Positions 1 to 64,000 of a stretch of DNA of 64,000 nt are shown here, piece by piece; position 1 is the first letter of the stretch; each line of letters opens with the position of its first letter. Location: positions 310,001-374,000 of the forward strand of contig NZ_JHXO01000005.1 in NCBI RefSeq assembly GCF_000621705.1, in the 5' to 3' direction. Position numbers and translations under genes: made by a program. Under the pieces are notes generated by a model. It did no database searches and was not told the origin of the DNA. It worked only from the letters and a program-made list of their open reading frames with translations. The stretch is from Prolixibacter bellariivorans ATCC BAA-1284. GTDB taxonomy: Bacteria > Bacteroidota > Bacteroidia > Bacteroidales > Prolixibacteraceae.

Positions 1-277
1 CTTTCAAACCCACAAAAAACATGATGATAACTGCTGCAATGATGTATTTCAACCCGGGCATTACAAAGCCGTTTCCGGCAATGGTCACACTCAACACAAA
101 TCCCAGGAAGATGGCAATTCCTCCGAGGGTAGGGACCACCTGTGTAGCAGCTGAACGCCCGTTCGGTTCGTCGAACAGGTGTTTTTGATGGGCGACACTG
201 ATGATGGTCGGAATGCTCCTGACGGCAATCAGCAGCGAAAGTCCGAAACTCAGTATCACGTAAATGAATTCTGGCAT
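1..277 (-). CDS. Partial undecaprenyl-phosphate sugar-1-phosphate transferase (WecA/MraY family), N-terminus only
   Basis: The first 92 codons of a gene that runs off the left edge. I translated it from the ATG at 277: the protein begins MPEFIYVILSFG, has a first hydrophobic segment, then the segment HLFDEPNGR followed by PTLGGIAIF, which is the conserved N-terminal pattern of the MraY/WecA/TagO family (start of the first cytoplasmic loop and second membrane helix). Family members move a sugar-1-phosphate from a UDP-sugar to undecaprenyl phosphate in the inner membrane. At the 3' end of a capsule locus this is the natural initiating transferase for the Wzx/Wzy pathway encoded to the right, since no other initiating enzyme is visible. 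The catalytic aspartates lie outside the window. The family call is fairly safe; the substrate is not known. Confidence 0.8.
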   Translation of the reverse strand, partial: MPEFIYVILSFGLSLLIAVRSIPTIISVAHQKHLFDEPNGRSAATQVVPTLGGIAIFLGFVLSVTIAGNGFVMPGLKYIIAAVIIMFFVGLK

Positions 278-1104
278 GTCTTCTTTCTAAGTTTGAGGTT
301 AAATGCAGCACAAATGTAGACAATCTGCTCTATACCCCGTATTACTTCAACTTTAATTCATACTTAACTTTAACGTAGTAGTTGGGTTTTCATTGTGTGC
401 ATCTCCATAAATGATGCTCCCGGGTTGGAAAAGGTTGCCTGAAGGGACAGAATTTTATGGATTTTTTCACAGATTGACGTTGTTGAGTTTCGACGTTGAT
501 TATGAGAAGGCGTGTTTGAAATTGAAAATGGATAGTTGAGAATTGAAAATGATTGGTGCTTCGGGGTTGCTTTCGTTGATGGATTAACGCGTATTGCATT
601 CATTTATAGCCATCGATGATCGTTGCTATGGGGAGCGGGGGAGAAGGAGAGAAACGGAGAATGGGAGAAAGAGTAAAGTGGCCAAGGCGAAGAAAATGGA
701 GAACGGGAGATGAGGAGAGTGGGTGAAGAGTCGAAAAGTGCATAGAGAATAGGTTTCCGCAGAGAACGCGGAGGATTATCCACGGATGGGAACGGATGTG
801 GAAGGTCGAAAGGAAGAAATCGGATCTCTTCTTATGTCTTTTTTCTTTCCTAAAACTTATTTATTGGCACTTATAATTGTTTTAATAACTACTCACCCCA
901 ACCCCTCTCTAAAATAAAGAGGGGCTTTGGCCGGTGATAAAAAGGTAGTCGAAAGTCCGGTGTCAAAAGTTCTTGCTTCTGGCATTTGATTTTTTTTCCA
1001 CGTGGAGCGCACAGGGGACTTTACACCGTTGGTCATAGATTCTATTCGCGGATAAGCCAGGAGTATGTTCGGTGATAAACAGGGATGAGATAAGATAGTT
1101 GAAT
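278..1104. other. Intergenic stretch made of repeat words, no gene seen
   Basis: About 830 bases between the partial WecA-like gene and manC. Short open frames exist but look like translated repeats. It contains a GAGAATTGAAAAT-type word (about 530-552), purine-rich GGAGAAxGGGAGA words (about 640-720), a CACGGATGGGAACGG word (about 780-796) and the CCCCAACCCCTCTCT element (854-985) that recurs near 8235 and 8452. I see no convincing coding sequence. Confidence 0.6.
854..985. repeat. Dispersed CCCCAACCCC element, copy 1
   Basis: A stretch holding CTTATTTATT, then ACTCACCCCAACCCCTCTCT, a hairpin (CCCCTCT with AGAGGGG), GGCTTTGGCCGGTG, then AAAAAGGTAGTCGAAAGTC and TTCTTGCTT. The same parts in related order recur at 8235-8290, 8341-8412 and 8436-8475. 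It is a non-coding dispersed repeat; similar CCCC-rich elements are common between genes in Bacteroidetes genomes (from general knowledge). Confidence 0.6.
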
Positions 1105-1146
1105 AAAGAACCGGCTCACCAATGGGGTACATCGATGAGCCGGTCA
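1105..1146 (-). terminator. Probable terminator after manC
   Basis: Inverted repeat ACCGGCTCA (1110-1118) with TGAGCCGGT (1136-1144), 17-base loop. Read on the minus strand the stem is followed by a modest T-rich stretch (TTCTTTATT). It lies about 36 bases past the manC stop and probably ends the transcript of the locus or its 3' part. Confidence 0.6.
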
Positions 1147-1181
1147 ATGATTCTGTTCAATTATGTTTATTTTGTCATTTT

Positions 1182-2258
1182 TTATTGCACACTGGTCTTT
1201 GTAATTACGCTTTCGCGGAAATCCTTGATGCGTTGTTCTTCTTCCTTTTTGCAGACCAGTAGTACGCCGTTGGCTTCTACTACAATGTAACCATCCAGCC
1301 CCTGTAACACCATGGGGCGCTCGTTGGGTACATGGACGATGGTATCGGAACATTCGAAGAGATGAACACCGCTTCCCACTACGGTATTACCATCGCTATT
1401 GCGGTCCCGTTTTTCCCACAGGCTGCCCCAGGTTCCCAGGTCGCTCCAGCCAAAGTCAGCCGGCAATACAAAAATGTTGTCGGCTTTTTCCATGATGCCG
1501 TAGTCGACCGAAATTTTCGGACAGGCAGGGAAGTTCTGGTTGATGAATGCCTGCTCTTTCCCGGTGTAGAAAATATTTTTCCCTTGCTCAAATATTTCAG
1601 CAATCTCCGGGAGGTAGGACCGAATGGCGTTCATGATGCTTTGTACACTCCAGATAAAGATGCCTGAGTTCCAATAATAGCTTCCTTCTGCCAGATACTG
1701 CTGAGCGGTTTCGCGGTTGGGTTTCTCTTTGAACGCTTTTACCGGATGGATGGATAATTCATTTCTTTCTTCGTTGGCCTGAATATATCCATATCCCGTT
1801 TCGGGGCGATGGGGTTTCATACCCAGTGTCAGGAGTGTATCGTTCGCAGCGGTGAAATTCAGTCCGGTCTGGATGACCTGTTCGAACTGTGTCTCATCGG
1901 TGATGAGGTGGTCGGAGGGAGCCACCACGATGTTCGCTTCCGGATTTTGCTGATTGATTTTCCAGGCTGCGTAAGCGATGCATGGCGCGGTATTCCGCAT
2001 GCAGGGCTCCAGTAAGACCTGTCCGGCGGTCAGTCCCGGAATTTGTTCCAGCACCAGTTCCTGGTAGTTGGCTGAGGTAACAATGTAGATGTTTTCAGCG
2101 GGAACGATGTTCCGGAAACGGTGGACGGTTTGCTGTAGCAGGGGTTTTCCGGTTCCCAGGACATCCAGAAACTGTTTGGGTTTTTCGGCCGTACTCATGG
2201 GCCAGAACCGGCTTCCAATGCCTCCGGCCATGATGACGAGATAGTTGTTGGTGTTCAT
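1182..2258 (-). CDS. manC: Mannose-1-phosphate guanylyltransferase
   Basis: 358 residues. It makes GDP-mannose from GTP and mannose-1-phosphate in the cytoplasm. The N-terminus carries the nucleotidyltransferase signature GGIGSRFWPMS followed by EKPKQF at about residues 12-30, and the DHLI motif near residue 118. The length fits the short form of the family, which has the transferase domain only and no C-terminal phosphomannose isomerase domain. GDP-mannose is the substrate of Gmd and Fcl encoded upstream at 5505-6686 and 3889-5043, so the three form a complete GDP-fucose branch. The intergenic stretch upstream (2259-2543) contains a repeat copy. Confidence in function is high. Confidence 0.93.
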   Translation of the reverse strand: MNTNNYLVIMAGGIGSRFWPMSTAEKPKQFLDVLGTGKPLLQQTVHRFRNIVPAENIYIVTSANYQELVLEQIPGLTAGQVLLEPCMRNTAPCIAYAAWKINQQNPEANIVVAPSDHLITDETQFEQVIQTGLNFTAANDTLLTLGMKPHRPETGYGYIQANEERNELSIHPVKAFKEKPNRETAQQYLAEGSYYWNSGIFIWSVQSIMNAIRSYLPEIAEIFEQGKNIFYTGKEQAFINQNFPACPKISVDYGIMEKADNIFVLPADFGWSDLGTWGSLWEKRDRNSDGNTVVGSGVHLFECSDTIVHVPNERPMVLQGLDGYIVVEANGVLLVCKKEEEQRIKDFRESVITKTSVQ

Positions 2259-2327
2259 TTGTTTATTGGATTTTCAAAGATGCGAATTTAATGCTTTTAG
2301 TGTATTTATGCTTGTCGAGATTAAATT

Positions 2328-2378
2328 ACACGAATTAAAGCTAATTACGCGAAACGATGTTTGACGCAGCCAATTGCA
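2328..2378. repeat. GCTAATTACGCGAAACG repeat, copy 1
   Basis: About 50 bases: CGAATTAAAGCTAATTACGC, then GAAACGATGTTTGACGCAGC, then CAATTG. A near-identical copy lies at 6763-6812 (same order, a few substitutions), and the word also appears inside wecB at 26324-26356. Located between manC and the nucleotidyltransferase-kinase gene. Confidence 0.75.
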
Positions 2379-2543
2379 CTTCAAGACTGCATGGAATAAA
2401 GGATTCAAATGGATAGGCAGGCTTAGTTTAACGCGAAAGGCGCAAAAGATTACCGCAAAATACGCTAAAATGAACTATTGATTAGAATTGAACGACAGTA
2501 ACCGCGAAGCCCAACCTGAAACTCTTTAACTTGACTCTTTCAC

Positions 2544-3686
2544 CTACGGCCTTCTGATCTTAATTTGCATGGCATTGGGAACTGGTTTTTCTGAAACCAA
2601 TACCAGGTAGCCACCGCCGCCGGCACCGGATATTTTCCATCCCATTGCTCTGTTTTCGTATTGCTTAATCTGTTCAAGGATGTGTTCATTCACCATGTTT
2701 GGGAACATGCTGATTTGTGCTTCAAATGAACGACGGAATTGCTGTCCGAATGATTCAATATCCTTTTTCTGGATGGCTTTCCATACACCTTCGGCTGCTT
2801 CAGCCAGTTCCCGGGCTCCCCGTTCTGTAATTGTTGTATCGGAAAGGACGTCATAACCACTTTCCCGAGGTGAAAGATTAATGAACCATAAACGTTGCTC
2901 CAGCCATTTTAACGTGTCTTCGTCGGTAAAGGGAGTAATCTTTTCGGGCCAATACTGTTCCCGTGAGTAATCGAGTTTATTGATACCGGGAAAGACAATC
3001 CCAATGGCATCCTGCGATCCACTGACGTATTTCCGGCCGGGAGGATTTTCCACACAGAAAAGGGAATAAGCCAGTTTCTCATGATTGTCTTCGGGAATGT
3101 CAGTATGCCATAATTCGATAGCCTTTTTGTGCGTACTGCTCGACATGCCACTGCGATCGTTGAACTCAAAGTCGGGTTCGATGGAGATGGTAATGACCGG
3201 TCCGGGATGAAATTTCGATACATAGGGTTGGTCTAACCATCCACCGGCCAGATCGAGCCGGTAAGGAATGCGGCACTCCTGGCGTAATGCGGTGGTGGAG
3301 CGGGCCGGTAAATCATCATGCGGGATACGTTTGCTCACCTTTAATTCGATGCCGAGTCGGCCGCACAAGGTTTTCTTATCGGGTGTGTAACCATCTTCGT
3401 TCACAAAGAAAATGTCAGGACGCAATGACTCCAGCTCTTCCACAAAATCGAGTAGGCCCATTCCCTGATTTATCCACGCATCTTTTACATGGCGCAAAGA
3501 TTTGACCATATAGAGGCGTTCCTGCTCGGTATTGATGGTTTTTCGCCCTTTTAACTGTTCTATGTTTCGATCGGAACCCAGACCAACATAGAGGTCACCA
3601 TGAGAGGCTGCTTCCTCGAAAAATGCGACATGCCCCGAATGGAGCATATCAAAACAGCCGGATACAAATACTTTTCGGTTTGGCAT
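2544..3686 (-). CDS. Cytidylyltransferase-like and GHMP kinase-like fusion protein
   Basis: 380 residues with two recognisable halves. Residues about 5-130 are a cytidylyltransferase-fold domain: GCFDMLHSGHVAFFEEA is the HxGH nucleotide-binding motif of the RfaE/TagD type. From about residue 140 it looks like a GHMP sugar kinase: IPYRLDLAGGWLDQP (motif 1), GMSSSTHKKA in the place of the GLGSSxA phosphate loop, and SGAGGGGYLVL (motif 3). The architecture suggests phosphorylation of a sugar and activation to a nucleotide sugar, comparable in logic to the bifunctional fucokinase/GDP-fucose pyrophosphorylase FKP, but the domains and order differ. Its place between fcl and manC suggests a role in the same sugar supply. 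Substrate unknown; the kinase half is only about 240 residues, short for the family. Confidence 0.7.
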   Translation of the reverse strand: MPNRKVFVSGCFDMLHSGHVAFFEEAASHGDLYVGLGSDRNIEQLKGRKTINTEQERLYMVKSLRHVKDAWINQGMGLLDFVEELESLRPDIFFVNEDGYTPDKKTLCGRLGIELKVSKRIPHDDLPARSTTALRQECRIPYRLDLAGGWLDQPYVSKFHPGPVITISIEPDFEFNDRSGMSSSTHKKAIELWHTDIPEDNHEKLAYSLFCVENPPGRKYVSGSQDAIGIVFPGINKLDYSREQYWPEKITPFTDEDTLKWLEQRLWFINLSPRESGYDVLSDTTITERGARELAEAAEGVWKAIQKKDIESFGQQFRRSFEAQISMFPNMVNEHILEQIKQYENRAMGWKISGAGGGGYLVLVSEKPVPNAMQIKIRRP

Positions 3687-3888
3687 CGCTGTAATGATAA
3701 GTTAAAGTGGTTACAGGTTGAGCTTCGCTGTTAATGTTGTTACTATCGTTATTATTATTTCTCTTGTTGAGTTTTAATCAGCGCCTCATCTTCGACCTTT
3801 GGCTCCCTATGGCAATTGGGAGCTACATTCTCATCTTCGTTCTTTATCTTCCCCTGTCTTTAACAACGAACCACTGACAGGGTTTTAA

Positions 3889-5043
3889 CTAACCGAGGTA
3901 CCAGCTGTACATCTGTTCGATACCGTCTTCGATTTCGATCTTGTGCTGCCAGCCGAGCTGATGGAGCTTGTTTGGGTCGGTGAGTTTACGCAGGGTACCA
4001 TCTGGTTTGTCTGCATTGAAGACCAAATTGCCGTTAAACCCGACTTTCTCCTTGATGAGCTCTGCCAGTTCTTTGATGGAGACTTCCTTGCCGGTACCGA
4101 TGTTGATATGGGTATTTCTAATTTCTGTCGAATGTCGAAGGTCTGAAAGTCGAAGGTCCTTATCATACTTTTGACCTTTGACTTTTGACTTTTGACTTTC
4201 AATGATATCGTTGAATTCAACATTTTCCATTAAGAATACACATGCATCCGCCATGTCTTCTGACCAAAGGAACTCGCGCATGGGTTTGCCGGAGCCCCAA
4301 ATCTCGATCGACACAGAATTCACGGATTTAGACGGATTGACACGGATGCCATATTTGGCGAGGATGTTGACGATGGCTTCATCTGTTGCCTGTCCATCAA
4401 CTCCTTCGATGGGATTTTTATCCAAATCGGTACGCAGCGTTTCCCAGTCGCCATCTTCCAAGCATTTACCAAGGTGCGCTTTGCGAAGCAGGGCTGGGAG
4501 CACGTGTGATTTCTCCAGATCGAAGTTATCGTTGGGACCATAGAGATTGGTCGGCATTACCGAGATGTAGTTGGTGCCATATTGCAGGTTGTAGCTCTCA
4601 CACAATTTGATGCCGGCTATCTTGGCAATGGCATAGGGCTCATTGGTGTATTCCAGCGGAGAGGTGAGGAGCGAATCCTCGGGCATGGGCTGCGGCGCTT
4701 CCCGCGGATAGATACAGGTACTGCCCAGGAACATCAGTTTTTTAACATTGTTTTTGTACGCGGCATGGATGACATTGTTCTGAATCATCAGGTTCTCGTA
4801 GATGAACTGTCCGCGGTAGGTGTTGTTGGCTACGATGCCTCCTACTTTGGCTGCCGCCAGAAATACATATTCGGGCTTCTCTTCGGCAAAGAAATTAGCC
4901 ACTGCCTTCTGATTGGTCAGGTCTAGTTCACTGTGTGTGCGTAACACGAAATTGGTGTAGCCTTTCTCTTTTAAGTTTTTCAGAATAGCTGAACCCACCA
5001 GGCCGCGGTGCCCGGCGATGTATATTTTGCTGTTTTGTTCCAT
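3889..5043 (-). CDS. fcl: GDP-L-fucose synthase with two repeat-derived insertions
   Basis: 384 residues, against about 310-360 for usual members. It epimerises and reduces GDP-4-keto-6-deoxymannose to GDP-L-fucose with NADPH. The Rossmann motif GHRGLVGSAI is at residues 11-20, the catalytic YxxxK at YAIAK near residue 136, and GSTCIYP precedes it. The C-terminal NTHINIGTG and EIWGSGKP blocks are conserved. Two unusual segments interrupt it: VNPSKSVNSV (DNA 4311-4348, made of CACGGAT words) before EIWGSGKP, and about 25 residues (ESQKSKVKGQKYD onward, DNA 4124-4203, made of AGTCAAAAGTC words) just before RNTHINIGTG. Both keep the frame. The intergenic DNA at 5047-5100 holds the same word. Probably functional because both lie between conserved blocks. 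Confidence 0.92.
   Translation of the reverse strand: MEQNSKIYIAGHRGLVGSAILKNLKEKGYTNFVLRTHSELDLTNQKAVANFFAEEKPEYVFLAAAKVGGIVANNTYRGQFIYENLMIQNNVIHAAYKNNVKKLMFLGSTCIYPREAPQPMPEDSLLTSPLEYTNEPYAIAKIAGIKLCESYNLQYGTNYISVMPTNLYGPNDNFDLEKSHVLPALLRKAHLGKCLEDGDWETLRTDLDKNPIEGVDGQATDEAIVNILAKYGIRVNPSKSVNSVSIEIWGSGKPMREFLWSEDMADACVFLMENVEFNDIIESQKSKVKGQKYDKDLRLSDLRHSTEIRNTHINIGTGKEVSIKELAELIKEKVGFNGNLVFNADKPDGTLRKLTDPNKLHQLGWQHKIEIEDGIEQMYSWYLG
4124..4203 (-). repeat. AGTCAAAAGTC palindromic repeat inside fcl
   Basis: In coding orientation it begins with three AGTCAAA words and ends with ACCTTCGAC/ACATTCGAC words that are their imperfect reverse complements, so it can fold as a long imperfect hairpin. 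Length is about 78 bases, a multiple of three, adding about 25 residues. The non-coding copy at 5055-5100 shares AGTCAAAAGTCAAAAGTCGA. Confidence 0.75.
4311..4348 (-). repeat. CACGGATTxxxACGGATT repeat inside fcl
   Basis: TTCACGGATTTAGACGGATT followed by GACACGGAT on the plus strand, matching the intergenic CACGGATTAACACGGATT words at 30852-30912 and 31807-31877. It encodes VNPSKSVNSV, a low-complexity stretch where homologues are usually shorter. Confidence 0.6.
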
Positions 5044-5046
5044 GTA

Positions 5047-5100
5047 TTATATACTAAGTCAAAAGTCAAAAGTCGAATGTCAAAGGTCTAAGGTCGAATA
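5047..5100. repeat. AGTCAAAAGTC repeat next to the four-helix gene
   Basis: Contains AAGTCAAAAGTCAAAAGTCG, then AATGTCAAAGGTCTAAGGTC. It fills the gap between fcl and the four-helix-bundle gene at 5101-5466. The other side of that gene (5467-5500) holds a related TTTAGACGTTAGA / GACGTTTAGACATC word. Related copies are at 33458-33515 and 36418-36450, and inside fcl. Confidence 0.75.
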
Positions 5101-5466
5101 TCATTTTTTAATTGAGCTGTTCAGGTACTGAATGAATCTGGATATTCGGGATGAGAGGGTAATATACCTATTGACAATAGTCTCTGCCTCTTCCTTACTC
5201 ATATAATTCAAGTCAACAGAAATGGAAAGCATACTACGAACCTCACCGGCTGAGCCTTTTGCAATTTTCAGGAATCGTTGAAATTCTTTATCTGAATCTC
5301 GCTCAAATCCCTCTGCAATATTATTCATTACCGAAATTGCCGCTCTGCAAATCTGATCCCGAAAACCATAATCCTTTGTATTTTGAAAATGTTGATAAAT
5401 GATTAGAGAACATGCTTTGCTCTCTTTCCATATATCCAAATCTTCAAATCGGTGAACGGTACCCAT
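5101..5466 (-). CDS. Four-helix-bundle protein (S23 / 23S rRNA intervening-sequence family), copy 1
   Basis: 121 residues, the usual size. Contains the family core FEDLDIWKESKACSLIIYQ at the start and RAAISVMNNIAEGFERD in the middle, with four amphipathic helices expected. The family was first seen as the protein encoded by intervening sequences in 23S rRNA of Leptospira and Coxiella, and occurs as orphan genes in many Bacteroidetes; its biochemical role is unknown. Here it sits between fcl and gmd, whose neighbours it has no obvious functional link to. Repeat words lie on both sides. Three more family members are in this window (12066-12440, 27507-27863, 33505-33882). Confidence 0.9.
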   Translation of the reverse strand: MGTVHRFEDLDIWKESKACSLIIYQHFQNTKDYGFRDQICRAAISVMNNIAEGFERDSDKEFQRFLKIAKGSAGEVRSMLSISVDLNYMSKEEAETIVNRYITLSSRISRFIQYLNSSIKK

Positions 5467-5504
5467 GACTTTAGACGTTAGATCTGTGACGTTTAGACAT
5501 CTTT

Positions 5505-6686
5505 TTATTCAAAATAGTTCATAATGCGGTACCCGCCTTCTTTCAGCCAGGCATCTTTTTGCATGAGTTTGATGTCGGATTGCATCATGTCTTTGATGAG
5601 GCCGTCGAGGTCGTATTTCGGTTCCCATCCCAGTACTGTTTTCGATTTGGTCGGATCGCCAATGAGGAGGTCCACTTCCGTGGGACGGAAATAAGCCGGG
5701 TCGACTGCCACTAATGGGGAAGAGGTGAAGGGGTTAGTGGGAGAAGAGGAGATATGCGATTTGATATTTTCGAGATATGATTCTCCTACCTTCTCTATAA
5801 ATATCTTTTCATCCACTGCGGTCAGGTATCCTTTTTCATCGGCTCCTTCGCCTTTGAAGGTTAGCTCCATACCCACTTCTGCTGCAGCCTTCTTGATGAA
5901 ATCCCGAATGGTGGTGGTAATGCCGGTAGCAATCACGTAGTCATCCGGTTGATCCTGTTGCAGGATGAGGTACATAGCACGGATATAATCCTTGGCATGC
6001 CCCCAGTCACGTTTGCTCGACAGGTTCCCCATGAAGACTTTGTCCTGCATCCCCAGGGCAATGCGGCTCAGGGCGCGGGTCACTTTCCGGGTTACAAAGG
6101 TTTCACCACGAATAGGCGACTCATGATTGAAGAGAATCCCATTGCTGGCGTGCATGTTGTATGCTTCACGGTAGTTGACCGTAATCCAGTACGCATATAG
6201 TTTGGCTACCGCATAGGGTGAACGGGGATAGAACGGCGTTTTCTCGGTTTGCGGCACCTCCTGCACCATGCCGTACAGTTCGGAGGTGGATGCCTGGTAA
6301 ATACGTGTTTTATCGGTGAGTTCCAGCAGGCGAACGGCTTCGAGGATACGGAGTGTTCCCAGACCATCGGCATTGCCCACATATTCGGGTGTTTCGAAGC
6401 TAACTGCCACGTGACTCATGGCTGCCAGGTTGTATATTTCGTCGGGTTGCATCTCCTGGATGATACGGGTCAGGTTCATCGAGTCGGTGAGGTCGCCGTA
6501 GTGGAGAATGAAGTTCCGGTGCTCCACATGCGGGTCCTGGTAGAGGTGATCAATGCGGTCGGTATTGAACAGTGATGAACGGCGCTTGATGCCGTGTACG
6601 ATGTATCCTTTTTTCAGCAGGTATTCACTCAGGTAGGCGCCATCCTGTCCGGTGACACCGGTAATCAAAGCTACTTTTTGTGACAT
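5505..6686 (-). CDS. gmd: GDP-mannose 4,6-dehydratase
   Basis: 393 residues. It converts GDP-mannose to GDP-4-keto-6-deoxymannose, the step before Fcl. Motifs: [17 protein letters not shown] (NADP-binding, residues 8-24), STSELYG (about 132-138), [10 protein letters not shown] (catalytic YxxxK, about 157) and [13 protein letters not shown] near the C-terminus. Before that last block there is a Ser/Pro/Thr-rich stretch, [13 protein letters not shown], whose DNA (5710-5757) resembles the purine-rich GGGAGAAGAGG words between genes elsewhere; homologues are variable here, so this insertion call is weaker than the ones in fcl and wecB. Genes gmd, four-helix gene, fcl, kinase fusion and manC run in one direction and are likely co-transcribed. 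Confidence 0.95.
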
Positions 6687-7022
6687 GTTTTTAAGGTATT
6701 TTATTGTTGATATTATCGACTGAAAGTCAAAAGTGCAAATATTAATAACGATAACAAAGATTACGCGAATTAGGGCTAATTACGCGAAACGACGTTCGAC
6801 GCAGTCAATTGAGTTTTTCTATAACAAGTTGTTCGGAATAGGGGATAGGGTTTAAAGATTATGGTATAAGGTGTATGGTCTAGGGTAAAGCCTAATGTAG
6901 AAGGTCGTCGCGCTTCCTCCGTTCATTGAGATATTAAGTGCGCGATCCCACCTTGTTGATAAGATGGGATCGCGTGTGCTTGTGAGCATTGGGTAACGGA
7001 TTGGGTTACCTGATTCATTTTT
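6687..7022. other. Intergenic stretch with repeat and a 10-bp stem hairpin
   Basis: No gene seen. It contains a copy of the GCTAATTACGCGAAACG repeat (6763-6812), an AGTCAAAAGTG word (about 6723-6735), and a strong inverted repeat CGCGATCCCA (6941-6950) with TGGGATCGCG (6965-6974), 72 bases or so past the stop of the next minus-strand gene. The hairpin lacks a T tract on either strand, so it may be an RNA end-stabilising stem rather than a classic terminator. Confidence 0.55.
6763..6812. repeat. GCTAATTACGCGAAACG repeat, copy 2
   Basis: Contains CGCGAATTAGGGCTAATTAC, then GCGAAACGACGTTCGACGCA, then GTCAATTG, parallel to the copy at 2328-2378 with scattered substitutions. Confidence 0.75.
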
Positions 7023-7676
7023 TTATGAACGGGCGATAATGCCGAGTTTCTCGAGATACTGTGCTTCGTCATCTTCGAAGATGAGTTTGGCTAACCGGGT
7101 AATCTCGTTGGCTGCTTCGTAGAGTTTATCCATTTTGGTGTTCCGCTCTTTGGTGGCGTATTGGGCATCCCCGCCTTCTTTTTCGCGGTTGGCACGGAGA
7201 ACATCGAGTTCGTCTACGTCTGCCTGCAAAGCCTGAACCGATTCGAGGGTATAACCAAACGGAGCGAGTTTATCGAGCACTTCCTGCATGCCCAGCAGGT
7301 TACCATAAAAGTTTTTGGCTACCTGCAGGAAATCGGTGTATTTGGTGATTTTGTCTTCGTAGAGTCCCAGCGTATTGGCTTCGGCGGAGTTGGCCGGATA
7401 GAAGAATTTCAGTTTTTTCCTGATTTGGGAGAAATCCTTCCGGGTCTTTTTCTGCTGGTTGTTGAACAATTCACTGGCTGTTCGCCATTCGGCATTTTCG
7501 TTTTCATTTTTTTTAACGAGCGCTACCGTGTCGGTGTAAATTGTTTTGTTGGCGGTGTGTTTGGCCTCATCGTATCCGAAGGGGAGGAGGCGGGCACTGA
7601 TGACGTCGTCGCTGGATGCATTGTAAATCTTGATGCGACAGTCTTCCATGAAGTCGTTAATTGATTGGTCTTTCAT
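7023..7676 (-). CDS. Conserved hypothetical helical protein
   Basis: 217 residues, no signal peptide, no membrane segment. The composition (many Lys, Glu, Asn, Ala, Leu) and phasing suggest an all-alpha, partly coiled-coil protein, for example around residues 60-110 and 150-200. It has no enzymatic motif I recognise. It begins MKDQSINDFMEDCRIKIYNA and ends in EDDEAQYLEKLGIIARS. Proteins of similar size and helical make-up are found in many Bacteroidetes, often near repeats, but I cannot assign a family. It interrupts the sugar genes between rmlB and gmd and has no clear link to polysaccharide synthesis. The ATG at 7676 is the only plausible start. Confidence 0.65.
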   Translation of the reverse strand: MKDQSINDFMEDCRIKIYNASSDDVISARLLPFGYDEAKHTANKTIYTDTVALVKKNENENAEWRTASELFNNQQKKTRKDFSQIRKKLKFFYPANSAEANTLGLYEDKITKYTDFLQVAKNFYGNLLGMQEVLDKLAPFGYTLESVQALQADVDELDVLRANREKEGGDAQYATKERNTKMDKLYEAANEITRLAKLIFEDDEAQYLEKLGIIARS

Positions 7677-7952
7677 AGTGGAAAATTTTTATGTTAGAAA
7701 ATTAGGTTGTAGGAAGTTATTAAATTTCAATGGATAAAGAAATCGACCAACTATGTTTATTATTCAATTATCCTGATGAAAGTTCTTTCATTTTTTCTTC
7801 CCTGCGGACGTTGTACTGTACTAGAAATTGCAATTGGAGTAATAATTCTTATTTATAGCTCTATATTGTCTATTTCATGTTTTTGGAAATTTTTTTTCTC
7901 ATTTTCCAATCTCGAGGAGTTTTTCATGGCTTTTTTTGAGACATCCCCGTTT

Positions 7953-8100
7953 GAAAAAGTATGTCCCCAGAACATGTTTTAGGGTGTGCCGTGGAAAAAA
8001 GTATGTCCCCAGAACATATTTTGAAGTGTGCCGCAAGAAAAAGTATGTATCCGGAACATGTTTTAAGGTATGCCGCAGGAAAAAGTATGTACCCGGAGGG
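7953..8100. repeat. Tandem repeat, about 42 bp, four copies
   Basis: Unit begins GAAAAAGTATGTCCCCAGAA and continues CATGTTTTAGGGTGTGCCG. Starts at 7953, 7994, 8037 and 8079 (spacing 41, 43, 42); the last copy is cut at about 8100. Because the mean unit is 14 codons, the minus strand stays open and encodes GYILF/GDILF-AxH-KTCS repeats (7924-8109), but the spacing changes break the idea of a selected protein. Confidence 0.8.
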
Positions 8101-8234
8101 TCTGTTCAATGAACTGTGTCAGTCTTAAGTTTCCACGGATGGGCACAGATTGTTTTCACTGATGTTCACGGATAGGTTTAAAATCTGTTTTTCTGTTTGT
8201 TCTGGCGGTGTTTTTTTGGTCGGCCGGTTGATTT

Positions 8235-8475
8235 CTACTCACCCCAACCCCTCTCTAACATAGAGATGGGCTTTGGCCGGTGGTTGTGATGGGGGGCGTA
8301 TTTTAATGGTTGTGCGGGAATGACCTTGGTCAGAATTTCACCCCTATATCCCCTGAAGGGGACTTTGGGGCCAGTGGTAAAAAGGTTGCCGAAAGTCTGA
8401 CCTCTTGCTTGCGTCTTATTTTTTAAATGCTTAACACTTATTTATTTTTAACTACTCACCCCAACCCCTTTCCAG
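8235..8475. repeat. Dispersed CCCCAACCCC element, partial copies 2-4
   Basis: ACTCACCCCAACCCCTCTCT recurs at 8238, followed by GGGCTTTGGCCGG as in copy 1. At 8341 lies CCCCTATATCCCCTGAAGGG then GGGGCC-GTGGTAAAAAGGTTGCCGAAAGTC (shared tail), and at 8436-8475 a CTTATTTATT-ACTACTCACCCCAACCCC head again. The order suggests at least two overlapping or decayed insertions. Confidence 0.6.
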
Positions 8476-8487
8476 GGACCTCATGGG

Positions 8488-9642
8488 TTACATTTCTATT
8501 GAATGCATTTCGGTTATTGGGACGATCGTGATGTCATTGCTTCGTTTTTGCCTGGTGTCTCCACCATAAATCAATATCCCCCCTTCGGTTTTTGTGAGTT
8601 TATTCCAGTAGCGGATTCCTTTGAAGAAATCATTGGTAATGGTTTGCCCGGATTTGATTTCGACGGGGACGCGCCGGTTGTTTATTTCAATCAGTAAATC
8701 GATTTCGTTGCCGGTGTTGTCGCGCCAAAAGAACAGGTTGTTTGTCTGGCCATTGTTATATCGTCGCTTCAGGAAGTCAACGATGACCAGGTTTTCAAAC
8801 AGGTTTCCCCTGAACGGATGCAGTGCCAGTTGGGAACTGTTTTCCACACCGAGCAAAGCCAGGGCCAGGCCGGTATCGTAAAAATAGAGTTTGGGCATTT
8901 TTACTATCCGCTTATTGAAATTTTTGTGATATGGTTGCAACCTGAAAACGATAAAACTGGTTTCCAATATCCCTATCCAGGAACCAATGGTTTTTACATC
9001 CACACCGACTTCGGTCGCCAGGCTGCTCATGTTCAGTAATTGACCTGTCCTTCCTGCACATAAGCGCAGAAAACGTTCGAACGCAAATAAGTCGGTAATG
9101 TTTTTCAATAAACGTACATCCCGCTCGATATATGTACGGATGTAATTGGCATAGAATTTTGCCGGTTCAACAGACTCATTGTAAAGAGCCGGATAACCTC
9201 CTTTGAATAAGCTTTGATTGTTATCCTGTTTCCCTTGCGTACTGATTTCTGCGAGGCTAAGCGGCAACAAAAACAGATAGGCGACCCTTCCGGCCAGACT
9301 TTGAGAGATGTTATCCTGCAGAAGAAAATTATTGGAGCCGGTTAAAATAAATAGGCCCTTATCATCATGTTCATCCAGTATTTGCTGGAGATAGGAGAAC
9401 AGTTCCGGTGCACGCTGTGCCTCATCTAATATGGCCCCATGGGGATAATTAGATAAAAAGCCTCTTGGATCTTCTACTGCAAACCGACGAATATCCGGAT
9501 TCTCCAAATTGACATACGGTTTTTGGCTAAACACCTTACGTACCAGGGTGGTTTTACCCGATTGCCGTGGACCTGTTACTGCAACTGCCTTAAACTGTTC
9601 GGCCAGTTTTATTAGTTCTTTTTCTGCTTCCCGATGTATCAT
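8488..9642 (-). CDS. AAA ATPase with C-terminal DUF4143-type domain
   Basis: 384 residues. N-terminal P-loop GPRQSGKTTLVRKVF (about 24-38), Walker B region AILDEAQRAPEL (about 90), and a sensor-like ILTGSNNFLL. The C-terminal part has KLYFYDTGLALALLGV and a PD-(D/E)xK-like nuclease pattern FFWRDNTGNEIDLLIE...VPVEIKSG. This is the common ATPase/DUF4143 family, abundant and often mobile in Bacteroidetes, Chlorobi and archaea; its function is not established. It lies between the hypothetical gene at 7023 and rmlB without link to the sugar pathway. Complete length; no sign of decay. Confidence 0.88.
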   Translation of the reverse strand: MIHREAEKELIKLAEQFKAVAVTGPRQSGKTTLVRKVFSQKPYVNLENPDIRRFAVEDPRGFLSNYPHGAILDEAQRAPELFSYLQQILDEHDDKGLFILTGSNNFLLQDNISQSLAGRVAYLFLLPLSLAEISTQGKQDNNQSLFKGGYPALYNESVEPAKFYANYIRTYIERDVRLLKNITDLFAFERFLRLCAGRTGQLLNMSSLATEVGVDVKTIGSWIGILETSFIVFRLQPYHKNFNKRIVKMPKLYFYDTGLALALLGVENSSQLALHPFRGNLFENLVIVDFLKRRYNNGQTNNLFFWRDNTGNEIDLLIEINNRRVPVEIKSGQTITNDFFKGIRYWNKLTKTEGGILIYGGDTRQKRSNDITIVPITEMHSIEM

Positions 9643-9960
9643 GGTATAAATTTACAATTCTGGATTTGGATTCCAAAATTGTAAAGAATCGAATACTATG
9701 CTTTCAGAAGAGGTTCACATTCGGGGCGGATATGTTGTTGCGTCGCACATGTTAATGCCGAGTCGGACAAGCAGAGAAGGGGAGATTGGGTGAGTGAGAG
9801 AAATGGAGAAGCGAAGAATTGGTGATGGGTAAGGCGAACAGTCAAAAGTAAAACGGCAAAGGGGAAAAGGAATGGGGTTTAGCTAACATATTTCATCTTT
9901 TCCGGTCGATATTAGATAACCACTGTCAGGGTACAAGACCACTGACACGGTGTGGAAAAG
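9643..9960. other. Intergenic stretch of purine-rich repeat words
   Basis: No gene seen. About 9775-9880 is a purine-rich word tract (GGGGAGATTGGGTGAGTGAG, AGAAATGGAGAAGCG, AGTCAAAAGTAAAACGGC) of the same style as 632-720 and 12030-12066. Confidence 0.5.
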
Positions 9961-9961
9961 G

Positions 9962-9998
9962 CATAAAAAAAGCCGGCTGAGTTGGTTATTCAGCCGGC
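9962..9998 (-). terminator. Intrinsic terminator after rmlB
   Basis: GCCGGCTGA (9972-9980) pairs with TCAGCCGGC (9990-9998), 9-base loop. On the minus strand the stem is followed by seven T residues (complement of AAAAAAA at 9964-9971). It lies 28 bases past the rmlB stop, and so likely ends the main capsule transcript here, separating it from the gmd-fcl-manC block. Confidence 0.85.
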
Positions 9999-10025
9999 GT
10001 TGCTATTGTGTGTTTTTTTGTTGTG

Positions 10026-11054
10026 TTACTTCTTCGTGTATTTCTCCAAATACCAATCGACTGTTTTGATGATGCCGGACTCGAAGTTTTCGTCGGCTTG
10101 CCAGCCGAGTTGGGTTTCGATCTTGGTGGCATCGATGGCGTAGCGGCGATCGTGGCCGGCCCGGTCGGTGACAAAGGTGATGAGGTCGGCATACTTTTTC
10201 CCGTCATTACGCGGTGCCCGTTCATCGAGCAGCTGACAGATATGATTCACGATGAACAGATTATCGCGTTCGTTTCGGCCGCCAATGTTATAGGTTTCAC
10301 CGGATTTTCCTTTCTGTTCCACCAGGTCGATTCCTTTGCAGTGATCGAGTACATATAACCAGTCGCGGATGTTTTTGCCATCACCATAGATGGGGATGGG
10401 CTGTTCAGACAATGCTTTCCGGATGATGGTCGGGATGAGCTTCTCATCGTGTTGTTTGGGACCATAGTTGTTGGAACAATTGCTGGTGGTTACATTCATT
10501 CCGTAGGTATGGAAATAAGCCCGGACAATCAGATCGGAACTGGCTTTTGATGCGGAATAGGGACTGTTAGGCGCATAGGGCGTGGTTTCTTCGAACAGGC
10601 CTTCGGCACCCAGCGTTCCGTAAACCTCATCGGTTGAGATATGGTGGAAACGGCATGTTTCGTAACCCGGTTTTACCGTGAAGGGTTTTTCCATCCACTG
10701 TTTGTAGGCTACATCCAGCAGGTTGAAAGTACCATTCACGTTGGTGCGGATGAAAACTTCGGGGCCGGTGATGGAGTTGTCGACATGCGACTCGGCGGCA
10801 AAATGGAAAACGCCCCGAATATCGTATTTGGCAAAGAGGTATTCCACCAGTTCGCGGTTGCCAATATCTCCTTTGACCAACTCATAGCGCTCGTGGTTTT
10901 CCACCTCGGAGAGGTTGTTCAGGTCTCCTGCATAGGTCAGTTTGTCAAGGTTGATGATGAAAGCTTCCGGATGGGCTTCCAGGTAATAGGGAATGAAGTT
11001 GGCGCCAATGAATCCGGCACCGCCGGTAACTAGGATGTGTTGCATTTTTATCAT
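10026..11054 (-). CDS. rmlB: dTDP-glucose 4,6-dehydratase
   Basis: 342 residues from the ATG at 11054 (MIKMQHILVTGGAGFIG), which has an AGGAA-like site about 9 bases upstream; the open frame continues upstream but that extension is unlike the family. It removes water from dTDP-glucose to give dTDP-4-keto-6-deoxyglucose. Motifs: TGGAGFIGANFI near the N-terminus, HISTDEVYGTLG (catalytic Thr-Asp-Glu) at about 125-136, and YSASKASSD (YxxxK) at about 160. The product feeds RmlC and the VioA-like aminotransferase. Followed by a strong terminator at 9962-9998. The C-terminal region WQADENFESGIIKTVDWYL is typical. Confidence 0.95.
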   Translation of the reverse strand: MIKMQHILVTGGAGFIGANFIPYYLEAHPEAFIINLDKLTYAGDLNNLSEVENHERYELVKGDIGNRELVEYLFAKYDIRGVFHFAAESHVDNSITGPEVFIRTNVNGTFNLLDVAYKQWMEKPFTVKPGYETCRFHHISTDEVYGTLGAEGLFEETTPYAPNSPYSASKASSDLIVRAYFHTYGMNVTTSNCSNNYGPKQHDEKLIPTIIRKALSEQPIPIYGDGKNIRDWLYVLDHCKGIDLVEQKGKSGETYNIGGRNERDNLFIVNHICQLLDERAPRNDGKKYADLITFVTDRAGHDRRYAIDATKIETQLGWQADENFESGIIKTVDWYLEKYTKK

Positions 11055-11441
11055 GTTTTTATTCCTTTGAATTGCGATCAAAAGAACTAATGAGTGATAT
11101 TTATTTGTTATACCTCTCGAGGATTCTGCCCTCAAGCCGGACGGGCTTTTCATTTTTCTCCTTAGATGAGAAAAACGAAACAAAAAGAATCAAGTCAAAG
11201 TGATTCCTTTCCTCCCGCGTCATGATTTTTTCTTGCGGACCCACTGTCCGGAATCCCCGCCAAAAATCAATCCCGCTCTCGCCGGCCCTGTGAAATATGA
11301 AATTGATTTCACTGGGCTGGCCCGGACGACTTTGACGGGCCTACCCGCTTTTCGCCTGTTGGCGAAGTGGGGGACTTGAGGGCGAATGGGAGAAGGGGCG
11401 ATTTAAGCCTTTCTCAATGTTCGTTAGCCAGTTCCTGTGAA
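11055..11441. other. Intergenic region holding a MITE-like inverted-repeat element
   Basis: Between rmlC and rmlB, no gene. Most of it is the candidate element at 11128-11383, followed by a GGGCGAATGGGAGAAGGGGC word (11381-11400). Confidence 0.5.
11128..11383. mobile_element. Candidate MITE-like element (about 256 bp)
   Basis: Bounded by inverted 9-mers GCCCTCAAG (11128-11136) and CTTGAGGGC (11375-11383). The interior is unlike its neighbours: a TTTTCATTTTTCTC stretch, AACGAAACAAAAAGAATCAAG, and GC-rich blocks (CCGGACGGGC, GGGCTGGCCCGGACG). No open frame of note. No clear target-site duplication was found, so mobility is an inference from the terminal repeats and the position in a gene gap. 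Confidence 0.4.
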
Positions 11442-11996
11442 TTAGTATTTAAAAGGATTATCTGTTTCGTTCAATGGTTTTAAAGCTTCGTCTTTTGCTG
11501 AAAGCTTTACTTCTGCTTCATCGATTTGCCAGTCGACGTTGATTTCCGGATCGTTCCAGGCAATGCCACCATCGTGGTCAGGTGCATAGACATTGTCTAC
11601 TTTGTATGCAAAGGTGGCCGTTTCACTCAATACCACAAAGCCATGGGCAAAACCGCGGGGAATGAATAGCTGGTGCTTATTTTCTCCTGTCAGTTTTACC
11701 GCCACGTATTGTTTATAGGTCGGTGAACCCAGGCGCAGATCGACGGCTACATCCAGTACTTCTCCTTCGATGCAGCGGACGAGTTTGGCCTGGGCAAATG
11801 GCGGACGTTGGAAATGGAGTCCGCGCAGAACACCACGTGTTGAACGGGATTCGTTGTCCTGCACAAAGTTGATGTTGCCAATATGTTGTTCAAATTCTTT
11901 CTGACTGAATGATTCAAAAAAATACCCGCGTGCGTCGCCGAAAACTTTCGGTTCGATGATGAAAACACCGGGGATGGATGTTTTGGTGAAGGTCAT
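11442..11996 (-). CDS. rmlC: dTDP-4-dehydrorhamnose 3,5-epimerase
   Basis: 184 residues from the ATG at 11996 (MTFTKTSIPGVFIIEP); the longer frame to 12029 would start at TTG and adds residues not seen in the family. RmlC is a cupin that epimerises dTDP-4-keto-6-deoxyglucose at C3 and C5. FGDARGYFFESF, the catalytic His in RGLHFQ (about 60) and the FIPRGFAHGFVVLS segment (about 115-128) are all present. No rmlD lies in the window, so the rhamnose pathway is not closed here; either rmlD is elsewhere or the epimerised keto sugar goes to another enzyme. Confidence 0.95.
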   Translation of the reverse strand: MTFTKTSIPGVFIIEPKVFGDARGYFFESFSQKEFEQHIGNINFVQDNESRSTRGVLRGLHFQRPPFAQAKLVRCIEGEVLDVAVDLRLGSPTYKQYVAVKLTGENKHQLFIPRGFAHGFVVLSETATFAYKVDNVYAPDHDGGIAWNDPEINVDWQIDEAEVKLSAKDEALKPLNETDNPFKY

Positions 11997-12029
11997 GGGT
12001 TCAATATTTTTTGAAATGCTTTTTATCAA

Positions 12030-12065
12030 GTGAATGGGCGATGGGGCGACTAGCGATGGGGCGAT
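12030..12065. repeat. GCGATGGGGCGA word tract next to four-helix pseudogene
   Basis: AATGGGCGATGGGGCGACTA followed by GCGATGGGGCGATTTAG: two tandem GCGATGGGGCGA words. A related tract lies on the other side of the pseudogene at 12458-12490 and at 11381-11400. Confidence 0.6.
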
Positions 12066-12440
12066 TTAGTGGCACCATTTATCAGGATTGTTAGCCATCA
12101 GTACGAGTTGGGACAGAACATGGTCATAGGCATCGTACAAACGGTCATAATCCGATAGTTCAATATAATTGAAGGATTTGGCAAAGTCGAGCCAAACCTG
12201 GGTTTCGGCGGCTTCACTTTCGGCATCCGATAGTTTCTAGACGAAATGTTTGGGATATTTTCTTTTTCGATAAGCTTCAGCAATATTGGCAGCGACCGAA
12301 CGTGAACTTCTACGAACCTGATCGGTTAATGAATATTTCTCTTCAGCCGGAAAATTCTTAGACAGTTGGTAAATTTCCAATGCCGCCTGAAATGCTGCCT
12401 GATAAACCCGAAGCTCTTTATGTGTCTTTATCGTCTCCAA
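12066..12440 (-). pseudogene. Four-helix-bundle protein gene with in-frame amber codon, copy 2
   Basis: The reading frame from the ATG at 12440 gives METIKTHKELRVYQAAFQ...RSSRSVAANIAEAYRKRKYPKHFV, then TAG at 12237-12239, then continues in the same frame as KLSDAESEAAETQVWLDFAKSF to a TAA at 12066. Across the stop the sequence matches the family continuously (usual pattern PKHFVSKLSDADxEAxETQVWLDFA), so a single base change (TCG to TAG would do) interrupts a complete 124-codon gene. Either a recent pseudogene or a gene expressed only with amber suppression. Purine-rich GCGATGGGG words lie on one side (12030-12066) and complementary-style CCCCCACTCGCCCTTTCTCC words on the other (12458-12480). 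Confidence 0.85.
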
Positions 12441-12538
12441 TTTAATGAGCTCTATTTATGTCCCCCACTCGCCCTTTCTCCCACTCGTCTATTCTCTTGA
12501 TTTGTTATCAATCTTTTTTTTGTCAGTTATCCCAGCAT

Positions 12539-13417
12539 TTACTTTTCAGCGACCAGCTGTAACAGGTACTGCCCGTAACCGTTTTTCTTCAACGGTTCGG
12601 CAAGTTTGCGGACCTGGTCGGCATCAATGTAGCCCATCTTGTAGGCGATTTCTTCGATGCAGGCGATTTTGAGACCCTGGCGGGTTTCGACGGTTTGGAT
12701 GAACTGGCTGGCATCGAGGAAGGATTCGTGCGTACCGGTATCGAGCCAGGCATAGCCACGGCCCATCAGTTCCACCTTTAAGCGGCCTTCGTCCAGATAG
12801 TGCTGGTTGACGGTGGTAATTTCGTATTCTCCGCGGGTGGAAGGTTGAATGTTTTTGGCAACGTCCACCACGTCGTTGGTGTAAAAGTAGAGACCCACCA
12901 CTGCATAGTTGGACGCTGGTTTTTCCGGTTTCTCCTCGATGGACGTGACATTGCCTTCCTTATCGAATGTGGCCACTCCGTAACGCTCCGGGTCGTTCAC
13001 ATAGTATCCAAATACAGTGGGTTTGCCCTCTTCTTCTATATTATGGCGAGCTTGTTTCATTAAATCTACCAGGCCGTGGCCATAAAAGATGTTATCACCC
13101 AACACCATGCAGACGCTATCGTCTCCAATGAATTCTTCACCAATCGTGAATGCCTGGGCCAAACCGTCCGGACTCGGTTGTTCCTTGTAACTAAACTGCA
13201 TTCCCAAATCTTTTCCACTTCCCAGTAGTTTTTCAAAACCGGGCAGGTCTTCTGGTGTGGAGATGATGAGGATTTCCCTGATGCCCGCCAGCATGAGCAC
13301 TGACAAGGGGTAATAGATCATCGGTTTGTCAAAAATGGGTAGCAGTTGCTTGGAAATCCCCTTGGTGATGGGGTAGAGACGCGTGCCGGACCCGCCGGCG
13401 AGGATGATGCCTTTCAT
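12539..13417 (-). CDS. rmlA: Glucose-1-phosphate thymidylyltransferase
   Basis: 292 residues from the ATG at 13417 ([20 protein letters not shown]), the canonical family start; a longer frame to 13468 adds 17 residues without family match. It makes dTDP-glucose from dTTP and glucose-1-phosphate, the first step for the dTDP-sugars. The GGSGTRLYP signature is at residues 8-16, followed by [28 protein letters not shown] (metal/substrate region) is near residue 110. Ordinary length. It is followed by the four-helix pseudogene and then rmlC and rmlB. Confidence 0.96.
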
Positions 13418-13474
13418 ATGGAAACGATTTTTAGTTTTTTTGATGTAAAAAGAATTAAGGTAGGTCATTATGTT

Positions 13475-14686
13475 TTATCGTGAAACTTCTTTTATTATTT
13501 CATACATTTTTTTAGATAGTACCTTTCGATCATAGTCTTTGGCCAGTTGGGCGCCTCCTTTTTTACATTGTAGATATAATGCTTTATCGGTCACCAAAGC
13601 GTTTAATTTCTCGAGAAAATCTTTTTCATTCTCCGGGTCGAAGCAAACGCCTGCGTTGTATTGTTCTATCATGCCTTTTGATTCTCCCTCGACGCCCAGC
13701 AGAATTGGGATTTCCATAGCCGCGTTTTCGAAAATTTTCGATGGAATTACAGTATGGAACAGAGGTGATTTCTTTAGGTTGATTAGTGAAATATCGAGGA
13801 TGGATATATATCGTTTTACCTGATCTTTGGGGACGGGATTCAGCATGGTGACGTTAGACAATTTCATCTCCTTGTGTTGTTCCAAAAGTTTTTTCTTTTC
13901 TGCTCCCGTTCCGAGCAGAATGAAGTGGATGTCTTTATTTTCTAGTTTGCCAGCACAATTCAAGATGAAATCGAGTTTGTGTGCCATTCCATGTGTTCCA
14001 ATATAACCCACCACGATTTTATTTTCCAATTGCAGCTCCTTTAGCAATTCTGCGTCTTTGGGTAGCGGATTATACAGGTCCATGTTTGCACCATTTTTTA
14101 CCACTTTTATCTTCTCAGAATCAACGCCCTTTGTTTCAATGGCTTTTTTGAATGCATCGGTAACCACGACAATTTTTGCTGCTTTTTTGTAACAACGACG
14201 TTCCTGCCATTCAAAGTGACGGAGAATCCAATTGTCTTTCATTGCACCCACCGTTTTAATGGATTCGGGCCAGAGGTCCCGTACCTCCATGATCCAGGGG
14301 GTTCGTTTCCAGAAAGCGAGATTTCTTCCCGATAGTGCCGTGAAAAACTGTGGTGATGTAGCTATAATCAAGTCCGTCTTAATGAACAGGCCAGCCATGA
14401 ATGCCCTTATGGCATATGAAATGTAATCCAATGTCCGTTTAACGAATCCTTCATTGGCTGTGATGTAACTCCAAACCCGGATCACCTTAATGCCATCGAT
14501 CCATTCTACGGCTTTCCATTTGTTTTTGTAACCGGCATATATTTTCCCTTCCGGAAAGTTCGGAAAGCAGGTTATCACTGTGACTTCGGCCCCCATTTTC
14601 ACCCACTCACGACAGTGTTCGTAAGTGCGGGTAGCTGGTGCATTTACTTCCGGCGGGAAGTTATCGGTTAGAAATAAGATTTTCAT
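13475..14686 (-). CDS. Glycosyltransferase family 4 (WbuB-like)
   Basis: 403 residues, GT-B fold. N-terminal acceptor domain starts MKILFLTDNFPPEVNAPATR; the GT4 C-terminal domain shows VVGYIGTHGMAHKLDF (about 225) and a degenerate nucleotide-sugar site with the IPSKIFENAAMEIPILLGVEGES motif (E-x7-E, about 320). This pattern resembles WbuB, an aminosugar (FucNAc) transferase of O-antigen loci; the donor in this organism is not known. Seven bases from the heparinase-like gene upstream, so the two are translationally close. Confidence 0.85.
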   Translation of the reverse strand: MKILFLTDNFPPEVNAPATRTYEHCREWVKMGAEVTVITCFPNFPEGKIYAGYKNKWKAVEWIDGIKVIRVWSYITANEGFVKRTLDYISYAIRAFMAGLFIKTDLIIATSPQFFTALSGRNLAFWKRTPWIMEVRDLWPESIKTVGAMKDNWILRHFEWQERRCYKKAAKIVVVTDAFKKAIETKGVDSEKIKVVKNGANMDLYNPLPKDAELLKELQLENKIVVGYIGTHGMAHKLDFILNCAGKLENKDIHFILLGTGAEKKKLLEQHKEMKLSNVTMLNPVPKDQVKRYISILDISLINLKKSPLFHTVIPSKIFENAAMEIPILLGVEGESKGMIEQYNAGVCFDPENEKDFLEKLNALVTDKALYLQCKKGGAQLAKDYDRKVLSKKMYEIIKEVSR

Positions 14687-14692
14687 TGGATA

Positions 14693-16360
14693 TTATGCGG
14701 TTGCAATAATGGTATTTAATTCTTTGTTAAAGCGTATTTCAATTTTGTAATTATCTGCACAACGATTATACCCATCGGGTATTTTTGTCTGAATCAATCG
14801 AACAGATTCTGCATTTTGAAACGAGATAAAAATTCCCTCTATTTTGATGCTTTGTTGATTTTGGATAGGGGTTAAACCGCGCCCCAACCAAATATGTGCT
14901 TTCCCCTCTGTTATTTTGCCCTCAAGCATATCATTTATCAGAATTTGATTTTCATCAAATTGCCATTCTCGTTTGTGTGTGGTTCCTAAACTCTTATACC
15001 CATCGTGTTGCGCAATGATTCGCTGGTTGTTGTCTTCAATAATCTTCACTTCGGCCCGTTTGGCGACTCGGAAGGATGACCAGATTTTCGATGAATCTTT
15101 GTCCTGGACAGTGACTGTATTGTGTGCAGACGTTCCTCGCTCTTTTAACCTTGTTTTGCCTGCGTCATAGGTAGAGATACCTGTGTCAACTATGATGGGC
15201 TGATTATTGACATTCAAAACAAAGTTGGAGGTGTCGGCATGAGCGTGCCCGGGTTGGTAGGATGGGCCAATAGGGCCGATATCGACTAAGCACTCATAAT
15301 TTTCACCATTATAACGGCGATATCCTGATTGAGAGAGGCACGAATTATAAAAATTTTCGCAAATGTCACGAATTTCCTCCTCAGATAAGAGTTTTAGACG
15401 AATAGCATAGTTGTTTATTTCCTTTGTTGCAGGAGCTATACCCGGCGCTGCATCATTCAATAAGGGGACTTCTCCATTGGAGAAGGTCATAGCGTTCAGC
15501 CATTGCAACATTTTCTGTGCCTTCAATTGCATCAGAGAACTTAGTTCATCCTGATCCTGGAATACGTCGTTATGGCTGATCAGGTTGATGCAATCCAATA
15601 GTCTATCAAGCAAAATTTGGTGGTACATGGTACTTAACTCAAAATGCCCACCATCTTCCAATATCTGTTCCTCCAGTTCCTTTTCCAGTATTTTCTTTGC
15701 CTTTGAAAAGAATTTTCTGTCTCTAAAATAGTAGGCACCATACAACAGACTCATAGCATCTTCCAGCAAGTGATTACCCAGAAGGTGGTACTCCAGGTTG
15801 TTGAGGAGGATATGGTATTGGGCGTATAAGGAATTGTTGATGGTGATCAGTGATGAGTGGTCAGTGAGCTGTGGATGATGTAGAGACAGGAACTTAATCC
15901 AATTGATACCTCTCAATGCAATTGGGTAAGGTTCCTGACCTGTAGAATTTGGTGGTAAATTATGAATGAACCTTTCAATGAGCTTTATCCCTGTTGCTAT
16001 GTCCATATTGGGCTGCAACAGATAATCCATGTAGTTGAGGTTATATGCCCAAAGTTTGCCATACTGTGCCAGGTTCCAATCGAATTCTTCCGGAAATGAG
16101 TGAGAAATATTTAAAAAGGTAAATTTGCCGGCCTTATAGCTTTCTGATTTTGCAAGCCAGGGCACCAACTTTACAGGTGTAGCTTCTGATGGTATACTTA
16201 GCGAATCATTAAACCGCAATAGCTGCCTCATCTTATGACGAATCCGGTACCAAAGCTGGTACCGGAGCTGAATGGGTTTGAGGTGTTTTACTGTATGATA
16301 ATATTTGGAAATATCCACTTGAATACTGATTTGAATTGATTGGTCAAGTTTATATTTCAA
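14693..16360 (-). CDS. Heparinase II/III-like (alginate lyase fold) protein
   Basis: 555 residues. The N-terminal half is an alpha/alpha toroid (WNLAQYGKLWAYNLNYMDYLL, ALRGINWIKFL, GNHLLEDAMSLLYGAYYF) and the C-terminal half is the beta-sheet domain with GHAHADTSNFVLNVNNQPI and GTSAHNTVTVQ. This family lies in capsule and O-antigen loci together with a bi-domain dehydrogenase and a WbuB-like transferase, as here, but has no signal peptide, so a cytoplasmic or lipid-linked substrate is possible; function is not established. The start overlaps the dehydrogenase stop by 11 bases. One oddity: PQLTDHSSLITINNSL (DNA about 15833-15872) is the translation of the GATCAGTGGTCAGTG word and lies between conserved helices. 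Confidence 0.82.
   Translation of the reverse strand: MKYKLDQSIQISIQVDISKYYHTVKHLKPIQLRYQLWYRIRHKMRQLLRFNDSLSIPSEATPVKLVPWLAKSESYKAGKFTFLNISHSFPEEFDWNLAQYGKLWAYNLNYMDYLLQPNMDIATGIKLIERFIHNLPPNSTGQEPYPIALRGINWIKFLSLHHPQLTDHSSLITINNSLYAQYHILLNNLEYHLLGNHLLEDAMSLLYGAYYFRDRKFFSKAKKILEKELEEQILEDGGHFELSTMYHQILLDRLLDCINLISHNDVFQDQDELSSLMQLKAQKMLQWLNAMTFSNGEVPLLNDAAPGIAPATKEINNYAIRLKLLSEEEIRDICENFYNSCLSQSGYRRYNGENYECLVDIGPIGPSYQPGHAHADTSNFVLNVNNQPIIVDTGISTYDAGKTRLKERGTSAHNTVTVQDKDSSKIWSSFRVAKRAEVKIIEDNNQRIIAQHDGYKSLGTTHKREWQFDENQILINDMLEGKITEGKAHIWLGRGLTPIQNQQSIKIEGIFISFQNAESVRLIQTKIPDGYNRCADNYKIEIRFNKELNTIIATA
15833..15872 (-). repeat. GATCAGTGATGAGTGGTCAGTG repeat inside the heparinase-like gene
   Basis: Plus strand GTTGATGGTGATCAGTGATG then AGTGGTCAGTGAGCTG. 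It is the same word as in the intergenic tracts at 27440-27475 and 27881-27920, and encodes QLTDHSSLITIN in frame. Confidence 0.65.
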
Positions 16361-18458
16361 TCCAGCGTCCTTCTTTCAAAGATTGAATGGCCGCAAAGCT
16401 AGCCTTGGTGGTGTTTACAATCTCATCGAAAGGGATAATGGGGTGACCGCTTTTGACAGACTCCACCAACAGTTTAAACTGCTTCTTGTGTCCTTTGTCT
16501 AGTTTGGTTTTCGTTTTAGAAAAACCTTTTACACCATACCCCTTTAACGTACGCCAGTTGTCAATAATCAGTGTTTTTTCCTGGTTGTAGGCTTCGATGC
16601 GCTCCTTGGAATAGGCTTTACTGCCGTTAGCAAAATAGTTGATTACTGCATTCGTTCCGTTTTCATATTTTAGTAAAATACTGGCATTGTCGGTATTCTC
16701 CTCAGGATTGATTCCCATACTGTTCATGGCTACTGCCTTGACCTTACTTCCGGCTAAGAAAGTGCAAAGATCGATGTAGTGACAGGCTTCACCGATAATG
16801 CGTCCGCCACCAATTTCTAAATCGTGTACCCATACTTCGGGAGGGATAAAACCGGCATTCATCGTGGCCACGATATTTTTAGGGCCTTCACCTAACAATT
16901 TTTTCATTTTTTGCGCCAGGGGAGCGAAACGCCGGTTGAAACCCACGACCACCATTCTGTCATTTTGATTGGCTGCTTTCGTAATTTCATCCAGTTCTGT
17001 TTCATTCAGACAAAGCGGTTTCTCAACAAATACATTTTTCCCGGCCTTTAATGCCTCGATGGTCATTGGAGCGTGTAAATTGTGGCGCGTGGTAATCATG
17101 ATCGTATCGACCTCTGCATCCTTTAGTATTTCCTGATAATCGGATGTTGCCTGAGTAATGTTTCCTTTTCTTGCTAACGTCTTGGCTGATAATCCCCCTG
17201 CGCTGGCAATTATTTTCATTTTGGCATCGGCTGCCAACATTCCGGGAATAATGGTCGATGACGTGAAGTTGCCGGCTCCAATAATTCCAAAAACTCCTTT
17301 TTGTCCATTGAATTGGCTGGAGGTTACTTCCACTGTCACTTTTTTATTGGCTTGTTCCGGATAGGTCAGGATGGAAGCAATGGAGCCCTGTTTTCGCATG
17401 TTACCATAAATGATATCGAATTCTTCCAGTGGTACTTCTTCCGTAATTAGTGGCTTCACATCCAGTTGTCCTTTGGAGATGGCGTTCAGGATGGCTTCAA
17501 AATTTCTTTTTTCCGTCCATCGGACATAACCGATGGGATAATCCTGTCCTTTTTGTTCGTAGTTTTCATCATAACGTCCGGGGCCGTATGAGCAGGACAC
17601 CTGGAATGTTAGTTCTTTTTTGTAAAAATCGTCCCGGCGTATATTTAATCCAATCACTCCAACCAGAATAACTCGTCCCCTCTTGCGGCTCATTTCTGCA
17701 GCCTGGTGGATGATTTCATCGCTTTTGTTGGAAGCAGTTATAATTACTCCATCCGCACCAATTTCGTTTGTTTGCTGCAGAACGTATTTCACTGGATCGG
17801 TTCCGTTTCCAGGATTAAATGCTGTAATTCCTTTGGATGCGGCCATATCGACTTTTTGCTGGTCAAAGTCGTAGCCAATGACGTTGCAGCCATTGGCCTT
17901 CAATAATTCTGCCGTAACAAGCCCGATAAGTCCAAGGCCAACAACCACGATTGTTTCTCCGAAGGTCGGGTTACAAAGACGAATTCCTTCCAGGCCAATG
18001 GAACCGATAACGGTGAAGGCAGCTTCCGAATCTGTTACATTGTCAGGAATTTTGGCGACTAAATTTTCAGGAATGCAAACAAATTCAGCATGATTCCCAT
18101 TGGAGGCCACCCGATCACCTACCTGAAAGCTATGTACTCCTTTGCCAACAGCTTCCACAATACCTACGTTACAATAGCCCAAAGGAAGTGGTTGGTTTAG
18201 TTTGTTAAACACTGCCTCTACGGTAGGCAAAACTCCCTCAGCTTTCATTTTATCCAACACCTGCTTTACCTTATCGGGTTGCTGGCGTGCTTTGTCAATA
18301 AAGCCGGCTTTGCCAAATTCAACCAACATGCGCTCTGTCCCTAATGAAACTAAACTTCGGGTTGTCCGAACTAATACGGTTCCTGGTCTGACTTGCGGTG
18401 TTGGAACTTCTTCTAATATGGTATTGCCTTTTTTAAGGTCCTGGATGATTTGTTTCAT
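16350..18458 (-). CDS. Bi-domain oxidoreductase: zinc-type alcohol dehydrogenase plus Gfo/Idh/MocA
   Basis: 702 residues. Residues about 1-350 are a medium-chain dehydrogenase (RPGTVLVRTTRSLVSLGTER, EAAFTVIGSIGLEGIRL, and the Rossmann stretch VVVGLGLIGLVTAELL near 175). From about 385 to the end is a Gfo/Idh/MocA oxidoreductase: GVFGIIGAGNFTSSTIIP, then KNVFVEKPLCLN (the EKP motif, about 500) and GEACHYIDLCTFL. The fused enzyme is a known companion of heparinase-like proteins in polysaccharide loci; the sugar oxidised or reduced is unknown. The start overlaps the stop of the upstream GT4 gene by 4 bases (ATGA), indicating translational coupling. Confidence 0.88.
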   Translation of the reverse strand: MKQIIQDLKKGNTILEEVPTPQVRPGTVLVRTTRSLVSLGTERMLVEFGKAGFIDKARQQPDKVKQVLDKMKAEGVLPTVEAVFNKLNQPLPLGYCNVGIVEAVGKGVHSFQVGDRVASNGNHAEFVCIPENLVAKIPDNVTDSEAAFTVIGSIGLEGIRLCNPTFGETIVVVGLGLIGLVTAELLKANGCNVIGYDFDQQKVDMAASKGITAFNPGNGTDPVKYVLQQTNEIGADGVIITASNKSDEIIHQAAEMSRKRGRVILVGVIGLNIRRDDFYKKELTFQVSCSYGPGRYDENYEQKGQDYPIGYVRWTEKRNFEAILNAISKGQLDVKPLITEEVPLEEFDIIYGNMRKQGSIASILTYPEQANKKVTVEVTSSQFNGQKGVFGIIGAGNFTSSTIIPGMLAADAKMKIIASAGGLSAKTLARKGNITQATSDYQEILKDAEVDTIMITTRHNLHAPMTIEALKAGKNVFVEKPLCLNETELDEITKAANQNDRMVVVGFNRRFAPLAQKMKKLLGEGPKNIVATMNAGFIPPEVWVHDLEIGGGRIIGEACHYIDLCTFLAGSKVKAVAMNSMGINPEENTDNASILLKYENGTNAVINYFANGSKAYSKERIEAYNQEKTLIIDNWRTLKGYGVKGFSKTKTKLDKGHKKQFKLLVESVKSGHPIIPFDEIVNTTKASFAAIQSLKEGRWIEI

Positions 18459-19468
18459 TTGATAATTTTTTCAATAATATTTTTTAGACCATTAAGCCTG
18501 GTAGAATATGAGAAAAGTTCTTTACTTCTTTCTATACCTTGTCTGGCTTTTTCTTCTATGATATTATGGTTACTAATTGTTGAAAGTATCGATTTCGCTA
18601 TTTCTTCAGGTGTATTTTCTTTTGTGTAAACAGGTAAGTTATCAAGAACGTAAGGGACTGCAGAGTTTTTTGTTGATAAGACAACTGCCCCGCATGAGCT
18701 TGCTTCTAACATTGCTAATCCAAACCCTTCATAATATGTTGGTGAAATGAATATACTACATTTCTTCATCAATTCTATTTTCTCTTCCTCCGAAACACTA
18801 CCCCTAAATTGAACAAGGTTTTCTATCTTAAGGTCTTTTACTAGTTTTTCTAATTCGTGAATGCCATCCCCATATCTACCTACAATGATATACTTATAAT
18901 CTTTTAGTTGGTCTTTTATTAGTGCAATAGCCTTTATCGTTAAGTCAATGCATTTTCTTTTATAATTTGCTTTTTGAAGCCAAGAGACAGAGAGAAAAAA
19001 TTTTTCTTTTGGAAGAATAGGTGATGTTTGGTTTTGATACTTAGGTTCAACAATGTGTGGTATGTAGTTGAAATTATTATAATTGAAGTGCTTTTTCATT
19101 TCAATTAGTTCATATTCAGATACAAATATGTTTGCATCTGAATATTTTAATGGTGTTTTTATTAGTATTCTTTCAATAAATGACCTGCTATGGTAACTAT
19201 TGTGAGGATTAGCAATGTTGAATGTTCCAGTTATTATTAAGGGTTTTCTATTAATTATACTTGCAATCAGAGGAAATATCGCGTAAGTCCACCACCATAC
19301 AAAATACAAATCATATTTTATTCTAAATAATTCAGATATGCGGTTGGTTATTATAACTTCGTACCCGAGTTCTTTTAAAATTCTTATGTCTTGAGCATAG
19401 AAATTAACATCGTCTAGTATCTTGATATCATCTATCTTAACAAAGAAACAGATTTTTTTATTTTTCAT
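18455..19468 (-). CDS. Glycosyltransferase family 4
   Basis: 337 residues. The C-terminal domain is clear: FFLSVSWLQKANYKRKCIDL (about 168), YIIVGRYGDG (about 198) and the GT4 site ISPTYYEGFGLAMLEASSCGAVVL (E-x7-E, about 255-278). The N-terminal domain is short and less typical (MKNKKICFFVKIDDIKILDD). It probably transfers a sugar to the lipid-linked repeat unit at the cytoplasmic face. This gene and the next six to its right (to about 25950) are clearly richer in A and T than the flanking sugar-nucleotide genes. It overlaps the downstream bi-domain dehydrogenase by 4 bases. Confidence 0.85.
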   Translation of the reverse strand: MKNKKICFFVKIDDIKILDDVNFYAQDIRILKELGYEVIITNRISELFRIKYDLYFVWWWTYAIFPLIASIINRKPLIITGTFNIANPHNSYHSRSFIERILIKTPLKYSDANIFVSEYELIEMKKHFNYNNFNYIPHIVEPKYQNQTSPILPKEKFFLSVSWLQKANYKRKCIDLTIKAIALIKDQLKDYKYIIVGRYGDGIHELEKLVKDLKIENLVQFRGSVSEEEKIELMKKCSIFISPTYYEGFGLAMLEASSCGAVVLSTKNSAVPYVLDNLPVYTKENTPEEIAKSILSTISNHNIIEEKARQGIERSKELFSYSTRLNGLKNIIEKIIK

Positions 19469-19522
19469 ATCATGTCAGATATTCAGTGTTTTATGATTTT
19501 TTTTGTTGATAATAATTCGACA

Positions 19523-20725
19523 TTAAGTGTGTTGCATGATTGGATTATTCTTTTTTCTTAATGTGTTGTAAGTTAAATATAATAGAATCCCAAATGTTGG
19601 AAATTCATAAAAGAATAGATTACCTGTATAAGAGTCAAACCAAGCAAAAAATAACATGGTAAGGAATGTTCCATAAATAACAAGGAAAATTAAATCCTTT
19701 GTTTTTAAGGAAATGATTAAGAAGGAGTATGTCATTGCTCCAAAAATCAGAGTATAAATAATTCCCCAGAAACTTCCACTATATATATATATGGTTCCGA
19801 AGAAGGTTTTAGTGTTAGTACTTATGTCGCCACCTATGTTCGTCATTATATTTTTATAGTTGTATAGCTCTCCATCTCCCAAAAAGTGATTGTAAATGTT
19901 AATAAGTGGATTAACTATGACGCCGGGGTCAAAGCCAATCTCATTATTTTGTTTTAAATATTCTGAAAGCCCTAAAGGTCCCGAGAAAATATATGTCATA
20001 AAGTGAGTAAAAACGAATTTAATTGGCATTTGAGGGCCTATAGCAATTCTGTATACGGTGTAAAATAAAAGAAAGCTTGATAATAGTAATTTTGTTATGA
20101 ACCAGATTGATAAAGTTGTTTTCCTTAATATAATTCTTACGAAAAGCCCCGAAATGATTGGTATAAATATCCAGCCTTTTACCCCATAAGAGATGAAGAA
20201 GAAGAGTAGTATAAGTAGGGGAATATTGTATTTTTTTTTGTACTTAACAATTAGAGCAATAAAGAAGAATCTTGATGCCATAAGAGTATGACCAGAAATA
20301 CCACCTCCAAAAGCCGCCTGAAAATTATCACTGCCGATTGGTGCAATTTTCAAAGTAAGAAGCAATTCTACCGAAAGTATGACTATAGCGATGTAGGATA
20401 ATTTAAGTATTACCTTGTCAAGGTGTTGGTTGTCATATAGAAGGAATGGGTTTTTATGAATGTTTGTTTTTGGTAAAATTAGAACTGATAGAAATATTCC
20501 TGGTAACCAAAAAATGAATATACCAAATATCCATATCCATAAAGAATCAAAATTGAATGAAACAAATCCTAGTGAGGGGCCAACGAAAATTGCCAATAGA
20601 ACAATTATTCCATAGGGGATTGAAAGAATCGTGATTGGAGTTATGATGGTACCATATATTAGTCTATCAATCTTGGATAAGACAACTATTTCAATTATAA
20701 AGATTATTAAGATATATTGACTCAT
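19523..20725 (-). CDS. O-antigen/capsule polymerase-like membrane protein (Wzy)
   Basis: 400 residues with about ten hydrophobic segments throughout (for example YILIIFIIEIVVL, WIWIFGIFIFWLPGIFLSVLIL, IPLLILLFFFISYGVKGWIFIPIISGLFV). There is a large loop around residues 235-310 (GPLGLSEYLKQNNEIGFDPG). It lacks enzymatic motifs. The membrane layout, the position among glycosyltransferases and a flippase, and the low sequence conservation fit a Wzy/oligosaccharide repeat-unit polymerase of the O-antigen polymerase type. This is the only candidate polymerase in the locus. Two bases separate it from the upstream GT2 gene. Confidence 0.75.
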   Translation of the reverse strand: MSQYILIIFIIEIVVLSKIDRLIYGTIITPITILSIPYGIIVLLAIFVGPSLGFVSFNFDSLWIWIFGIFIFWLPGIFLSVLILPKTNIHKNPFLLYDNQHLDKVILKLSYIAIVILSVELLLTLKIAPIGSDNFQAAFGGGISGHTLMASRFFFIALIVKYKKKYNIPLLILLFFFISYGVKGWIFIPIISGLFVRIILRKTTLSIWFITKLLLSSFLLFYTVYRIAIGPQMPIKFVFTHFMTYIFSGPLGLSEYLKQNNEIGFDPGVIVNPLINIYNHFLGDGELYNYKNIMTNIGGDISTNTKTFFGTIYIYSGSFWGIIYTLIFGAMTYSFLIISLKTKDLIFLVIYGTFLTMLFFAWFDSYTGNLFFYEFPTFGILLYLTYNTLRKKNNPIMQHT

Positions 20726-20727
20726 TA

Positions 20728-21789
20728 TTATTTGAAATCTTTTTGAGAATATTTCATGTAATAGGCTTTATCTATTTTGTTAATCTTAGTTGATTCTGAA
20801 ATTATTTTATTAAACATTTTTATAGTGTGCACCGGATTTATTTTATATTTCAAATAAATCATTGGAATAGCATAAAAAATCTGCACAGCTATCTTGACAA
20901 CGTAGATTGGTTTAGATGAATAATGCTTATTGTTTAAAAATCTCGATAAATAATTGATATATGCAATGCCAAGAGTATTAGGCTTCATTCTTTTGACACT
21001 TGTATTGACCTTGTGATAAATGATGGCATCGTAGCAACATGCCATCTTATTTTTGTTTTTTTGTTGTCGCAACGAAAATTCCATATCTTCTTCTCCGAAG
21101 AAAAATCTTTCTGACAATATTCCTGTTTTGTCAGGTTTTAATAACAAGGCACAACCACTGGCAAATGTAATATCCCTAAATCCATGTTGGGGGACGCTGG
21201 CAATGTGTTTTTTTGCATAAAAATATTTGCGATTGCCATACCACATTATCTTTCCCCCACAATTCCATATCCTGTTACTTGGTTCGAAGTATCTAATTTG
21301 AGGTATTACCGCCACGTAATCTTTTTTTGATGATAAAAAAGTCATTAGGGATGAAATAGAATTTTTATCTACAACTGTGTCATTATTAAGCAACATAGCA
21401 TATTCTGAATTGCTTTCTAGAAGATATCGTAGCGCAACATTATTTCCTGCGGCAAATCCCAAATTATCATTGTTTTTTACAAATACTAACCGCTCGGATG
21501 ATTTCGTTTTTTCTAAAAGCTCTTCGAGGTCGTCTTTACCTCCTAACTCAGCTTGAGTTTTTTCATAAAAGGCAATCTGCGAGAAATTATTCTCACACCA
21601 ATTTATCAAATTAGAAATTGATTCTGGTTCAGAACCGTTGTCAACAAGAATTATTTTATAATTTTCATAATCGTTTTCCCTGACTGACTTCAAGCATGCT
21701 ATAGTATCATCTGTTCCATTCCAATTTAAAACAATAATATTCACTCTTTCGTGCATTTCTTCTAATAAATTATGATTATCAATAGACAA
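20728..21789 (-). CDS. Glycosyltransferase family 2 (rhamnosyltransferase-like)
   Basis: 353 residues, GT-A fold. NIIVLNWNGTDDTIACLKS (about 17) is the WbbL/rhamnosyltransferase style opening; LLNNDTVVD (about 137) is the DxD-equivalent; and FFFGEEDMEFSLRQ (about 225) the acid region near the catalytic base. An insertion of about 35 charged residues (AELGGKDDLEELLEK) follows the first helix and is unusual. Downstream members of this type often transfer deoxyhexoses such as rhamnose or fucose, which matches the GDP-fucose genes here, but the donor is only inferred. The start could be either M at residue 1 or the M at residue 12 (MHERVNII). Confidence 0.85.
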   Translation of the reverse strand: MSIDNHNLLEEMHERVNIIVLNWNGTDDTIACLKSVRENDYENYKIILVDNGSEPESISNLINWCENNFSQIAFYEKTQAELGGKDDLEELLEKTKSSERLVFVKNNDNLGFAAGNNVALRYLLESNSEYAMLLNNDTVVDKNSISSLMTFLSSKKDYVAVIPQIRYFEPSNRIWNCGGKIMWYGNRKYFYAKKHIASVPQHGFRDITFASGCALLLKPDKTGILSERFFFGEEDMEFSLRQQKNKNKMACCYDAIIYHKVNTSVKRMKPNTLGIAYINYLSRFLNNKHYSSKPIYVVKIAVQIFYAIPMIYLKYKINPVHTIKMFNKIISESTKINKIDKAYYMKYSQKDFK

Positions 21790-21875
21790 TTGAAAAATTA
21801 GTGATTTTTCTGATTTTATTTTTAATTATTTATATCGCTTTTTTGACACAACGGATCAAAGCGAAGACATAATTG

Positions 21876-22817
21876 TTATGAATTTTTCTTCCAGTATAGT
21901 TTTAAAAATAACCTGAGAAACTTTTTTTCTAATAAGAATGTTAATACTCTCAGCTTTAATGTTGGGGTTTCGAACTCTTTAATTTCAGATAACAATTCAT
22001 CGATTTTCTTTTCATTTTTGAAAAGGAAAAGATATGCTTTGTTAGAATAGTATCTTTGCCACACTCTATTTTCCATATTGGAATGGCCATATTTGTTGAT
22101 ATAAAATACCTTAATTTTGTGATAGTTAGTTAAGAATGCCAGGTCTTTTTTATAATCGGTAGAATGACTGGCCGAATTTTCCAGTACCCGATAAACGGCA
22201 AATTCTGCATCAAAAAATTTTATTTTACTATTGTGTGCTACCCATAGCCAAAGTGGGTAATCTCCCATTATCCAATCTTTATTCTCTGGTTGTATATCGC
22301 CATTATATCGATCATATAATTCCCTCCGAAGTAAAACTGTTGGCGTCGAGATTGTATTATTAACCAAAAGATCGTCAAAAGTCAAAGCCTCTACGCCAAA
22401 AGATTTTTTAAAAGTTTTTTCTTTCTCTTTATATACTTTCGCTTTGGAATAACACAATCCATGGTCATTATTCTTATTGAGGAAATCAACCTGTTTTTGC
22501 AATTTATGAGGATCAATCCAATAGTCATCACCTTCACAAAAGGCAATATAGTCTCCAGTGCATGACTCTAAGGTTCTGATAAGATTTGGTATAACGCCAA
22601 GATTTTTTTCAGAAGGTAACAACCTTATATTAGAGTATCTTGAAGAATATTCTTTACATATCTGTCTTGTTCTGTCAGGGCTGCAATCTTCGCCAATTAC
22701 CAATTCAACTCTGAAATTTGTTTTTTGCATCAGAACACCTTCAATCGCTTGTTTGATATATGATTCATGATTATATGTTATCATGCAGACGCTGACCAAC
22801 ATGGGGCTAGTATTCAT
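21876..22817 (-). CDS. Glycosyltransferase family 2
   Basis: 313 residues. SVCMITYNHESYIKQAIEGVL (residues 9-29), the donor-binding ELVIGEDCSPDRT (about 40), and the DxD-like AFCEGDDYWIDPHKLQKQV (about 92-110) identify a GT-A fold GT2 enzyme. The last 100 residues contain many aromatic and basic residues, typical for membrane-near capsule transferases. The start overlaps the upstream acetyltransferase by 11 bases. The 86-base gap downstream to the next GT2 is AT-rich and empty. Donor sugar unknown. Confidence 0.87.
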   Translation of the reverse strand: MNTSPMLVSVCMITYNHESYIKQAIEGVLMQKTNFRVELVIGEDCSPDRTRQICKEYSSRYSNIRLLPSEKNLGVIPNLIRTLESCTGDYIAFCEGDDYWIDPHKLQKQVDFLNKNNDHGLCYSKAKVYKEKEKTFKKSFGVEALTFDDLLVNNTISTPTVLLRRELYDRYNGDIQPENKDWIMGDYPLWLWVAHNSKIKFFDAEFAVYRVLENSASHSTDYKKDLAFLTNYHKIKVFYINKYGHSNMENRVWQRYYSNKAYLFLFKNEKKIDELLSEIKEFETPTLKLRVLTFLLEKKFLRLFLKLYWKKNS

Positions 22818-23358
22818 TTATTAAAAGATTAAGTAATTTATTGCTTCTTTTAGAATGTAGCTTGGCGGGAATTCCTTTATAAATACCCCATCCGGATAGG
22901 TTTTTGTTTATTAGAGACATTGCCCCCACTGCAACACCTTCTTCTATTGTAACCTCAGGTAAAACCACGCAATTGCTACCCAGTTGACTATATTTTTTAA
23001 TTATAATCTTTCCACCAGTAACATTTGTGTATTTAGAATCAATTGTTGGGCCAATCAAATATTCTCCTGAAAAATCATCAGTTGCACTAAATAGAGTGCA
23101 ACGAGGCGAGAGTCCAGTATAATCTTCCATCTCGATTCCGAACTTTCCATATAACGCATTATATGCAGAAATGTGAATGTAACTACCTAATTTTATTTTT
23201 CCCGAAAGAATGCAAAAATCATCAATTCTCACATTGTTTCCAATGATCATATCACTGGCCCCATAAAATTGAGCATATCTACTAATCAAAACATTCTTTC
23301 CGACCTCCTTAAATCCAATTTGGGTCAATTCTTTTTCTGTATAAAATGAGGTTGTCAT
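22807..23358 (-). CDS. Hexapeptide-repeat acetyltransferase (VioB-like)
   Basis: 183 residues from the ATG at 23358 (MTTSFYTEKELTQIGFKEVG); a longer frame to 23406 overlaps the aminotransferase stop region and is less likely. Left-handed beta-helix (LbetaH) pattern: ISRYAQFYGASDMIIGNNVRI, KIKLGSYIHISAYNAL, IIIKKYSQLGSNCVVLPEVTIEEGVAVGAMS, which are imperfect hexapeptides [LIV]GxxxX. Size and opening resemble the dTDP-4-amino-4,6-dideoxyglucose acetyltransferase (VioB). Directly after a VioA-like aminotransferase, it probably N-acetylates the sugar to dTDP-4-acetamido-4,6-dideoxyglucose. A generic sugar O-acetyltransferase cannot be excluded. Confidence 0.75.
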   Translation of the reverse strand: MTTSFYTEKELTQIGFKEVGKNVLISRYAQFYGASDMIIGNNVRIDDFCILSGKIKLGSYIHISAYNALYGKFGIEMEDYTGLSPRCTLFSATDDFSGEYLIGPTIDSKYTNVTGGKIIIKKYSQLGSNCVVLPEVTIEEGVAVGAMSLINKNLSGWGIYKGIPAKLHSKRSNKLLNLLINEY

Positions 23359-23368
23359 ATTTTTATCG

Positions 23369-24496
23369 TTAGGTTCTTTGATTTGCCTTGATAATATCGC
23401 AAACATTCATTTGTTCGTCCATTGTCAGATCCGGATAGATAGGCAAACAAATTACTTGTTTTGTGATTCCTTCTGCAACGGGCAAATTGTCTGCTTGTGC
23501 AGAGGGTAATCCTTTATAGCTGGGGAATTGACTAATAAGGGGAAAAAAATATCGTCTTCCAAAAATATTGTTAGACTTAAGTTCTTCATACAGTCCATCG
23601 CGAGTCATCGCGTATTCTTTCGAATCGATTAGTATCGGGAAATATGAATATGAGTGTGTGACTCCCTCTATGTCGTTGAGAAATCTCAAACCCTTGATTC
23701 CGATCAGATTTTTTCTATATATATCCGCAATAGTTTTTCTTTTGGCTATATTATCATCTACATATTTAAGTTGTAATAATCCATATGCAGATTGTAGTTC
23801 ATTCATCTTTGCATTTATTCCTGGTTCAATTACTGTTGTTTCACCAGCAAAACCAAAGTTCTTTAAAAAGTCTATACGTTTTTTGGTCTTTTCATCAGGA
23901 CAAATGATTGCTCCACCTTCAATTGTATTAAAAACTTTCGTGGCATGAAAGCTTAAAATAGATAAGTCACCATAATTGAGCACCGAATTTCCATTCACTT
24001 TAACGCCAAAGGCATGTGCAGCATCGTATATGAGTTTCAATCCGTAGGTATCGGCAATTTGTTGCAATGCATCAAGATTACATGGATTGCCGTATACATG
24101 TACAGGCATAATGGCTGTTGTTTGGGGAGTGATTGCCGCTTCCACTTTTTCCGGATCGAGATTAAAAGTATTAGGCTCTATATCCGCGAAAACGGGTTTT
24201 ATGTTGTTCCACCACAGGGAATGCGTCGTTGCGACAAAACTATATGGAGTGGTAATCACTTCACCCGTGATTCTAAGAGCTTGAAGAGCTGTTACAAGTG
24301 CTAACGTTCCATTGGAAAAAAGTGATATGTATTTGACTCCCAAATATTCTGCCAGTTCTTGTTCAAGTTGTTGATGTAGAGGTCCATTGTTGGTTAGTAT
24401 TTTGTTTTGCCAGATTTTCTTTAAATATTCTGTAAATTCATCTAAAGGGGGCATAGCTGGCTGAGTTACATAGATTGGCTTATTTTGTTTCTTCAT
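23369..24496 (-). CDS. DegT/DnrJ/EryC1 sugar aminotransferase (VioA-like)
   Basis: 375 residues, PLP-dependent. It begins MKKQNKPIYVTQPAMPPLDEF; the LTNNGPLHQQLEQELAEYLG block and VKYISLFSNGTLAL (phosphate-binding) follow; FHATKVFNTIEGG (PLP lysine, about 182) and GINAKMNELQSAYGL are conserved. Among relatives it reads most like VioA and FdtB, which make dTDP-4-amino-4,6-dideoxyglucose or dTDP-3-amino-3,6-dideoxygalactose from dTDP-4-keto-6-deoxyglucose, the RmlB product. With the acetyltransferase next to it, I favour dTDP-N-acetylviosamine. Its start overlaps the upstream wzx gene by 17 bases. Confidence 0.85.
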   Translation of the reverse strand: MKKQNKPIYVTQPAMPPLDEFTEYLKKIWQNKILTNNGPLHQQLEQELAEYLGVKYISLFSNGTLALVTALQALRITGEVITTPYSFVATTHSLWWNNIKPVFADIEPNTFNLDPEKVEAAITPQTTAIMPVHVYGNPCNLDALQQIADTYGLKLIYDAAHAFGVKVNGNSVLNYGDLSILSFHATKVFNTIEGGAIICPDEKTKKRIDFLKNFGFAGETTVIEPGINAKMNELQSAYGLLQLKYVDDNIAKRKTIADIYRKNLIGIKGLRFLNDIEGVTHSYSYFPILIDSKEYAMTRDGLYEELKSNNIFGRRYFFPLISQFPSYKGLPSAQADNLPVAEGITKQVICLPIYPDLTMDEQMNVCDIIKANQRT

Positions 24497-25949
24497 TGTT
24501 TGTTCTTTTAATCGTTATTAACTTTTCCAAAACTAATTTCTTTAAAAAAATATAATCATCTTGTTTTATGATTTCTCCTGTTAGAATAGTTAATATTGCT
24601 CCTAATCCTATTTGAGTAAAGAGGAGTATCATTGGTGCAAAAGTTGTCATCTTGCCAACTATGAATACTATACCGTTCACAAAAACAGCCATCATAAAGG
24701 CCGGTAGAATATCTATAACTTGTTGTTTAAATGAATATCCCATCATACGTCCGGACCAATAGCTATTCAGGTAATATGCAATCACTGTATTGACGATCAT
24801 GCCGGCTATCATAATTTTAATCCCCCAGTAAACCCCAATTATAATAGTTGGAATAGCGAGTATTTTTTTTATTATTTCAAGCTTTAAGAAGAGATCAGAT
24901 CTACCCTGGACCTGTAGCATATTCAAATTGAGTGCATGGAGAGGATAGAACATGCCCACAAAACATAACATTTGGAGATAGATAATAGCAGGGCTCCATT
25001 TTTCGCCAATGAGCGTCAGAATCATTGGTTTAGCCGTGGCTGCCATGCCCAGCATTAACACAAATGTTATAAGCATGGTACTCCGTATAAGCTTCCTGTA
25101 ATTTGCTCTTAGACGTGGAATATCATCCTGAATGTTTGCTAGCACCGGATAGGTAACCCGCTGTATTACTCCTGTAATATTTTGAGATGGTAAAGAATTA
25201 AACTGATCAGCTCTGGTATAATATCCCAGCTCGACAGCTGAGAAGTATTTTCCGATGATGAGGTAGTAAATGTTTCTGTATGCTGTATCAATGATCCCAC
25301 TAAGCAGTAATTTACTACCAAATCCGAACAATTCATTAAAGGATTTTTTACTAAATACTGCTCTTGGTTTCCACTTGGCCCAGATCCATAAGAAAATAGA
25401 AGTTAATCCAAATCGACTAAGGGTGAGAGCAATCAAACTCCAAACACCAAAGCCGTTAAGTGCCATCGTTACAGCGATAATGCCGGACCCCGAGGATGCG
25501 ATTAAAGAAATTTTTGTTTGAAGCTTGAAATTAATCGTTTTTGTAAGAATCGCGCGTTGAATAATTCCAAATGAATTTAATATTAATCCTATTCCCAGGA
25601 CCTGAATTAAAGGTTTTAATAACGGTTCTTTGAAAAATGAACCTATTGCACCAGAAAAAGTCAACAAGATGGCATAGGTAAGAAAACTTACTGCCAGATT
25701 AAAATAAAAAACTGTCGAATAATCAGCATCGGTGCAATTTTTTTTTCGAATCAATGCTTGCGTAAAGCCACTGTCTATTAGCGATTGGGAAATCGCGATA
25801 AAAATAGTGAGCATTCCAATTAATCCAAATTCCTTCGGTGAAAGGATACGTGCTAAAACTATACCGACAACAAACTGAACCCCTTGGTTCGCGAAAGTAT
25901 CAATAAAACTCCAGAATAAACCGTTTACTGTTTTATGCTTTAATGTCAT
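24480..25949 (-). CDS. Wzx-type lipopolysaccharide/capsule flippase (MOP superfamily)
   Basis: 489 residues with twelve or more predicted membrane helices. Opening MTLKHKTVNGLFWSFIDTFANQGVQ and VVGIVLARILSPKEFGLIGML matches the WzxC/polysaccharide-biosynthesis branch of the MOP exporters. It moves undecaprenyl-pyrophosphate repeat units across the inner membrane for polymerisation by Wzy. Ends with about 30 charged residues (KKLVLEKLITIKRTNNEETK). The length fits the family. Its position between wecB and the aminotransferase is typical. Confidence 0.9.
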   Translation of the reverse strand: MTLKHKTVNGLFWSFIDTFANQGVQFVVGIVLARILSPKEFGLIGMLTIFIAISQSLIDSGFTQALIRKKNCTDADYSTVFYFNLAVSFLTYAILLTFSGAIGSFFKEPLLKPLIQVLGIGLILNSFGIIQRAILTKTINFKLQTKISLIASSGSGIIAVTMALNGFGVWSLIALTLSRFGLTSIFLWIWAKWKPRAVFSKKSFNELFGFGSKLLLSGIIDTAYRNIYYLIIGKYFSAVELGYYTRADQFNSLPSQNITGVIQRVTYPVLANIQDDIPRLRANYRKLIRSTMLITFVLMLGMAATAKPMILTLIGEKWSPAIIYLQMLCFVGMFYPLHALNLNMLQVQGRSDLFLKLEIIKKILAIPTIIIGVYWGIKIMIAGMIVNTVIAYYLNSYWSGRMMGYSFKQQVIDILPAFMMAVFVNGIVFIVGKMTTFAPMILLFTQIGLGAILTILTGEIIKQDDYIFLKKLVLEKLITIKRTNNEETK

Positions 25950-25992
25950 AATTCAGGTAAGAACCAATAATTTCTATATCTTTTTCAGTTAT

Positions 25993-27288
25993 TTAATGAT
26001 TAAGAATATTTATTATTTTAACACAGCTATTTCCATCTCCATATGGATTATTCGCTTTACTCATACTTTCATATATATCTTTTTCCCGGATTAATGCTGC
26101 AACTTCGCGGATGATTGCGGATTTGTCAGTACCGACTAATTTTACAGTGCCTGCGTCCAACGCCTCCGGCCGTTCGGTGGTGTCACGCATCACCAATACG
26201 GGTTTGCCCAGTCCCGGCGCTTCTTCCTGAATACCGCCTGAGTCGGTGAGTACCAAGTAGGAGGCGTTCATGAGGAAGATGAAGGGGAGGTAGTCGAGGG
26301 GCTCGATGAAGTGGACGTTGTCCACTCGCGAATTACCCGAATTAGAGCGAATTTCACCAAAAACCTGGGTGATTGCGTTGCGGACATTGGGATTGAGGTG
26401 CATGGGGTAAACGAAATCGACATCCGGAAAGGTTTCTGCCAGTTCTTTGATGGCTTCGCAGATGTTGATGAAGCCCTGGCCGAAGTTTTCGCGGCGGTGG
26501 CCGGTGATTAATACCAGCTTGCGCTGTGAAACGGTGGAAGGGTGGAAAGGTGGAATAGTGGAGCTTCGTTGTGCCTCCTCACTTTTTCTCTGTTCCACTG
26601 TTTCACTATTCCACTTGGACTGTGCTCTGTTTTTCCACTGTATCAGCTTCTCTGCAGGTAAACCAAACTGAACGAGCTTATCGGTAATGGTTTGTTCGAG
26701 GCTTTTGTCTTGTTGCATCTTGTCGGTGACCCAGTAGAGGGCGTCGATGACGGTGTTGCCGGTGACGAAGATGTTTTCCTCTTTGACCCCCTCGTTCAAC
26801 AGGTTTTGTTTGCTCAAGGGGGTGGGGGCGAAGTGGTATGTGGTGATTCGCCCGGTGAGTTGCCGGTTCATCTCTTCGGGCCAGGGGCTATAGATGTTCC
26901 CTGTCCGCAAGCCTGCTTCCACATGACCGACCGGAATTTGTTGGTAAAAGGCCGCCAACGCCGAAGCGGTGGAGGTGGAGGTATCGCCATGCACCAGTAC
27001 CACATCAGGCTGTGCTTCCTTCAGTACATCGCGCATGCCCAGCAGTACCCGCGATGTCACATCGTACAAATCCTGACCGGCTTTCATGATGTTCAAATCA
27101 TAGTCGGGTGTAATCTTAAACAATTGTAATACCTGGTCGAGCATTTCGCGGTGCTGGCCGGTAACGCAAACCAGAGTTTCAAAATTATCGGGGTGCTTTT
27201 CGAATTCTTTTACCAGCGGTGCCATTTTGATGGCTTCGGGGCGCGTTCCGAAAACGAGAAGGACGCGTTTTTTGTGGGTATCTTGCAT
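25993..27288 (-). CDS. wecB: UDP-N-acetylglucosamine 2-epimerase with two repeat-derived insertions
   Basis: 431 residues, against about 370-380 usual. It turns UDP-GlcNAc into UDP-ManNAc. Conserved blocks: [15 protein letters not shown] (11-25), [38 protein letters not shown] and [15 protein letters not shown] and [20 protein letters not shown]. Between the first lobe and [10 protein letters not shown] there is an extra stretch of about 33 residues ([15 protein letters not shown] to HPSTVSQRK), the translation of a palindromic GTGGAATAGTG repeat (DNA about 26522-26625). A second short insert, [14 protein letters not shown] (DNA 26324-26356), matches the GCTAATTACGCGAA word. Both hold the frame and leave the known active-site blocks intact. 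The product is oxidised by WecC (27956-29176). Confidence 0.93.
26324..26356 (-). repeat. CGAATTAxxGCTAATT-like repeat inside wecB
   Basis: Plus strand CGCGAATTACCCGAATTAGA then GCGAATTTC, related to the intergenic repeat at 2328-2378 and 6763-6812. It encodes a hydrophilic Ser/Asn-rich loop. Confidence 0.55.
26522..26625 (-). repeat. Palindromic GTGGAATAGTG repeat inside wecB
   Basis: One arm has GTGAAACGGTGGAAGGGTGG then AAAGGTGGAATAGTGGAG; the other, about 30 bases further, has GTTCCACTGTTTCACTATTC. The arms are imperfect reverse complements and can form a hairpin. The same words lie between genes at 29193-29225 and 29273-29302. Confidence 0.75.
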
Positions 27289-27294
27289 AATATT

Positions 27295-27350
27295 AGTGGA
27301 TAGTGAGCAGTGGCGAGTGGTCAGTGGTCAGTGGCGCTGCCAATCAGGGT
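27295..27350. repeat. GTGGTCAGTGGTCAGTGG repeat tract
   Basis: GTGGATAGTGAGCAGTGGCG then AGTGGTCAGTGGTCAGTGGC. Same word family as 27440-27475 and 27881-27955. It lies between wecB and a four-helix gene fragment. Confidence 0.7.
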
Positions 27351-27366
27351 GTGCTCTTTTTTTGTA

Positions 27367-27414
27367 TTAAATTTTTCTTTTTAAGGATTGAATTAAGCCG
27401 TAAAGCATTTGTCG
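27367..27414 (-). pseudogene. Fragment of a second four-helix-bundle gene (C-terminal 15 codons plus stop)
   Basis: Read on the minus strand it gives RQMLYGLIQSLKRKI followed by TAA. The complete gene 93 bases to the right (27507-27863) ends IRQMLYGLIQALKRKIQ, so this is a diverged copy of the last 15 codons and the stop. Upstream of the fragment the frame is lost and repeat words (AATAGTGG, GATCAGAGATCAGTGG) take over. It suggests a tandem duplication followed by deletion, or two insertions at the same place. Confidence 0.8.
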
Positions 27415-27424
27415 AGTTTTTGTG

Positions 27425-27480
27425 GAATAGTGGAACGGTGATCAGAGATCAGTGGTGTGTGATCAGTGGTCAGAGAAGCT
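27425..27480. repeat. Mixed GTGGAATAGTGG / GATCAGTGGTCAG tract
   Basis: TGGAATAGTGGAACGGTGAT followed by CAGAGATCAGTGGTGTGTGA and TCAGTGGTCAGAG; two word families join here. It lies on the 3' side of the four-helix gene at 27507. Confidence 0.65.
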
Positions 27481-27506
27481 ATTAATCAAGTGTATGCTAT
27501 TTTCTA

Positions 27507-27863
27507 TTATTGAATTTTTCTTTTCAAGGCTTGAATCAAACCGTAAAGCATTTGTCGTATTTCAGTGATTCGACTTGTTAGTTCTTTTTGTGTTTGAAAA
27601 TATTTTAGCCGATCTGCTATCTCAATCTGCGTATCCAATTCACCCAATGAACCCAAGGCAATATAGAGAAAGTGAATATACTCCTTCGTATTTTTTCTCA
27701 CGTAGCCTTCTGCAATGTTCGAAGGAATCGAAACTGTAGCTCTTCTCATTTGGGATGTCAATCCAAAGGTTTCGTCATTGGGGAATTGCTTCGTTATTGT
27801 GTATACCTCTTCGACGAGTATCATGGATTGTTGCCAAACGGTTAGTTCACGGAAAGAATTCAT
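27507..27863 (-). CDS. Four-helix-bundle protein (S23 family), copy 3
   Basis: 118 residues. LTVWQQSMILVEEVYTITKQFP (helix 1), FGLTSQMRRATVSIPSNIAEGYVRKNTKEY (helices 1-2 with the family signature SIPSNIAEG), IALGSLGELDTQIEIADRLKYF (helix 3) and the C-terminal helix ending ALKRKIQ. Complete, no stop codons inside. As with copy 1 there is no known catalytic role. GATCAGTGGTCAGTG words flank it on both sides (27440-27480 and 27881-27955), and a fragment of another copy sits downstream. Its placement between wecC and wecB breaks an otherwise uniform sugar operon. Confidence 0.9.
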   Translation of the reverse strand: MNSFRELTVWQQSMILVEEVYTITKQFPNDETFGLTSQMRRATVSIPSNIAEGYVRKNTKEYIHFLYIALGSLGELDTQIEIADRLKYFQTQKELTSRITEIRQMLYGLIQALKRKIQ

Positions 27864-27880
27864 ATTGCAGGAATGAGTAA

Positions 27881-27955
27881 AGAGTGATCAGTGATCAGCG
27901 GTCAGTGATGTAGTGTGTGGGCCTCCACTGTCCACTGATGGCTGACCACTGGCAT
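27881..27955. repeat. GATCAGTGATCAGCGGTCAGTG repeat tract
   Basis: GTGATCAGTGATCAGCGGTC then AGTGATG; then the near-complement CCACTGTCCACTGATGGCTG followed by ACCACTGGC, so the tract can fold on itself. It lies on the 5' side of the four-helix gene at 27507. Confidence 0.7.
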
Positions 27956-29176
27956 CTATTTTCTAAACACTCCGCAGAAGTCCAGAATCTTTGCGTCTTC
28001 GCGGTATTCCAATGCTTTGAATTCTTTGTGTGCTACGAGGAAAGCTACGATGTCAGCAGTTTCGTAGGCTTCTTTGTAATCGGTTAACTTGAAAACGTTA
28101 TGTTCTTTGACGTTGGGTTCGACCACCATGATGCTGTTGTTGTTGGTGCCTTGCATCACTTTTTGGGTAATGTATTTGGCCGGTGATTCGCGCAGATCGT
28201 CGATATCGGGTTTGAAGGCAATGCCCATCAACGCTACCCTGGGCTCACGACCGTGCTTTAGCTGAAACTCCAGCATGGTGTTGTGTATCTTTTCGGATAC
28301 CCAGAAGGCTTTGTAGTTATTGATTTTCCGCGCCTGACCAATCAGGTTGGATTCAGCCGGGAAATCTGATACGATAAACCACGGATCGACAGCAATACAG
28401 TGTCCGCCTACGCCGGCTCCGGGTTGCAGAATATTGACCCGCGGATGTTTGTTGGCTAATTGTATCAATTCCCAAACGTTGATGTCTGCTTTATCACAAA
28501 TGAGGGACAACTCGTTGGCAAAAGCAATTTGTACGTCCCGTGAGGAGTTTTCCGTCAGTTTGCACATCTCAGCTGTACGGGCATTCGTAGCGTGTAGTTC
28601 ACCCTTCACGAAAGTGCGGTAAAATTCCATCGCCTTTTGTGTGGATATATCATCGATACCACCTATTACCCGGTCGTTATGAACCAATTCGTGGATAACA
28701 TTGCCCGGTAGTACGCGTTCGGGACAGTAGGCGATATGAAGTTGTCCTTTTAATTCGGGACGCTCTTCGAAAATGAGTTCCGCCATCTTTTCGGTGGTGC
28801 CAACCGGCGATGTCGATTCGATGATATAGAGATCATCTTTTTTCAGCAGGGGAAGCACTGCGCGGGTGGCTGACTCGACAAAGGATATATCCGGTTCGTG
28901 GTCGCCTTTAAAGGGAGTTGGCACAACAACAAGATAGACGTCGCTGACTTCCGGTTGTGTGGCTGCTTTTAATTGTCCTTTCTCAACTACCTGTTTCACC
29001 AGGTCACCGAGGCCGGGCTCAATGATGTGGATTTCTCCACGATTGATGGTATCTACAACTTTGCTGTTAATGTCTACTCCGAGTACTTGAATACCTTCGC
29101 GGGCAGCAATAGTAGCTGTGGGCAACCCGATGTATCCCAATCCGACGAAGCAGGCTTTGAAATTTGTGTTGGTCAT
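27956..29176 (-). CDS. wecC: UDP-N-acetyl-D-mannosamine dehydrogenase
   Basis: 406 residues. NAD-dependent oxidation of UDP-ManNAc (made by WecB) to UDP-ManNAcA. Rossmann motif GLGYIGLPTATIAAREG (about 12-28), the active-site segment GAGVGGHCIAVDPWF (Cys at about residue 262) and GIAFKPDIDDLRESPA near the C-terminus show the UDP-glucose/GDP-mannose dehydrogenase family. The GHCIAVDPWF variant is typical of ManNAc dehydrogenases rather than UDP-glucose dehydrogenases. Full length. Downstream is the four-helix gene, then wecB. Confidence 0.9.
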   Translation of the reverse strand: MTNTNFKACFVGLGYIGLPTATIAAREGIQVLGVDINSKVVDTINRGEIHIIEPGLGDLVKQVVEKGQLKAATQPEVSDVYLVVVPTPFKGDHEPDISFVESATRAVLPLLKKDDLYIIESTSPVGTTEKMAELIFEERPELKGQLHIAYCPERVLPGNVIHELVHNDRVIGGIDDISTQKAMEFYRTFVKGELHATNARTAEMCKLTENSSRDVQIAFANELSLICDKADINVWELIQLANKHPRVNILQPGAGVGGHCIAVDPWFIVSDFPAESNLIGQARKINNYKAFWVSEKIHNTMLEFQLKHGREPRVALMGIAFKPDIDDLRESPAKYITQKVMQGTNNNSIMVVEPNVKEHNVFKLTDYKEAYETADIVAFLVAHKEFKALEYREDAKILDFCGVFRK

Positions 29177-29192
29177 GTTGTTGTTGAATTTT

Positions 29193-29302
29193 AGTGGAAT
29201 AGTGAAAAGGTGGAAGAGTGGTCAGTGCCGTAATGCTATGTTCAGCCTTTTCTGATTCCGTTTGTTTTTTTTCTGTGAAAAAGTGGAACAGTGAAACGGT
29301 GC
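29193..29302. repeat. GTGGAATAGTGAAAAGGTGG words between ugd and wecC
   Basis: AGTGGAATAGTGAAAAGGTG GAAGAGTGG at 29193-29221 and AAAAAGTGGAACAGTGAAAC at 29277-29296. These are the intergenic relatives of the palindromic insert inside wecB. Confidence 0.7.
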
Positions 29303-29307
29303 TTTTT

Positions 29308-30795
29308 TTAACCTTTCCCGATTCCTTTTATTTCGAATCCAATTTTTTTCAATTCCTCCCGGTCCAGGATATTCCGCCCATCGAACACAAAAGCCGGTTT
29401 GCGCATGGCATCGTAGATTTTCTGCCAGTCGTAGGTGCGAAACTCGTTCCATTCAGTTAAGACCGCTATTGCATGGGCTTTTTCCGTGGCAGCGTAAGGT
29501 GTTTTGTGGACGTGGACCAGCTGACGAATTTCCTGTGAACTGAGTGTTGCCGGTGCGTCAGATTGCATCCCCCGAATGGTCGGGGTCGCAATGACAAACT
29601 GTGGGCGGCGGTGGGCTTGCAGATATTCGAGGTCGGCATAAATGCGTACCGCCGGTACCTTTGGATCATAGACATGGATTTCGGCGTGGTCCTGGAGGAG
29701 TTCGTCGGCTACGTAGATGGCGGCGGACTCGCGTGTATCGTTGGTATCTTTTTTGAAGGCCCAGCCCAGGAAGGCTATTTTCTTCCCGGAAACGGTATTG
29801 AATAACGTATCGATGATTTGCTTGGTAAAACGGTGTTTCTGGTAGTCGTTCAACTTCACTACCTGCTCCCAGTAATCGGCTACCTCGGGCAGGTTGAAGT
29901 GGCGGCAGAGATAGACCAGGTTGAGAATGTCCTTCTGAAAGCAGCTTCCGCCGAAACCGACGGAGGCTTTCAGGAACTTCGGACCAATGCGGGTGTCGGT
30001 CCCGATGGCATGGGCGACCTCGTCGACATCGGCGCCGGTTTTTTCGCACAAGGCGGAGAGGGCATTGATAGAAGAGATGCGCTGTGCCAGGAAAGCATTG
30101 GCCGTGAGTTTTGACAGCTCAGAAGACCAGATGCGGGTAGTGAGGATGCGCTCCCGGGGTACCCAGTTGGCATATACCTCCACCAAAGCTTCCATGGCGC
30201 GTTGGCCGTCTTCGTCTTCTTCGCCCCCAATGAGGACGCGGTCGGGATTGTGTAAGTCTTTCACGGCGGTGCCTTCGGCGAGGAATTCCGGGTTGCTTAA
30301 TACAGAGAAGCGTGGGGAAACGCCAGGCATGGCGTCTGTACTTGAATCCAATATCGTACGGATGGCCTGGGCAGTTCGTACGGGCAGAGTGGATTTTTCG
30401 ACGACGATTTTGTCCTCGGTGGCGACTTCCGCAATTTGGCGGGCGCATAGCTCTACGTATTTCAGGTCGGCGGCCATGCCTTTGCCTACGCCGTAGGTTT
30501 TGGTGGGGGTGTTGACGGAGATGAAGATCATCTGCGCTTCGCGGATAGCACTTTCCACATCGGTGGAGAAAAAGAGGTTCCGGTCGCGGGCTTCGGCTAC
30601 CACCTGGTCGAGGCCGGGTTCGTACACCGGCAACTTCGAGAGGTCGGTGTCGTTCCAGTCTGCAATGCGTTCGGGGTTAATATCTACCACAGTAACTTTA
30701 ATGTGGGGGCATTTCTGCGCGATAACGGCCATGGTGGGCCCTCCCACGTATCCGGCGCCTATGCAGGCGATGTTTGTTACTTTGTTAGGGATCAT
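29308..30795 (-). CDS. ugd: UDP-glucose 6-dehydrogenase (eukaryotic-like form)
   Basis: 495 residues, longer than the common bacterial 390-450. It begins [47 protein letters not shown] and [13 protein letters not shown] follow; the catalytic region [19 protein letters not shown] (Cys about 282) and [13 protein letters not shown] are conserved. The longer form, which resembles animal and plant UGDH, is found in various Bacteroidetes. It makes UDP-glucuronate from UDP-glucose. Likely transcribed from the shared locus promoter; a winged-helix/nucleotidyltransferase gene lies 390 bases upstream. Confidence 0.93.
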
Positions 30796-31184
30796 ATTTT
30801 CGTTGTTGTTGCGGGTTGTATGTTGATTAAGGAATATTTTTCAAATATGGTTTGGATTAACACGGATTTTGAAATCGCGGATTAACACGGATTGGGTTCA
30901 CGGATTAACGCTGACTGTGCTTCGAAGGCTCCGGCCAAACTCCTTTCTCCAATTTGGGGAGAGGCTGGGAGAGGGGCAATCGCAGCGGCTTTCGTATTTG
31001 TTTTGTTCAATCCGTTACAATAATTTCAAACCATACACTTTGTCGAACTCCTTTTCGATGCAGTGTATGCGGCACAGGAACATCACCAATTCAATCCACT
31101 TTATAATGTGCGCCTCTTTTCCATGTGGGGCATTCTATCCGGGGCGATAAGCATATCGCCCTTAACTACTCCATTTCTCCCACT
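30796..31184. other. Intergenic stretch with CACGGATT words and a short coding-like remnant
   Basis: Contains the CACGGATTAACACGGATT tract (30852-30912), a CTCCAATTTGGGGAGAGGCTGGG stretch (about 30948-30970, related to the CCCCTCTCT element), and at about 31018-31125 on the minus strand an open piece reading KEAHIIKWIELVMFL then CRIHCIEKEFDKVYGLKLL and a stop, which looks like the end of a protein whose N-terminus is lost (upstream stop). I do not recognise it. Confidence 0.45.
30852..30912. repeat. CACGGATTAACACGGATT repeat tract
   Basis: ATTAACACGGATTTTGAAAT then CGCGGATTAACACGGATTGG then GTTCACGGATTAACGCTG. Related to 31807-31877 and to the insert in fcl (4311-4348). Confidence 0.75.
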
Positions 31185-31727
31185 CTACAATTCTCTCTCG
31201 TTGCCTTCCCAGAGGAGCAGGGCGTTTTTTTCACTTTTTAGGTATTCCGGTTCTTCCTCCGGCGTGATGCTGAGGGTGCGTATTTTGCGACCGGTCATTT
31301 TCTCGGCGCTGGAGGTTAGGCGTCCGAGGTAATTGCGATCGATGTTTTCGCCTACCAGTATAATGTCGATGATGCGGCTGTCACGGCCGGCGGCCATTTC
31401 ACCCGTGAGCCAGGCCCGGGATACATGCCCCAGCTTACTGATTAAATCGTTGACCACCCGGTCAACCCCCACATGTTTCATGAGGATGTTGTGGATGTCG
31501 CGGAAGAGCGGATGTTTGGTGTTTGCGGTGAACATTTTCTTGTTGCCGTCGAAGCTCGATGTGAGCAAGCCGGCCTGTTCAAAGCGGTTCAGTTCCACCC
31601 TAATGGCATTGGACGACTCGTTGAACTCATCGGCCAGTCCACGCAGGTAGGAAGAGGTACTGCTGTTGAGGAAGAACTTCAGCAACAGTTTAATTCTTGT
31701 TTGAGATGTAATGAGGGATTCCAGCAC
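31185..31727 (-). CDS. Winged-helix and nucleotidyltransferase-like protein
   Basis: 180 residues. The first 75 residues read as a winged helix-turn-helix domain (SYLRGLADEFNESSNAIRVELNRFEQAGLLTS). The rest resembles a small nucleotidyltransferase domain of the MNT/DNA polymerase beta type (RAWLTGEMAAGRDSRIIDIILVGENID), with the catalytic Asp pattern weak. Proteins of this build are common beside UDP-glucose dehydrogenase genes in Bacteroidetes polysaccharide loci. A regulatory role is possible but is not shown. It ends close to the start of a repeat-rich gap. Confidence 0.7.
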   Translation of the reverse strand: MLESLITSQTRIKLLLKFFLNSSTSSYLRGLADEFNESSNAIRVELNRFEQAGLLTSSFDGNKKMFTANTKHPLFRDIHNILMKHVGVDRVVNDLISKLGHVSRAWLTGEMAAGRDSRIIDIILVGENIDRNYLGRLTSSAEKMTGRKIRTLSITPEEEPEYLKSEKNALLLWEGNEREL

Positions 31728-31806
31728 GTTTAATCGTATGATTAGGGTATTAGGCTACAAAATAATGTTTAGAGGAATTGGTTATTACTTCTCCTTGAAG
31801 GTCGAA

Positions 31807-31877
31807 AGGATTTACACGGGTTTGAAATCGCGGATTAACACTGATGACCTCACTGATTTACACTGAGGGATTTACGC
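31807..31877. repeat. CACGG/CACTGA repeat tract on the 3' side of the GxxExxY gene
   Basis: ATTTACACGGGTTTGAAATC then GCGGATTAACACTGATGACC then TCACTGATTTACACTGAGGG. It runs into the gene end, so the last residues (NTNSVNPSV) are encoded by repeat sequence. Confidence 0.7.
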
Positions 31878-32265
31878 TGTTTGTATTAATGATTCGTTTG
31901 GATTTTAAACTTTTCCCACCGAAAGTTACCAAATAGGCCAGCGGATATTTCGTTGCTTTCAGATAGTTGATGACTTGTTTGAAGTGTGCATCAATTAAAA
32001 CAGGCGTCGTTTTTAATTCAATGATAATTTGCTCGTAACAAATGAAATCAGCTTTGTAATATTTGTCAAGTTTGTTGTCGTTATACCAAATGTTCAATTT
32101 AGCCTCTTTTTGAAAAGGTACATTGTTCAGTTTAAATTCTTCGCAAAGAGCTTCCTGGTAGACAGCTTCCATGAACCCGGAACCTAACTGATTATATACA
32201 TTGAAAAATGATTTAATAATTGTATGTCCTTCCTTTTCGGAGAGCAGCGGCATAACAGTGTTCAT
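31858..32265 (-). CDS. GxxExxY protein
   Basis: 135 residues. The signature GSGFMEAVYQEAL (GxxExxY, about 31-37) and the nuclease-like core KADFICYEQIIIELKT (about 75-90; D-x-E-x-K-like pattern) followed by VLIDAHFKQVINYLKATKYPLAYLVTFG place it in the GxxExxY/PDDEXK-like family, which is common in Bacteroidetes and usually orphan. Function unknown. CACGGATT-type words bracket it: ATCCGTGATTAAAATCCGCG at 32262-32290 on its 5' side and the 31807-31877 tract on its 3' side; its last nine codons are repeat-derived. Confidence 0.9.
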   Translation of the reverse strand: MNTVMPLLSEKEGHTIIKSFFNVYNQLGSGFMEAVYQEALCEEFKLNNVPFQKEAKLNIWYNDNKLDKYYKADFICYEQIIIELKTTPVLIDAHFKQVINYLKATKYPLAYLVTFGGKSLKSKRIINTNSVNPSV

Positions 32266-32292
32266 CCGTGATTAAAATCCGCGTGAATCTAT
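32262..32292. repeat. ATCCGTGATTAAAATCCGCG repeat on the 5' side of the GxxExxY gene
   Basis: Partly overlaps the start codon region. It is the minus-strand form of the CACGGATTAACAC word. Confidence 0.6.
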
Positions 32293-32325
32293 TGTGTCGT
32301 AATGTAGGGGTTAACCTTCGATTTT

Positions 32326-33444
32326 TTAGCTGTCACTTTCATCTATTGTATTCCACCGCTCTTTGAACTGCTGTAAATACTCTCTTCCAAAGACCATCCC
32401 GGTGCCGATGATGCCGCCGAGGAAGATCCAGATAATGAGAATCATCGCCCGTTTGGGTTTCGATTTTTCCAGTGGGACGGATACCGGCTCGATGATGGTG
32501 AAGACTGGCGTATCTTCTTTGACCTGAATTTTGGCCTGCTCCAGTTGTTTGGCCAGCTCGGTATAAACACTCGATAAGAGGTTGTAGTTGCTGTTCAAAC
32601 GTTCCAGTTCGGTTTGTGCCATGGCGGTGGCGACGTTCTTGTTACGGTCGCGGAAACGGGCCAGTCCGTCCTGTGCTTTTTCAAACTGTTTCTTTGTTTC
32701 GTCGTATCGCTGCTGCACGAACTCGAGATTGGCCTTGGCTTTTTTCACCTTGAAATCGGTGATGTATTGCTGCAGCATTTTTTGCGTGTGCTGTGCCAGC
32801 TGTGCGGCAGGCAGCGCTTCGGGCATGTTGCAGGTGAGGGTGACGTAACCGTCTTTGTCGTTGTAGTCGATGGAAACCAGGTCCGCCAGTCTCTTTTGAA
32901 CTTTTCGTTGGTCATCGGTTAACCGGATGGGGCCATTATTATTGGCCGAGATTCCTTCTTCCGGTTTTCCCTTGATGGCTTTGAGGATGACGCCCGGCAG
33001 GCCGATGGTATATTTAATCAACGGATTCGGTTTATCATACTCAGTATAATAATCGAAAAGTGATACCGGATGGTCGATGCCTTTGAAGGTAAGCTTCGTA
33101 TTCATCAGTCCCAGCTGGAAAGGCACACTGGAGATGATTTGCGGATAGACGGCCGGCGTGATGTCGGAAGCTCCACCGATGTTGAGGTTAAAACCTGCCA
33201 TAGCTGCCAGACCGGAAAGACCTCCCAGTTTTGACTGGGCATCGGTTCCCTGTGGCACCATCGTGGTTGTTGCCGTGTATTGCTTGGCGCTGAAGAGCGC
33301 TACCAACAGGCCCAGCACTGCAAATACGGCGACCGTTTTGATGATGGTTTTCCGTCCTTCCCAGAAGGTCTTCGCCAGTTGAATGAGATCGATTTCGTCG
33401 TCGGCAACTTCGGGAGTGGGGGTATGTTGTGATTCTGTTGTCAT
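32326..33444 (-). CDS. Wzz-type chain-length determinant / polysaccharide co-polymerase
   Basis: 372 residues. Topology is N-terminal membrane helix (KTVAVFAVLGLLVALFSA, about 38-55), a long periplasmic part with a coiled-coil region (about 200-320: KKAKANLEFVQQRYDETKKQFEKAQ), and a C-terminal helix (AMILIIWIFLGGIIGTGMVFG, about 332-352). A Wzz family domain is likely at the N-terminus (EIDLIQLAKTFWEGRKTII). There is no kinase domain (no Walker motif), so the tyrosine-kinase part found in Wzc is absent. It controls polymer length together with Wzy. A four-helix gene follows upstream of it in the locus. Confidence 0.88.
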   Translation of the reverse strand: MTTESQHTPTPEVADDEIDLIQLAKTFWEGRKTIIKTVAVFAVLGLLVALFSAKQYTATTTMVPQGTDAQSKLGGLSGLAAMAGFNLNIGGASDITPAVYPQIISSVPFQLGLMNTKLTFKGIDHPVSLFDYYTEYDKPNPLIKYTIGLPGVILKAIKGKPEEGISANNNGPIRLTDDQRKVQKRLADLVSIDYNDKDGYVTLTCNMPEALPAAQLAQHTQKMLQQYITDFKVKKAKANLEFVQQRYDETKKQFEKAQDGLARFRDRNKNVATAMAQTELERLNSNYNLLSSVYTELAKQLEQAKIQVKEDTPVFTIIEPVSVPLEKSKPKRAMILIIWIFLGGIIGTGMVFGREYLQQFKERWNTIDESDS

Positions 33445-33457
33445 TGCAATAATTTAT

Positions 33458-33515
33458 TTAAGTCAAAAGTCAAAAGGAAAAAGTAAGAAGGCAAAAGTCA
33501 AAAGTTAGCTTTTGC
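33458..33515. repeat. AGTCAAAAGTC word tract
   Basis: AAGTCAAAAGTCAAAAGGAA then AAAGTAAGAAGGCAAAAGTC and AAAAGTTAGC. On the 3' side of the four-helix gene at 33505. Complementary-style words lie on the other side (33878-33902). Confidence 0.7.
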
Positions 33516-33882
33516 GGTTGCTTTTTGCTTTTATGATGATACTCGCTAAAATCAATTTTAATTCCTTTGATTCATTTAACAAAGTTTTTAGCTCATTGGC
33601 AAATTCCTCGTCGCGACTGTTGGTTGTTGACTGAATGATTCTTAACCAATAGTTGCTTTCGCGCATTTCCCGATAGGCGATTTCGACTTTATATATAAAG
33701 TCAGCAGTCGATGAAGCAGCTTGAGCCTCTTCATAATTGGCACCTGATGAGGTGGATGATTTTGACAGTTGGTATCGAATAACCTTGAATTCTGTCGATT
33801 CGGGCAATTTCCGAAGAAACTTTATAGCTTTTACCGCAAAGTTGAATAGTCTGTTAGACAGCTCGTTTTCTTTACTTTTCAC
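33505..33882 (-). CDS. Four-helix-bundle protein (S23-like), copy 4
   Basis: 125 residues. Opening MKSKENELSNRLFNFAVKAIKFL; the central LSKSSTSSGANYEEAQAASS is the subfamily form of the signature (SSxGANYEEA), followed by KVEIAYREMRESNYWLRIIQS. It is a different branch of the family from copies 1-3 (which have SIPSNIAEG or similar). Complete. AGTCAAAAGTC and AAGTAAGAAGGC words are on both sides. It sits between the exporter gene (33950) and the chain-length gene (33444). Confidence 0.88.
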   Translation of the reverse strand: MKSKENELSNRLFNFAVKAIKFLRKLPESTEFKVIRYQLSKSSTSSGANYEEAQAASSTADFIYKVEIAYREMRESNYWLRIIQSTTNSRDEEFANELKTLLNESKELKLILASIIIKAKSNRKS

Positions 33883-33949
33883 TTCTTACTTTTGCCTTAA
33901 TCAACTCTTAAACCTTACACCCTATACCCTCTGCCGTTTACCTAATAGT

Positions 33950-36376
33950 TTACAGTTTATTTACTAACGTCACAATGGTTAACGACATGGCGCTGAGGGC
34001 GCTGGATATGCTAATCCACTGGCCTGCTGACATGCCTTCTTTATCGGGGCGGGCCGGAACGATGATTTCGCTGCCGGGTGTTACCTTCGGATAATTCCGG
34101 GCGAAGAAAAGGAACGAATGCGTGGTGGCTGTTGTACCGTTGGGGTAAATGACATACACCTTGCCGCGCCGTGCGCGTGGGACAAAACCTCCGGCCTTGT
34201 TGACGTAGCTTCGCAATGACTTCCCATCTTCAAACGTTTGTGCTACGGGGTTCATTACCCCTCCGGATACCTTGATGGTTTGCATCTTTTTGGGGATGTG
34301 AATTTCATCGCCGGGCATCAGCATCAGGTCAATGTCGCTGCCGGGATTGGCCATGATTTTTTGCAGATCAATTCCGACCAATTGCTTGGGGGTAATGTCC
34401 AGCTTCAGCGTGGTATCTTTTTCCATCAACGCTTTGCGGGCAGCGATTTCCTCTTCGGTTAAACCGGTACTGCGGGTGAGGGTGGCGCCTTTCAGGTAGG
34501 CATCCTGTGTAAAACCTCCGGCCCGGTTGATGATATCGGAAATACGCTCATTCTTGTGAGCAATACTGTAACTACCAGAGTAAACCACTTCGCCGTTAAC
34601 CATTACACTTCCCTGGTCGCGGTAGCCCGGTGCCCGCCGAATGTAAACCTGGTCGAAAGGCTGCAGGACGAAGCCCGCGTCTTTCGGATTCAGCTTCAGG
34701 TTCCGGGGTACCTGGAAGGTGAAGATGTGCGACAGCTGGTTGGTGGTTTCGGCTGCCTCGGAATGGCTGAGCCGGCGCGCGACCTCGATGAATGCTACAT
34801 CGGCATTCTCCTTGAAGCCACCAGCCCGGAAGATCAGATCTTCCAGCGTCATTTTTTCGTTATAAGGAAACTTGCCGGGGTTGAGCACTTCGCCGGTAAT
34901 ATTCACCGTTTGGTTTTCGCGCATCTCGAAGATGGAGCGAATGGTGATCTCGTCGTTGGGCTTGAGGTCCATGTCAAACGTACCTTTCTCTACGTCGCCG
35001 AGGTTGAAGGCGATGTTTTCCCATTCCCAGTTGGCTTTGCGGCGGGAGAGGATGGCTCGGTTACGGAAAGCTTCCTCCTTAGGGCCATCGGCTTTTTTCA
35101 GCAGATCGGAAAGTTTCATGCCTTCCTTCCACTCATACGAGCCTGGGCGGAAAACTGCTCCGTTGATGGTGACCCGGTTGGTGTATCGGTCGAGCAAGGT
35201 GTCGGCTTTCACCATATCACCGTTTTGCATGGCAAATTGGTTGAAATGAGCGTGGTCGACGTCCTGGATGCTCTTTTCCCGTTTGGTATTCCGGGTAACC
35301 GAAAGATTTTGCGTATAGGCGTTTTCGGCAAAACCACCGGCATATTTAATCAGGTTGGCCAGTGTTTCTCCTTTTTTCACTTCGAAAAGGCCGTTGCGTT
35401 TAAAAGCGCCTTCCACATCAATGCGGTTTTCGTAGGTTGGAACCAATAATATGTCCTGATCGCGTAACTGCACATTGGCTTTGGGATTGCCGTTGACCAG
35501 AAAGTCGTATACATCGATGGTGTGAACCACTTTTCCGCCCCGAATCACCTGGATATCCCGGAAAGAACCATTTTCGGTAGGACCGCCCGATAAATACAGG
35601 GCGTTGAATGCCGATGCTGTAGCCGGCAGAGTATAGGTTCCGGGGGCGTTTACGTCGCCAATTACATTGACCTTAATACTGCGAACGGTGCCCATGCTGA
35701 CTTCTGCATAGGTATTGGGATTAGCACCTGAAAGTCCGCTGTAGATACTGATGAGTCGTTTTTGAATCTGTTTGCTGGCCTCTTCGAACGTACGGCCTGC
35801 CACGTATACCGGACCGATATCGGGGATGTTGATGGCTCCGTTTTGGTCGATGCTCAGCTGATAGGTTGCCTGTGAAGCACCCCATATCGTAATAACCATT
35901 TCGTCGCCAATGCCCAACACATAGCTTTTGGGAGTTGGAATATTGACCGAAGGTTCGAAGGTCAAATTCTTCGAATTGAATAATTTGAAACCAAAAACCT
36001 TTTCATTCTCCGGCGTAGGTGATATGGGTGCCTTTACAGATAAGGAGTCGGTTTGTGCTGTTGGCATTTCTGTTGAAGTGTCTCCCTTGTCCGGTTGTTC
36101 TAACCCCGTGCCATTCTGGAGTTCCCGAATTCGCGTCATTAGCTGGTCAACCTGGGCCTGCGATGCACCCCGTGCTTTGGCCAGCGCAATGGCTTGCTCC
36201 TGCGTTAAACCGCGGTCCTGTATCTCCTTCATGATTTTCCGGACCTGGGCGTCGCTCAATTTGCTTACGTCCACTTGCGATGGATTGATATTGCTTTGGG
36301 TCTGCGCCATCCCCTGTGATACCGCTAGGGTCAGCGACAGAACTAACAGGGTGAAAATGGTTTTCAACTTCAACAT
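33950..36376 (-). CDS. Wza-like polysaccharide export outer-membrane protein with SLBB repeats
   Basis: 808 residues, long for the family. Signal peptide MLKLKTIFTLLVLSLTLAVSQGMAQ, then a Gln/Ala-rich helical stretch (NINPSQVDVSKLSDAQVRKIMKE), the Poly_export domain (YVLGIGDEMVITIWGASQATYQL, about 152-190) and five or more SLBB blocks (VNVIGDVNAPGTYTLPATAS, RIDVEGAFKRNGLFEVKKG, VTINGAVFRPGSYEWKEG, VNITGEVLNPGKFPYNEK, VMVNGEVVYSGSYSIAHK, IKVSGGVMNPVAQTFEDG). A C-terminal hydrophobic segment (WISISSALSAMSLTIVTLV). No lipobox cysteine, unlike E. coli Wza. It should form the outer-membrane outlet for the polymer. Confidence 0.92.
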   Translation of the reverse strand: MLKLKTIFTLLVLSLTLAVSQGMAQTQSNINPSQVDVSKLSDAQVRKIMKEIQDRGLTQEQAIALAKARGASQAQVDQLMTRIRELQNGTGLEQPDKGDTSTEMPTAQTDSLSVKAPISPTPENEKVFGFKLFNSKNLTFEPSVNIPTPKSYVLGIGDEMVITIWGASQATYQLSIDQNGAINIPDIGPVYVAGRTFEEASKQIQKRLISIYSGLSGANPNTYAEVSMGTVRSIKVNVIGDVNAPGTYTLPATASAFNALYLSGGPTENGSFRDIQVIRGGKVVHTIDVYDFLVNGNPKANVQLRDQDILLVPTYENRIDVEGAFKRNGLFEVKKGETLANLIKYAGGFAENAYTQNLSVTRNTKREKSIQDVDHAHFNQFAMQNGDMVKADTLLDRYTNRVTINGAVFRPGSYEWKEGMKLSDLLKKADGPKEEAFRNRAILSRRKANWEWENIAFNLGDVEKGTFDMDLKPNDEITIRSIFEMRENQTVNITGEVLNPGKFPYNEKMTLEDLIFRAGGFKENADVAFIEVARRLSHSEAAETTNQLSHIFTFQVPRNLKLNPKDAGFVLQPFDQVYIRRAPGYRDQGSVMVNGEVVYSGSYSIAHKNERISDIINRAGGFTQDAYLKGATLTRSTGLTEEEIAARKALMEKDTTLKLDITPKQLVGIDLQKIMANPGSDIDLMLMPGDEIHIPKKMQTIKVSGGVMNPVAQTFEDGKSLRSYVNKAGGFVPRARRGKVYVIYPNGTTATTHSFLFFARNYPKVTPGSEIIVPARPDKEGMSAGQWISISSALSAMSLTIVTLVNKL

Positions 36377-36859
36377 ATTCAGATTATATGGTTATTTGTA
36401 AATTATTGAACAAATCAAGTAAAAAGTAAGAAGGCAAAAGTAAACTGCTTAAGGTGTATGGTGTAAGGTAAATGGTGATAACCTGAAACCCTCAAATCAA
36501 TGAGTAATGAAAAATTTAATTGGTGTAGGGTTTACGGGATAAGGCGTAAGGAGCGCTCAACCTGAAACCGTCTTAAAACTTACTACTTTAAACTTAACAC
36601 CTAGATTTATTTATTCGTCTTTTCACAGCTTCGCCTCCTCAGTCCCACAATGGATGGGTGAGTCGGGCGAAAATTTGACACGCAGTTAAAATCGAACTAT
36701 AAATCTTGTTCGTTATTAACCTTCAGTGTGCCAGTGATTCATCTGCTTTTGTCTTTGTTCTTTGATTGTAATCCTGCCGTAACACGATTACACGGTCAAA
36801 TGTAATGAATAAAAATATTACTCAAAGTCTGGAACGTAAGGGAATTGTTAAAATTGTGG
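36377..36859. other. Intercistronic leader between the NusG-like gene and wza, no gene seen
   Basis: About 480 bases. Contains AAGTAAAAAGTAAGAAGGC and AGTAAACTGCTTAAGG words (36418-36475), a GGTGTAGGGTTTACGGGATAAGGCG stretch (about 36521-36545) related to the style of the other repeats, and the 21-base tandem repeat immediately after the NusG-like stop (36860-36929). In UpxY systems the antiterminator works on the leader of its own operon, so this gap may hold signal sequence, but I could not identify one. Confidence 0.4.
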
Positions 36860-36929
36860 TGAATGGTCAAAAATTGATGGTGAACGTATCAAAATCTTTG
36901 ATGAATGTGCAAAACTTTTTGATGAACGG
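36860..36929. repeat. 21-base tandem repeat, 3.3 copies, directly after the NusG-like gene
   Basis: Units: TGAATGGTCAAAAATTGATGG (36860-36880), TGAACGTATCAAAATCTTTGA (36881-36901), TGAATGTGCAAAACTTTTTGA (36902-36922), then TGAACGG (36923-36929), ending at the stop codon. Exact 21-base spacing with variable interior. Confidence 0.75.
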
Positions 36930-37448
36930 TTATCGGACAATGGCCAGTTCGGAGATGGGAACTTCTATCATGACGGTGTATCCAACCGGTTGAATACGAA
37001 TACCTACTTTGTTTTTTCCTTTGATTTGAACCAGTTCGCCTTTCATACCCATTAACGGGCCGGAGATAATCTCGACCTGTTCGCCGGGAGTCAGGTCTTC
37101 GCGTGTCAGTTCCACTTTCACTTTGTCCTGGCGGAGCATGCGCTTCAGTGATTCGATGTCTTCATCACGAATCGGTGCTGCTTTGCCTCCGAACGTAATA
37201 TAACATACAACATGGTCGGTTTGCAGCACCCGATCATAATCCTTCCGGGTAATGAGAACGAAGACGTAGCCCGGCATCAGGGGCATTTCCACCAGTTTCT
37301 TGCGATCGCTCCATTGGCGAAGCTTTTTATGGATGGGAAGGTAGGCCTCGATACCTTTTTCGGTGAGAGTTTGCAGCACCTTTTTTTCGGAGCGGCTTTT
37401 CACATAAATGGCATACCATTGTGCCGAAGTTTCTTTTGTGGCTTCCAT
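36930..37448 (-). CDS. UpxY-type NusG paralogue (transcription antiterminator)
   Basis: 172 residues. N-terminal NGN domain (WYAIYVKSRSEKKVLQTLTEKGIEAYLP, LMPGYVFVLI) and C-terminal KOW motif (GEQVEIISGPLMGMKGELV, about 120-140). First gene of the polysaccharide locus; Bacteroides UpxY proteins occupy this place and prevent premature termination in the leader of their own operon. A TAGATTTG -7-like box at 37590-37597 (minus) gives a possible start about 135 bases upstream. Full length. The role is from family knowledge; direct evidence is position and domains. Confidence 0.9.
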   Translation of the reverse strand: MEATKETSAQWYAIYVKSRSEKKVLQTLTEKGIEAYLPIHKKLRQWSDRKKLVEMPLMPGYVFVLITRKDYDRVLQTDHVVCYITFGGKAAPIRDEDIESLKRMLRQDKVKVELTREDLTPGEQVEIISGPLMGMKGELVQIKGKNKVGIRIQPVGYTVMIEVPISELAIVR

Positions 37449-37589
37449 CCCTGGGAAAATTAAGTTGGGTTACTATGCATTAATCGCTGAACCCTGATGA
37501 AACATTTGCTGATGATTTTACTGAATGAATTTTATTCCGAATCAATACATCATTCACATGTCTTTCGTGGTTCGGATTTATTCTGTTTG

Positions 37590-37597
37590 CAAATCTA
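37590..37597 (-). promoter_or_regulatory. Possible -7 box for the capsule operon
   Basis: Minus-strand TAGATTTG matches the Bacteroidetes -7 consensus TAnnTTTG exactly. The expected TTTG -33 element about 19-21 bases upstream is not clear, so this is a partial match. It would give a leader of about 135 bases before the NusG-like start. Confidence 0.35.
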
Positions 37598-38147
37598 AAA
37601 AATCGGATGATAGAGTAGGAAGTTCTGGGCGTATTTTTCGCGAAGGACAAGATGAAAAGTAGAGATTTGAATTGCTGTAATATGTTTAGCGATGGTGGCT
37701 TTGTTGATACGAACAGAATATCGGGAGCGTGCTGCAGAAAAGTATTTAATTCATTTCACTGAATACATGATTATGTAAATTATTCATTCTGAGATCGTCG
37801 ATGAATATGATATTGCAATCTGTGTTTTTGACAAGAAGATGTGCGTTTTTGGGTGGATTTTACCGACTCGAAACGACTTATGTAAAAAAATGTTAATACA
37901 TTTTGCTGTCTTGAATGTGTGTGTATTGTTCATATAATTAGTGTGTTGCGGTTGTTTTATGTCGGGGTGATATATGGTAGAGGAAAGTTTTTTGGGAATA
38001 AATTAAAATTTGTAAAAAAATGTTTAAATTGCCACTGCTAATAAACTAACGAAGCTAACTGAACCAAATATTATGAAGTACAATGAAACGCTGCATCGAC
38101 GTGGCTCATTGTGGTCACGTGTGTTGGAACTAACTGTAGCTTACCCT

Positions 38148-38170
38148 GATCCGTTCCGGGATCGCTTTTT
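38148..38170 (+). terminator. Possible attenuator-like hairpin in the susC leader
   Basis: GATCC (38148-38152) pairs with GGATC (38159-38163) with the loop GTTCCG, followed by GCTTTTT. It lies about 110 bases before the SusC start. Weak stem; could be an attenuator or chance. Confidence 0.3.
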
Positions 38171-38276
38171 CACTTTGAAACTAACTAGTAGTTGTTGATT
38201 GGCCTTGTGCTGTTCGACAAAACTAACAGATACACGCAACAAGTATCCATTTTTTACTAATCTAAATCTATTATCT

Positions 38277-41200
38277 ATGAAAAAATGTAATCTGAGTTCT
38301 GTTCCGGATGGAAATTGGACAAGGAAACTCCTTACCATGCTCCTTCTGTTTGTTTTTATGGCAGGATCAGTCTTTGCGCAAACAAAGACCTTAAGCGGTA
38401 CAGTAACCGGTGAGGACGGAGCACCCATTCCGGGTGTGACTGTCATGGTAAAAGGTACAGCAGTCGGTACCGTTACTGACCTTGATGGTAAATACAACCT
38501 GACTGGTATTCCTGCTGATGCTGAAACATTGGTGGTTTCCTACATTGGTATGAAAACGCAGGAAATCGAAATAGGGAACCAGACCGTCATTAATGCCACT
38601 TTGGCTCCTGATGTTGTAGGAGTAGATGAAGTGGTGGTTGTGGGTTATGGTACTCAGCAGAAGAAATCGTTAACTGGTTCGGTAGCTTCCGTTTCGGCGG
38701 ATGAGCTGCGTGCTGTTCCTGCAGCGAACGCTGCTTCCCGTCTGCAAGGACGTGTTGCCGGTGTAACCATTACGAACGACAACTCTCCTGGTGGTGATGC
38801 CACCGTACGTATTCGCGGTTACGGTACTATTAATAACAACGATCCGTTGTTTGTAATTGACGGAGTACCTACTACCGGTGGTTTGAGCCGCATTAACCCG
38901 AACGATATTGAGTCGATGACTGTATTGAAAGATGCTTCTTCGGCTGCTATTTACGGGGTTCGCGCTGCAAACGGTGTGGTGATTATCACGACTAAACGTG
39001 GTAAAGCCGGTAAGCCGAAAGTGAGCTTCGATGCCCGCTATGGTGTACAACGTACGACCAATAAACTTAACCTGTTGAACACTCAGGAATATGGTGATTT
39101 GGTTTGGATGGTAGCTGCTAACGACAGTTATTTAACCGGTACTACCGTAACACCGAATCATCCGCAGTATGGTAGTGGTGCTTCGCCACAAATTCCGGAT
39201 TATGTCATCCCTACTTTTGCATTTGAAGGTGATCCGAATACCGATCCATCTACTTATAACAATGATGATACGGCTGGAGTACTCAACCTGATTACCCGTG
39301 CGAATAAACAAGGTACTGACTGGTACGGTGAGATTTTCTCTCCGGCTCCTATTCAGGAATATAACCTTGGCGTTTCCGGTGGTACTGACAAGGCTACCTA
39401 TGCTATTAGTCTGGGTTACCTGAACCAGGAAGGTGTAGTTATCCATACAGGTTTTGAGCGTTATTCCATGCGCTCGAATATGGATGCTCAGGTGACCGAT
39501 TGGTTAAAAATTGGTCAGAGTCTGGGCGTTGGTTATACAAAACGGTCCGGTTCGTACGGAACCAATAACGATGAAGGTAACGCTGTTTCGCAGGCTTATC
39601 GTATGCAACCGATTATACCTGTTTATGATATCATGGGTAATTTTGCCGGTACCAAAGCAGCCGGAACCGGTAACGGTGCCAACCCGGTTGCTAACCTGAC
39701 TCGTGACAAGGACGATTGGGGAACTGATTTACGCGTTTTGGCCAATGCTTATATGGAAGTGAAACTAATGAAGGATTTAACTTTCAAGACATTGGGTGGT
39801 GTCGACCTTACTAATGGTCGTAGCAAAAACTACACGATTCGCAATATCGAATTCGCTGAAGCGATTGCTACCAACAGTTTGTCCGAATATCATGGTTACA
39901 CTTTGCAGTGGAACTGGGCAAATACGCTTAATTACAACAAAACCATTGATAATACGCATTACATCAATGTGCTGGTGGGTTCTGAGGCCGTCTCGAACAA
40001 GTATGAGGAGTTCACTGCCGGGCGTAGTAAGTTCTTCTCCAATGATGTGGATTACCGTTACCTGAATGCAGGTGAGGGCGACCAAACCAACGGCGGTTTT
40101 GCTAATGACTGGAAAACATTCTCCTACTTTGGTCGTTTGAATTACGATTATATGCACAAATACCTGCTGGAAGCGGTTGTTCGTCGGGATGCTTCTTCCC
40201 GTTTCGGTGCTGCTAACCGTTGGGGTACTTTTCCGGCATTCTCTGCTGGATGGCGGATTTCAGAAGAAGGTTTCATGGGCGACGTTCCATGGCTGGATGA
40301 CCTGAAACTGCGTGCCGGTTGGGGACAGAACGGTAACGATCAGATTGGTGACTATGATACTTATGCAATTTATAGTGCCAACCGTATTACTTCCTATTAT
40401 TCAATTTCGGGTGACAACACATCTACATCGGCTGGTTTTAACGCCAGTTCACTGGCTAACCCGGATGTGAAGTGGGAAACCACTACCACGACGGACATTG
40501 GTTTGGATATGACCGTTTTGGATAACCGGTTGGAGATCAGTCTTGACTGGTATAACAAGAAAACTGCAGATATGTTATACCCGGTTGCGCTACCAGCTAC
40601 CTATGGTAACGCGAGCCGTCCGAATGTGAATATTGGTGACATGAAAAACACCGGTATCGATGCAATGATTACCTACCACGGAAAAGTAGGAAAGGACTTC
40701 CTTTTCAATATCCGGGCTAATGCGTCTCATTACAAGAATGAGGTGGTAAAACTGAATGATAATGCCGGTGAGGTTCTTTGGGGAGCAACGCTTCGTCAGC
40801 GTACTTATACGCGCTCGGAAGCTGGTCAGCCGATTTCATCTTTCTACGGTTATGAGGTTGTTGGTATTTTCAATAGCTGGGATGAGGCCAATGCCTGGCC
40901 AACTTTCGGTGATTACAACAAACCTGGTCGCTTTAAGTACAAAGATCAGAATGGTGACGGTGTAATTGACGCGGATAATGACCGTACCTATATTGGAAGC
41001 CCGCATCCCGATCTGACTTATGGTTTGAACCTTGACATGACCTATAAGAACTGGGATATGACCATGTTCTTCCAGGGTTCACTTGGAAACGACGTAATCA
41101 ACTACGTAAACCGCTGGATTGACTTTAACAACTTTGCCGGTAACCGTAGTAAAAAGCGTTTGTATGAATCATGGAGTGTTGAGCGTTATGCCAATGGTGA

Positions 41201-41522
41201 AAAGATTTCGTTGCCGATTGCTGAATCAAACGACGAGTCCAGTCAGGATCCGAACAGTTTCTTTGTTGAGGATGGTTCCTATTTCCGTATGAAGGATTTC
41301 CAGTTGGGTTATACATTACCATCGCGTATTGCCAACCGTTGGGGAATTGACCGCCTGCGTGTTTACTTCCAGGCTACCAACTTGTTCACTGTGACCAAAT
41401 ACAGTGGATTGGATCCGGAAATTCGTGATACGGATACTAATGCGGATCAACGCCTTGGTGTAGATGAGGGTATTTATCCGACAGCACAAACCTTCATGTT
41501 TGGTGTGAATCTGAACTTGTAA
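38277..41522 (+). CDS. SusC/RagA-type TonB-dependent outer-membrane transporter
   Basis: 1081 residues from the ATG at 38277 (MKKCNLSSVPDGN), the first start followed by a signal peptide (LLTMLLLFVFMAGSVFAQ); the longer frame to 38199 is not typical. Then a CarboxypepD_reg-like domain (LSGTVTGEDGAPIPGVTVMVKG), a TonB-box-like stretch VDEVVVVGYGTQQKK, the plug domain (GRVAGVTITNDN, PNDIESMTVLKDASSAAIYG), and a 22-strand barrel ending QTFMFGVNLNL. It imports a glycan or similar large substrate with SusD. No ECF/anti-sigma or hybrid regulator genes are visible nearby. Followed 28 bases later by susD. Confidence 0.95.
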   Translation: MKKCNLSSVPDGNWTRKLLTMLLLFVFMAGSVFAQTKTLSGTVTGEDGAPIPGVTVMVKGTAVGTVTDLDGKYNLTGIPADAETLVVSYIGMKTQEIEIGNQTVINATLAPDVVGVDEVVVVGYGTQQKKSLTGSVASVSADELRAVPAANAASRLQGRVAGVTITNDNSPGGDATVRIRGYGTINNNDPLFVIDGVPTTGGLSRINPNDIESMTVLKDASSAAIYGVRAANGVVIITTKRGKAGKPKVSFDARYGVQRTTNKLNLLNTQEYGDLVWMVAANDSYLTGTTVTPNHPQYGSGASPQIPDYVIPTFAFEGDPNTDPSTYNNDDTAGVLNLITRANKQGTDWYGEIFSPAPIQEYNLGVSGGTDKATYAISLGYLNQEGVVIHTGFERYSMRSNMDAQVTDWLKIGQSLGVGYTKRSGSYGTNNDEGNAVSQAYRMQPIIPVYDIMGNFAGTKAAGTGNGANPVANLTRDKDDWGTDLRVLANAYMEVKLMKDLTFKTLGGVDLTNGRSKNYTIRNIEFAEAIATNSLSEYHGYTLQWNWANTLNYNKTIDNTHYINVLVGSEAVSNKYEEFTAGRSKFFSNDVDYRYLNAGEGDQTNGGFANDWKTFSYFGRLNYDYMHKYLLEAVVRRDASSRFGAANRWGTFPAFSAGWRISEEGFMGDVPWLDDLKLRAGWGQNGNDQIGDYDTYAIYSANRITSYYSISGDNTSTSAGFNASSLANPDVKWETTTTTDIGLDMTVLDNRLEISLDWYNKKTADMLYPVALPATYGNASRPNVNIGDMKNTGIDAMITYHGKVGKDFLFNIRANASHYKNEVVKLNDNAGEVLWGATLRQRTYTRSEAGQPISSFYGYEVVGIFNSWDEANAWPTFGDYNKPGRFKYKDQNGDGVIDADNDRTYIGSPHPDLTYGLNLDMTYKNWDMTMFFQGSLGNDVINYVNRWIDFNNFAGNRSKKRLYESWSVERYANGEKISLPIAESNDESSQDPNSFFVEDGSYFRMKDFQLGYTLPSRIANRWGIDRLRVYFQATNLFTVTKYSGLDPEIRDTDTNADQRLGVDEGIYPTAQTFMFGVNLNL

Positions 41523-41550
41523 TTAAAAGGAACTTAAAAAGAATTTGATT

Positions 41551-43269
41551 ATGAAAAAGATAATTTTCCTAACCTTATTGGCTGTTGTCGGAACGTTTTA
41601 TTCTTGCTCCGACAGCTGGTTTGAATTAAAACCAAAGGGGTCAGCATCAATTTCCCAATTCTACAACGAAAAGGGAATCAATGCTCTGTTAACCGGAGCT
41701 TATGCCGCGCTCGATGGTGCCGGTACTGATGCCGGATGGGGTGGTACCTATGCCTGGGCTGGTTCTGTAACTAACTGGGTATGGGGATCGGTTGCCTCGG
41801 ATGACGCTTACAAAGGTTCAGAGGCTGGTGACCAATCAACCATCAACCCGATTGAGCGTTTTGAAGTTACCTCAACGAACGGTTATGTATCCGATAAATG
41901 GCACGCTATGTACGAGGGTATCGCTCGTTGTAACGAGGTATTGAAGGCCATTGCTGAAACACCTGATGATGTTGTAGCGGCTGACAAGAAGGCCTGGTTT
42001 GCTGGTCAAGCAAGGTTCTTGCGTGCTCATTTCTATTTTGATCTGACCCGTACTTATAAGCAAGTGCCTTATATTGATGAGAATACCGAAGCGCCGGAAT
42101 CAGTGTCGAACGACCATATGTTATGGCCGGAAATCGAGGCAGACTTCCAGTTTGCCGTATCGAATCTGAATACATCAGAATCGAATAAAGGTTATGCAAC
42201 CAAATGGGCTGCCGAAACGGCTTTGGCAAGGGTATATATGTTCGAGGCAAAATACGGCGAAGCCAAAACGTTGCTGGATGATATTCTCAACAATGGTCCG
42301 TTCGTTTTGATGGATGATTATACCAAGAACTACCTGATTGCGGATAATAACAACGAAGAATCCATTTTTGAGATTCAGTATGCTGTGAATGACGGTACTC
42401 CTGATTCGTTCAATGGTGGTTACGGCGATGCCCTGAACTTCCCTTATGCTTCTGAAATTGGTGTATGTTGTGGATTCCACCAGCCTTCTCAGAACTTGGT
42501 GAACGCCTTCAAAGTAGATGCCAATGGTCTTCCATTGTTCGATACTTTCAATGATTCTGATATCCCAAGTCTCGATGCTGATGGAAATCCGATTGGAGAT
42601 ACCTATACTGGTACTGTTGACCCACGTCTGGATTTCACTGTTGGTCGTCCTGGACTTCCTTATCTTGACTGGGGTGTTCAAGGCGGAAAAACATGGGTTC
42701 GCGATGTCGGTAATGGTGGTCCTTACCTGTACAAGAAAAACATGTTCCTGAAATCGGAAAAAGGAACCTTGTCAACTACTTCCGGTTGGGCAACGGGTGT
42801 GAACGCCAACAACTACCGTATGTATCGTTTGGCTCACGTTATTCTGTGGCGTGCAGAAGTCGCTGCTCAGGAGAACGATCTGCCTACTGCTCTGAAGCTG
42901 GTGAATGAGATTCGTAACCGTGCGAAGAGTAGTGCTGTTGTTACCTTTGACGATGGTACGCCTGCCGCTAATTATAGTATCGAGCCTTATACCTCGTTCC
43001 CGAATCAGGATTATGCCTTACGTGCAGTACAGTGGGAATTGCGTCTGGAATTCGCAATGGAAGGTATGCGTTTCTTCGACCTGGTACGATGGGGTATTGC
43101 TGGAGACGTAATGAATGCTTACCTCACAGAAGAATCGACTAAGCGTACTCACCTTAGCGGTACCAGCTTTACGGCCGGTAAGAATGAGTATTTCCCGATT
43201 CCGCAGACGCAGATGGACCTATCAGTGGTTGATGGTCAAAGTGTATTAACTCAAAATCCCGGATATTAA
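41551..43269 (+). CDS. SusD/RagB-type surface lipoprotein
   Basis: 572 residues from the ATG at 41551 (the frame can be opened two codons earlier at a TTG, unlikely). Lipobox-type signal peptide IIFLTLLAVVGTFYSC with the Cys at residue 19. Typical SusD pattern: TPR-like helices (AWFAGQARFLRAHFYFDLTRTYK, WAAETALARVYMFEAKYGEA) and the C-terminal family block AVQWELRLEFAMEGMRFFDLVRWG. It partners SusC as the surface lid of the importer. Confidence 0.95.
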   Translation: MKKIIFLTLLAVVGTFYSCSDSWFELKPKGSASISQFYNEKGINALLTGAYAALDGAGTDAGWGGTYAWAGSVTNWVWGSVASDDAYKGSEAGDQSTINPIERFEVTSTNGYVSDKWHAMYEGIARCNEVLKAIAETPDDVVAADKKAWFAGQARFLRAHFYFDLTRTYKQVPYIDENTEAPESVSNDHMLWPEIEADFQFAVSNLNTSESNKGYATKWAAETALARVYMFEAKYGEAKTLLDDILNNGPFVLMDDYTKNYLIADNNNEESIFEIQYAVNDGTPDSFNGGYGDALNFPYASEIGVCCGFHQPSQNLVNAFKVDANGLPLFDTFNDSDIPSLDADGNPIGDTYTGTVDPRLDFTVGRPGLPYLDWGVQGGKTWVRDVGNGGPYLYKKNMFLKSEKGTLSTTSGWATGVNANNYRMYRLAHVILWRAEVAAQENDLPTALKLVNEIRNRAKSSAVVTFDDGTPAANYSIEPYTSFPNQDYALRAVQWELRLEFAMEGMRFFDLVRWGIAGDVMNAYLTEESTKRTHLSGTSFTAGKNEYFPIPQTQMDLSVVDGQSVLTQNPGY

Positions 43270-43281
43270 TAAAATTGAATT

Positions 43282-44340
43282 ATGATGAAGAAAATATTTC
43301 TTTTATTACCAGTTCTGGCAATGTTCTTTGCTGCATGCGAAGAAGATAATAACTGGGGATATAATGCAAATCGTACAGATATTATAGTCCAGAATACTAA
43401 TGTTTATCTTCTGGATCCAGGTGCTTCTGCCAGTATTGAGACTGATGCAGCTGCAACAGAGGTAAATACAAATGTCGGTGTGACTGTTTCTTTATCAAGT
43501 GGAAAAGGGACCTTTACTGCGACGAAATCTCAACTCGGAATCTCAGCTGTAGATGACACCAAACAAGTTGAGTTTACAGCAACCATTAATGGATATGTTT
43601 CTTATGCATATGCTATTTTCACCATGATGGATCCGCTGTCTGTGTCTGAGCCTGGTGCAGTGATTTTGAATTCAGTGAATGATACCATTACCTATGAAAT
43701 CAATGCGGCTTCAACTGCTCCTGATGCAATTACTGTTACGCAGAAAATAAACAGTGGTTCAGCAGTTACAGTACCAAAAACCGGTGGATGGGATGTAAGT
43801 AGTGATGATATCGTTTTTAGTGGCGATGAATTTGCAGAGGGAGATACTGTGACTTATAGCGTTACCGCAACAAATACAAATGGTTCAATAAGCCATTCGG
43901 TATCCTTTGTTGTTGGCAAGTACACTTTCACTGCTTCTGATAACTTCACGCTTAGTCAGGATACTATGGCTTATGATTTTGTAGGTGGTGCATTTGTAAA
44001 AGCTACCAATATTGATTCCAGCGATATAGCCAGGGTTGTCGTGCCCGGACAATCTGTTGGATTTAAAACTATTGGGAATGCCCAGTTTGTTGAAACTACG
44101 GAATTGGTTTACACTACTGCTGATGTTAATACGATTGAGGACGAATTTAATGCTGGTGTTGCTGTTACCACGATGCCAGATGTTTCGGTTGATGAGTACT
44201 ACATCTACAAAACCATCCGTACGGTTAGCGGCCAGACGGAAACCTACTACGGTTTGCTTAAGGTAACTGAGATACAGGGTGCTTTTGCTGGTCAGGAAGA
44301 TCAGGTAGCGATTAGTTTTGAGCGCAAATATCTTGAATAG
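43282..44340 (+). CDS. Surface lipoprotein, third gene of the SusCD unit
   Basis: 352 residues. Signal peptide IFLLLPVLAMFFAAC with lipobox Cys near residue 19. The rest is beta-rich (ATDAAATEVNTNVGVTVSLS, VTYSVTATNTNGSISHSVSFVVG), with repeated Ig-like segments, and a C-terminal domain ending VAISFERKYLE. It may be a SusE/F-like glycan-binding protein; I do not recognise a specific family. Twelve bases after susD, same operon. Followed by a strong terminator. Confidence 0.75.
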   Translation: MMKKIFLLLPVLAMFFAACEEDNNWGYNANRTDIIVQNTNVYLLDPGASASIETDAAATEVNTNVGVTVSLSSGKGTFTATKSQLGISAVDDTKQVEFTATINGYVSYAYAIFTMMDPLSVSEPGAVILNSVNDTITYEINAASTAPDAITVTQKINSGSAVTVPKTGGWDVSSDDIVFSGDEFAEGDTVTYSVTATNTNGSISHSVSFVVGKYTFTASDNFTLSQDTMAYDFVGGAFVKATNIDSSDIARVVVPGQSVGFKTIGNAQFVETTELVYTTADVNTIEDEFNAGVAVTTMPDVSVDEYYIYKTIRTVSGQTETYYGLLKVTEIQGAFAGQEDQVAISFERKYLE

Positions 44341-44363
44341 AACTGTTTATAAGCTTGGATAAA

Positions 44364-44396
44364 AAAGAGGGCGGCCTGATGGTTGCCCTCTTTCTT
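44364..44396 (+). terminator. Intrinsic terminator after the SusCD operon
   Basis: AAAGAGGGC (44364-44372) pairs with GCCCTCTTT (44385-44393), 12-base loop, then TCTTATT. Perfect 9-bp stem, 24 bases past the stop at 44340. Confidence 0.85.
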
Positions 44397-44559
44397 ATTC
44401 ATTCACAGTCCGCTAAAGCACCACTCAGGTAATGACGATGGATGCGCTGGACTAAATTTTTACCACAAGGTTCTTCTGATTTGTACTTGAGGAGTTGTTA
44501 TGTCTTGAAAAGACAGGGGCGTTTGTCCGTCGTTTAGAAGATGAATGACTGTTTCCGGA

Positions 44560-45318
44560 TTATTCAAGATAGTAAACAAATCCAATGGTTGCATTCAGTG
44601 TCGAAAGAGTGTAACAATTGTCTTCTTTGCCAATAAAAGTTCTCGTTGAATTTGTGATGGTTCCTTTTTCTACCTCCTTTTCTTCGCGTGAGATTTTGGC
44701 CGAAGACTGGAAGTAACTAAGGCCAAGCTGCAAATTTGTTCGTGGCGATACCGCAAAGCGTAAAGCTGTCCCGGCCTTCCAGGCAAATGCGAGGTTATTC
44801 CGGTTCGTGGCCTGATTGATATAATACCAGTCGTTGTTGGGATTATCATAAATCAGTTGCTGGTTAGGCAGAAAATTTACATTCACGCCTCCCAACGCCT
44901 GAAAATCCCAGCTAAAGGTGTTAAAGTTGATACTGTATCGCAGTCCCGTTAAAATACTTCCCCACAGCCATGAATTAGCGTTCAGTTTCAGGTTATCGCG
45001 CTCGGTTGGAGTGATGCTGTAATTTTCGTTGAACATATTTTCCAACCTGGTGCCAACACCATCGCGGTTGACCGGATTATTGCCGAAATTGAGCATCCCG
45101 GTGAGTGCCAGATTATCCTGTAACGCATAGTTCGATTCAAGTGTCATGTTGAATCCCTGCCTGGCATGTCCGGCTTTTGTATTGTCGGGGTTATTGTCTT
45201 TGAACGTGCTTAGAGGCCAGGCTCCACCCATTGACAGCGAAAATGACCAGTTTTCAGTTTGTGCGGATGCACTCAAACCAACGAATAAAAGCAGCGAAAG
45301 GACTGATAGATATTTCAT
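44560..45318 (-). CDS. Outer-membrane beta-barrel protein
   Basis: 252 residues from the ATG at 45318 (MKYLSVLSLLLFVGLSASAQ, signal peptide, cut after SAQ). The mature part alternates polar and aromatic residues (TENWSFSLSMGGAWPLSTF, NYALQDNLALTGMLNFG, GLRYSINFNTFSWDFQALGGVNVNFL, TALRFAVSPRTNLQLGLSYFQSS), ending IGFVYYLE with a C-terminal aromatic-rich strand: typical of small outer-membrane barrel proteins. No ligand or enzyme motif. It faces the SusCD operon end-to-end. Confidence 0.8.
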   Translation of the reverse strand: MKYLSVLSLLLFVGLSASAQTENWSFSLSMGGAWPLSTFKDNNPDNTKAGHARQGFNMTLESNYALQDNLALTGMLNFGNNPVNRDGVGTRLENMFNENYSITPTERDNLKLNANSWLWGSILTGLRYSINFNTFSWDFQALGGVNVNFLPNQQLIYDNPNNDWYYINQATNRNNLAFAWKAGTALRFAVSPRTNLQLGLSYFQSSAKISREEKEVEKGTITNSTRTFIGKEDNCYTLSTLNATIGFVYYLE

Positions 45319-45833
45319 GTTTCTGATATTTATTTTTAACTGCCAGGTAGTACTCGAAATCGCATTTTTTTGTGGGGCAGTAGTTTTTGTTATGGCTCGT
45401 TTCATGCGGTGTGTTTTTCTGTTCGTCAGATATTAAATGCTGTAATTAACCTTCTGTTTACTGTTAAAACAATGTGGTACTTTATACCAAAGTATATTTT
45501 TTATTCGTATTAACCGGATGGAATATTGAATTTCTTCTCAACAGGATACATCTATATGACGGGAGAAAATCACATAACGTTTCGTTGCTGATGTCTAAAA
45601 AATGACAATTCTCTTTAAATTACCTGACTACCAGTGTTTATTGATTCGAAGTCCGTCTTTCTGCTATTGATTTTTTTTTCAATAATCACCACATGTCCGA
45701 AATTAAATATGCAACCGACCGGATTATGGCTAAGATATGCTCCCGGATTTTTTTAAATTTACGCCTGATTCGCCTCCGGTAGTAACAATTTGTTACCTTA
45801 TCCGGAACCATCCTGAAATATAAAACGCTTTTT
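45319..45833. other. Divergent intergenic region before the SpmAB-like gene
   Basis: AT-rich, no gene. Apart from the palindrome at 45782-45796 I see no strong element. Confidence 0.5.
45782..45796. promoter_or_regulatory. Perfect palindrome, candidate operator
   Basis: GTAACAA-T-TTGTTAC, arms of seven bases around one central base, 37 bases before the ATG of the next gene. A dyad of this size at this place suggests a regulator site; no known regulator is implied. Confidence 0.4.
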
Positions 45834-47066
45834 ATGGCATTGAATTACATTTGGATTTTCTTCTTTCTTACAGCATTTGTTTTTGGCCTGGTTAAGCTCA
45901 TTTTCTTTGGCGACACGTCGGTTTTTACCGAAATGGTGGCCTCAACTTTCGATATGGCTAAAACAGGATTCCAAATTTCACTGGGGCTAACCGGCGTTTT
46001 AACTTTGTGGATGGGTATTATGCGGATAGGCGAAAAAGGAGGAGTCGTGAGGATTTTTTCCCGCCTGATAGGGCCTTTTTTCAATAAGTTGTTTCCCGAT
46101 CTGGGGAAAGATCACCCGGCTTATGGTTCAATCATGATGAACCTTGCAGCCAATATGCTCGGGCTCGATAATGCTGCTACACCGATGGGATTGCAGGCAA
46201 TGAAGGAGATGCAGGAGACGAATCCATCAAAAAAGACGGCATCGAATCCGCAAATCATGTTCCTGGTATTGAATACGTCGGGGTTGACCATCATTCCTAT
46301 TTCGGTAATGGTGTACCGCGCCCAGATGGGGGCGGCCGATCCGGCAGATATTTTTATACCCATATTGCTGGCGACTTTCTTTTCAACGCTTGCCGGTGTT
46401 ATTAGTGTTTCCATTTACCAGAAAATAAAACTTTTCGATAAAGTCATCCTGGCCTATCTGGGAGGTTTGTCCCTCGTCATCTTCGGTATTATTGCCTGGA
46501 TGTCTACTTTGTCGAAGGACCAGGTTACGCTCTATTCACAAGTTGCCAGTAATTTGATTCTCTTTTCTACCATTATCTCGTTCATAACGCTCGGTGTTAT
46601 CAGGAAGATTAACGTGTACCAAACGTTTATTGAAGGGGCAAAAGATGGCTTTTCTACCGCTATTAAGATCATCCCGTACCTGGTGGCTATTTTGGTGGCG
46701 ATTGGCGTTTTCAGGGCTTCGGGGGCATTAGACTTTCTTACCGATGGAATTGCCTGGGTATTTCGTTCACTGGGTGTGAATACTGATTTTGTCGATGCAC
46801 TGCCAACTGCCTTGATGAAACCACTTAGCGGTAGTGGCGCACGGGGGATGATGGTGGATGCGATGAAGAACTACGGTCCTGACTCGTTTGTTGGTCATGT
46901 GGCTTCAACTGTTCAGGGGGCGACCGATACGACCTTTTATATTCTGGCCGTGTATTTTGGTTCGGTTGGCATTCGCAATACCAAGTACGCGGTAACTTGT
47001 GGACTAATTGCCGATTTTACGGGTATTGTCGCGGCTATTTTGCTTTCCTACATGTTCTTCCATTAA
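45834..47066 (+). CDS. Nucleoside-recognition (SpmA-SpmB fused) membrane protein
   Basis: 410 residues with about ten membrane helices. The N-terminal half resembles SpmA (WIFFFLTAFVFGLVKLIF, KTGFQISLGLTGVLTLWMGIMRIGEKGGVVRIFSR, ANMLGLDNAATPMGLQAMKEM) and the C-terminal half resembles SpmB (GAKDGFSTAIKIIPYLVAILVAIGVF, LPTALMKPLSGSGARGMMVDAM), both with the nucleoside-recognition (Gate) pattern. In Bacillus the two are separate spore-maturation proteins; fused forms are frequent in non-sporulating Bacteroidetes, where the role is unknown. Ends at a hairpin. Confidence 0.88.
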   Translation: MALNYIWIFFFLTAFVFGLVKLIFFGDTSVFTEMVASTFDMAKTGFQISLGLTGVLTLWMGIMRIGEKGGVVRIFSRLIGPFFNKLFPDLGKDHPAYGSIMMNLAANMLGLDNAATPMGLQAMKEMQETNPSKKTASNPQIMFLVLNTSGLTIIPISVMVYRAQMGAADPADIFIPILLATFFSTLAGVISVSIYQKIKLFDKVILAYLGGLSLVIFGIIAWMSTLSKDQVTLYSQVASNLILFSTIISFITLGVIRKINVYQTFIEGAKDGFSTAIKIIPYLVAILVAIGVFRASGALDFLTDGIAWVFRSLGVNTDFVDALPTALMKPLSGSGARGMMVDAMKNYGPDSFVGHVASTVQGATDTTFYILAVYFGSVGIRNTKYAVTCGLIADFTGIVAAILLSYMFFH

Positions 47067-47073
47067 AACAAAA

Positions 47074-47104
47074 AGCAGGAAAGGGGAGATTCCACATTCC
47101 TGCT
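47074..47104. terminator. Bidirectional terminator-like hairpin
   Basis: AGCAGGAA (47074-47081) pairs with TTCCTGCT (47097-47104). It lies between the convergent ends of the SpmAB-like gene and kdsA. A-rich before, weakly T-rich after. Confidence 0.6.
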
Positions 47105-47133
47105 ATTCCGTTAAATTCCTGTACGAAATTTTC

Positions 47134-47958
47134 TTATAGCTGATTGACGGCTTGTCGTAAAATGGTCAGCCTTTTCAGCATGGTTTCCAATTTGTCGAGG
47201 TGGAGCATGTTGGCACCATCCGATTTGGCGTTGGCCGGATCGGGATGCGTTTCGATGAACAGGCCGTCCGCACCAACGGCAATGGCAGCCCGCGCGATGG
47301 TCTCAATCAGCTCGGGTTTTCCGCCGGTTACTCCTGATAACTGATTCGGTTGTTGTAGCGAGTGGGTAATATCCATTACCACAGGGCAATTGTTTGATTC
47401 TTTCATTTCCGGTATCCCACGGTAATCGACGACTAAATCCTGGTATCCCAAGGTTGTTCCCCTTTCGGTGATGACAATGTTTGAATTACCTGATTCTCTC
47501 ACTTTGTCGACGGCAAATTTCATGGCTCCGGCGGAAAGAAACTGTCCTTTTTTGATATTGACCACCTTTCCTGTATTGGCGGCAGCTACCAGAATATCGG
47601 TTTGGCGGCAAAGAAATGCGGGTATTTGCAGCATATCGACATATTCGGCCGCCATAGCTGCTTCGGGAGCACTGTGAAAGTCGGTTACGGTTGGTACCCC
47701 AAATGTTTCATTTACCTTTCGCAGAATTTTCAATGCTTTTTCATCGCCGATACCGGTGAAGGAATCAAGGCGTGAACGATTGGCTTTCCGGTACGAACCT
47801 TTGAACACATAGGGAATTTTCAAATCATCGGTGATGCGGACAATGCGCTCGGCAATTTTTAAAGCCAGGGTTTCGTCTTCGATGGCGCAGGGGCCTGCCA
47901 GCAGAAAGAAATTATCACTCTCGTTGTGCCGGATATGGTCAATTCCATTAAAAATCAT
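47134..47958 (-). CDS. kdsA: 3-deoxy-8-phosphooctulonate synthase
   Basis: 274 residues. It condenses phosphoenolpyruvate and arabinose-5-phosphate to Kdo-8-phosphate for lipopolysaccharide. Motifs: LLAGPCAIEDETLAL (22-36), YVFKGSYRKANRSR (about 55), GVPTVTDFHS (about 92), GKVVNIKKGQFLSAG (about 132), GLFIETHPDPANAKSDG near 232. Stands alone; the rest of the Kdo pathway is not in the window. Start is the ATG at 47958. Confidence 0.95.
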   Translation of the reverse strand: MIFNGIDHIRHNESDNFFLLAGPCAIEDETLALKIAERIVRITDDLKIPYVFKGSYRKANRSRLDSFTGIGDEKALKILRKVNETFGVPTVTDFHSAPEAAMAAEYVDMLQIPAFLCRQTDILVAAANTGKVVNIKKGQFLSAGAMKFAVDKVRESGNSNIVITERGTTLGYQDLVVDYRGIPEMKESNNCPVVMDITHSLQQPNQLSGVTGGKPELIETIARAAIAVGADGLFIETHPDPANAKSDGANMLHLDKLETMLKRLTILRQAVNQL

Positions 47959-48106
47959 GGTAATATGCTTGTTCTTTCTTATTCAGATTACCCCGAAGTC
48001 AGACATTCGTATGCCTGAAAACGGGATTGCAATGGTAGTAAAAAACCGTTGAATTTTAACCTGACTCCGGCTGTTTTCATAACCGGAAGAAATACCTGTT
48101 GGTGAA

Positions 48107-49390
48107 TTACTTGGTAAAACGTTGCTTCCACCACAGTTTCAGTCGTTCCAAAATCTTCTGCTCTGTTGGATTGTTTTGGGGGTGATAGAAGCGTTTCGAA
48201 TGCAGTTTTTCCGGGAGGAAATCCTGTTCGGTAAAATTACCATCGTATGAGTGAGCGTATTTGTAACCTTGTTGGTAGCCCAGGTCTTTCATGAGTTTGG
48301 TTGGTGCATTTCTTAAGTGTAGCGGTACGGGCTGATGTCCGGAGTTTCGCACTTCGGCCAGGGCACTGTCGATAGCCTCGTACGCCGAATTACTTTTGGG
48401 CGAAGTGGCCAGGTAAATCGTGCATTCCGAAAGGATAATCCGGGCCTCAGGCATACCTACTTTGTGCACAGCGTCGAAAGTGCTTTGACTCAAAAGCAAT
48501 GCATTGGGATTAGCCAGTCCAATGTCTTCAGCAGCCAAAATTAGCAGTCGCCTGGCAATGAATTTGATGTCTTCACCACCTTCCAGCATGCGGGCAAGGT
48601 AGTAAATAGCTGCATCGGGATCGCTGCCACGAACGGATTTGATGAAAGCCGAAATAACATCGTAGTGCATTTCACCTTTCTTATCGTACATGGACAGGTT
48701 TTCCTGTAGCCGGTTGGTGACTTTTTCGTTGGTTAAAACGATTTCTTCGCCTTCTTCCTCTGAGTTAAGAACTACTTCCAGAATATTCAGCAGTTTCCGC
48801 GCATCGCCACTGGAATAACGCAATAGCGATTCATGTTCTTCTACCGTGATTTTCTTTTTCGATAGGTCCGAATCTTCGGTCAAAGCCCGATTGAGGAGCT
48901 CCAGTAAATCATCTGTTTCCAGTGATTTCAAAACATACACCTGACAACGGCTAAGGAGCGGAGAGATGACCTCGAACGAAGGATTTTCCGTCGTTGCGCC
49001 AATCAACGTGACGATTCCCTGTTCGACCGCTCCCAGCAACGAATCCTGTTGCGCTTTACTGAAACGGTGAATTTCATCGATAAAGAGAATCGGGTTAGGA
49101 GAGGAGAAGAACTGTTGCTTCTGCGCTTTGTCAATTACTTCCCGCACGTCTTTTACGCCGGAGTTAATGGCACTCAGTATATAAAACGGGCGATGTAGCG
49201 TGTTGGCGATGATTTTGGCCAGTGTGGTTTTTCCCACACCGGGAGGTCCCCACAAAATGATGGAGGAGATGTTGCCCGATTCTATCATTTTGCGCAGGAC
49301 GGCATTTTCACCTACCAGGTGTTTCTGCCCGATATAATCATGCAAGGTTTTCGGGCGCAGACGTTCAGCAAGTGGCTGGTTGCTGCTCAT
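48107..49390 (-). CDS. rarA: Replication-associated recombination protein A (RarA/MgsA)
   Basis: 427 residues from the ATG at 49390 (MSSNQPLAERLRPKTLHDYIGQKHL); the frame extends to 49546 but the extra part overlaps the neighbour and is not family-like. AAA+ ATPase: Walker A GPPGVGKTTLAKII, Walker B LFIDEIHRFSK, sensor LIGATTENPSFEV. The C-terminal part (DPDAAIYYLARMLEGGEDIKFIARRLLILAAEDIGLANP) is the MgsA domain. It acts at stalled forks. The stop of the small membrane gene overlaps the start by 4 bases (49387-49390), so they are co-translated. Confidence 0.95.
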   Translation of the reverse strand: MSSNQPLAERLRPKTLHDYIGQKHLVGENAVLRKMIESGNISSIILWGPPGVGKTTLAKIIANTLHRPFYILSAINSGVKDVREVIDKAQKQQFFSSPNPILFIDEIHRFSKAQQDSLLGAVEQGIVTLIGATTENPSFEVISPLLSRCQVYVLKSLETDDLLELLNRALTEDSDLSKKKITVEEHESLLRYSSGDARKLLNILEVVLNSEEEGEEIVLTNEKVTNRLQENLSMYDKKGEMHYDVISAFIKSVRGSDPDAAIYYLARMLEGGEDIKFIARRLLILAAEDIGLANPNALLLSQSTFDAVHKVGMPEARIILSECTIYLATSPKSNSAYEAIDSALAEVRNSGHQPVPLHLRNAPTKLMKDLGYQQGYKYAHSYDGNFTEQDFLPEKLHSKRFYHPQNNPTEQKILERLKLWWKQRFTK

Positions 49391-49620
49391 AATTCTCCTT
49401 TTCTTTTTCGGTATTCTTTGTAATATTTGTTCGAACGCAGGATAAAAGGTGTTAGCGGAAAGACCAGCGCAATCAAAAGGACACTGCTTCGACCAGTTGC
49501 TAACAGAAATACCTGGAGCGCCAGAATAACGCCAACCGCTGACCAAATGAGTACACGCAGTTGATTTATGCGTCGCTTTAGTTCACTATCTGAAAGATTT
49601 CTCAGCCGATAATCGTCCAT
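49387..49620 (-). CDS. Small membrane protein in front of rarA
   Basis: 77 residues. N-terminal helical part MDDYRLRNLSDSELKRRINQ, a first hydrophobic helix (VLIWSAVGVILALQVFLLATG) and a second (VLLIALVFPLTPFIL), then a basic tail (KYYKEYRKRKGEL). Unknown function. Its stop overlaps the rarA start, and its start is 4 bases from the end of the TPR gene, so the three genes form a tight unit. Not a known family to me. Confidence 0.75.
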   Translation of the reverse strand: MDDYRLRNLSDSELKRRINQLRVLIWSAVGVILALQVFLLATGRSSVLLIALVFPLTPFILRSNKYYKEYRKRKGEL

Positions 49621-49623
49621 ACA

Positions 49624-51618
49624 TCAATTACAATATTGTTTAATAATACTGTAGGCTTCATCAATTCCGAGTTCGCCTGCCTTACTCAAATCTAGCGCTC
49701 CTCCATCGATATCGTTCAGGTAAATTCGGGTTAAGCCCCGGTTAAAATAAGCTTCCGCAAAGTCGGGTTCCAGTTCAATGGCTTTTGAATAATCATCCAA
49801 CGCACCGTAATAATCCCGTTCTTTCACCTTGGTATTGCCCATGTTGAACCACGCAAAAATGAATTTCGGATTCATGTAAATAACCGTTTGGTAATCCTTG
49901 ATTACCTTTTCATAGTCGAGTATCTGTGCGTGTGTTTTCTGCTTATCGTCCTGACCGGACTTTTTACTGCCGATGTTAATGGTTTCTGGTTCGGGCAACG
50001 TGTTCAGCGACTGGATGTAATCAGTCATTAGCAAGCGGGCTGTCGCTCTTCCGAAGTATGCCAGTAAGTTGTGCGAATTAAGTGAAATGACCTGGTCATA
50101 GTCCTGAATCGACTCGTTGAACTTATTATCGAGGGCATAATAAATCGCGCGGTTCAGGTAAGCTCGTTCGTCTTTTGGATCGGTTTTTAAGATGGCCGTT
50201 TCTACAGCAATCCGGTCGCGGTATTGCTGCATCCGCCAGTTATTATCTCTCGCCGGTTTATTGGTGATGACCAGGAACGGATCATTGTGATTTTTCTGGT
50301 TCAACGCGTCGATGATCATGCTGTAATATTGCAACTTGTCGTAATCAACTGAATCTTTGTGGAACATGGAAATGGAGAAGTCAGGTTCCAATTTGATGAT
50401 GACATTCCGGTTCTGCACTCGGCCATCGGTTACTTCGGTCTCTTTCACCTGTCCTTCATCATCCACTACGATAAGACGGCGACGGCGTTTCCGGGTATAA
50501 GGGCCGGACGTTTTCGATTTGTTATTGGTCGAGTCGGCTGCGGCAATAGCATTCCCGGCTTGTGCCGAAGTTTTCGTAACCGTTGAATCAGCTTTTGCAG
50601 TTGACTGTTGATTTTGAGCAGTTCCGGCCTTTTGGCCTTTTTGTTGACTTCCTTTTTGCGAGGAGGAGGTGCCGGCCGAAGCATAATATTGCTGTTGCTG
50701 ACGACGCTGTTCCTCCTGGTATCTCTTTTCTTGTTCAGCAAAACGCGGATCAAGCTGTTTCGCCATTTCGTAATCCTGTTTGGCTCCCGGTCTTCCAAGT
50801 GTTTCCCGGGCAATTCCGCGGTTTAGCCATGCTACAGCGATATTCGGATTTAGCTTGATGGCCATGTCGTAATCAATAATTGCTCCTTCGGCGTCGCCCA
50901 GCTTGTGTTTGACGATTCCCCGATTGACAAATGCCTGGGCCATTTTTGAATCGAGCCGGATACAGATGTCGTAATCTTTCAGTGCACCGGCATAGTCTTC
51001 CTTCTCGAATTTCGCAATACCACGCATCAGGTAGGCGCTGGCAAAGTGCGGACGCAGGTGTATGGCTTTGTTACAATCGGCAATTGCACCGTTCAGATCA
51101 TCTTTCATCTGTTTTGCCGAGCTCCGGTTCAGGTATGCGTTGGCCATGGTCGGATCGAGCTCAATGGCTTTTGTGTAATCTGCTATTCCCGAATCAATGC
51201 TGTCCATCGTCACCTTGGCAATTCCGCGGTTATTGTATATGGCTGCATTATCATTATCGAGCTGAATGGCTTTATCGTAATCGGCAACGGCGGCTTTCAA
51301 ATCGCCCAGTTCATGATTGGCCATGCCGCGTTCCATGTATGCTTCCGGATAGAAAGGCTTAATGGAAATGGCTTTGTCCAAATCTTCTTTGGCTCCACGA
51401 AAATCTTCGAGGTAATACTTGGCAACAGCCCGGTAGAAATAGGGTTCCGGAAGGTAGGGCTTCAGCTTAATAACAATATTGAAATTTTCGATAGCGCCTA
51501 CGTAATTACCAAAATAGATTCGACTCTTGCCGACATAAAAATAGTGGTCGGTGTTGAGCTGGGCCATGGCCGGCAACACGCTCATAACAAGAAATAATAA
51601 TGAAATCAGTCTTTTCAT
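49624..51618 (-). CDS. Large TPR-repeat periplasmic or surface protein
   Basis: 664 residues from the ATG at 51618 (MKRLISLLFLVMSVLPAMAQ, signal peptide; the earlier TTG start is unlikely). Eight N-terminal TPR units of 34 residues (for example YFYVGKSRIYFGNYVGAIEN, YLNRSSAKQMKDDLNGAIAD, FVNRGIVKHKLGDAEGAIID), then a low-complexity Gln/Ser/Lys-rich linker (about 300-370) holding RKRRRR, and another TPR block at the C-terminus (AYLNRAIYYALDNKFNESIQ, FAWFNMGNTKVKERDYYGA, EAYFNRGLTRIYLNDIDGG). Probably a scaffold for protein contacts; no enzyme motif. Confidence 0.85.
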   Translation of the reverse strand: MKRLISLLFLVMSVLPAMAQLNTDHYFYVGKSRIYFGNYVGAIENFNIVIKLKPYLPEPYFYRAVAKYYLEDFRGAKEDLDKAISIKPFYPEAYMERGMANHELGDLKAAVADYDKAIQLDNDNAAIYNNRGIAKVTMDSIDSGIADYTKAIELDPTMANAYLNRSSAKQMKDDLNGAIADCNKAIHLRPHFASAYLMRGIAKFEKEDYAGALKDYDICIRLDSKMAQAFVNRGIVKHKLGDAEGAIIDYDMAIKLNPNIAVAWLNRGIARETLGRPGAKQDYEMAKQLDPRFAEQEKRYQEEQRRQQQQYYASAGTSSSQKGSQQKGQKAGTAQNQQSTAKADSTVTKTSAQAGNAIAAADSTNNKSKTSGPYTRKRRRRLIVVDDEGQVKETEVTDGRVQNRNVIIKLEPDFSISMFHKDSVDYDKLQYYSMIIDALNQKNHNDPFLVITNKPARDNNWRMQQYRDRIAVETAILKTDPKDERAYLNRAIYYALDNKFNESIQDYDQVISLNSHNLLAYFGRATARLLMTDYIQSLNTLPEPETINIGSKKSGQDDKQKTHAQILDYEKVIKDYQTVIYMNPKFIFAWFNMGNTKVKERDYYGALDDYSKAIELEPDFAEAYFNRGLTRIYLNDIDGGALDLSKAGELGIDEAYSIIKQYCN

Positions 51619-51717
51619 CGGCAAGATTCCGGGATTATGTGATGAACAAAAATAACATTTTATAGGTGTTTCGTACCTGATGGTTTTTTAATTTTACCCT
51701 GCAACAAAAAATAAGCC

Positions 51718-52284
51718 ATGATGCAACGATGTTCCTGGAGTACCAACGAAGATATTTATATTCGTTACCACGATGAAGAATGGGGCGTTCCTGTTCACGA
51801 TGACCGGAAACTGTTTGAATTCCTGATTTTGGAAGGCGCACAGGCCGGCTTAAGTTGGATAACTATCCTGAAACGTCGTGAAGCCTACCGGGATGCGTTC
51901 GACCAGTTCGACCCGGAAAAAGTAGCTCGTTACGACGAAGCCAAAATCGGGGAACTGATGCAGCGGTCCGATTTAATACGGAACAAATTGAAAATTCGCT
52001 CGGCAGTTACCAATGCACAAGCTTTTCTGAAAGTGCAGGAGGAATTCGGCTCGTTCGATCAATATATCTGGAGCTTTGTTGACGGAAAACCGATTCAGAA
52101 CAAATGGGAAAAACTAAGTGAAATTCCTGCCCAAACTCCGCTATCGTTAAAAATTTCCAAGGATTTGAAAAAACGTGGATTTAAATTTGTGGGGCCCACC
52201 ATCGTTTATGCGCATATGCAAGCCACCGGCATGGTGAATGATCACCTGGTGGATTGTTTCCGGCACAACGAAGTCTCAGAATAG
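51718..52284 (+). CDS. tag: DNA-3-methyladenine glycosylase I
   Basis: 188 residues. It removes 3-methyladenine from DNA. Zinc-binding residues of the Tag family are present: MQRCSWS (Cys), YHDEEWGVPVHD (His), and the C-terminal HLVDCFRH (His and Cys). Core block RKLFEFLILEGAQAGLSWITIL, and GPTIVYAHMQATGMVNDH. Converges with the unknown gene at 52290. Confidence 0.95.
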   Translation: MMQRCSWSTNEDIYIRYHDEEWGVPVHDDRKLFEFLILEGAQAGLSWITILKRREAYRDAFDQFDPEKVARYDEAKIGELMQRSDLIRNKLKIRSAVTNAQAFLKVQEEFGSFDQYIWSFVDGKPIQNKWEKLSEIPAQTPLSLKISKDLKKRGFKFVGPTIVYAHMQATGMVNDHLVDCFRHNEVSE

Positions 52285-52289
52285 TCCGT

Positions 52290-52844
52290 TCATAAATACC
52301 GTTTTTTCAGAAAGTTGGCCCGCGAAGAGTCAAGTAACCGGTAGTGCGGATGATAAAGTGTTTCGTACTGCCTGCTGTGATGACCAACATAATTTCCTTT
52401 TTGCAGTTGCTCTTCTATCGCTTTTTCATCTTCGGCAAAACCGGTCAATGCCGGTGTTATTTCCCGTATGACTTCAAGAATATTGTCCCACTCAGCTCTC
52501 CACTCACTAATCTCAGGTGGATTGACCGACTGGGCACTTTCCAGAAAAAGCGGAAAGAATATCTCTATCGGTATAATGTCTTCTTTTAGCAATCTAAGGT
52601 TTATCCTGAAAAATTGTTGGTGGTAACCCAATGGAAGTAAATCGGGAACATCGAAATGTTCCGCCTCTTTGACTTCCTTTTCCATGTAGTTGTAAGCCCG
52701 ATCGACATCCTCTACCAAATGTCCGGGGCCATACCGGTCCTGAAAGAAGTTTTTGTATAAATCTGTTAGCCGAGCTTCCGGATGCCAGCGAAGCTCAAGT
52801 TTTAATGCGTCAATGATTTTATTTTTCCTGATAATGGGATTCAT
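52290..52844 (-). CDS. Conserved hypothetical protein
   Basis: 184 residues, cytoplasmic. Pattern IDALKLELRWHPEARLTDLYKNFFQDRYGPGHLVED, then YMEKEVKEAEHFDVPDLLPLGYHQQFFRINL, and HSRQYETLYHPHYRLL at the end. His, Tyr and acidic residues are clustered (GPGH, HSRQYETLYHPHYR), which looks conserved and possibly catalytic or metal binding, but I do not recognise the family. The end meets tag (6-base gap). Confidence 0.7.
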   Translation of the reverse strand: MNPIIRKNKIIDALKLELRWHPEARLTDLYKNFFQDRYGPGHLVEDVDRAYNYMEKEVKEAEHFDVPDLLPLGYHQQFFRINLRLLKEDIIPIEIFFPLFLESAQSVNPPEISEWRAEWDNILEVIREITPALTGFAEDEKAIEEQLQKGNYVGHHSRQYETLYHPHYRLLDSSRANFLKKRYL

Positions 52845-52991
52845 TTTATCTGTTTGCTTTTCTGTCTTCGTTGCGAATTCTACTAACCATTAAAATAAGA
52901 AAATGTTATGTATTCCCTTAATTTACTAAGGTTTTTTATTGTTTTTTCCAATTTTACAACTTTTGATTTGCGGCTAAAAAGGAGCCTTTTC

Positions 52992-53756
52992 TTACCGGCT
53001 TAGGGGGAGTAGTTCTTCCTTCACCCATCGAAAGTTGGGGGCTTCGTTCAATAGTTGTTTGAATAGTCTATTTGCCTCTCCTTTACGATCTTCATCCATG
53101 TAAGTTTTTCCGAGCCAGGCTCCTGTGTAATAATAGAACCATGTTTGTTTTGCGTCCGGTTCGGCATTCATCAGTTTCCAGGCTTTTTCATATTGCTGAA
53201 TGGCTGTTTTCCGGCTGCCTCCGAAGATGGCCGGACGAAAGAAGTAACTGTTTCCCTCTTCAAACCAAACGCGGGGTTCCTGTGCATTTAACTTTTTCGC
53301 CAGCTCAATATTGTCCTGACTTTTAGGCCCCAGCCAGGGAGCCTTCCAGGGTTTTAAACCTATTTGATAGCCGATTAGTGCCGCTTTGATGGTATATAGT
53401 TTGGCTGAATCGGGATAACGGTTGATACCTTCATCCAGGATTGCCATTGTTTGGTCGATACGTTGTTGTGCCTCTTTTTTACGTTTTTCCGAAAGGAGAT
53501 AACCAATGTACCCGTATTGTGCCTCACAGAGGGTAAATATCCGGTCGAAATCATTGTGCTGTTTTTGCCGGTAAAGTTGTTCAATCAATGCCGGCCAACG
53601 AACCATCTGACTTCGAAGGTAGCTGGTTTTTAACTGATGTTGGATGGAATCAAGCTTTGTTTTTCCCGGTTGCTCTTCTTGCGGAAAAGCATTGGACAGA
53701 CCGGCGACCAGTAGGAAAAATATTATTAGCCAAAAGGTACTTCCCGCTCTTTCCAT
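52992..53756 (-). CDS. Periplasmic TPR-like protein at the end of the carotenoid operon
   Basis: 254 residues from the ATG at 53756 (MERAGSTFWLIIFFLLVAGLSNA, signal peptide); the open frame continues upstream but overlaps the GT2 gene. TPR-like helical repeats: FDRIFTLCEAQYGYIGYLLSEKRKKEAQQR, IDQTMAILDEGINRYPDSAKLY, WYYYTGAWLGKTYMDEDRKGEANRLFKQL. No enzyme motif. Its start overlaps the GT2 end by 31 bases, so it belongs to the same transcript; a role in carotenoid handling is only suggested by position. Confidence 0.75.
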   Translation of the reverse strand: MERAGSTFWLIIFFLLVAGLSNAFPQEEQPGKTKLDSIQHQLKTSYLRSQMVRWPALIEQLYRQKQHNDFDRIFTLCEAQYGYIGYLLSEKRKKEAQQRIDQTMAILDEGINRYPDSAKLYTIKAALIGYQIGLKPWKAPWLGPKSQDNIELAKKLNAQEPRVWFEEGNSYFFRPAIFGGSRKTAIQQYEKAWKLMNAEPDAKQTWFYYYTGAWLGKTYMDEDRKGEANRLFKQLLNEAPNFRWVKEELLPLSR

Positions 53757-54826
53757 CTTACGGTTTTTTTGCGTTTGCCCAATAAGTTCCGTACCAATAT
53801 GTGTGTTAATGCTGCCATTTGCAACGGATGATAATACAGATTGGTCCAAACTGGTTGCCTGCTGTGTAAGGAGATGATTATTCGTAATAAAATAGCCTGA
53901 CAGATTAATACCAGCGTTGTTGCGACGGGGAGCAGTAGTAGGCCAATTAAGATTCCCGGTATGGTAAGTAGCCAAAAGAGGATCATTATTGCTGAATAGC
54001 CTCCAAAATACTGGTGGATATTTCGGGAAAACCCTTCCACTGCTTCCCGGTAGGAGGAGTACATACGACAGGAAACAGCGCCGAAGTTCGCCAGTACTTC
54101 TACCCGAAATCCTGCCTTTTTCATTTTTCGCATGAGCAGGATATCCTCCACATTCTCGTGCTTCACCTGTTGGTGCCATTGATTTTCACTGTAGTTTTTT
54201 GCCTCGAAAAGCATAAACTGACCATTGGCTGCAGCCAGAGACGACTGTTTCAATAATCTGACCAACGGTAAGGGGAGGAGACTGATCAAAATCCAGTTCA
54301 TTAATGGGACAGTGGATTTTTCACCCGTTGAATACATGATTTGCCGCGGAAACAGCGATAGGAGAGAGAGATTTTTATGGATTACCCGGTTGATAATCGG
54401 TGACAGAAATCCGGATTGAACATGTACATCTGCATCGAGAAAGAGCAGGTAGTCACCTTTTGCCTTTTGGGCAAGTTGGTGGCAGGCGAAATTCTTCCCT
54501 AACCAACCGGTGGGAAGCTTTTCGCTGGTGAACCACTGAAAATTTTTCTCTGTTTGAACGAATTTTTCAAGGATCTCCGGGGTATTGTCCGTGGAGTGAT
54601 CGTTGCAGACAATGACTTCGTAGTCCCGATAGTTCAGCTTTATGAGCGATTTGAGCAAAGCCGGTAAATTATGTTCTTCGTTGCGTGCCGGAATAAGAAT
54701 AGAAATCATTGGTTTTTTCCCCGTAAGGGAAGCTGCTAAGTTCCGGGGGCGGGTGAGAACATTCACCACAGCAATGAAAAGTCGTAGACTCAAAAACATG
54801 AATGATATGACTGCCAGGATGTGCAT
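53726..54826 (-). CDS. Family 2 glycosyltransferase, CruC/CrtQ-like
   Basis: 366 residues from the ATG at 54826 (MHILAVISFMFLSLRLFIAVVNVL); a start at 54856 is also possible but overlaps the upstream stop. One N-terminal membrane helix, then GT2 domain (ISILIPARNEEHNLPALLKSL, LFLDADVHVQSGFLSP as DxD, QQVKHENVEDILLMRKMKKAGFR as the ED region), and three C-terminal membrane helices. Membrane GT2 enzymes of this type glycosylate carotenoid hydroxyls (CrtQ of staphyloxanthin, CruC of chlorobactene). Together with the adjacent acyltransferase it is expected to make an acylated carotenoid glycoside. Confidence 0.8.
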   Translation of the reverse strand: MHILAVISFMFLSLRLFIAVVNVLTRPRNLAASLTGKKPMISILIPARNEEHNLPALLKSLIKLNYRDYEVIVCNDHSTDNTPEILEKFVQTEKNFQWFTSEKLPTGWLGKNFACHQLAQKAKGDYLLFLDADVHVQSGFLSPIINRVIHKNLSLLSLFPRQIMYSTGEKSTVPLMNWILISLLPLPLVRLLKQSSLAAANGQFMLFEAKNYSENQWHQQVKHENVEDILLMRKMKKAGFRVEVLANFGAVSCRMYSSYREAVEGFSRNIHQYFGGYSAIMILFWLLTIPGILIGLLLLPVATTLVLICQAILLRIIISLHSRQPVWTNLYYHPLQMAALTHILVRNLLGKRKKTVRWKEREVPFG

Positions 54827-54828
54827 GC

Positions 54829-55446
54829 CTATTGTTCCGTTTGCTGCTTGATACATTCCCGGTAAAAATGATTGAAATCATTCTCAATGTCAGGATAGGA
54901 GGAACTTCCGGAAAGTCCCTTGTCCTGAAAGTAGAGATAGAGGCCCGGTCGGCGGTTGGAAAAATAATCAACCAATGCTACATAATAAACTATGCGAAAA
55001 TTGAGGTTGCTACGGTTGGTTAGGTATCTTATTCCCTTTTCGAAAGAAAAAGAGTGGTTGTATAACGATTGAATTCTTCCCTGTGGGTAAATCACCACCA
55101 GATTATTGGGGGTTTGTAGTATTTCGGCCGTATAATTCATTGTTTCCAGGATGCTGCGATTTCCCTTATTGATGGAGTAGGCTCCGGCATTATTTAAGAA
55201 CATCCTCTGTGAAAGTTCCTTTTCCAGCATCATGACATGGAATTGCTTTTTCCAGAACTTGCGGTTAATGCGATAAGCAATAAATCCATCCCACCACGAA
55301 AAATGATTGCCGATTAAAAGAATCGGTTCATCCGAAACCGGAGGTTGATTCACGAATGTAATCTTGCTAAAGTCCCAATGAAGGATGATGGGAACATACG
55401 TGTTGAAGAAATGGGTATGCCAAAAGAGGTGTCTCGCTTTTATCAT
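54829..55446 (-). CDS. PlsC-type acyltransferase, CruD/CrtO-like
   Basis: 205 residues from the ATG at 55446 (MIKARHLFWHTHFFNTYVP); the open frame upstream (to 55785) is the out-of-frame shadow of crtW. The 1-acylglycerol-3-phosphate acyltransferase block NHFSWWDGF (HxxxxD), then VVIYPQGRIQS (the E/G block) are present. Small size and place beside the GT2 suggest transfer of an acyl chain to the carotenoid glycoside, as CruD does in green sulfur bacteria. The start overlaps the crtW stop by 4 bases. Confidence 0.78.
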   Translation of the reverse strand: MIKARHLFWHTHFFNTYVPIILHWDFSKITFVNQPPVSDEPILLIGNHFSWWDGFIAYRINRKFWKKQFHVMMLEKELSQRMFLNNAGAYSINKGNRSILETMNYTAEILQTPNNLVVIYPQGRIQSLYNHSFSFEKGIRYLTNRSNLNFRIVYYVALVDYFSNRRPGLYLYFQDKGLSGSSSYPDIENDFNHFYRECIKQQTEQ

Positions 55447-56123
55447 GTTTGTTTCTCTTTTGTTTGGTAGAGTCTCCACCAGGGAATGCGCGGAAACAGG
55501 TGATGTTCGTGGTGATATCCGAAAAAGTAGCAGGTGAGCATTGCTTTCAGATGGTTGCGTTTTTGTGTGCGTGTACGGTGAACATCCATGTCCGGGGTGT
55601 GTGGTTTCCGGTGAGGAACATAGGTGCCGAAGTAAAAAAGTTGAAGCGTACCCAAAAAAGCCGGAACTACCCAGAAGGCGAAAATGGCCGGTTGAGGGAA
55701 GGCAAGTGTCAACAGGTTGAAAACAACTGCCATGATTAATAGCTGGTACCAGGTGACATAATTTTTCATGAAGCCAAACCACCAAAGCCAGAAATTCTGG
55801 TGCCGCTCATTGAAATCAGGGTCTTTTCCCGTACCCGGAAACTGGTGATGAAGCATGTGCTTGCGGCGGAGCCGCGGAAACCACATGCCGGCAAACAAAA
55901 ACGCTGCGGTTCTGCCCAACGCATTATTTATTTTCCGGTTAACGGAAATCGTACCGTGCATAGCGTCGTGAGCAGTGATAAAAAGCCCGGTATAGAGGTA
56001 TCCCTGCACCAGCATATGAAACCACATCCACGGATTTGCCATGGAGGTCTGAACATATAACAGAGAATAAAGAAGATGAGCAGTCCAGAAAAAGATGATA
56101 ATGAACGCCATTAGAATTCCCAT
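55443..56123 (-). CDS. crtW: Beta-carotene ketolase (CrtW-like, fatty acid hydroxylase superfamily)
   Basis: 226 residues. The histidine motifs of CrtW are all present: FITAHDAMHGT (about 48), KHMLHHQFPGTGKDPDF (about 88), FGTYVPHRKPHTPD (about 167) and FGYHHEHHLFPRIPW (about 200). Four membrane helices. It introduces the 4-keto group into a beta-ring. The stop overlaps the downstream acyltransferase start by 4 bases. Confidence 0.88.
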   Translation of the reverse strand: MGILMAFIIIFFWTAHLLYSLLYVQTSMANPWMWFHMLVQGYLYTGLFITAHDAMHGTISVNRKINNALGRTAAFLFAGMWFPRLRRKHMLHHQFPGTGKDPDFNERHQNFWLWWFGFMKNYVTWYQLLIMAVVFNLLTLAFPQPAIFAFWVVPAFLGTLQLFYFGTYVPHRKPHTPDMDVHRTRTQKRNHLKAMLTCYFFGYHHEHHLFPRIPWWRLYQTKEKQT

Positions 56124-56125
56124 TG

Positions 56126-56779
56126 CTACAATAAGATTCCCAGAATAAGAAAAAAGACCAGCTGAATCGCCATTAGTGGCAGAGCCATGTGGTTCTTCGT
56201 TTTCAAACGAAACAGGTGGAACAGGTCGAGCATCACAATCGATGTGATAAACCAGGCCAGATAGTTCTGGAACGGAACTTCACCATTACTCCAGTTCCAC
56301 ATACCGGTTTTAACGGCAGCCGGTTCCAGTAATAAATCAAATACGACCAGTACTACTGCGCCAATGAGTGCTTTCAGCCAAAGTGGAAATGAAAATGGCT
56401 CGAGAATGGTGTAAACAGAGTAGATTTGTATAAGCCATAAAATCCCAATGATAAGTGGCGTCTCAAAAAGCTTGGGACCCAGTGTGCTGCCGTATTCATA
56501 AACTCCGAAGACGTGTCCTGTTTTTACGCCCAACACTTCTACCAGAAATCCAATGGCAAAAACCAAGAACGATGCGACGTATAATCCGGAAGTTGGATTT
56601 TCCTCGAAAAGGTAAAGTAAGATGACGGTTCCAAGCAAAAAGATGGGGGTAATAGCCTGGAAAAAAGGACGTGAATCGGGGAAAATCAACCCGATAAGGC
56701 CAACGGCATAAAACAACATCAATATTCTGCGTAAGGTAACCTGTGAAACGTTTTGTAATGATTTTCGAAGGTTTTTCAT
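56126..56779 (-). CDS. cruF: Carotenoid 1,2-hydratase (CruF-like)
   Basis: 217 residues from the ATG at 56779 (MKNLRKSLQNVSQVTLRR); the frame to 56833 is longer but overlaps crtD. Seven hydrophobic helices; conserved ASFLVFAIGFLVEVLGVKTGHVFGVYEYGSTLGPKLFETPLIIGILW and VVFDLLLEPAAVKTGMWNW match the DUF422/CruF family, which hydrates the psi-end of monocyclic carotenes at C1'. Two bases after it follows crtW; five bases before it ends crtD. No hydratase CrtC is present. Confidence 0.85.
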   Translation of the reverse strand: MKNLRKSLQNVSQVTLRRILMLFYAVGLIGLIFPDSRPFFQAITPIFLLGTVILLYLFEENPTSGLYVASFLVFAIGFLVEVLGVKTGHVFGVYEYGSTLGPKLFETPLIIGILWLIQIYSVYTILEPFSFPLWLKALIGAVVLVVFDLLLEPAAVKTGMWNWSNGEVPFQNYLAWFITSIVMLDLFHLFRLKTKNHMALPLMAIQLVFFLILGILL

Positions 56780-56784
56780 GGTCG

Positions 56785-58245
56785 TTATTCTTTGGGTATC
56801 ATGTCGGACACAATTTTTGCCGAAGCCAGGCAAAGAGGAATGCCACCGCCCGGATGCACACTTCCTCCGGTAAAATACAATCCTTTCAGTTGTTTGCTGA
56901 AATTTGGATGCCGCATGAAAGCGGAGAAAATATTGTTGGAGCTGGAGCCATATAAAGCTCCGGCTTCAGAGCTGGTACGGTGCTCGATATCTCTGGGAGT
57001 TAAACGTTTTTCTACTACAATATGTTTTTCTATCTGCATGTCAAGTTGAGACTCCAGTTTGGCAATAATATGCCGGCGGGTCCGCTCTACGAGGTTGTCC
57101 CAGTTTTGTCCGTTGTCAGCCGGGGCATTCACCATAACAAACCAGTTTTCCTTTCCGGGAGGTGCATCGTTTGCTTCCATTTTACTGCTGATGTATAAAT
57201 AAATGGTCGGGTCGTCGCTGATGGCTGATTGCGAAAATAACATCCTGAACTCTTCCATGTAGTTGGTACTGAATAAAATATTGTGCAAGCCTGTTTCTTT
57301 GCTGTTGGTATTCATTCCCCAAAAGAAAATCAATGCCGAGGAAGACAACTCCGGTTGTTCTCTTCGCCGAACTTCTTGATTCAGGAACTGCCTTTTGAAA
57401 TGGTGGATATCCACATCGCTGATAACGATATCAGCTGGTACATGCATGTTACCTGCTTCGACGCCGGTAACTTTACCGTCGGCGGTTGTCAGCGAATTGA
57501 CCCGGGTATTGAACCGGAAAGTGACTCCGTGGCGTGCGGCCAGCCGATGCAATTCGCTGGCTATTTTGTACATCCCTCCGGAAGGAAAGAATGCTCCGGT
57601 ATTGTGTTCCAAATGGGAAATGATTTTTAGGGTGGCGGGAGCCCGGAAAGGGTCGGAGCCATTGTATGTTGCGTATCGGTCAAATATCTGTTGCACTTCC
57701 TTGGTTTGGAACGATTTCCGGTTAGCCTGGTGAAGAGAACGGAAGGGATCAAGTAATCCGGGACGCATCAATGTACCAAACGCTTTCCGGTTACGGAACG
57801 TTTTCATCCGGTGAAGAGAAGAGAACAGAAACAAATCTGCTGTAAAATGATACAGCCGTTTTGCTTTTTTCAGATAGCGGAGTGTATTCTCTTTGGGCTC
57901 TCCAAGCTTCGATTCCAGTTCGCTACTGAACTTTTCCGGTGATGTCCATGCATGAACTTTTTTCCCTTCAGGATAAAAATACCGGCACGATTCGTCCAGT
58001 TTTCTAATGGTCAGATAGTCTTCGGCTTTTTCACCTACCAGGGTAAAGAGTTCTTCCACCAGATGCGGTAAGGTTAGCAACGACGGACCTGTGTCGAAGC
58101 GGAAATCTTCGGTCCGGATTTCAGACATTTTTCCTCCGGGATAAGCTTCCTGCTCAATAACAGTGACTTCGTAATTCTTCGCTGCCATGCGGATAGCTGA
58201 TGCTAATCCTCCAATTCCTGCGCCAATGACGACTGCCTTTTTCAT
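56785..58245 (-). CDS. crtD: Carotenoid desaturase of the CrtD type
   Basis: 486 residues. FAD-binding GAGIGGLASAIRMAAKNYEV at the N-terminus, FRFDTGPSLLTLPHLVEELF (about 47), and the C-terminal YFTGGSVHPGGGIPLCLASAKIVSD carotenoid-oxidase signature. The DTGPSLLTLPHLV form and the neighbours CruF and CrtW point to a 1-hydroxycarotenoid 3,4-desaturase (CrtD) rather than to a second phytoene desaturase, which is encoded by crtI on the other strand. Substrate would be the 1'-hydroxylated psi-end. First gene of its arm, divergent from crtI. Confidence 0.82.
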   Translation of the reverse strand: MKKAVVIGAGIGGLASAIRMAAKNYEVTVIEQEAYPGGKMSEIRTEDFRFDTGPSLLTLPHLVEELFTLVGEKAEDYLTIRKLDESCRYFYPEGKKVHAWTSPEKFSSELESKLGEPKENTLRYLKKAKRLYHFTADLFLFSSLHRMKTFRNRKAFGTLMRPGLLDPFRSLHQANRKSFQTKEVQQIFDRYATYNGSDPFRAPATLKIISHLEHNTGAFFPSGGMYKIASELHRLAARHGVTFRFNTRVNSLTTADGKVTGVEAGNMHVPADIVISDVDIHHFKRQFLNQEVRRREQPELSSSALIFFWGMNTNSKETGLHNILFSTNYMEEFRMLFSQSAISDDPTIYLYISSKMEANDAPPGKENWFVMVNAPADNGQNWDNLVERTRRHIIAKLESQLDMQIEKHIVVEKRLTPRDIEHRTSSEAGALYGSSSNNIFSAFMRHPNFSKQLKGLYFTGGSVHPGGGIPLCLASAKIVSDMIPKE

Positions 58246-58382
58246 GCTAGTGTATGGATTGTCCTTGAATTTGTGTAAATTATAACTGATTCCTTCTACA
58301 GAGCCTTTGACTGAGTACCAATATTTCTATCTATAACAGTAAGAAGATCCTCAGTATTTTGAACAAGAGGAAAACTTATTTG

Positions 58383-58454
58383 TTTAATGATTTGCAAAAA
58401 TAGTTAAACGACTTGCTCGTTTCATATTATTTTGACAATTCAATTTAACGATTT
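58383..58454. promoter_or_regulatory. Repeated TTTAAYGATTT motif in the divergent carotenoid promoter region
   Basis: TTTAATGATTT at 58383-58393 and TTTAACGATTT at 58444-58454, 61 bases apart in the same orientation, and GTTAAACGA at 58403-58411 in between. Shared words in the intergenic gap between crtD and crtI suggest a shared regulator site. No regulator gene is visible. Confidence 0.35.
58395..58402 (-). promoter_or_regulatory. Possible -7 box for the crtD-cruF-crtW arm
   Basis: Minus-strand TATTTTTG fits TAnnTTTG. At 20-base spacing upstream lies TATG, one mismatch to TTTG. It would give a leader of about 140 bases. Confidence 0.35.
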
Positions 58455-58486
58455 ATACAAGAAGAATCTTTCTAATTTATTGACAA

Positions 58487-59983
58487 ATGGGGAAATCAGT
58501 CTTGGTAGTTGGTGCCGGCCTTGGAGGATTATCTACGGCTCTACGTCTCTCATCCGATGGTTATGATGTGACGGTGGTAGAGAAGAATAGTAAAGCAGGT
58601 GGCCGTTTAAATTTATTACAAAAAGATGGCTTTTCCTGGGACCTGGGACCTACCTTTTTTAGCATGAGCTACGAGTTTCGCGAGCTAATACATTATTGCA
58701 AAATGGAAATGCCTTTCCGTTTTGTTGAGCTGGACCCTTTATATGCCGTTCATTTCGCCGACGAAACTAAGCCAAGGATAATTTATAAAGATCTGAAGAA
58801 ACTGGTTGAGGAGTTTCGTGATGTGGAACCCGATTTCGAAAAGAAAATGCGCCGTTTCCTGGATGAAACAGGTCGTTTGTTTCATGATACCGAACAAGTA
58901 ATCATTCGCAGAAACTTTGATTCGATTTTGCAGTATGCGCTGCAATTGACACGGGTACCGCTGAAGCATGCGCCGAAATTGTTTCGAACCATGTGGAAAG
59001 AACTGGAGCGTCATTTTACCTCGTTCGAAGTAAAAGTAATTTTTTCGTTGGTCGGTTTCTTCCTGGGAAATACTCCGTTTAACACACCGGCGGTTTTCAC
59101 TCTGCTATCCTATACCGAAATGGAACATGACGGCTATTACAACGTGGAAGGCGGGATGTACAAAATTGTCACTACCCTGATGGACGAGCTAAAAAAGAAA
59201 GGCGTGCAGTTTGCCTTTAATACGGAGGTAGTCGATTACAAAGCTGACGGGAAAAAGATAAACGGGCTAATTGATGATGACGGTAAGGAATGGAATGCTG
59301 ATGCTTATGTGATTAATTCCGATGCGGCCTGGTTTCGTGGAGCGGTTTTGAAACGACCGGCTTATTCTGAAGCCAAGCTGGATAAAATGAACTGGACCAT
59401 GGCTCCACTGACGATTTATCTTGGAATCAAAGGGAAGCTTGATGGTATGTATCATCACAATTATTTCCTGCGAAAGAACTTTAAGGAATACGCGGGAGGG
59501 ATTTTCCAAAACAAAGTGAGTCTCGATCAGCCTTATTATTATGTCAATATTCCTTCGATGCATAATCCGGAGTACGCTCCAGACGACCACGAAAGTGTGT
59601 TTATCCTTTGTCCTGTTCCCGATAGAAGGTTCAAGCCTTCGTGGGACGATGCCGATGAGATTGCCGACCGCATTATCGATGATCTTTCTGAACGGACCGG
59701 AACGAATTTGAAGGAGCGTATTGTTTCGCGAACGGTGTTTTCTCCGATTGAGTGGGAATCTAAATTCCGGCTGTTCCGGGGTAGTGGTCTCGGATTGGGA
59801 CACAATTTGATGCAGGTTGGCGGATTACGCCCCCGCAACTTCGATGAATACTACCGCAATGTATTTTATGTGGGAGCTTCCACCACGCCTGGAACCGGTT
59901 TGCCTATGACGGTCATCAGCTCCCGGTTAGTAACTGAACGAATAAACCAAGCCTATGGACTTGTATCTGAAAACCAGCATTGA
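58487..59983 (+). CDS. crtI: Phytoene desaturase
   Basis: 498 residues. FAD-binding GAGLGGLSTALRLSSDGYDV (about 8-27), WDLGPTFFSMSYEFRELI (about 52), and the C-terminal NVFYVGASTTPGTGLPMTVISSRLVTERI signature. It desaturates phytoene to lycopene. First gene of the plus arm; its end overlaps the crtB start by 29 bases, so translation is probably coupled. Start is the ATG at 58487 (MGKSVLVVGAGLGG). Confidence 0.92.
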   Translation: MGKSVLVVGAGLGGLSTALRLSSDGYDVTVVEKNSKAGGRLNLLQKDGFSWDLGPTFFSMSYEFRELIHYCKMEMPFRFVELDPLYAVHFADETKPRIIYKDLKKLVEEFRDVEPDFEKKMRRFLDETGRLFHDTEQVIIRRNFDSILQYALQLTRVPLKHAPKLFRTMWKELERHFTSFEVKVIFSLVGFFLGNTPFNTPAVFTLLSYTEMEHDGYYNVEGGMYKIVTTLMDELKKKGVQFAFNTEVVDYKADGKKINGLIDDDGKEWNADAYVINSDAAWFRGAVLKRPAYSEAKLDKMNWTMAPLTIYLGIKGKLDGMYHHNYFLRKNFKEYAGGIFQNKVSLDQPYYYVNIPSMHNPEYAPDDHESVFILCPVPDRRFKPSWDDADEIADRIIDDLSERTGTNLKERIVSRTVFSPIEWESKFRLFRGSGLGLGHNLMQVGGLRPRNFDEYYRNVFYVGASTTPGTGLPMTVISSRLVTERINQAYGLVSENQH

Positions 59984-60791
59984 CTGTAGTCGTATAACGA
60001 CCCGGAACTATAGTACATCATTCTCTCTTGGGATTTTGATGCTGAAATCTCAATATCGGGATGCTATTTATTCCATTTATGGCTATGTCCGTTTTGCGGA
60101 TGAGATTGTCGATACCTTTTTCGAGTATCAGCAACGTGAGCTTTTGCAAGAGTTCCGTAAGCAAACCTACGAGGCAATTGAGCGGGGCATCAGTATGAAC
60201 CCGGTGCTGAATAGTTTCCAGCATGTGGTAAACAAGTATCATATCGATCATCAGCTTATCGATGCCTTCCTCGATAGTATGGAGATGGATCTGGATTTTG
60301 ATGTGTACGACGAAAAGCGCCTCAAGACTTACATTTATGGCTCAGCCGAAGTGGTTGGCTTGATGTGTTTGCGCGTTTTTTATCCCGATGATGATAAAAC
60401 GTACCTGGAATTGGTTTATCCGGCAAAAAAACTGGGAGCCGTTTTTCAGAAAGTAAATTTCCTGCGCGATATCAAAGATGATTACCAGGGGAAGGGAAGA
60501 CTCTATTTTCGGGATATTGATTTCGATAGTTTTGATAAAGGAACCAAGCAGAAAATCGAACAGGACATTGAGTCGGATTTTAAGGAAGCTTTTCAGGGAA
60601 TTATCAAGTTGCACAGGGATGTCCGGCTTGGCGTCTACCTTGCCTATTTGTATTATCGTAAATTATTCGAAAAAATTAAACGAACTGCACCCAATCATAT
60701 CCTGAAATCGCGTTTGCGTGTTCCGGGATTTCGAAAAATGACGTTGCTTTTTACAGCTTACGCTCGTCATGCCTTTGGTTTGATAATCTGA
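59955..60791 (+). CDS. crtB: Phytoene synthase
   Basis: 278 residues, squalene/phytoene synthase family. The two aspartate-rich motifs are seen: YVRFADEIVDTFF (about 36-46) and NFLRDIKDDYQGKGRLYF (about 168-183), with YIYGSAEVVGLMCLRVF in between. It condenses two geranylgeranyl diphosphates into phytoene. Overlaps crtI by 29 bases and is followed by the cyclase gene after 3 bases. Confidence 0.95.
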   Translation: MDLYLKTSIDCSRITTRNYSTSFSLGILMLKSQYRDAIYSIYGYVRFADEIVDTFFEYQQRELLQEFRKQTYEAIERGISMNPVLNSFQHVVNKYHIDHQLIDAFLDSMEMDLDFDVYDEKRLKTYIYGSAEVVGLMCLRVFYPDDDKTYLELVYPAKKLGAVFQKVNFLRDIKDDYQGKGRLYFRDIDFDSFDKGTKQKIEQDIESDFKEAFQGIIKLHRDVRLGVYLAYLYYRKLFEKIKRTAPNHILKSRLRVPGFRKMTLLFTAYARHAFGLII

Positions 60792-60794
60792 TAA

Positions 60795-61490
60795 ATGGCA
60801 ACCGGAAAGTTTACATATTTTATTCTGTTATTCCTGAGTCTTCTTGGGCCGCTATTGCTTAGTTTCGACAAGAAGGTTCATTACTATAAGCGATGGAAAT
60901 TTCTGTTTCCTGCCATCTTGCGGGCAGCGGTCTTATTCATTTTATGGGATATCATTTTTACCCGTACCGCTATTTGGGGCTTTAACGAGAAGTACATTGT
61001 TGGTTGGCAAGTTTGGCATCTTCCGGTTGAAGAGTGGTTGTTTTTCCTGATCATTCCATTCAATTGCCTGTTTATTTTTGATGTAATGGTCTTCTATTTT
61101 CCAAGATTAAAGTTTCCATCGAATGCCTTAAATCGAGTGGTACTGGCAGTTTTGGCTGTCTTATTGTTAGGTCTTTCCCTCTATTTTCGGCGCCAGTATT
61201 ACACCTTCATTGTATCGCTCCTTACGGCTTCTTACCTTCTTATGATTTTAATCTTCAGACGACATCTTGGCTGGCTCGCTCATTTTCTTGTCGCCTATCT
61301 TATTGTATTAATCCCGTTTAGTATAGTGAATGGGCTTCTCACCAGTCTTCCGGTTGTTTGGTACAACCCCACTGATAATCTCGGGATTCGTTTTTTGACC
61401 ATCCCCGTGGAGGATTTTATCTATTTATTTTTACTGTTTTTAATGGTGACCGATTTTTACAAAGTCCTTTTGCGAAAGAACAGTAAGTAA
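60795..61490 (+). CDS. crtY: Lycopene cyclase, fused CrtYc/CrtYd type
   Basis: 231 residues with about seven hydrophobic helices. The PxE(E/D) blocks of the heterodimer-type cyclase occur twice: WHLPVEEWLFFLIIPFNCLF (about 76) and LTIPVEDFIYLFLLFLMV (about 205). This is the fused form of the CrtYc-CrtYd polypeptides seen in Bacteroidetes and archaea. It cyclises one or both psi-ends of lycopene; the presence of CruF and CrtD implies mainly one ring. Translation begins 3 bases after crtB. Confidence 0.9.
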   Translation: MATGKFTYFILLFLSLLGPLLLSFDKKVHYYKRWKFLFPAILRAAVLFILWDIIFTRTAIWGFNEKYIVGWQVWHLPVEEWLFFLIIPFNCLFIFDVMVFYFPRLKFPSNALNRVVLAVLAVLLLGLSLYFRRQYYTFIVSLLTASYLLMILIFRRHLGWLAHFLVAYLIVLIPFSIVNGLLTSLPVVWYNPTDNLGIRFLTIPVEDFIYLFLLFLMVTDFYKVLLRKNSK

Positions 61491-61565
61491 CAGGTAATAA
61501 GTTTTTTTCTGACTCTTATCTGCGTCTCTTGTTAATTTCCCGTTAACCAATTGTGATCTCAGTCG

Positions 61566-61596
61566 TTTGTTACCGTTAATTATTTTCATATTTTCG
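61566..61596 (+). promoter_or_regulatory. Candidate promoter for the cysteine peptidase gene
   Basis: TTTG at 61566-61569, 19 bases, then TATTTTCG at 61589-61596, one mismatch to the Bacteroidetes consensus TTTG-N19-TAnnTTTG. Start about 46 bases before the ATG at 61643. Confidence 0.5.
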
Positions 61597-61642
61597 TTGG
61601 CTGTGAGTTAATTGTGATTAACATATAAATTTTATATCTCTA

Positions 61643-62854
61643 ATGAATCAATTTAAGTTTTTTATTCTCCTGGCTGGATTATTGGCATTTACATGGAATG
61701 TATCGGCGCAGGATAAGGAGAAAAGTAGCAAGGAAGAAGGCTATCATTTTACTACCGTTAAAGAATTACCGCATACTTCGGTTAAAGATCAATATCGTTC
61801 GGGAACTTGTTGGGCGTTCAGTGGCCTCTCTTTTCTCGAGTCGGAAATGCTGCGTATGGGCAAACCGAAGGTCGATCTTTCGGAAATGTACGTAGTTTAT
61901 CATTGCTATATCGACAAGGCCATCAAAACTGTTCGTATGCACGGAAACCTGAATTTTGGTCCCGGTGGCGCATTTCACGATGTGACCTACGTGCTGAAAA
62001 ACTACGGTATTGTTCCGGAAGATGTATACACCGGTCTTAACTACGGCGAGAAAAAGCACGTTCATGGTGAGATGGACGATGTGTTGAAAGGCATTGTTGA
62101 TGCAGTGATCGAGAATAAAAACAAGAAGCTTTCTACTGCGTGGGAAGAATCTGTAACCGGAACGCTGGACGCGTATCTTGGTGACTTGCCGACAAAATTT
62201 GAATACAAAGGGAAAGATTATACTCCGAAGACTTTTGCCAACGAATATTGTGGATTGAATCCTGATGATTATGTAGAAATTACTTCGTTTACGCATCATC
62301 CTTTCTACTCGAAGTTCAAACTAGAGGTCCCCGATAACTGGGAGTGGGACGAAGTGTATAATGTTCCGCTGGACGAGATGATGAAGATTATCGACAATTC
62401 GCTGAATACCGGTTATACCGTTGCCTGGGCTGCCGACGTGAGCGAGAAAGGATTTTCTACTTCGAAAAAAGGTGTGGCAGTTGTTCCGGATGCAGACGTG
62501 AAGGATATGACAGACTCGGAGCTTTCAAAGTGGGAGAAACTGACCGCAAAAGAGAAAAAAGAGCAACTCTACAAACTGGATAAACCCGGAAAAGAGAAGC
62601 ACATTACCCAGGCAATGCGCCAGGAAGCATTCGACGATTGGCAAACAACCGACGATCATGGAATGCATATTATTGGTTTGGCTAAAGATCAGAATGGCAC
62701 CATGTACTACAAAGTGAAAAACTCGTGGGGTGATTACAATTCATACGATGGGTATTTTTATGCATCCAAACCTTATGTTCGTTATAAAACGACTTGTATC
62801 ATGGTGAATAAGAACGCTATTCCACAAGATATCAGGAAGAAGCTTGGACTTTAA
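61643..62854 (+). CDS. Secreted C1 family cysteine aminopeptidase (bleomycin hydrolase-like)
   Basis: 403 residues. Signal peptide MNQFKFFILLAGLLAFTWNVSA. The catalytic triad region is clear: QYRSGTCWAFSGLSFLESE (Cys about 58), DDHGMHIIGLAKD (His about 347) and VKNSWGDYNSYDGYF (Asn about 366). The spacing fits the peptidase C1B/PepC type rather than papain. Alone in its operon, with a candidate promoter and a strong terminator. Probably periplasmic or secreted peptide degradation. Confidence 0.92.
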   Translation: MNQFKFFILLAGLLAFTWNVSAQDKEKSSKEEGYHFTTVKELPHTSVKDQYRSGTCWAFSGLSFLESEMLRMGKPKVDLSEMYVVYHCYIDKAIKTVRMHGNLNFGPGGAFHDVTYVLKNYGIVPEDVYTGLNYGEKKHVHGEMDDVLKGIVDAVIENKNKKLSTAWEESVTGTLDAYLGDLPTKFEYKGKDYTPKTFANEYCGLNPDDYVEITSFTHHPFYSKFKLEVPDNWEWDEVYNVPLDEMMKIIDNSLNTGYTVAWAADVSEKGFSTSKKGVAVVPDADVKDMTDSELSKWEKLTAKEKKEQLYKLDKPGKEKHITQAMRQEAFDDWQTTDDHGMHIIGLAKDQNGTMYYKVKNSWGDYNSYDGYFYASKPYVRYKTTCIMVNKNAIPQDIRKKLGL

Positions 62855-62877
62855 AATAAGGACCAAAAATATGCAGA

Positions 62878-62914
62878 AGAGGTTGCAGGTTCAGATCCTG
62901 CAACCTCTTTTTTT
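62878..62914 (+). terminator. Intrinsic terminator after the cysteine peptidase gene
   Basis: AGAGGTTGCAGG (62878-62889) pairs with CCTGCAACCTCT (62897-62908) with a 7-base loop; then TTTTTTT. Strong 12-bp stem. Confidence 0.92.
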
Positions 62915-62920
62915 ACATGA

Positions 62921-62951
62921 AAAAGCCCGGTATGATTGCCGGGCCTTTTTT
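62921..62951. terminator. Bidirectional terminator between convergent genes
   Basis: GCCCGG (62925-62930) pairs with CCGGGC (62939-62944), A-run before and T-run after. It can end the minus-strand gene at 63020-63475 and the plus-strand gene. Confidence 0.75.
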
Positions 62952-63019
62952 GAAGAAAATCGAAAAACTAACTCACTTGTGCTGTATGCTTACTAAAATC
63001 TCTGTATTGAAAATTATAT

Positions 63020-63475
63020 TTATTGTATTCCCCAGTATTTATTCGACGTCATCCAGTTTTCCAGTGCCAGTGTTTGGTCGGCTGCCTTATCAGAACCCAT
63101 CCAGTAGTCGTTAGAGGTCATCCAGTTTTGGACGGTCAGCGGGCTATCTGAAACTTCTTCATTTTCATTCACACCCCAGTAATTTTCATTGCTCATCCAG
63201 TTCTCAATATTCAGCTGGTTATCTTGTTCGCTTCCGGTCCAATAGTCGTCGTTACTCATCCATTCTTCTACCTCGAGATTATTATCGGTTTCTGCAGTAG
63301 TTTTCATATCGGAGAATAATTCTATTGAAGTATTGGTGAGACTGGCAGCAGGTGAAAGCATAGCGATGAATGCTGAAATTCCCTGAGCATTGGCAATACT
63401 TGTTACACTTACTGTTAAAACTATCATGATGGTAGCGATGACCTTTTTGGTTGATTTTAATACTTGTGCTTTCAT
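63020..63475 (-). CDS. Secreted protein with four WMxxxxYW repeats
   Basis: 151 residues. Signal peptide about 1-30 (VIATIMIVLTVSVTSIANAQ). The mature part has four repeats: WMSNDDYW (72-79), WMSNENYW (93-100), WMTSNDYW (118-125) and WMTSNKYW (141-148), each preceded by an acidic/hydrophobic strand such as NLEVEE, LNIEN, LTVQN, LALEN. Repeat spacing is 21, 25 and 23 residues. No Cys. I do not recognise a described family; the even W/Y spacing suggests surface or stacking contact. Alone, with a terminator on its 3' side at 62921-62951. Confidence 0.75.
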   Translation of the reverse strand: MKAQVLKSTKKVIATIMIVLTVSVTSIANAQGISAFIAMLSPAASLTNTSIELFSDMKTTAETDNNLEVEEWMSNDDYWTGSEQDNQLNIENWMSNENYWGVNENEEVSDSPLTVQNWMTSNDYWMGSDKAADQTLALENWMTSNKYWGIQ

Positions 63476-63750
63476 GGCTTTATTTTTTTACTTGCTTTTT
63501 GTCCGTTTGCCCAGATGCAACAGTTTGCGTGCCAAACATTGTATTGTGCTTATTTATAGGTGCTAGTGTGGTGTGGTAGATGTTTGTAGCGCGTATAATT
63601 TTGACCGATTTGGAACACGTCATGTACGATTTCGAACAGAATGAATGGAGTTCTCGATCGTTATATACTGCCTTTTATAATCTGATTCGGGGTACGAACG
63701 TGATGGTGATGTGAGAGATCGTGAAAATGTTGGTTGTTTTAGCGAGGAAA

Positions 63751-63775
63751 AAAATGCCCGGAAACGCCGGGCACT
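63751..63775 (-). terminator. Terminator-like hairpin, minus strand
   Basis: GCCCGG (63756-63761) and CCGGGC (63767-63772), 5-base loop; on the minus strand the stem is followed by seven T residues (complement of AAAAAAA at 63748-63754). Confidence 0.7.
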
Positions 63776-63966
63776 CTTTCAATACAATTACTTAATAACT
63801 GGTGCTGTAATCAAAATTTAAAACCAATCTTTTTATATCTTGAAAATTATTTCTTGTTAAACGGTATATTTCATGTTATACATAAAGTGTGCCATAATTT
63901 GTCTTTTGCTGAGGTGAAATGTAGAATCATGAAGGAGGTTATTTCATTCATCGCATAAGAAAAATA

Positions 63967-63988
63967 AAACCCGGAATAATCCGGGTTT
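63967..63988 (-). terminator. Terminator-like hairpin at the right edge, minus strand
   Basis: AAACCCGG (63967-63974) and CCGGGTTT (63981-63988), 6-base loop. On the minus strand the stem is followed by TTATTTTTC. Confidence 0.6.
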
Positions 63989-64000
63989 GGGGTATATTGA

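Follow-up and report, generated by a model that had tools for sequence, protein, structure and literature searches.

A divergent carotenoid gene cluster of Prolixibacter bellariivorans with an exported TPR protein gene that accompanies cruF

In green sulfur bacteria the final steps of carotenoid synthesis belong to CruC and CruD, a glycosyltransferase and an acyltransferase. The enzymes CruF and CrtD act on the open psi end of the carotenoid. The flexixanthin genes of Algoriphagus comprise crtB, crtI, a fused crtYcd, crtW, cruF and crtD, together with crtZ and, in three compared strains, crtG; the word glycosyltransferase is absent from the available part of that paper's text (PMC10784355). 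Rhodothermus marinus has two divergent operons and makes the acyl glycoside C59H88O8. It uses CrtY and CrtO, its CruC lies outside the cluster, and according to the available part of the description a CruF homologue was not found and CrtD was not certain (PMC5822342).

The window analysed here is a stretch of 64,000 nucleotides from P. bellariivorans ATCC BAA-1284. It contains a genuine carotenoid cluster, confirmed by nine genes with matching domains:

52992..53756, minus strand: exported TPR protein from a group that is sister to the HusA haemophore family, co-conserved with cruF; N-terminus resembling a signal peptide
53726..54826, minus strand: GT2 glycosyltransferase, predicted 1'-O-glycosyltransferase (PF00535, 88 bits)
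54829..55446, minus strand: plsC-like acyltransferase whose predicted acceptor is the carotenoid sugar (PF01553, 37 bits, above the cut-off of 23)
55443..56123, minus strand: crtW, beta-ring 4-ketolase (PF00487, FA_desaturase, 96 bits; NF045690 CrtW, 230 bits, below the cut-off of 350)
56126..56779, minus strand: cruF, carotenoid 1',2'-hydratase (PF04240, 99 bits, above 25; matches to CruF equivalog models below cut-off)
56785..58245, minus strand: crtD, 1'-hydroxycarotenoid 3',4'-desaturase (NF042421, 549 bits, above the cut-off of 500)
58246..58486, no strand: divergent intergenic region separating the starts of crtD and crtI, presumed to hold the promoters of both arms
58487..59983, plus strand: crtI, phytoene desaturase (TIGR02734, crtI_fam, 342 bits, above 238)
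59955..60791, plus strand: crtB, phytoene synthase (PF00494, SQS_PSY, 150 bits, above 26)
60795..61490, plus strand: crtYcd, fused-type lycopene beta-cyclase (PF18916 in two stretches, 111 bits; TIGR03462, 107 bits, above 39)

Read outward from the presumed promoters, the minus arm is crtD-cruF-crtW-plsC-GT2-TPR, with neighbouring genes at most 5 nt apart or overlapping, and the plus arm is crtI-crtB-crtYcd; each arm is probably a single transcript. The divergent carotenoid cluster described in the initial annotation was recovered, with all eight genes named there in place and carrying fitting domains. The enzymes it listed for the minus arm (CruF, CrtD, CrtW, GT2 and PlsC) are all present, in the order crtD, cruF, crtW, plsC, GT2 instead of the one given, and a ninth gene, that of the exported TPR protein (53756-52992), had been overlooked. 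The core set of crtB, crtI, cyclase, cruF, crtD and ketolase is complete, with CrtW and CruF scoring above the Pfam and below the NCBIfam equivalog cut-offs. CrtYcd is a single protein of 231 amino acids holding two lycopene-cyclase stretches, and CrtW has the histidine boxes HDAMH, HMLHH and HHEHH. Gene identities and gene order are thus read from the sequence. The same nine genes are found in Prolixibacter denitrificans DSM 27267 (locus L152), and the comparison gave dN/dS values of 0.04-0.14 for all nine at a dS of 0.9-1.6, which is near saturation. All nine genes are therefore under purifying selection and the cluster is not a product of chance.

The six core genes are common to Algoriphagus and Prolixibacter, whereas plsC, GT2 and the TPR gene distinguish the present cluster. 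The Prolixibacter genome also differs in having no CrtZ-family gene: the initial annotation had seen no crtZ, and a genome-wide search for the 3-hydroxylase with PF04116 likewise gave no match (the control search was positive in 2 of 14 named genomes). The likeness to R. marinus consists of the two divergent operons and the predicted type of product, including the non-hydroxylated form. GT2 and PlsC are likened to CruC and CruD by function, as a glycosyltransferase and an acyltransferase predicted to act last; among the NCBIfam matches none was to a model named CruC or CruD.

From these genes we infer the individual reactions, the positions of the sugar and the acyl chain, the role of the TPR protein and the structure of the pigment. 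CrtB and CrtI would give lycopene, in which CrtYcd would close one ring; the open end would be hydrated by CruF to a 1'-OH and desaturated at 3',4' by CrtD, and CrtW would add a keto group at C-4. The resulting deoxyflexixanthin-like core (4-keto, 1'-hydroxy, 3',4'-didehydro, monocyclic), proposed already in the initial annotation, is backed by both sequence and context. GT2 would then place a sugar on the 1'-OH and the PlsC-like enzyme would acylate it, so that the product would be a monocyclic 4-ketocarotenoid whose CruF-derived hydroxyl bears an acylated sugar, a salinixanthin type without 2'-hydroxylation. The TPR protein would act with the 1'-hydroxylated carotenoid, most likely beyond the inner membrane, either in transport of the pigment toward the outer membrane or in tethering of membrane enzymes. 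Taken as a whole, the proposal of a deoxyflexixanthin-type core, GT2 sugar, PlsC acyl chain and exported TPR partner is considered probable. If the sugar is a hexose and the acyl chain C15, the expected product is C61H92O8, with an exact mass of about 952.68 (calculated by hand); with a C13 chain the expected formula is C59H88O8, that of the R. marinus compound. Cells of P. denitrificans are salmon-pink, and those of P. bellariivorans and the Prolixibacter strains SD074 and NT017 are beige, according to the part of the source available (PMC8368055). The cluster may therefore be silent in a beige strain.

The context of GT2 and PlsC supports their assignment to the carotenoid pathway, and not to general lipid metabolism. 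The named GT2 loci studied are the best 80 of 566 confirmed, a sample that leans toward the kind found in the window. Among these 80, 73 have CruF on the same strand no more than 4 kb away, a crt gene is present at 76, and PlsC is found immediately upstream of GT2 at 75 of 79. Of the 395 genomes in the class sample, 23 contain GT2 (E<=1e-50), and 21 of these 23 have CruF, compared with 166 of 395 overall. PlsC retains the HX4D motif as NHFSWWDG, and HX4D and PQG are invariant across 10 aligned sequences. A sequence search of the Protein Data Bank gave no match for PlsC, which is uninformative, and for GT2 only GT2 enzymes from other pathways or without a named pathway. Assignment of GT2 as the 2'-O-glycosyltransferase CruG was rejected at 105 bits (NF045692 cut-off 600 bits).

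The initial annotation had stated that its reading would fall if GT2 and the acyltransferase acted on lipids. Modification of membrane lipids or LPS, with the position in the operon incidental, would fit the PlsC domain, which is typical of lipid enzymes, and the NCBIfam matches of GT2, all below cut-off and including hopanoid and polysaccharide enzymes (HpnB 111 bits). It would also fit the absence of CruF from two of the 23 GT2-bearing class genomes and the four of the best 80 (of 566) loci with no crt gene. The GT2 family nevertheless adjoins CruF across differing gene arrangements, and in one of the class genomes with no CruF match (G468) the GT2 homologue is interrupted by an in-frame stop; a lipid role is very improbable. 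A glycosylated pigment lacking the PlsC acylation, or a bicyclic canthaxanthin-like product formed by CrtYcd acting at both ends, has a somewhat better but still small chance, as cyclase regiochemistry and acyl acceptor cannot be revealed by sequence. Against a bicyclic product, cruF and crtD require an open psi end; against a non-acylated one stands the close pairing of plsC with GT2, which are also missing jointly, from four of 23 CruF loci. The initial annotation further allowed the pigment to be the antenna of a light-driven rhodopsin, the part played by salinixanthin in Salinibacter according to the available part of the source (PMC13093654). This genome is 99.8% complete and has no PF01036 match, while the same search is positive in 89 of the 395 class genomes; an antenna system of the xanthorhodopsin type was rejected for this genome, and the idea retains almost no probability.

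The exported TPR protein is the new part of the cluster, the enzymes of which are ordinary. Among 129 relatives, TPR was found in 64, CruF in 63 and both in 58 (Fisher 1e-23, with p-values inflated by genome kinship), and wherever the two share a contig (53 of 53 pairs) the TPR gene sits downstream of CruF in the same orientation. Six of these relatives have TPR with no CruF match and five have CruF without TPR, absences that are not strict given that at most 21 candidates per genome were scored (at most 7 in another survey). CruF is present in every one of the 14 class-sample genomes with a strong TPR match (E<1e-30), half of which (7) are without GT2 at E<=1e-50; weak matches (E between 1e-5 and 1e-30) gave no enrichment, with CruF in 17 of 47 genomes. 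The division at 1e-30 was chosen after the gap in the list was seen. Several clusters retain the TPR gene though GT2 and PlsC are missing. A TPR gene adjacent to GT2 was scored absent at 23 of the 71 named GT2 loci with downstream room (among the best 80 of 566), two of which (L205 and L227) do carry one on another look. In five genomes (G045, G056, G093, G117 and G125) the locus retrieved around TPR contains no crt gene. A scan of ten neighbours at five TPR loci away from CruF gave no common partner; a short-chain dehydrogenase is a neighbour of TPR in two loci of one family, and the other neighbours differ. No paper combining the topics of the TPR partner was found in the open-access literature, in which "tetratricopeptide" and "cruF" co-occur in a Synechocystis proteome study (PMC9958174). 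Novelty of the link to carotenoids is not proven, because the search covered open papers only and the pairing of "HusA" with "carotenoid" was outside it.

Profile similarity and the motif YxPxxFGGxKxxA place the TPR protein, at the sequence level, together with HusA in one superfamily of exported TPR proteins. Its profile aligns with the HusA-type profile over 135 columns (hhalign probability 99.5, E 4e-22), and P175, G179 and A185 of the motif are invariant in 31 sequences. Membership of the HusA haemophore family itself was rejected: the carotenoid-linked and HusA-type proteins form separate groups (support 100/100), and HusA is matched at E 1.2e-56 by the HusA-type profile A4 and at 1.2e-8, over 100 positions, by the carotenoid-linked profile A1. 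HusA-type proteins occur in many class genomes. HusA of Porphyromonas gingivalis has a TPR-like fold, shares the motif YxPxxFGGxK and binds porphyrin in a hydrophobic groove, and its homologues are said to be confined to Bacteroidetes, as far as the available part of the report goes (PMC6173696). It has about 215 residues compared with about 250 in the TPR group, where two sites of its porphyrin groove, S119 and the W130 position, are not retained; at the Y164 position, 14 of 23 sequences of the 250-amino-acid group have Y or F, 7 have H and 2 have N. Against solved structures, HusA is the sole match of the TPR protein's profile besides designed TPRs and fusions containing them, three designed or engineered TPR proteins scoring above it. 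In the fold comparison HusA ranks first, but its Z of 18.6 is in effect the same as the 18.5 of an ordinary TPR protein; the high ranks also include a bacterial sterol transporter, PTPIP51 and TatT, which like HusA are lipid or porphyrin binders. No function was read from these ranks, because TPR folds are common and the Z values are close.

A role for the TPR protein as a periplasmic carotenoid carrier is a plausible prediction. By analogy with HusA and porphyrins, this branch of the HusA superfamily may act as a "carotenophore" and take finished 1'-hydroxylated or glycosylated carotenoids from the inner to the outer membrane; in this specific form the idea is tentative and rather unlikely. 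It would account for the TPR gene tracking cruF and not GT2 or plsC, and for TPR copies apart from cruF still residing, within the class sample, in CruF genomes (all 14 with strong matches). Five TPR relatives without CruF, with G071 set aside, would need a separate explanation. A scaffold or assembly factor that holds membrane enzymes together by protein-protein contacts and carries no pigment has a chance a little short of even: TPR folds bind mostly proteins, and the near-equal Z values and the designed proteins scoring above HusA agree with such a role. The export signal argues against a scaffold, as the enzymes would be expected at the cytoplasmic side, and so do the strength of the match to the HusA-type profile and the position of HusA, a ligand-binding haemophore, as the only solved match that is not a designed TPR or a fusion.

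To our knowledge, the movement of carotenoids between the membranes of Gram-negative bacteria is largely an open question. One tangible candidate for this transport is the small exported TPR protein, whose gene comes after cruF in numerous Bacteroidota, even in clusters that lack the sugar and acyl genes. The HusA superfamily is widened by a sister branch that accompanies pigment genes, and the four CruF loci without plsC and GT2, beside the clusters that have both, form natural pairs for the function of the sugar ester.

The carotenoid cluster lies on contig C3 (window, 310001-374000) of a 5.15 Mb Prolixibacter-type assembly and consists of nine genes in two divergent arms. The plus arm has the order crtI, crtB, crtYcd and the minus arm the order crtD, cruF, crtW, plsC, GT2, TPR, with intergenic gaps of at most 5 nt, or overlaps. 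The eight genes named in the initial annotation are all present by domain matches, but a ninth had been overlooked, encoding a tetratricopeptide-repeat (TPR) protein:

53756-52992, minus strand, TPR ORF; start inside the glycosyltransferase gene GT2, 254 residues, signal-peptide-like start

The CrtD score exceeds the curated threshold for 1-hydroxycarotenoid 3,4-desaturase; CrtW, CruF and CrtB are above the Pfam cut-offs and below the NCBIfam equivalog cut-offs. Purifying selection acts on each of the nine genes in the comparison with P. denitrificans (dN/dS 0.04-0.14, at a dS of 0.9-1.6, near saturation). The GT2 of that species is also the closest to the window's (76% identity) among named records in the best 80 of at least 566 relatives.

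The glycosyltransferase and the PlsC acyltransferase are associated with carotenoid genes. Lycopene-cyclase matches were found in 73 of 149 relatives, and 50 regions around such matches were fetched. CruF was present in 23 of these, 19 of which held both PlsC and GT2, adjoining each other. A GT2 family scan confirmed at least 566 relatives, and the best 80 of these were analysed. Within this best 80 a crt gene was found at 76 loci, CruF within 4 kb of GT2 on the same strand at 73, and PlsC directly upstream of GT2 at 75 of the 79 with sufficient sequence. The commonest arrangement is CruF-(CrtW)-PlsC-GT2, with PlsC-GT2-CruF instead in Mucilaginibacter; the association is therefore not merely one inherited gene order. 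At E<=1e-50 GT2 was found in 23 of 395 genomes of the class, 21 of them with CruF and two, G261 and G468, without a CruF match. Because the two genes co-occur, the natural substrate of GT2 is likely the hydroxyl made by CruF. GT2 gave 105 bits against CruG and 111 bits against HpnB, both far below the cut-offs. The GT2 homologue of G468 (C7:273756-274808) has an in-frame stop, possibly decay following pathway loss. A tandem PlsC pair precedes GT2 in six Mucilaginibacter clusters (L208, L213, L214, L218, L220 and L229), which could mean two acyl groups.

The core of the pigment is presumably deoxyflexixanthin (C40H54O2), by the established chemistry of the enzyme families. One hexose and a C13 acyl chain added to deoxyflexixanthin give C59H88O8, and a C15 chain gives C61H92O8 by hand calculation. 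The former is the formula given for peak 3 of Rhodothermus marinus, there called salinixanthin, peak 4 being the hydroxylated form (PMC5822342). Two polyprenyl synthases are encoded elsewhere in the genome, so a supply of GGPP is possible. The hydroxylase CrtZ, already noted as missing, had no PF04116 match in the whole genome. A rhodopsin antenna, suggested initially in case the genome encoded a pump, lost its basis, as no rhodopsin matched in the whole genome; this absence is meaningful because the same search gave matches in 89 of the 395 class genomes, 85 above the cut-off. Cells of P. denitrificans are described as pink, and SD074, NT017 and P. bellariivorans as beige (PMC8368055). The window's cluster is possibly silent.

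Other variants were seen among the relatives. Stand-alone genes of 229 aa resembling fused lycopene cyclases occur in L041, L066, L068, L071, L073 and L074 (about 9.5-10.3 kb), and no further carotenoid gene was matched within 20 kb; in L041 the gene sits beside a GH2 glycosidase, a Kdo transferase and a ribonucleotide reductase, and in L066 a GH30 enzyme lies upstream. In family f105 (G190, G229, G379, G449 and G509) the open frames with CruF domains are 539-572 aa long and may encode fusion proteins. In L153, L155, L156, L158-L161, L163 and L263 crtI, crtB, crtD and cruF are present and CrtYcd is unmatched in the locus; in G020 (L263) it lies about 60 kb off on the same contig. The same-genus relative G003, a Prolixibacter, has a lone CruF, the other pathway genes being unmatched in the 20 kb locus (L252) and CrtYcd and TPR genome-wide.

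The TPR gene is found with CruF in 22 of the 23 CruF-holding cyclase regions, and in G126, the one exception, a copy lies on another contig. Among 129 relatives, scored for TPR at E<=1e-20, TPR was present in 64, CruF in 63 and both in 58 (Fisher 1e-23, kinship uncorrected). The two share a contig in 53 of the 58, and TPR then always follows CruF downstream in the same orientation (53/53), within 4 kb in 52. TPR without a CruF match was found in G071, a cut contig carrying GT2-TPR-CrtI, and in G045, G056, G093, G117 and G125, where no crt gene was found around TPR. CruF without TPR was found in G003, G112, G124, G132 and G135. By a distance rule TPR adjoins GT2 in 48 of 71 named GT2 loci with room downstream, from the best 80 of at least 566; L205 and L227, negative by this rule, have TPR in the locus annotation. 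Of the remaining TPR-negative loci from that best 80, 13 of 21 are titled Mucilaginibacter or other Sphingobacteriales, Daejeonella and Desertivirga being counted among the latter.

The TPR gene goes with CruF and not with GT2/PlsC. The order crtD-cruF-crtW-TPR is found in L043, L045, L051 and L055, with GT2 and PlsC absent from the 20 kb locus, and crtB-crtYcd-cruF-TPR-crtI in L243. Strong TPR matches occur in 14 class genomes of six families, the window's own included; CruF is present in 14/14 compared with 166/395 overall (Fisher 4e-6), and seven of these genomes lack GT2 at E<=1e-50. Several TPR copies in these genomes do not adjoin CruF. Weak matches, in 47 class genomes, show no link (CruF in 17/47).

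The TPR-family profile matched HusA of P. gingivalis (PDB 6bqs/6crl; a table of PMC10913741 gives the name husA to locus PG2227) with E 1.2e-8 over 100 positions, the alignment spanning YTPAQFGGGK against YxPxxFGGxK; HusA is outscored by three TPR proteins, designed or engineered, whose many repeats add up. The weak class matches seem to be the HusA family proper: when 14 such proteins were made into a profile, it matched HusA with E 1.2e-56, and in a comparison of profiles this type and the TPR family matched with probability 99.5. Carotenoid-linked TPR and HusA-type sequences separated at 100/100 in a tree of 31 sequences; the carotenoid-linked rows are not one exclusive group, with the unlinked L095 among them and other unlinked copies beside. 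HusA was the top structural match of the predicted TPR model (pLDDT 92.9; Foldseek E 9e-5; VIA Z 18.6), tied with an ordinary TPR protein at Z 18.5. Sequences highly homologous to HusA are stated in PMC6173696 to occur solely in Porphyromonas; proteins of HusA type seem to be spread widely across the class sample, in 47 genomes (e.g. L106-L120). The window's genome has a second, weaker TPR-family match away from the cluster (G000:C4:450285-450686), a 215-aa frame of HusA-type size.

In HusA a hydrophobic groove accommodates porphyrins, without typical iron coordination (PMC6173696). A groove may exist in the TPR protein too; by residue identity it would not be a porphyrin site, because, of the HusA groove residues, Y164 is matched in the longer TPR group by Y or F in 14/23, H in 7/23 and N in 2/23, S119 by G or A in 22/23, and W130 falls within an insertion relative to the carotenoid-linked family. 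A hydrophobic segment lies within the first 38 residues in all 21 aligned TPR sequences, two rows not starting exactly at Met; a lipobox-like Cys is seen in one sequence, L045.

Within the limits of the search, no literature was found joining a TPR gene with such carotenoid clusters. The boldest role consistent with export, kinship to a ligand carrier and the company of CruF is that of a periplasmic carotenoid carrier, which we hold to be rather doubtful. HusA did not bind linear tetrapyrroles (PMC6173696), which speaks against expecting a long linear ligand. A role as scaffold or assembly factor is at least as probable as that of a carrier. Carrier or scaffold, the TPR protein very likely functions together with carotenoids.
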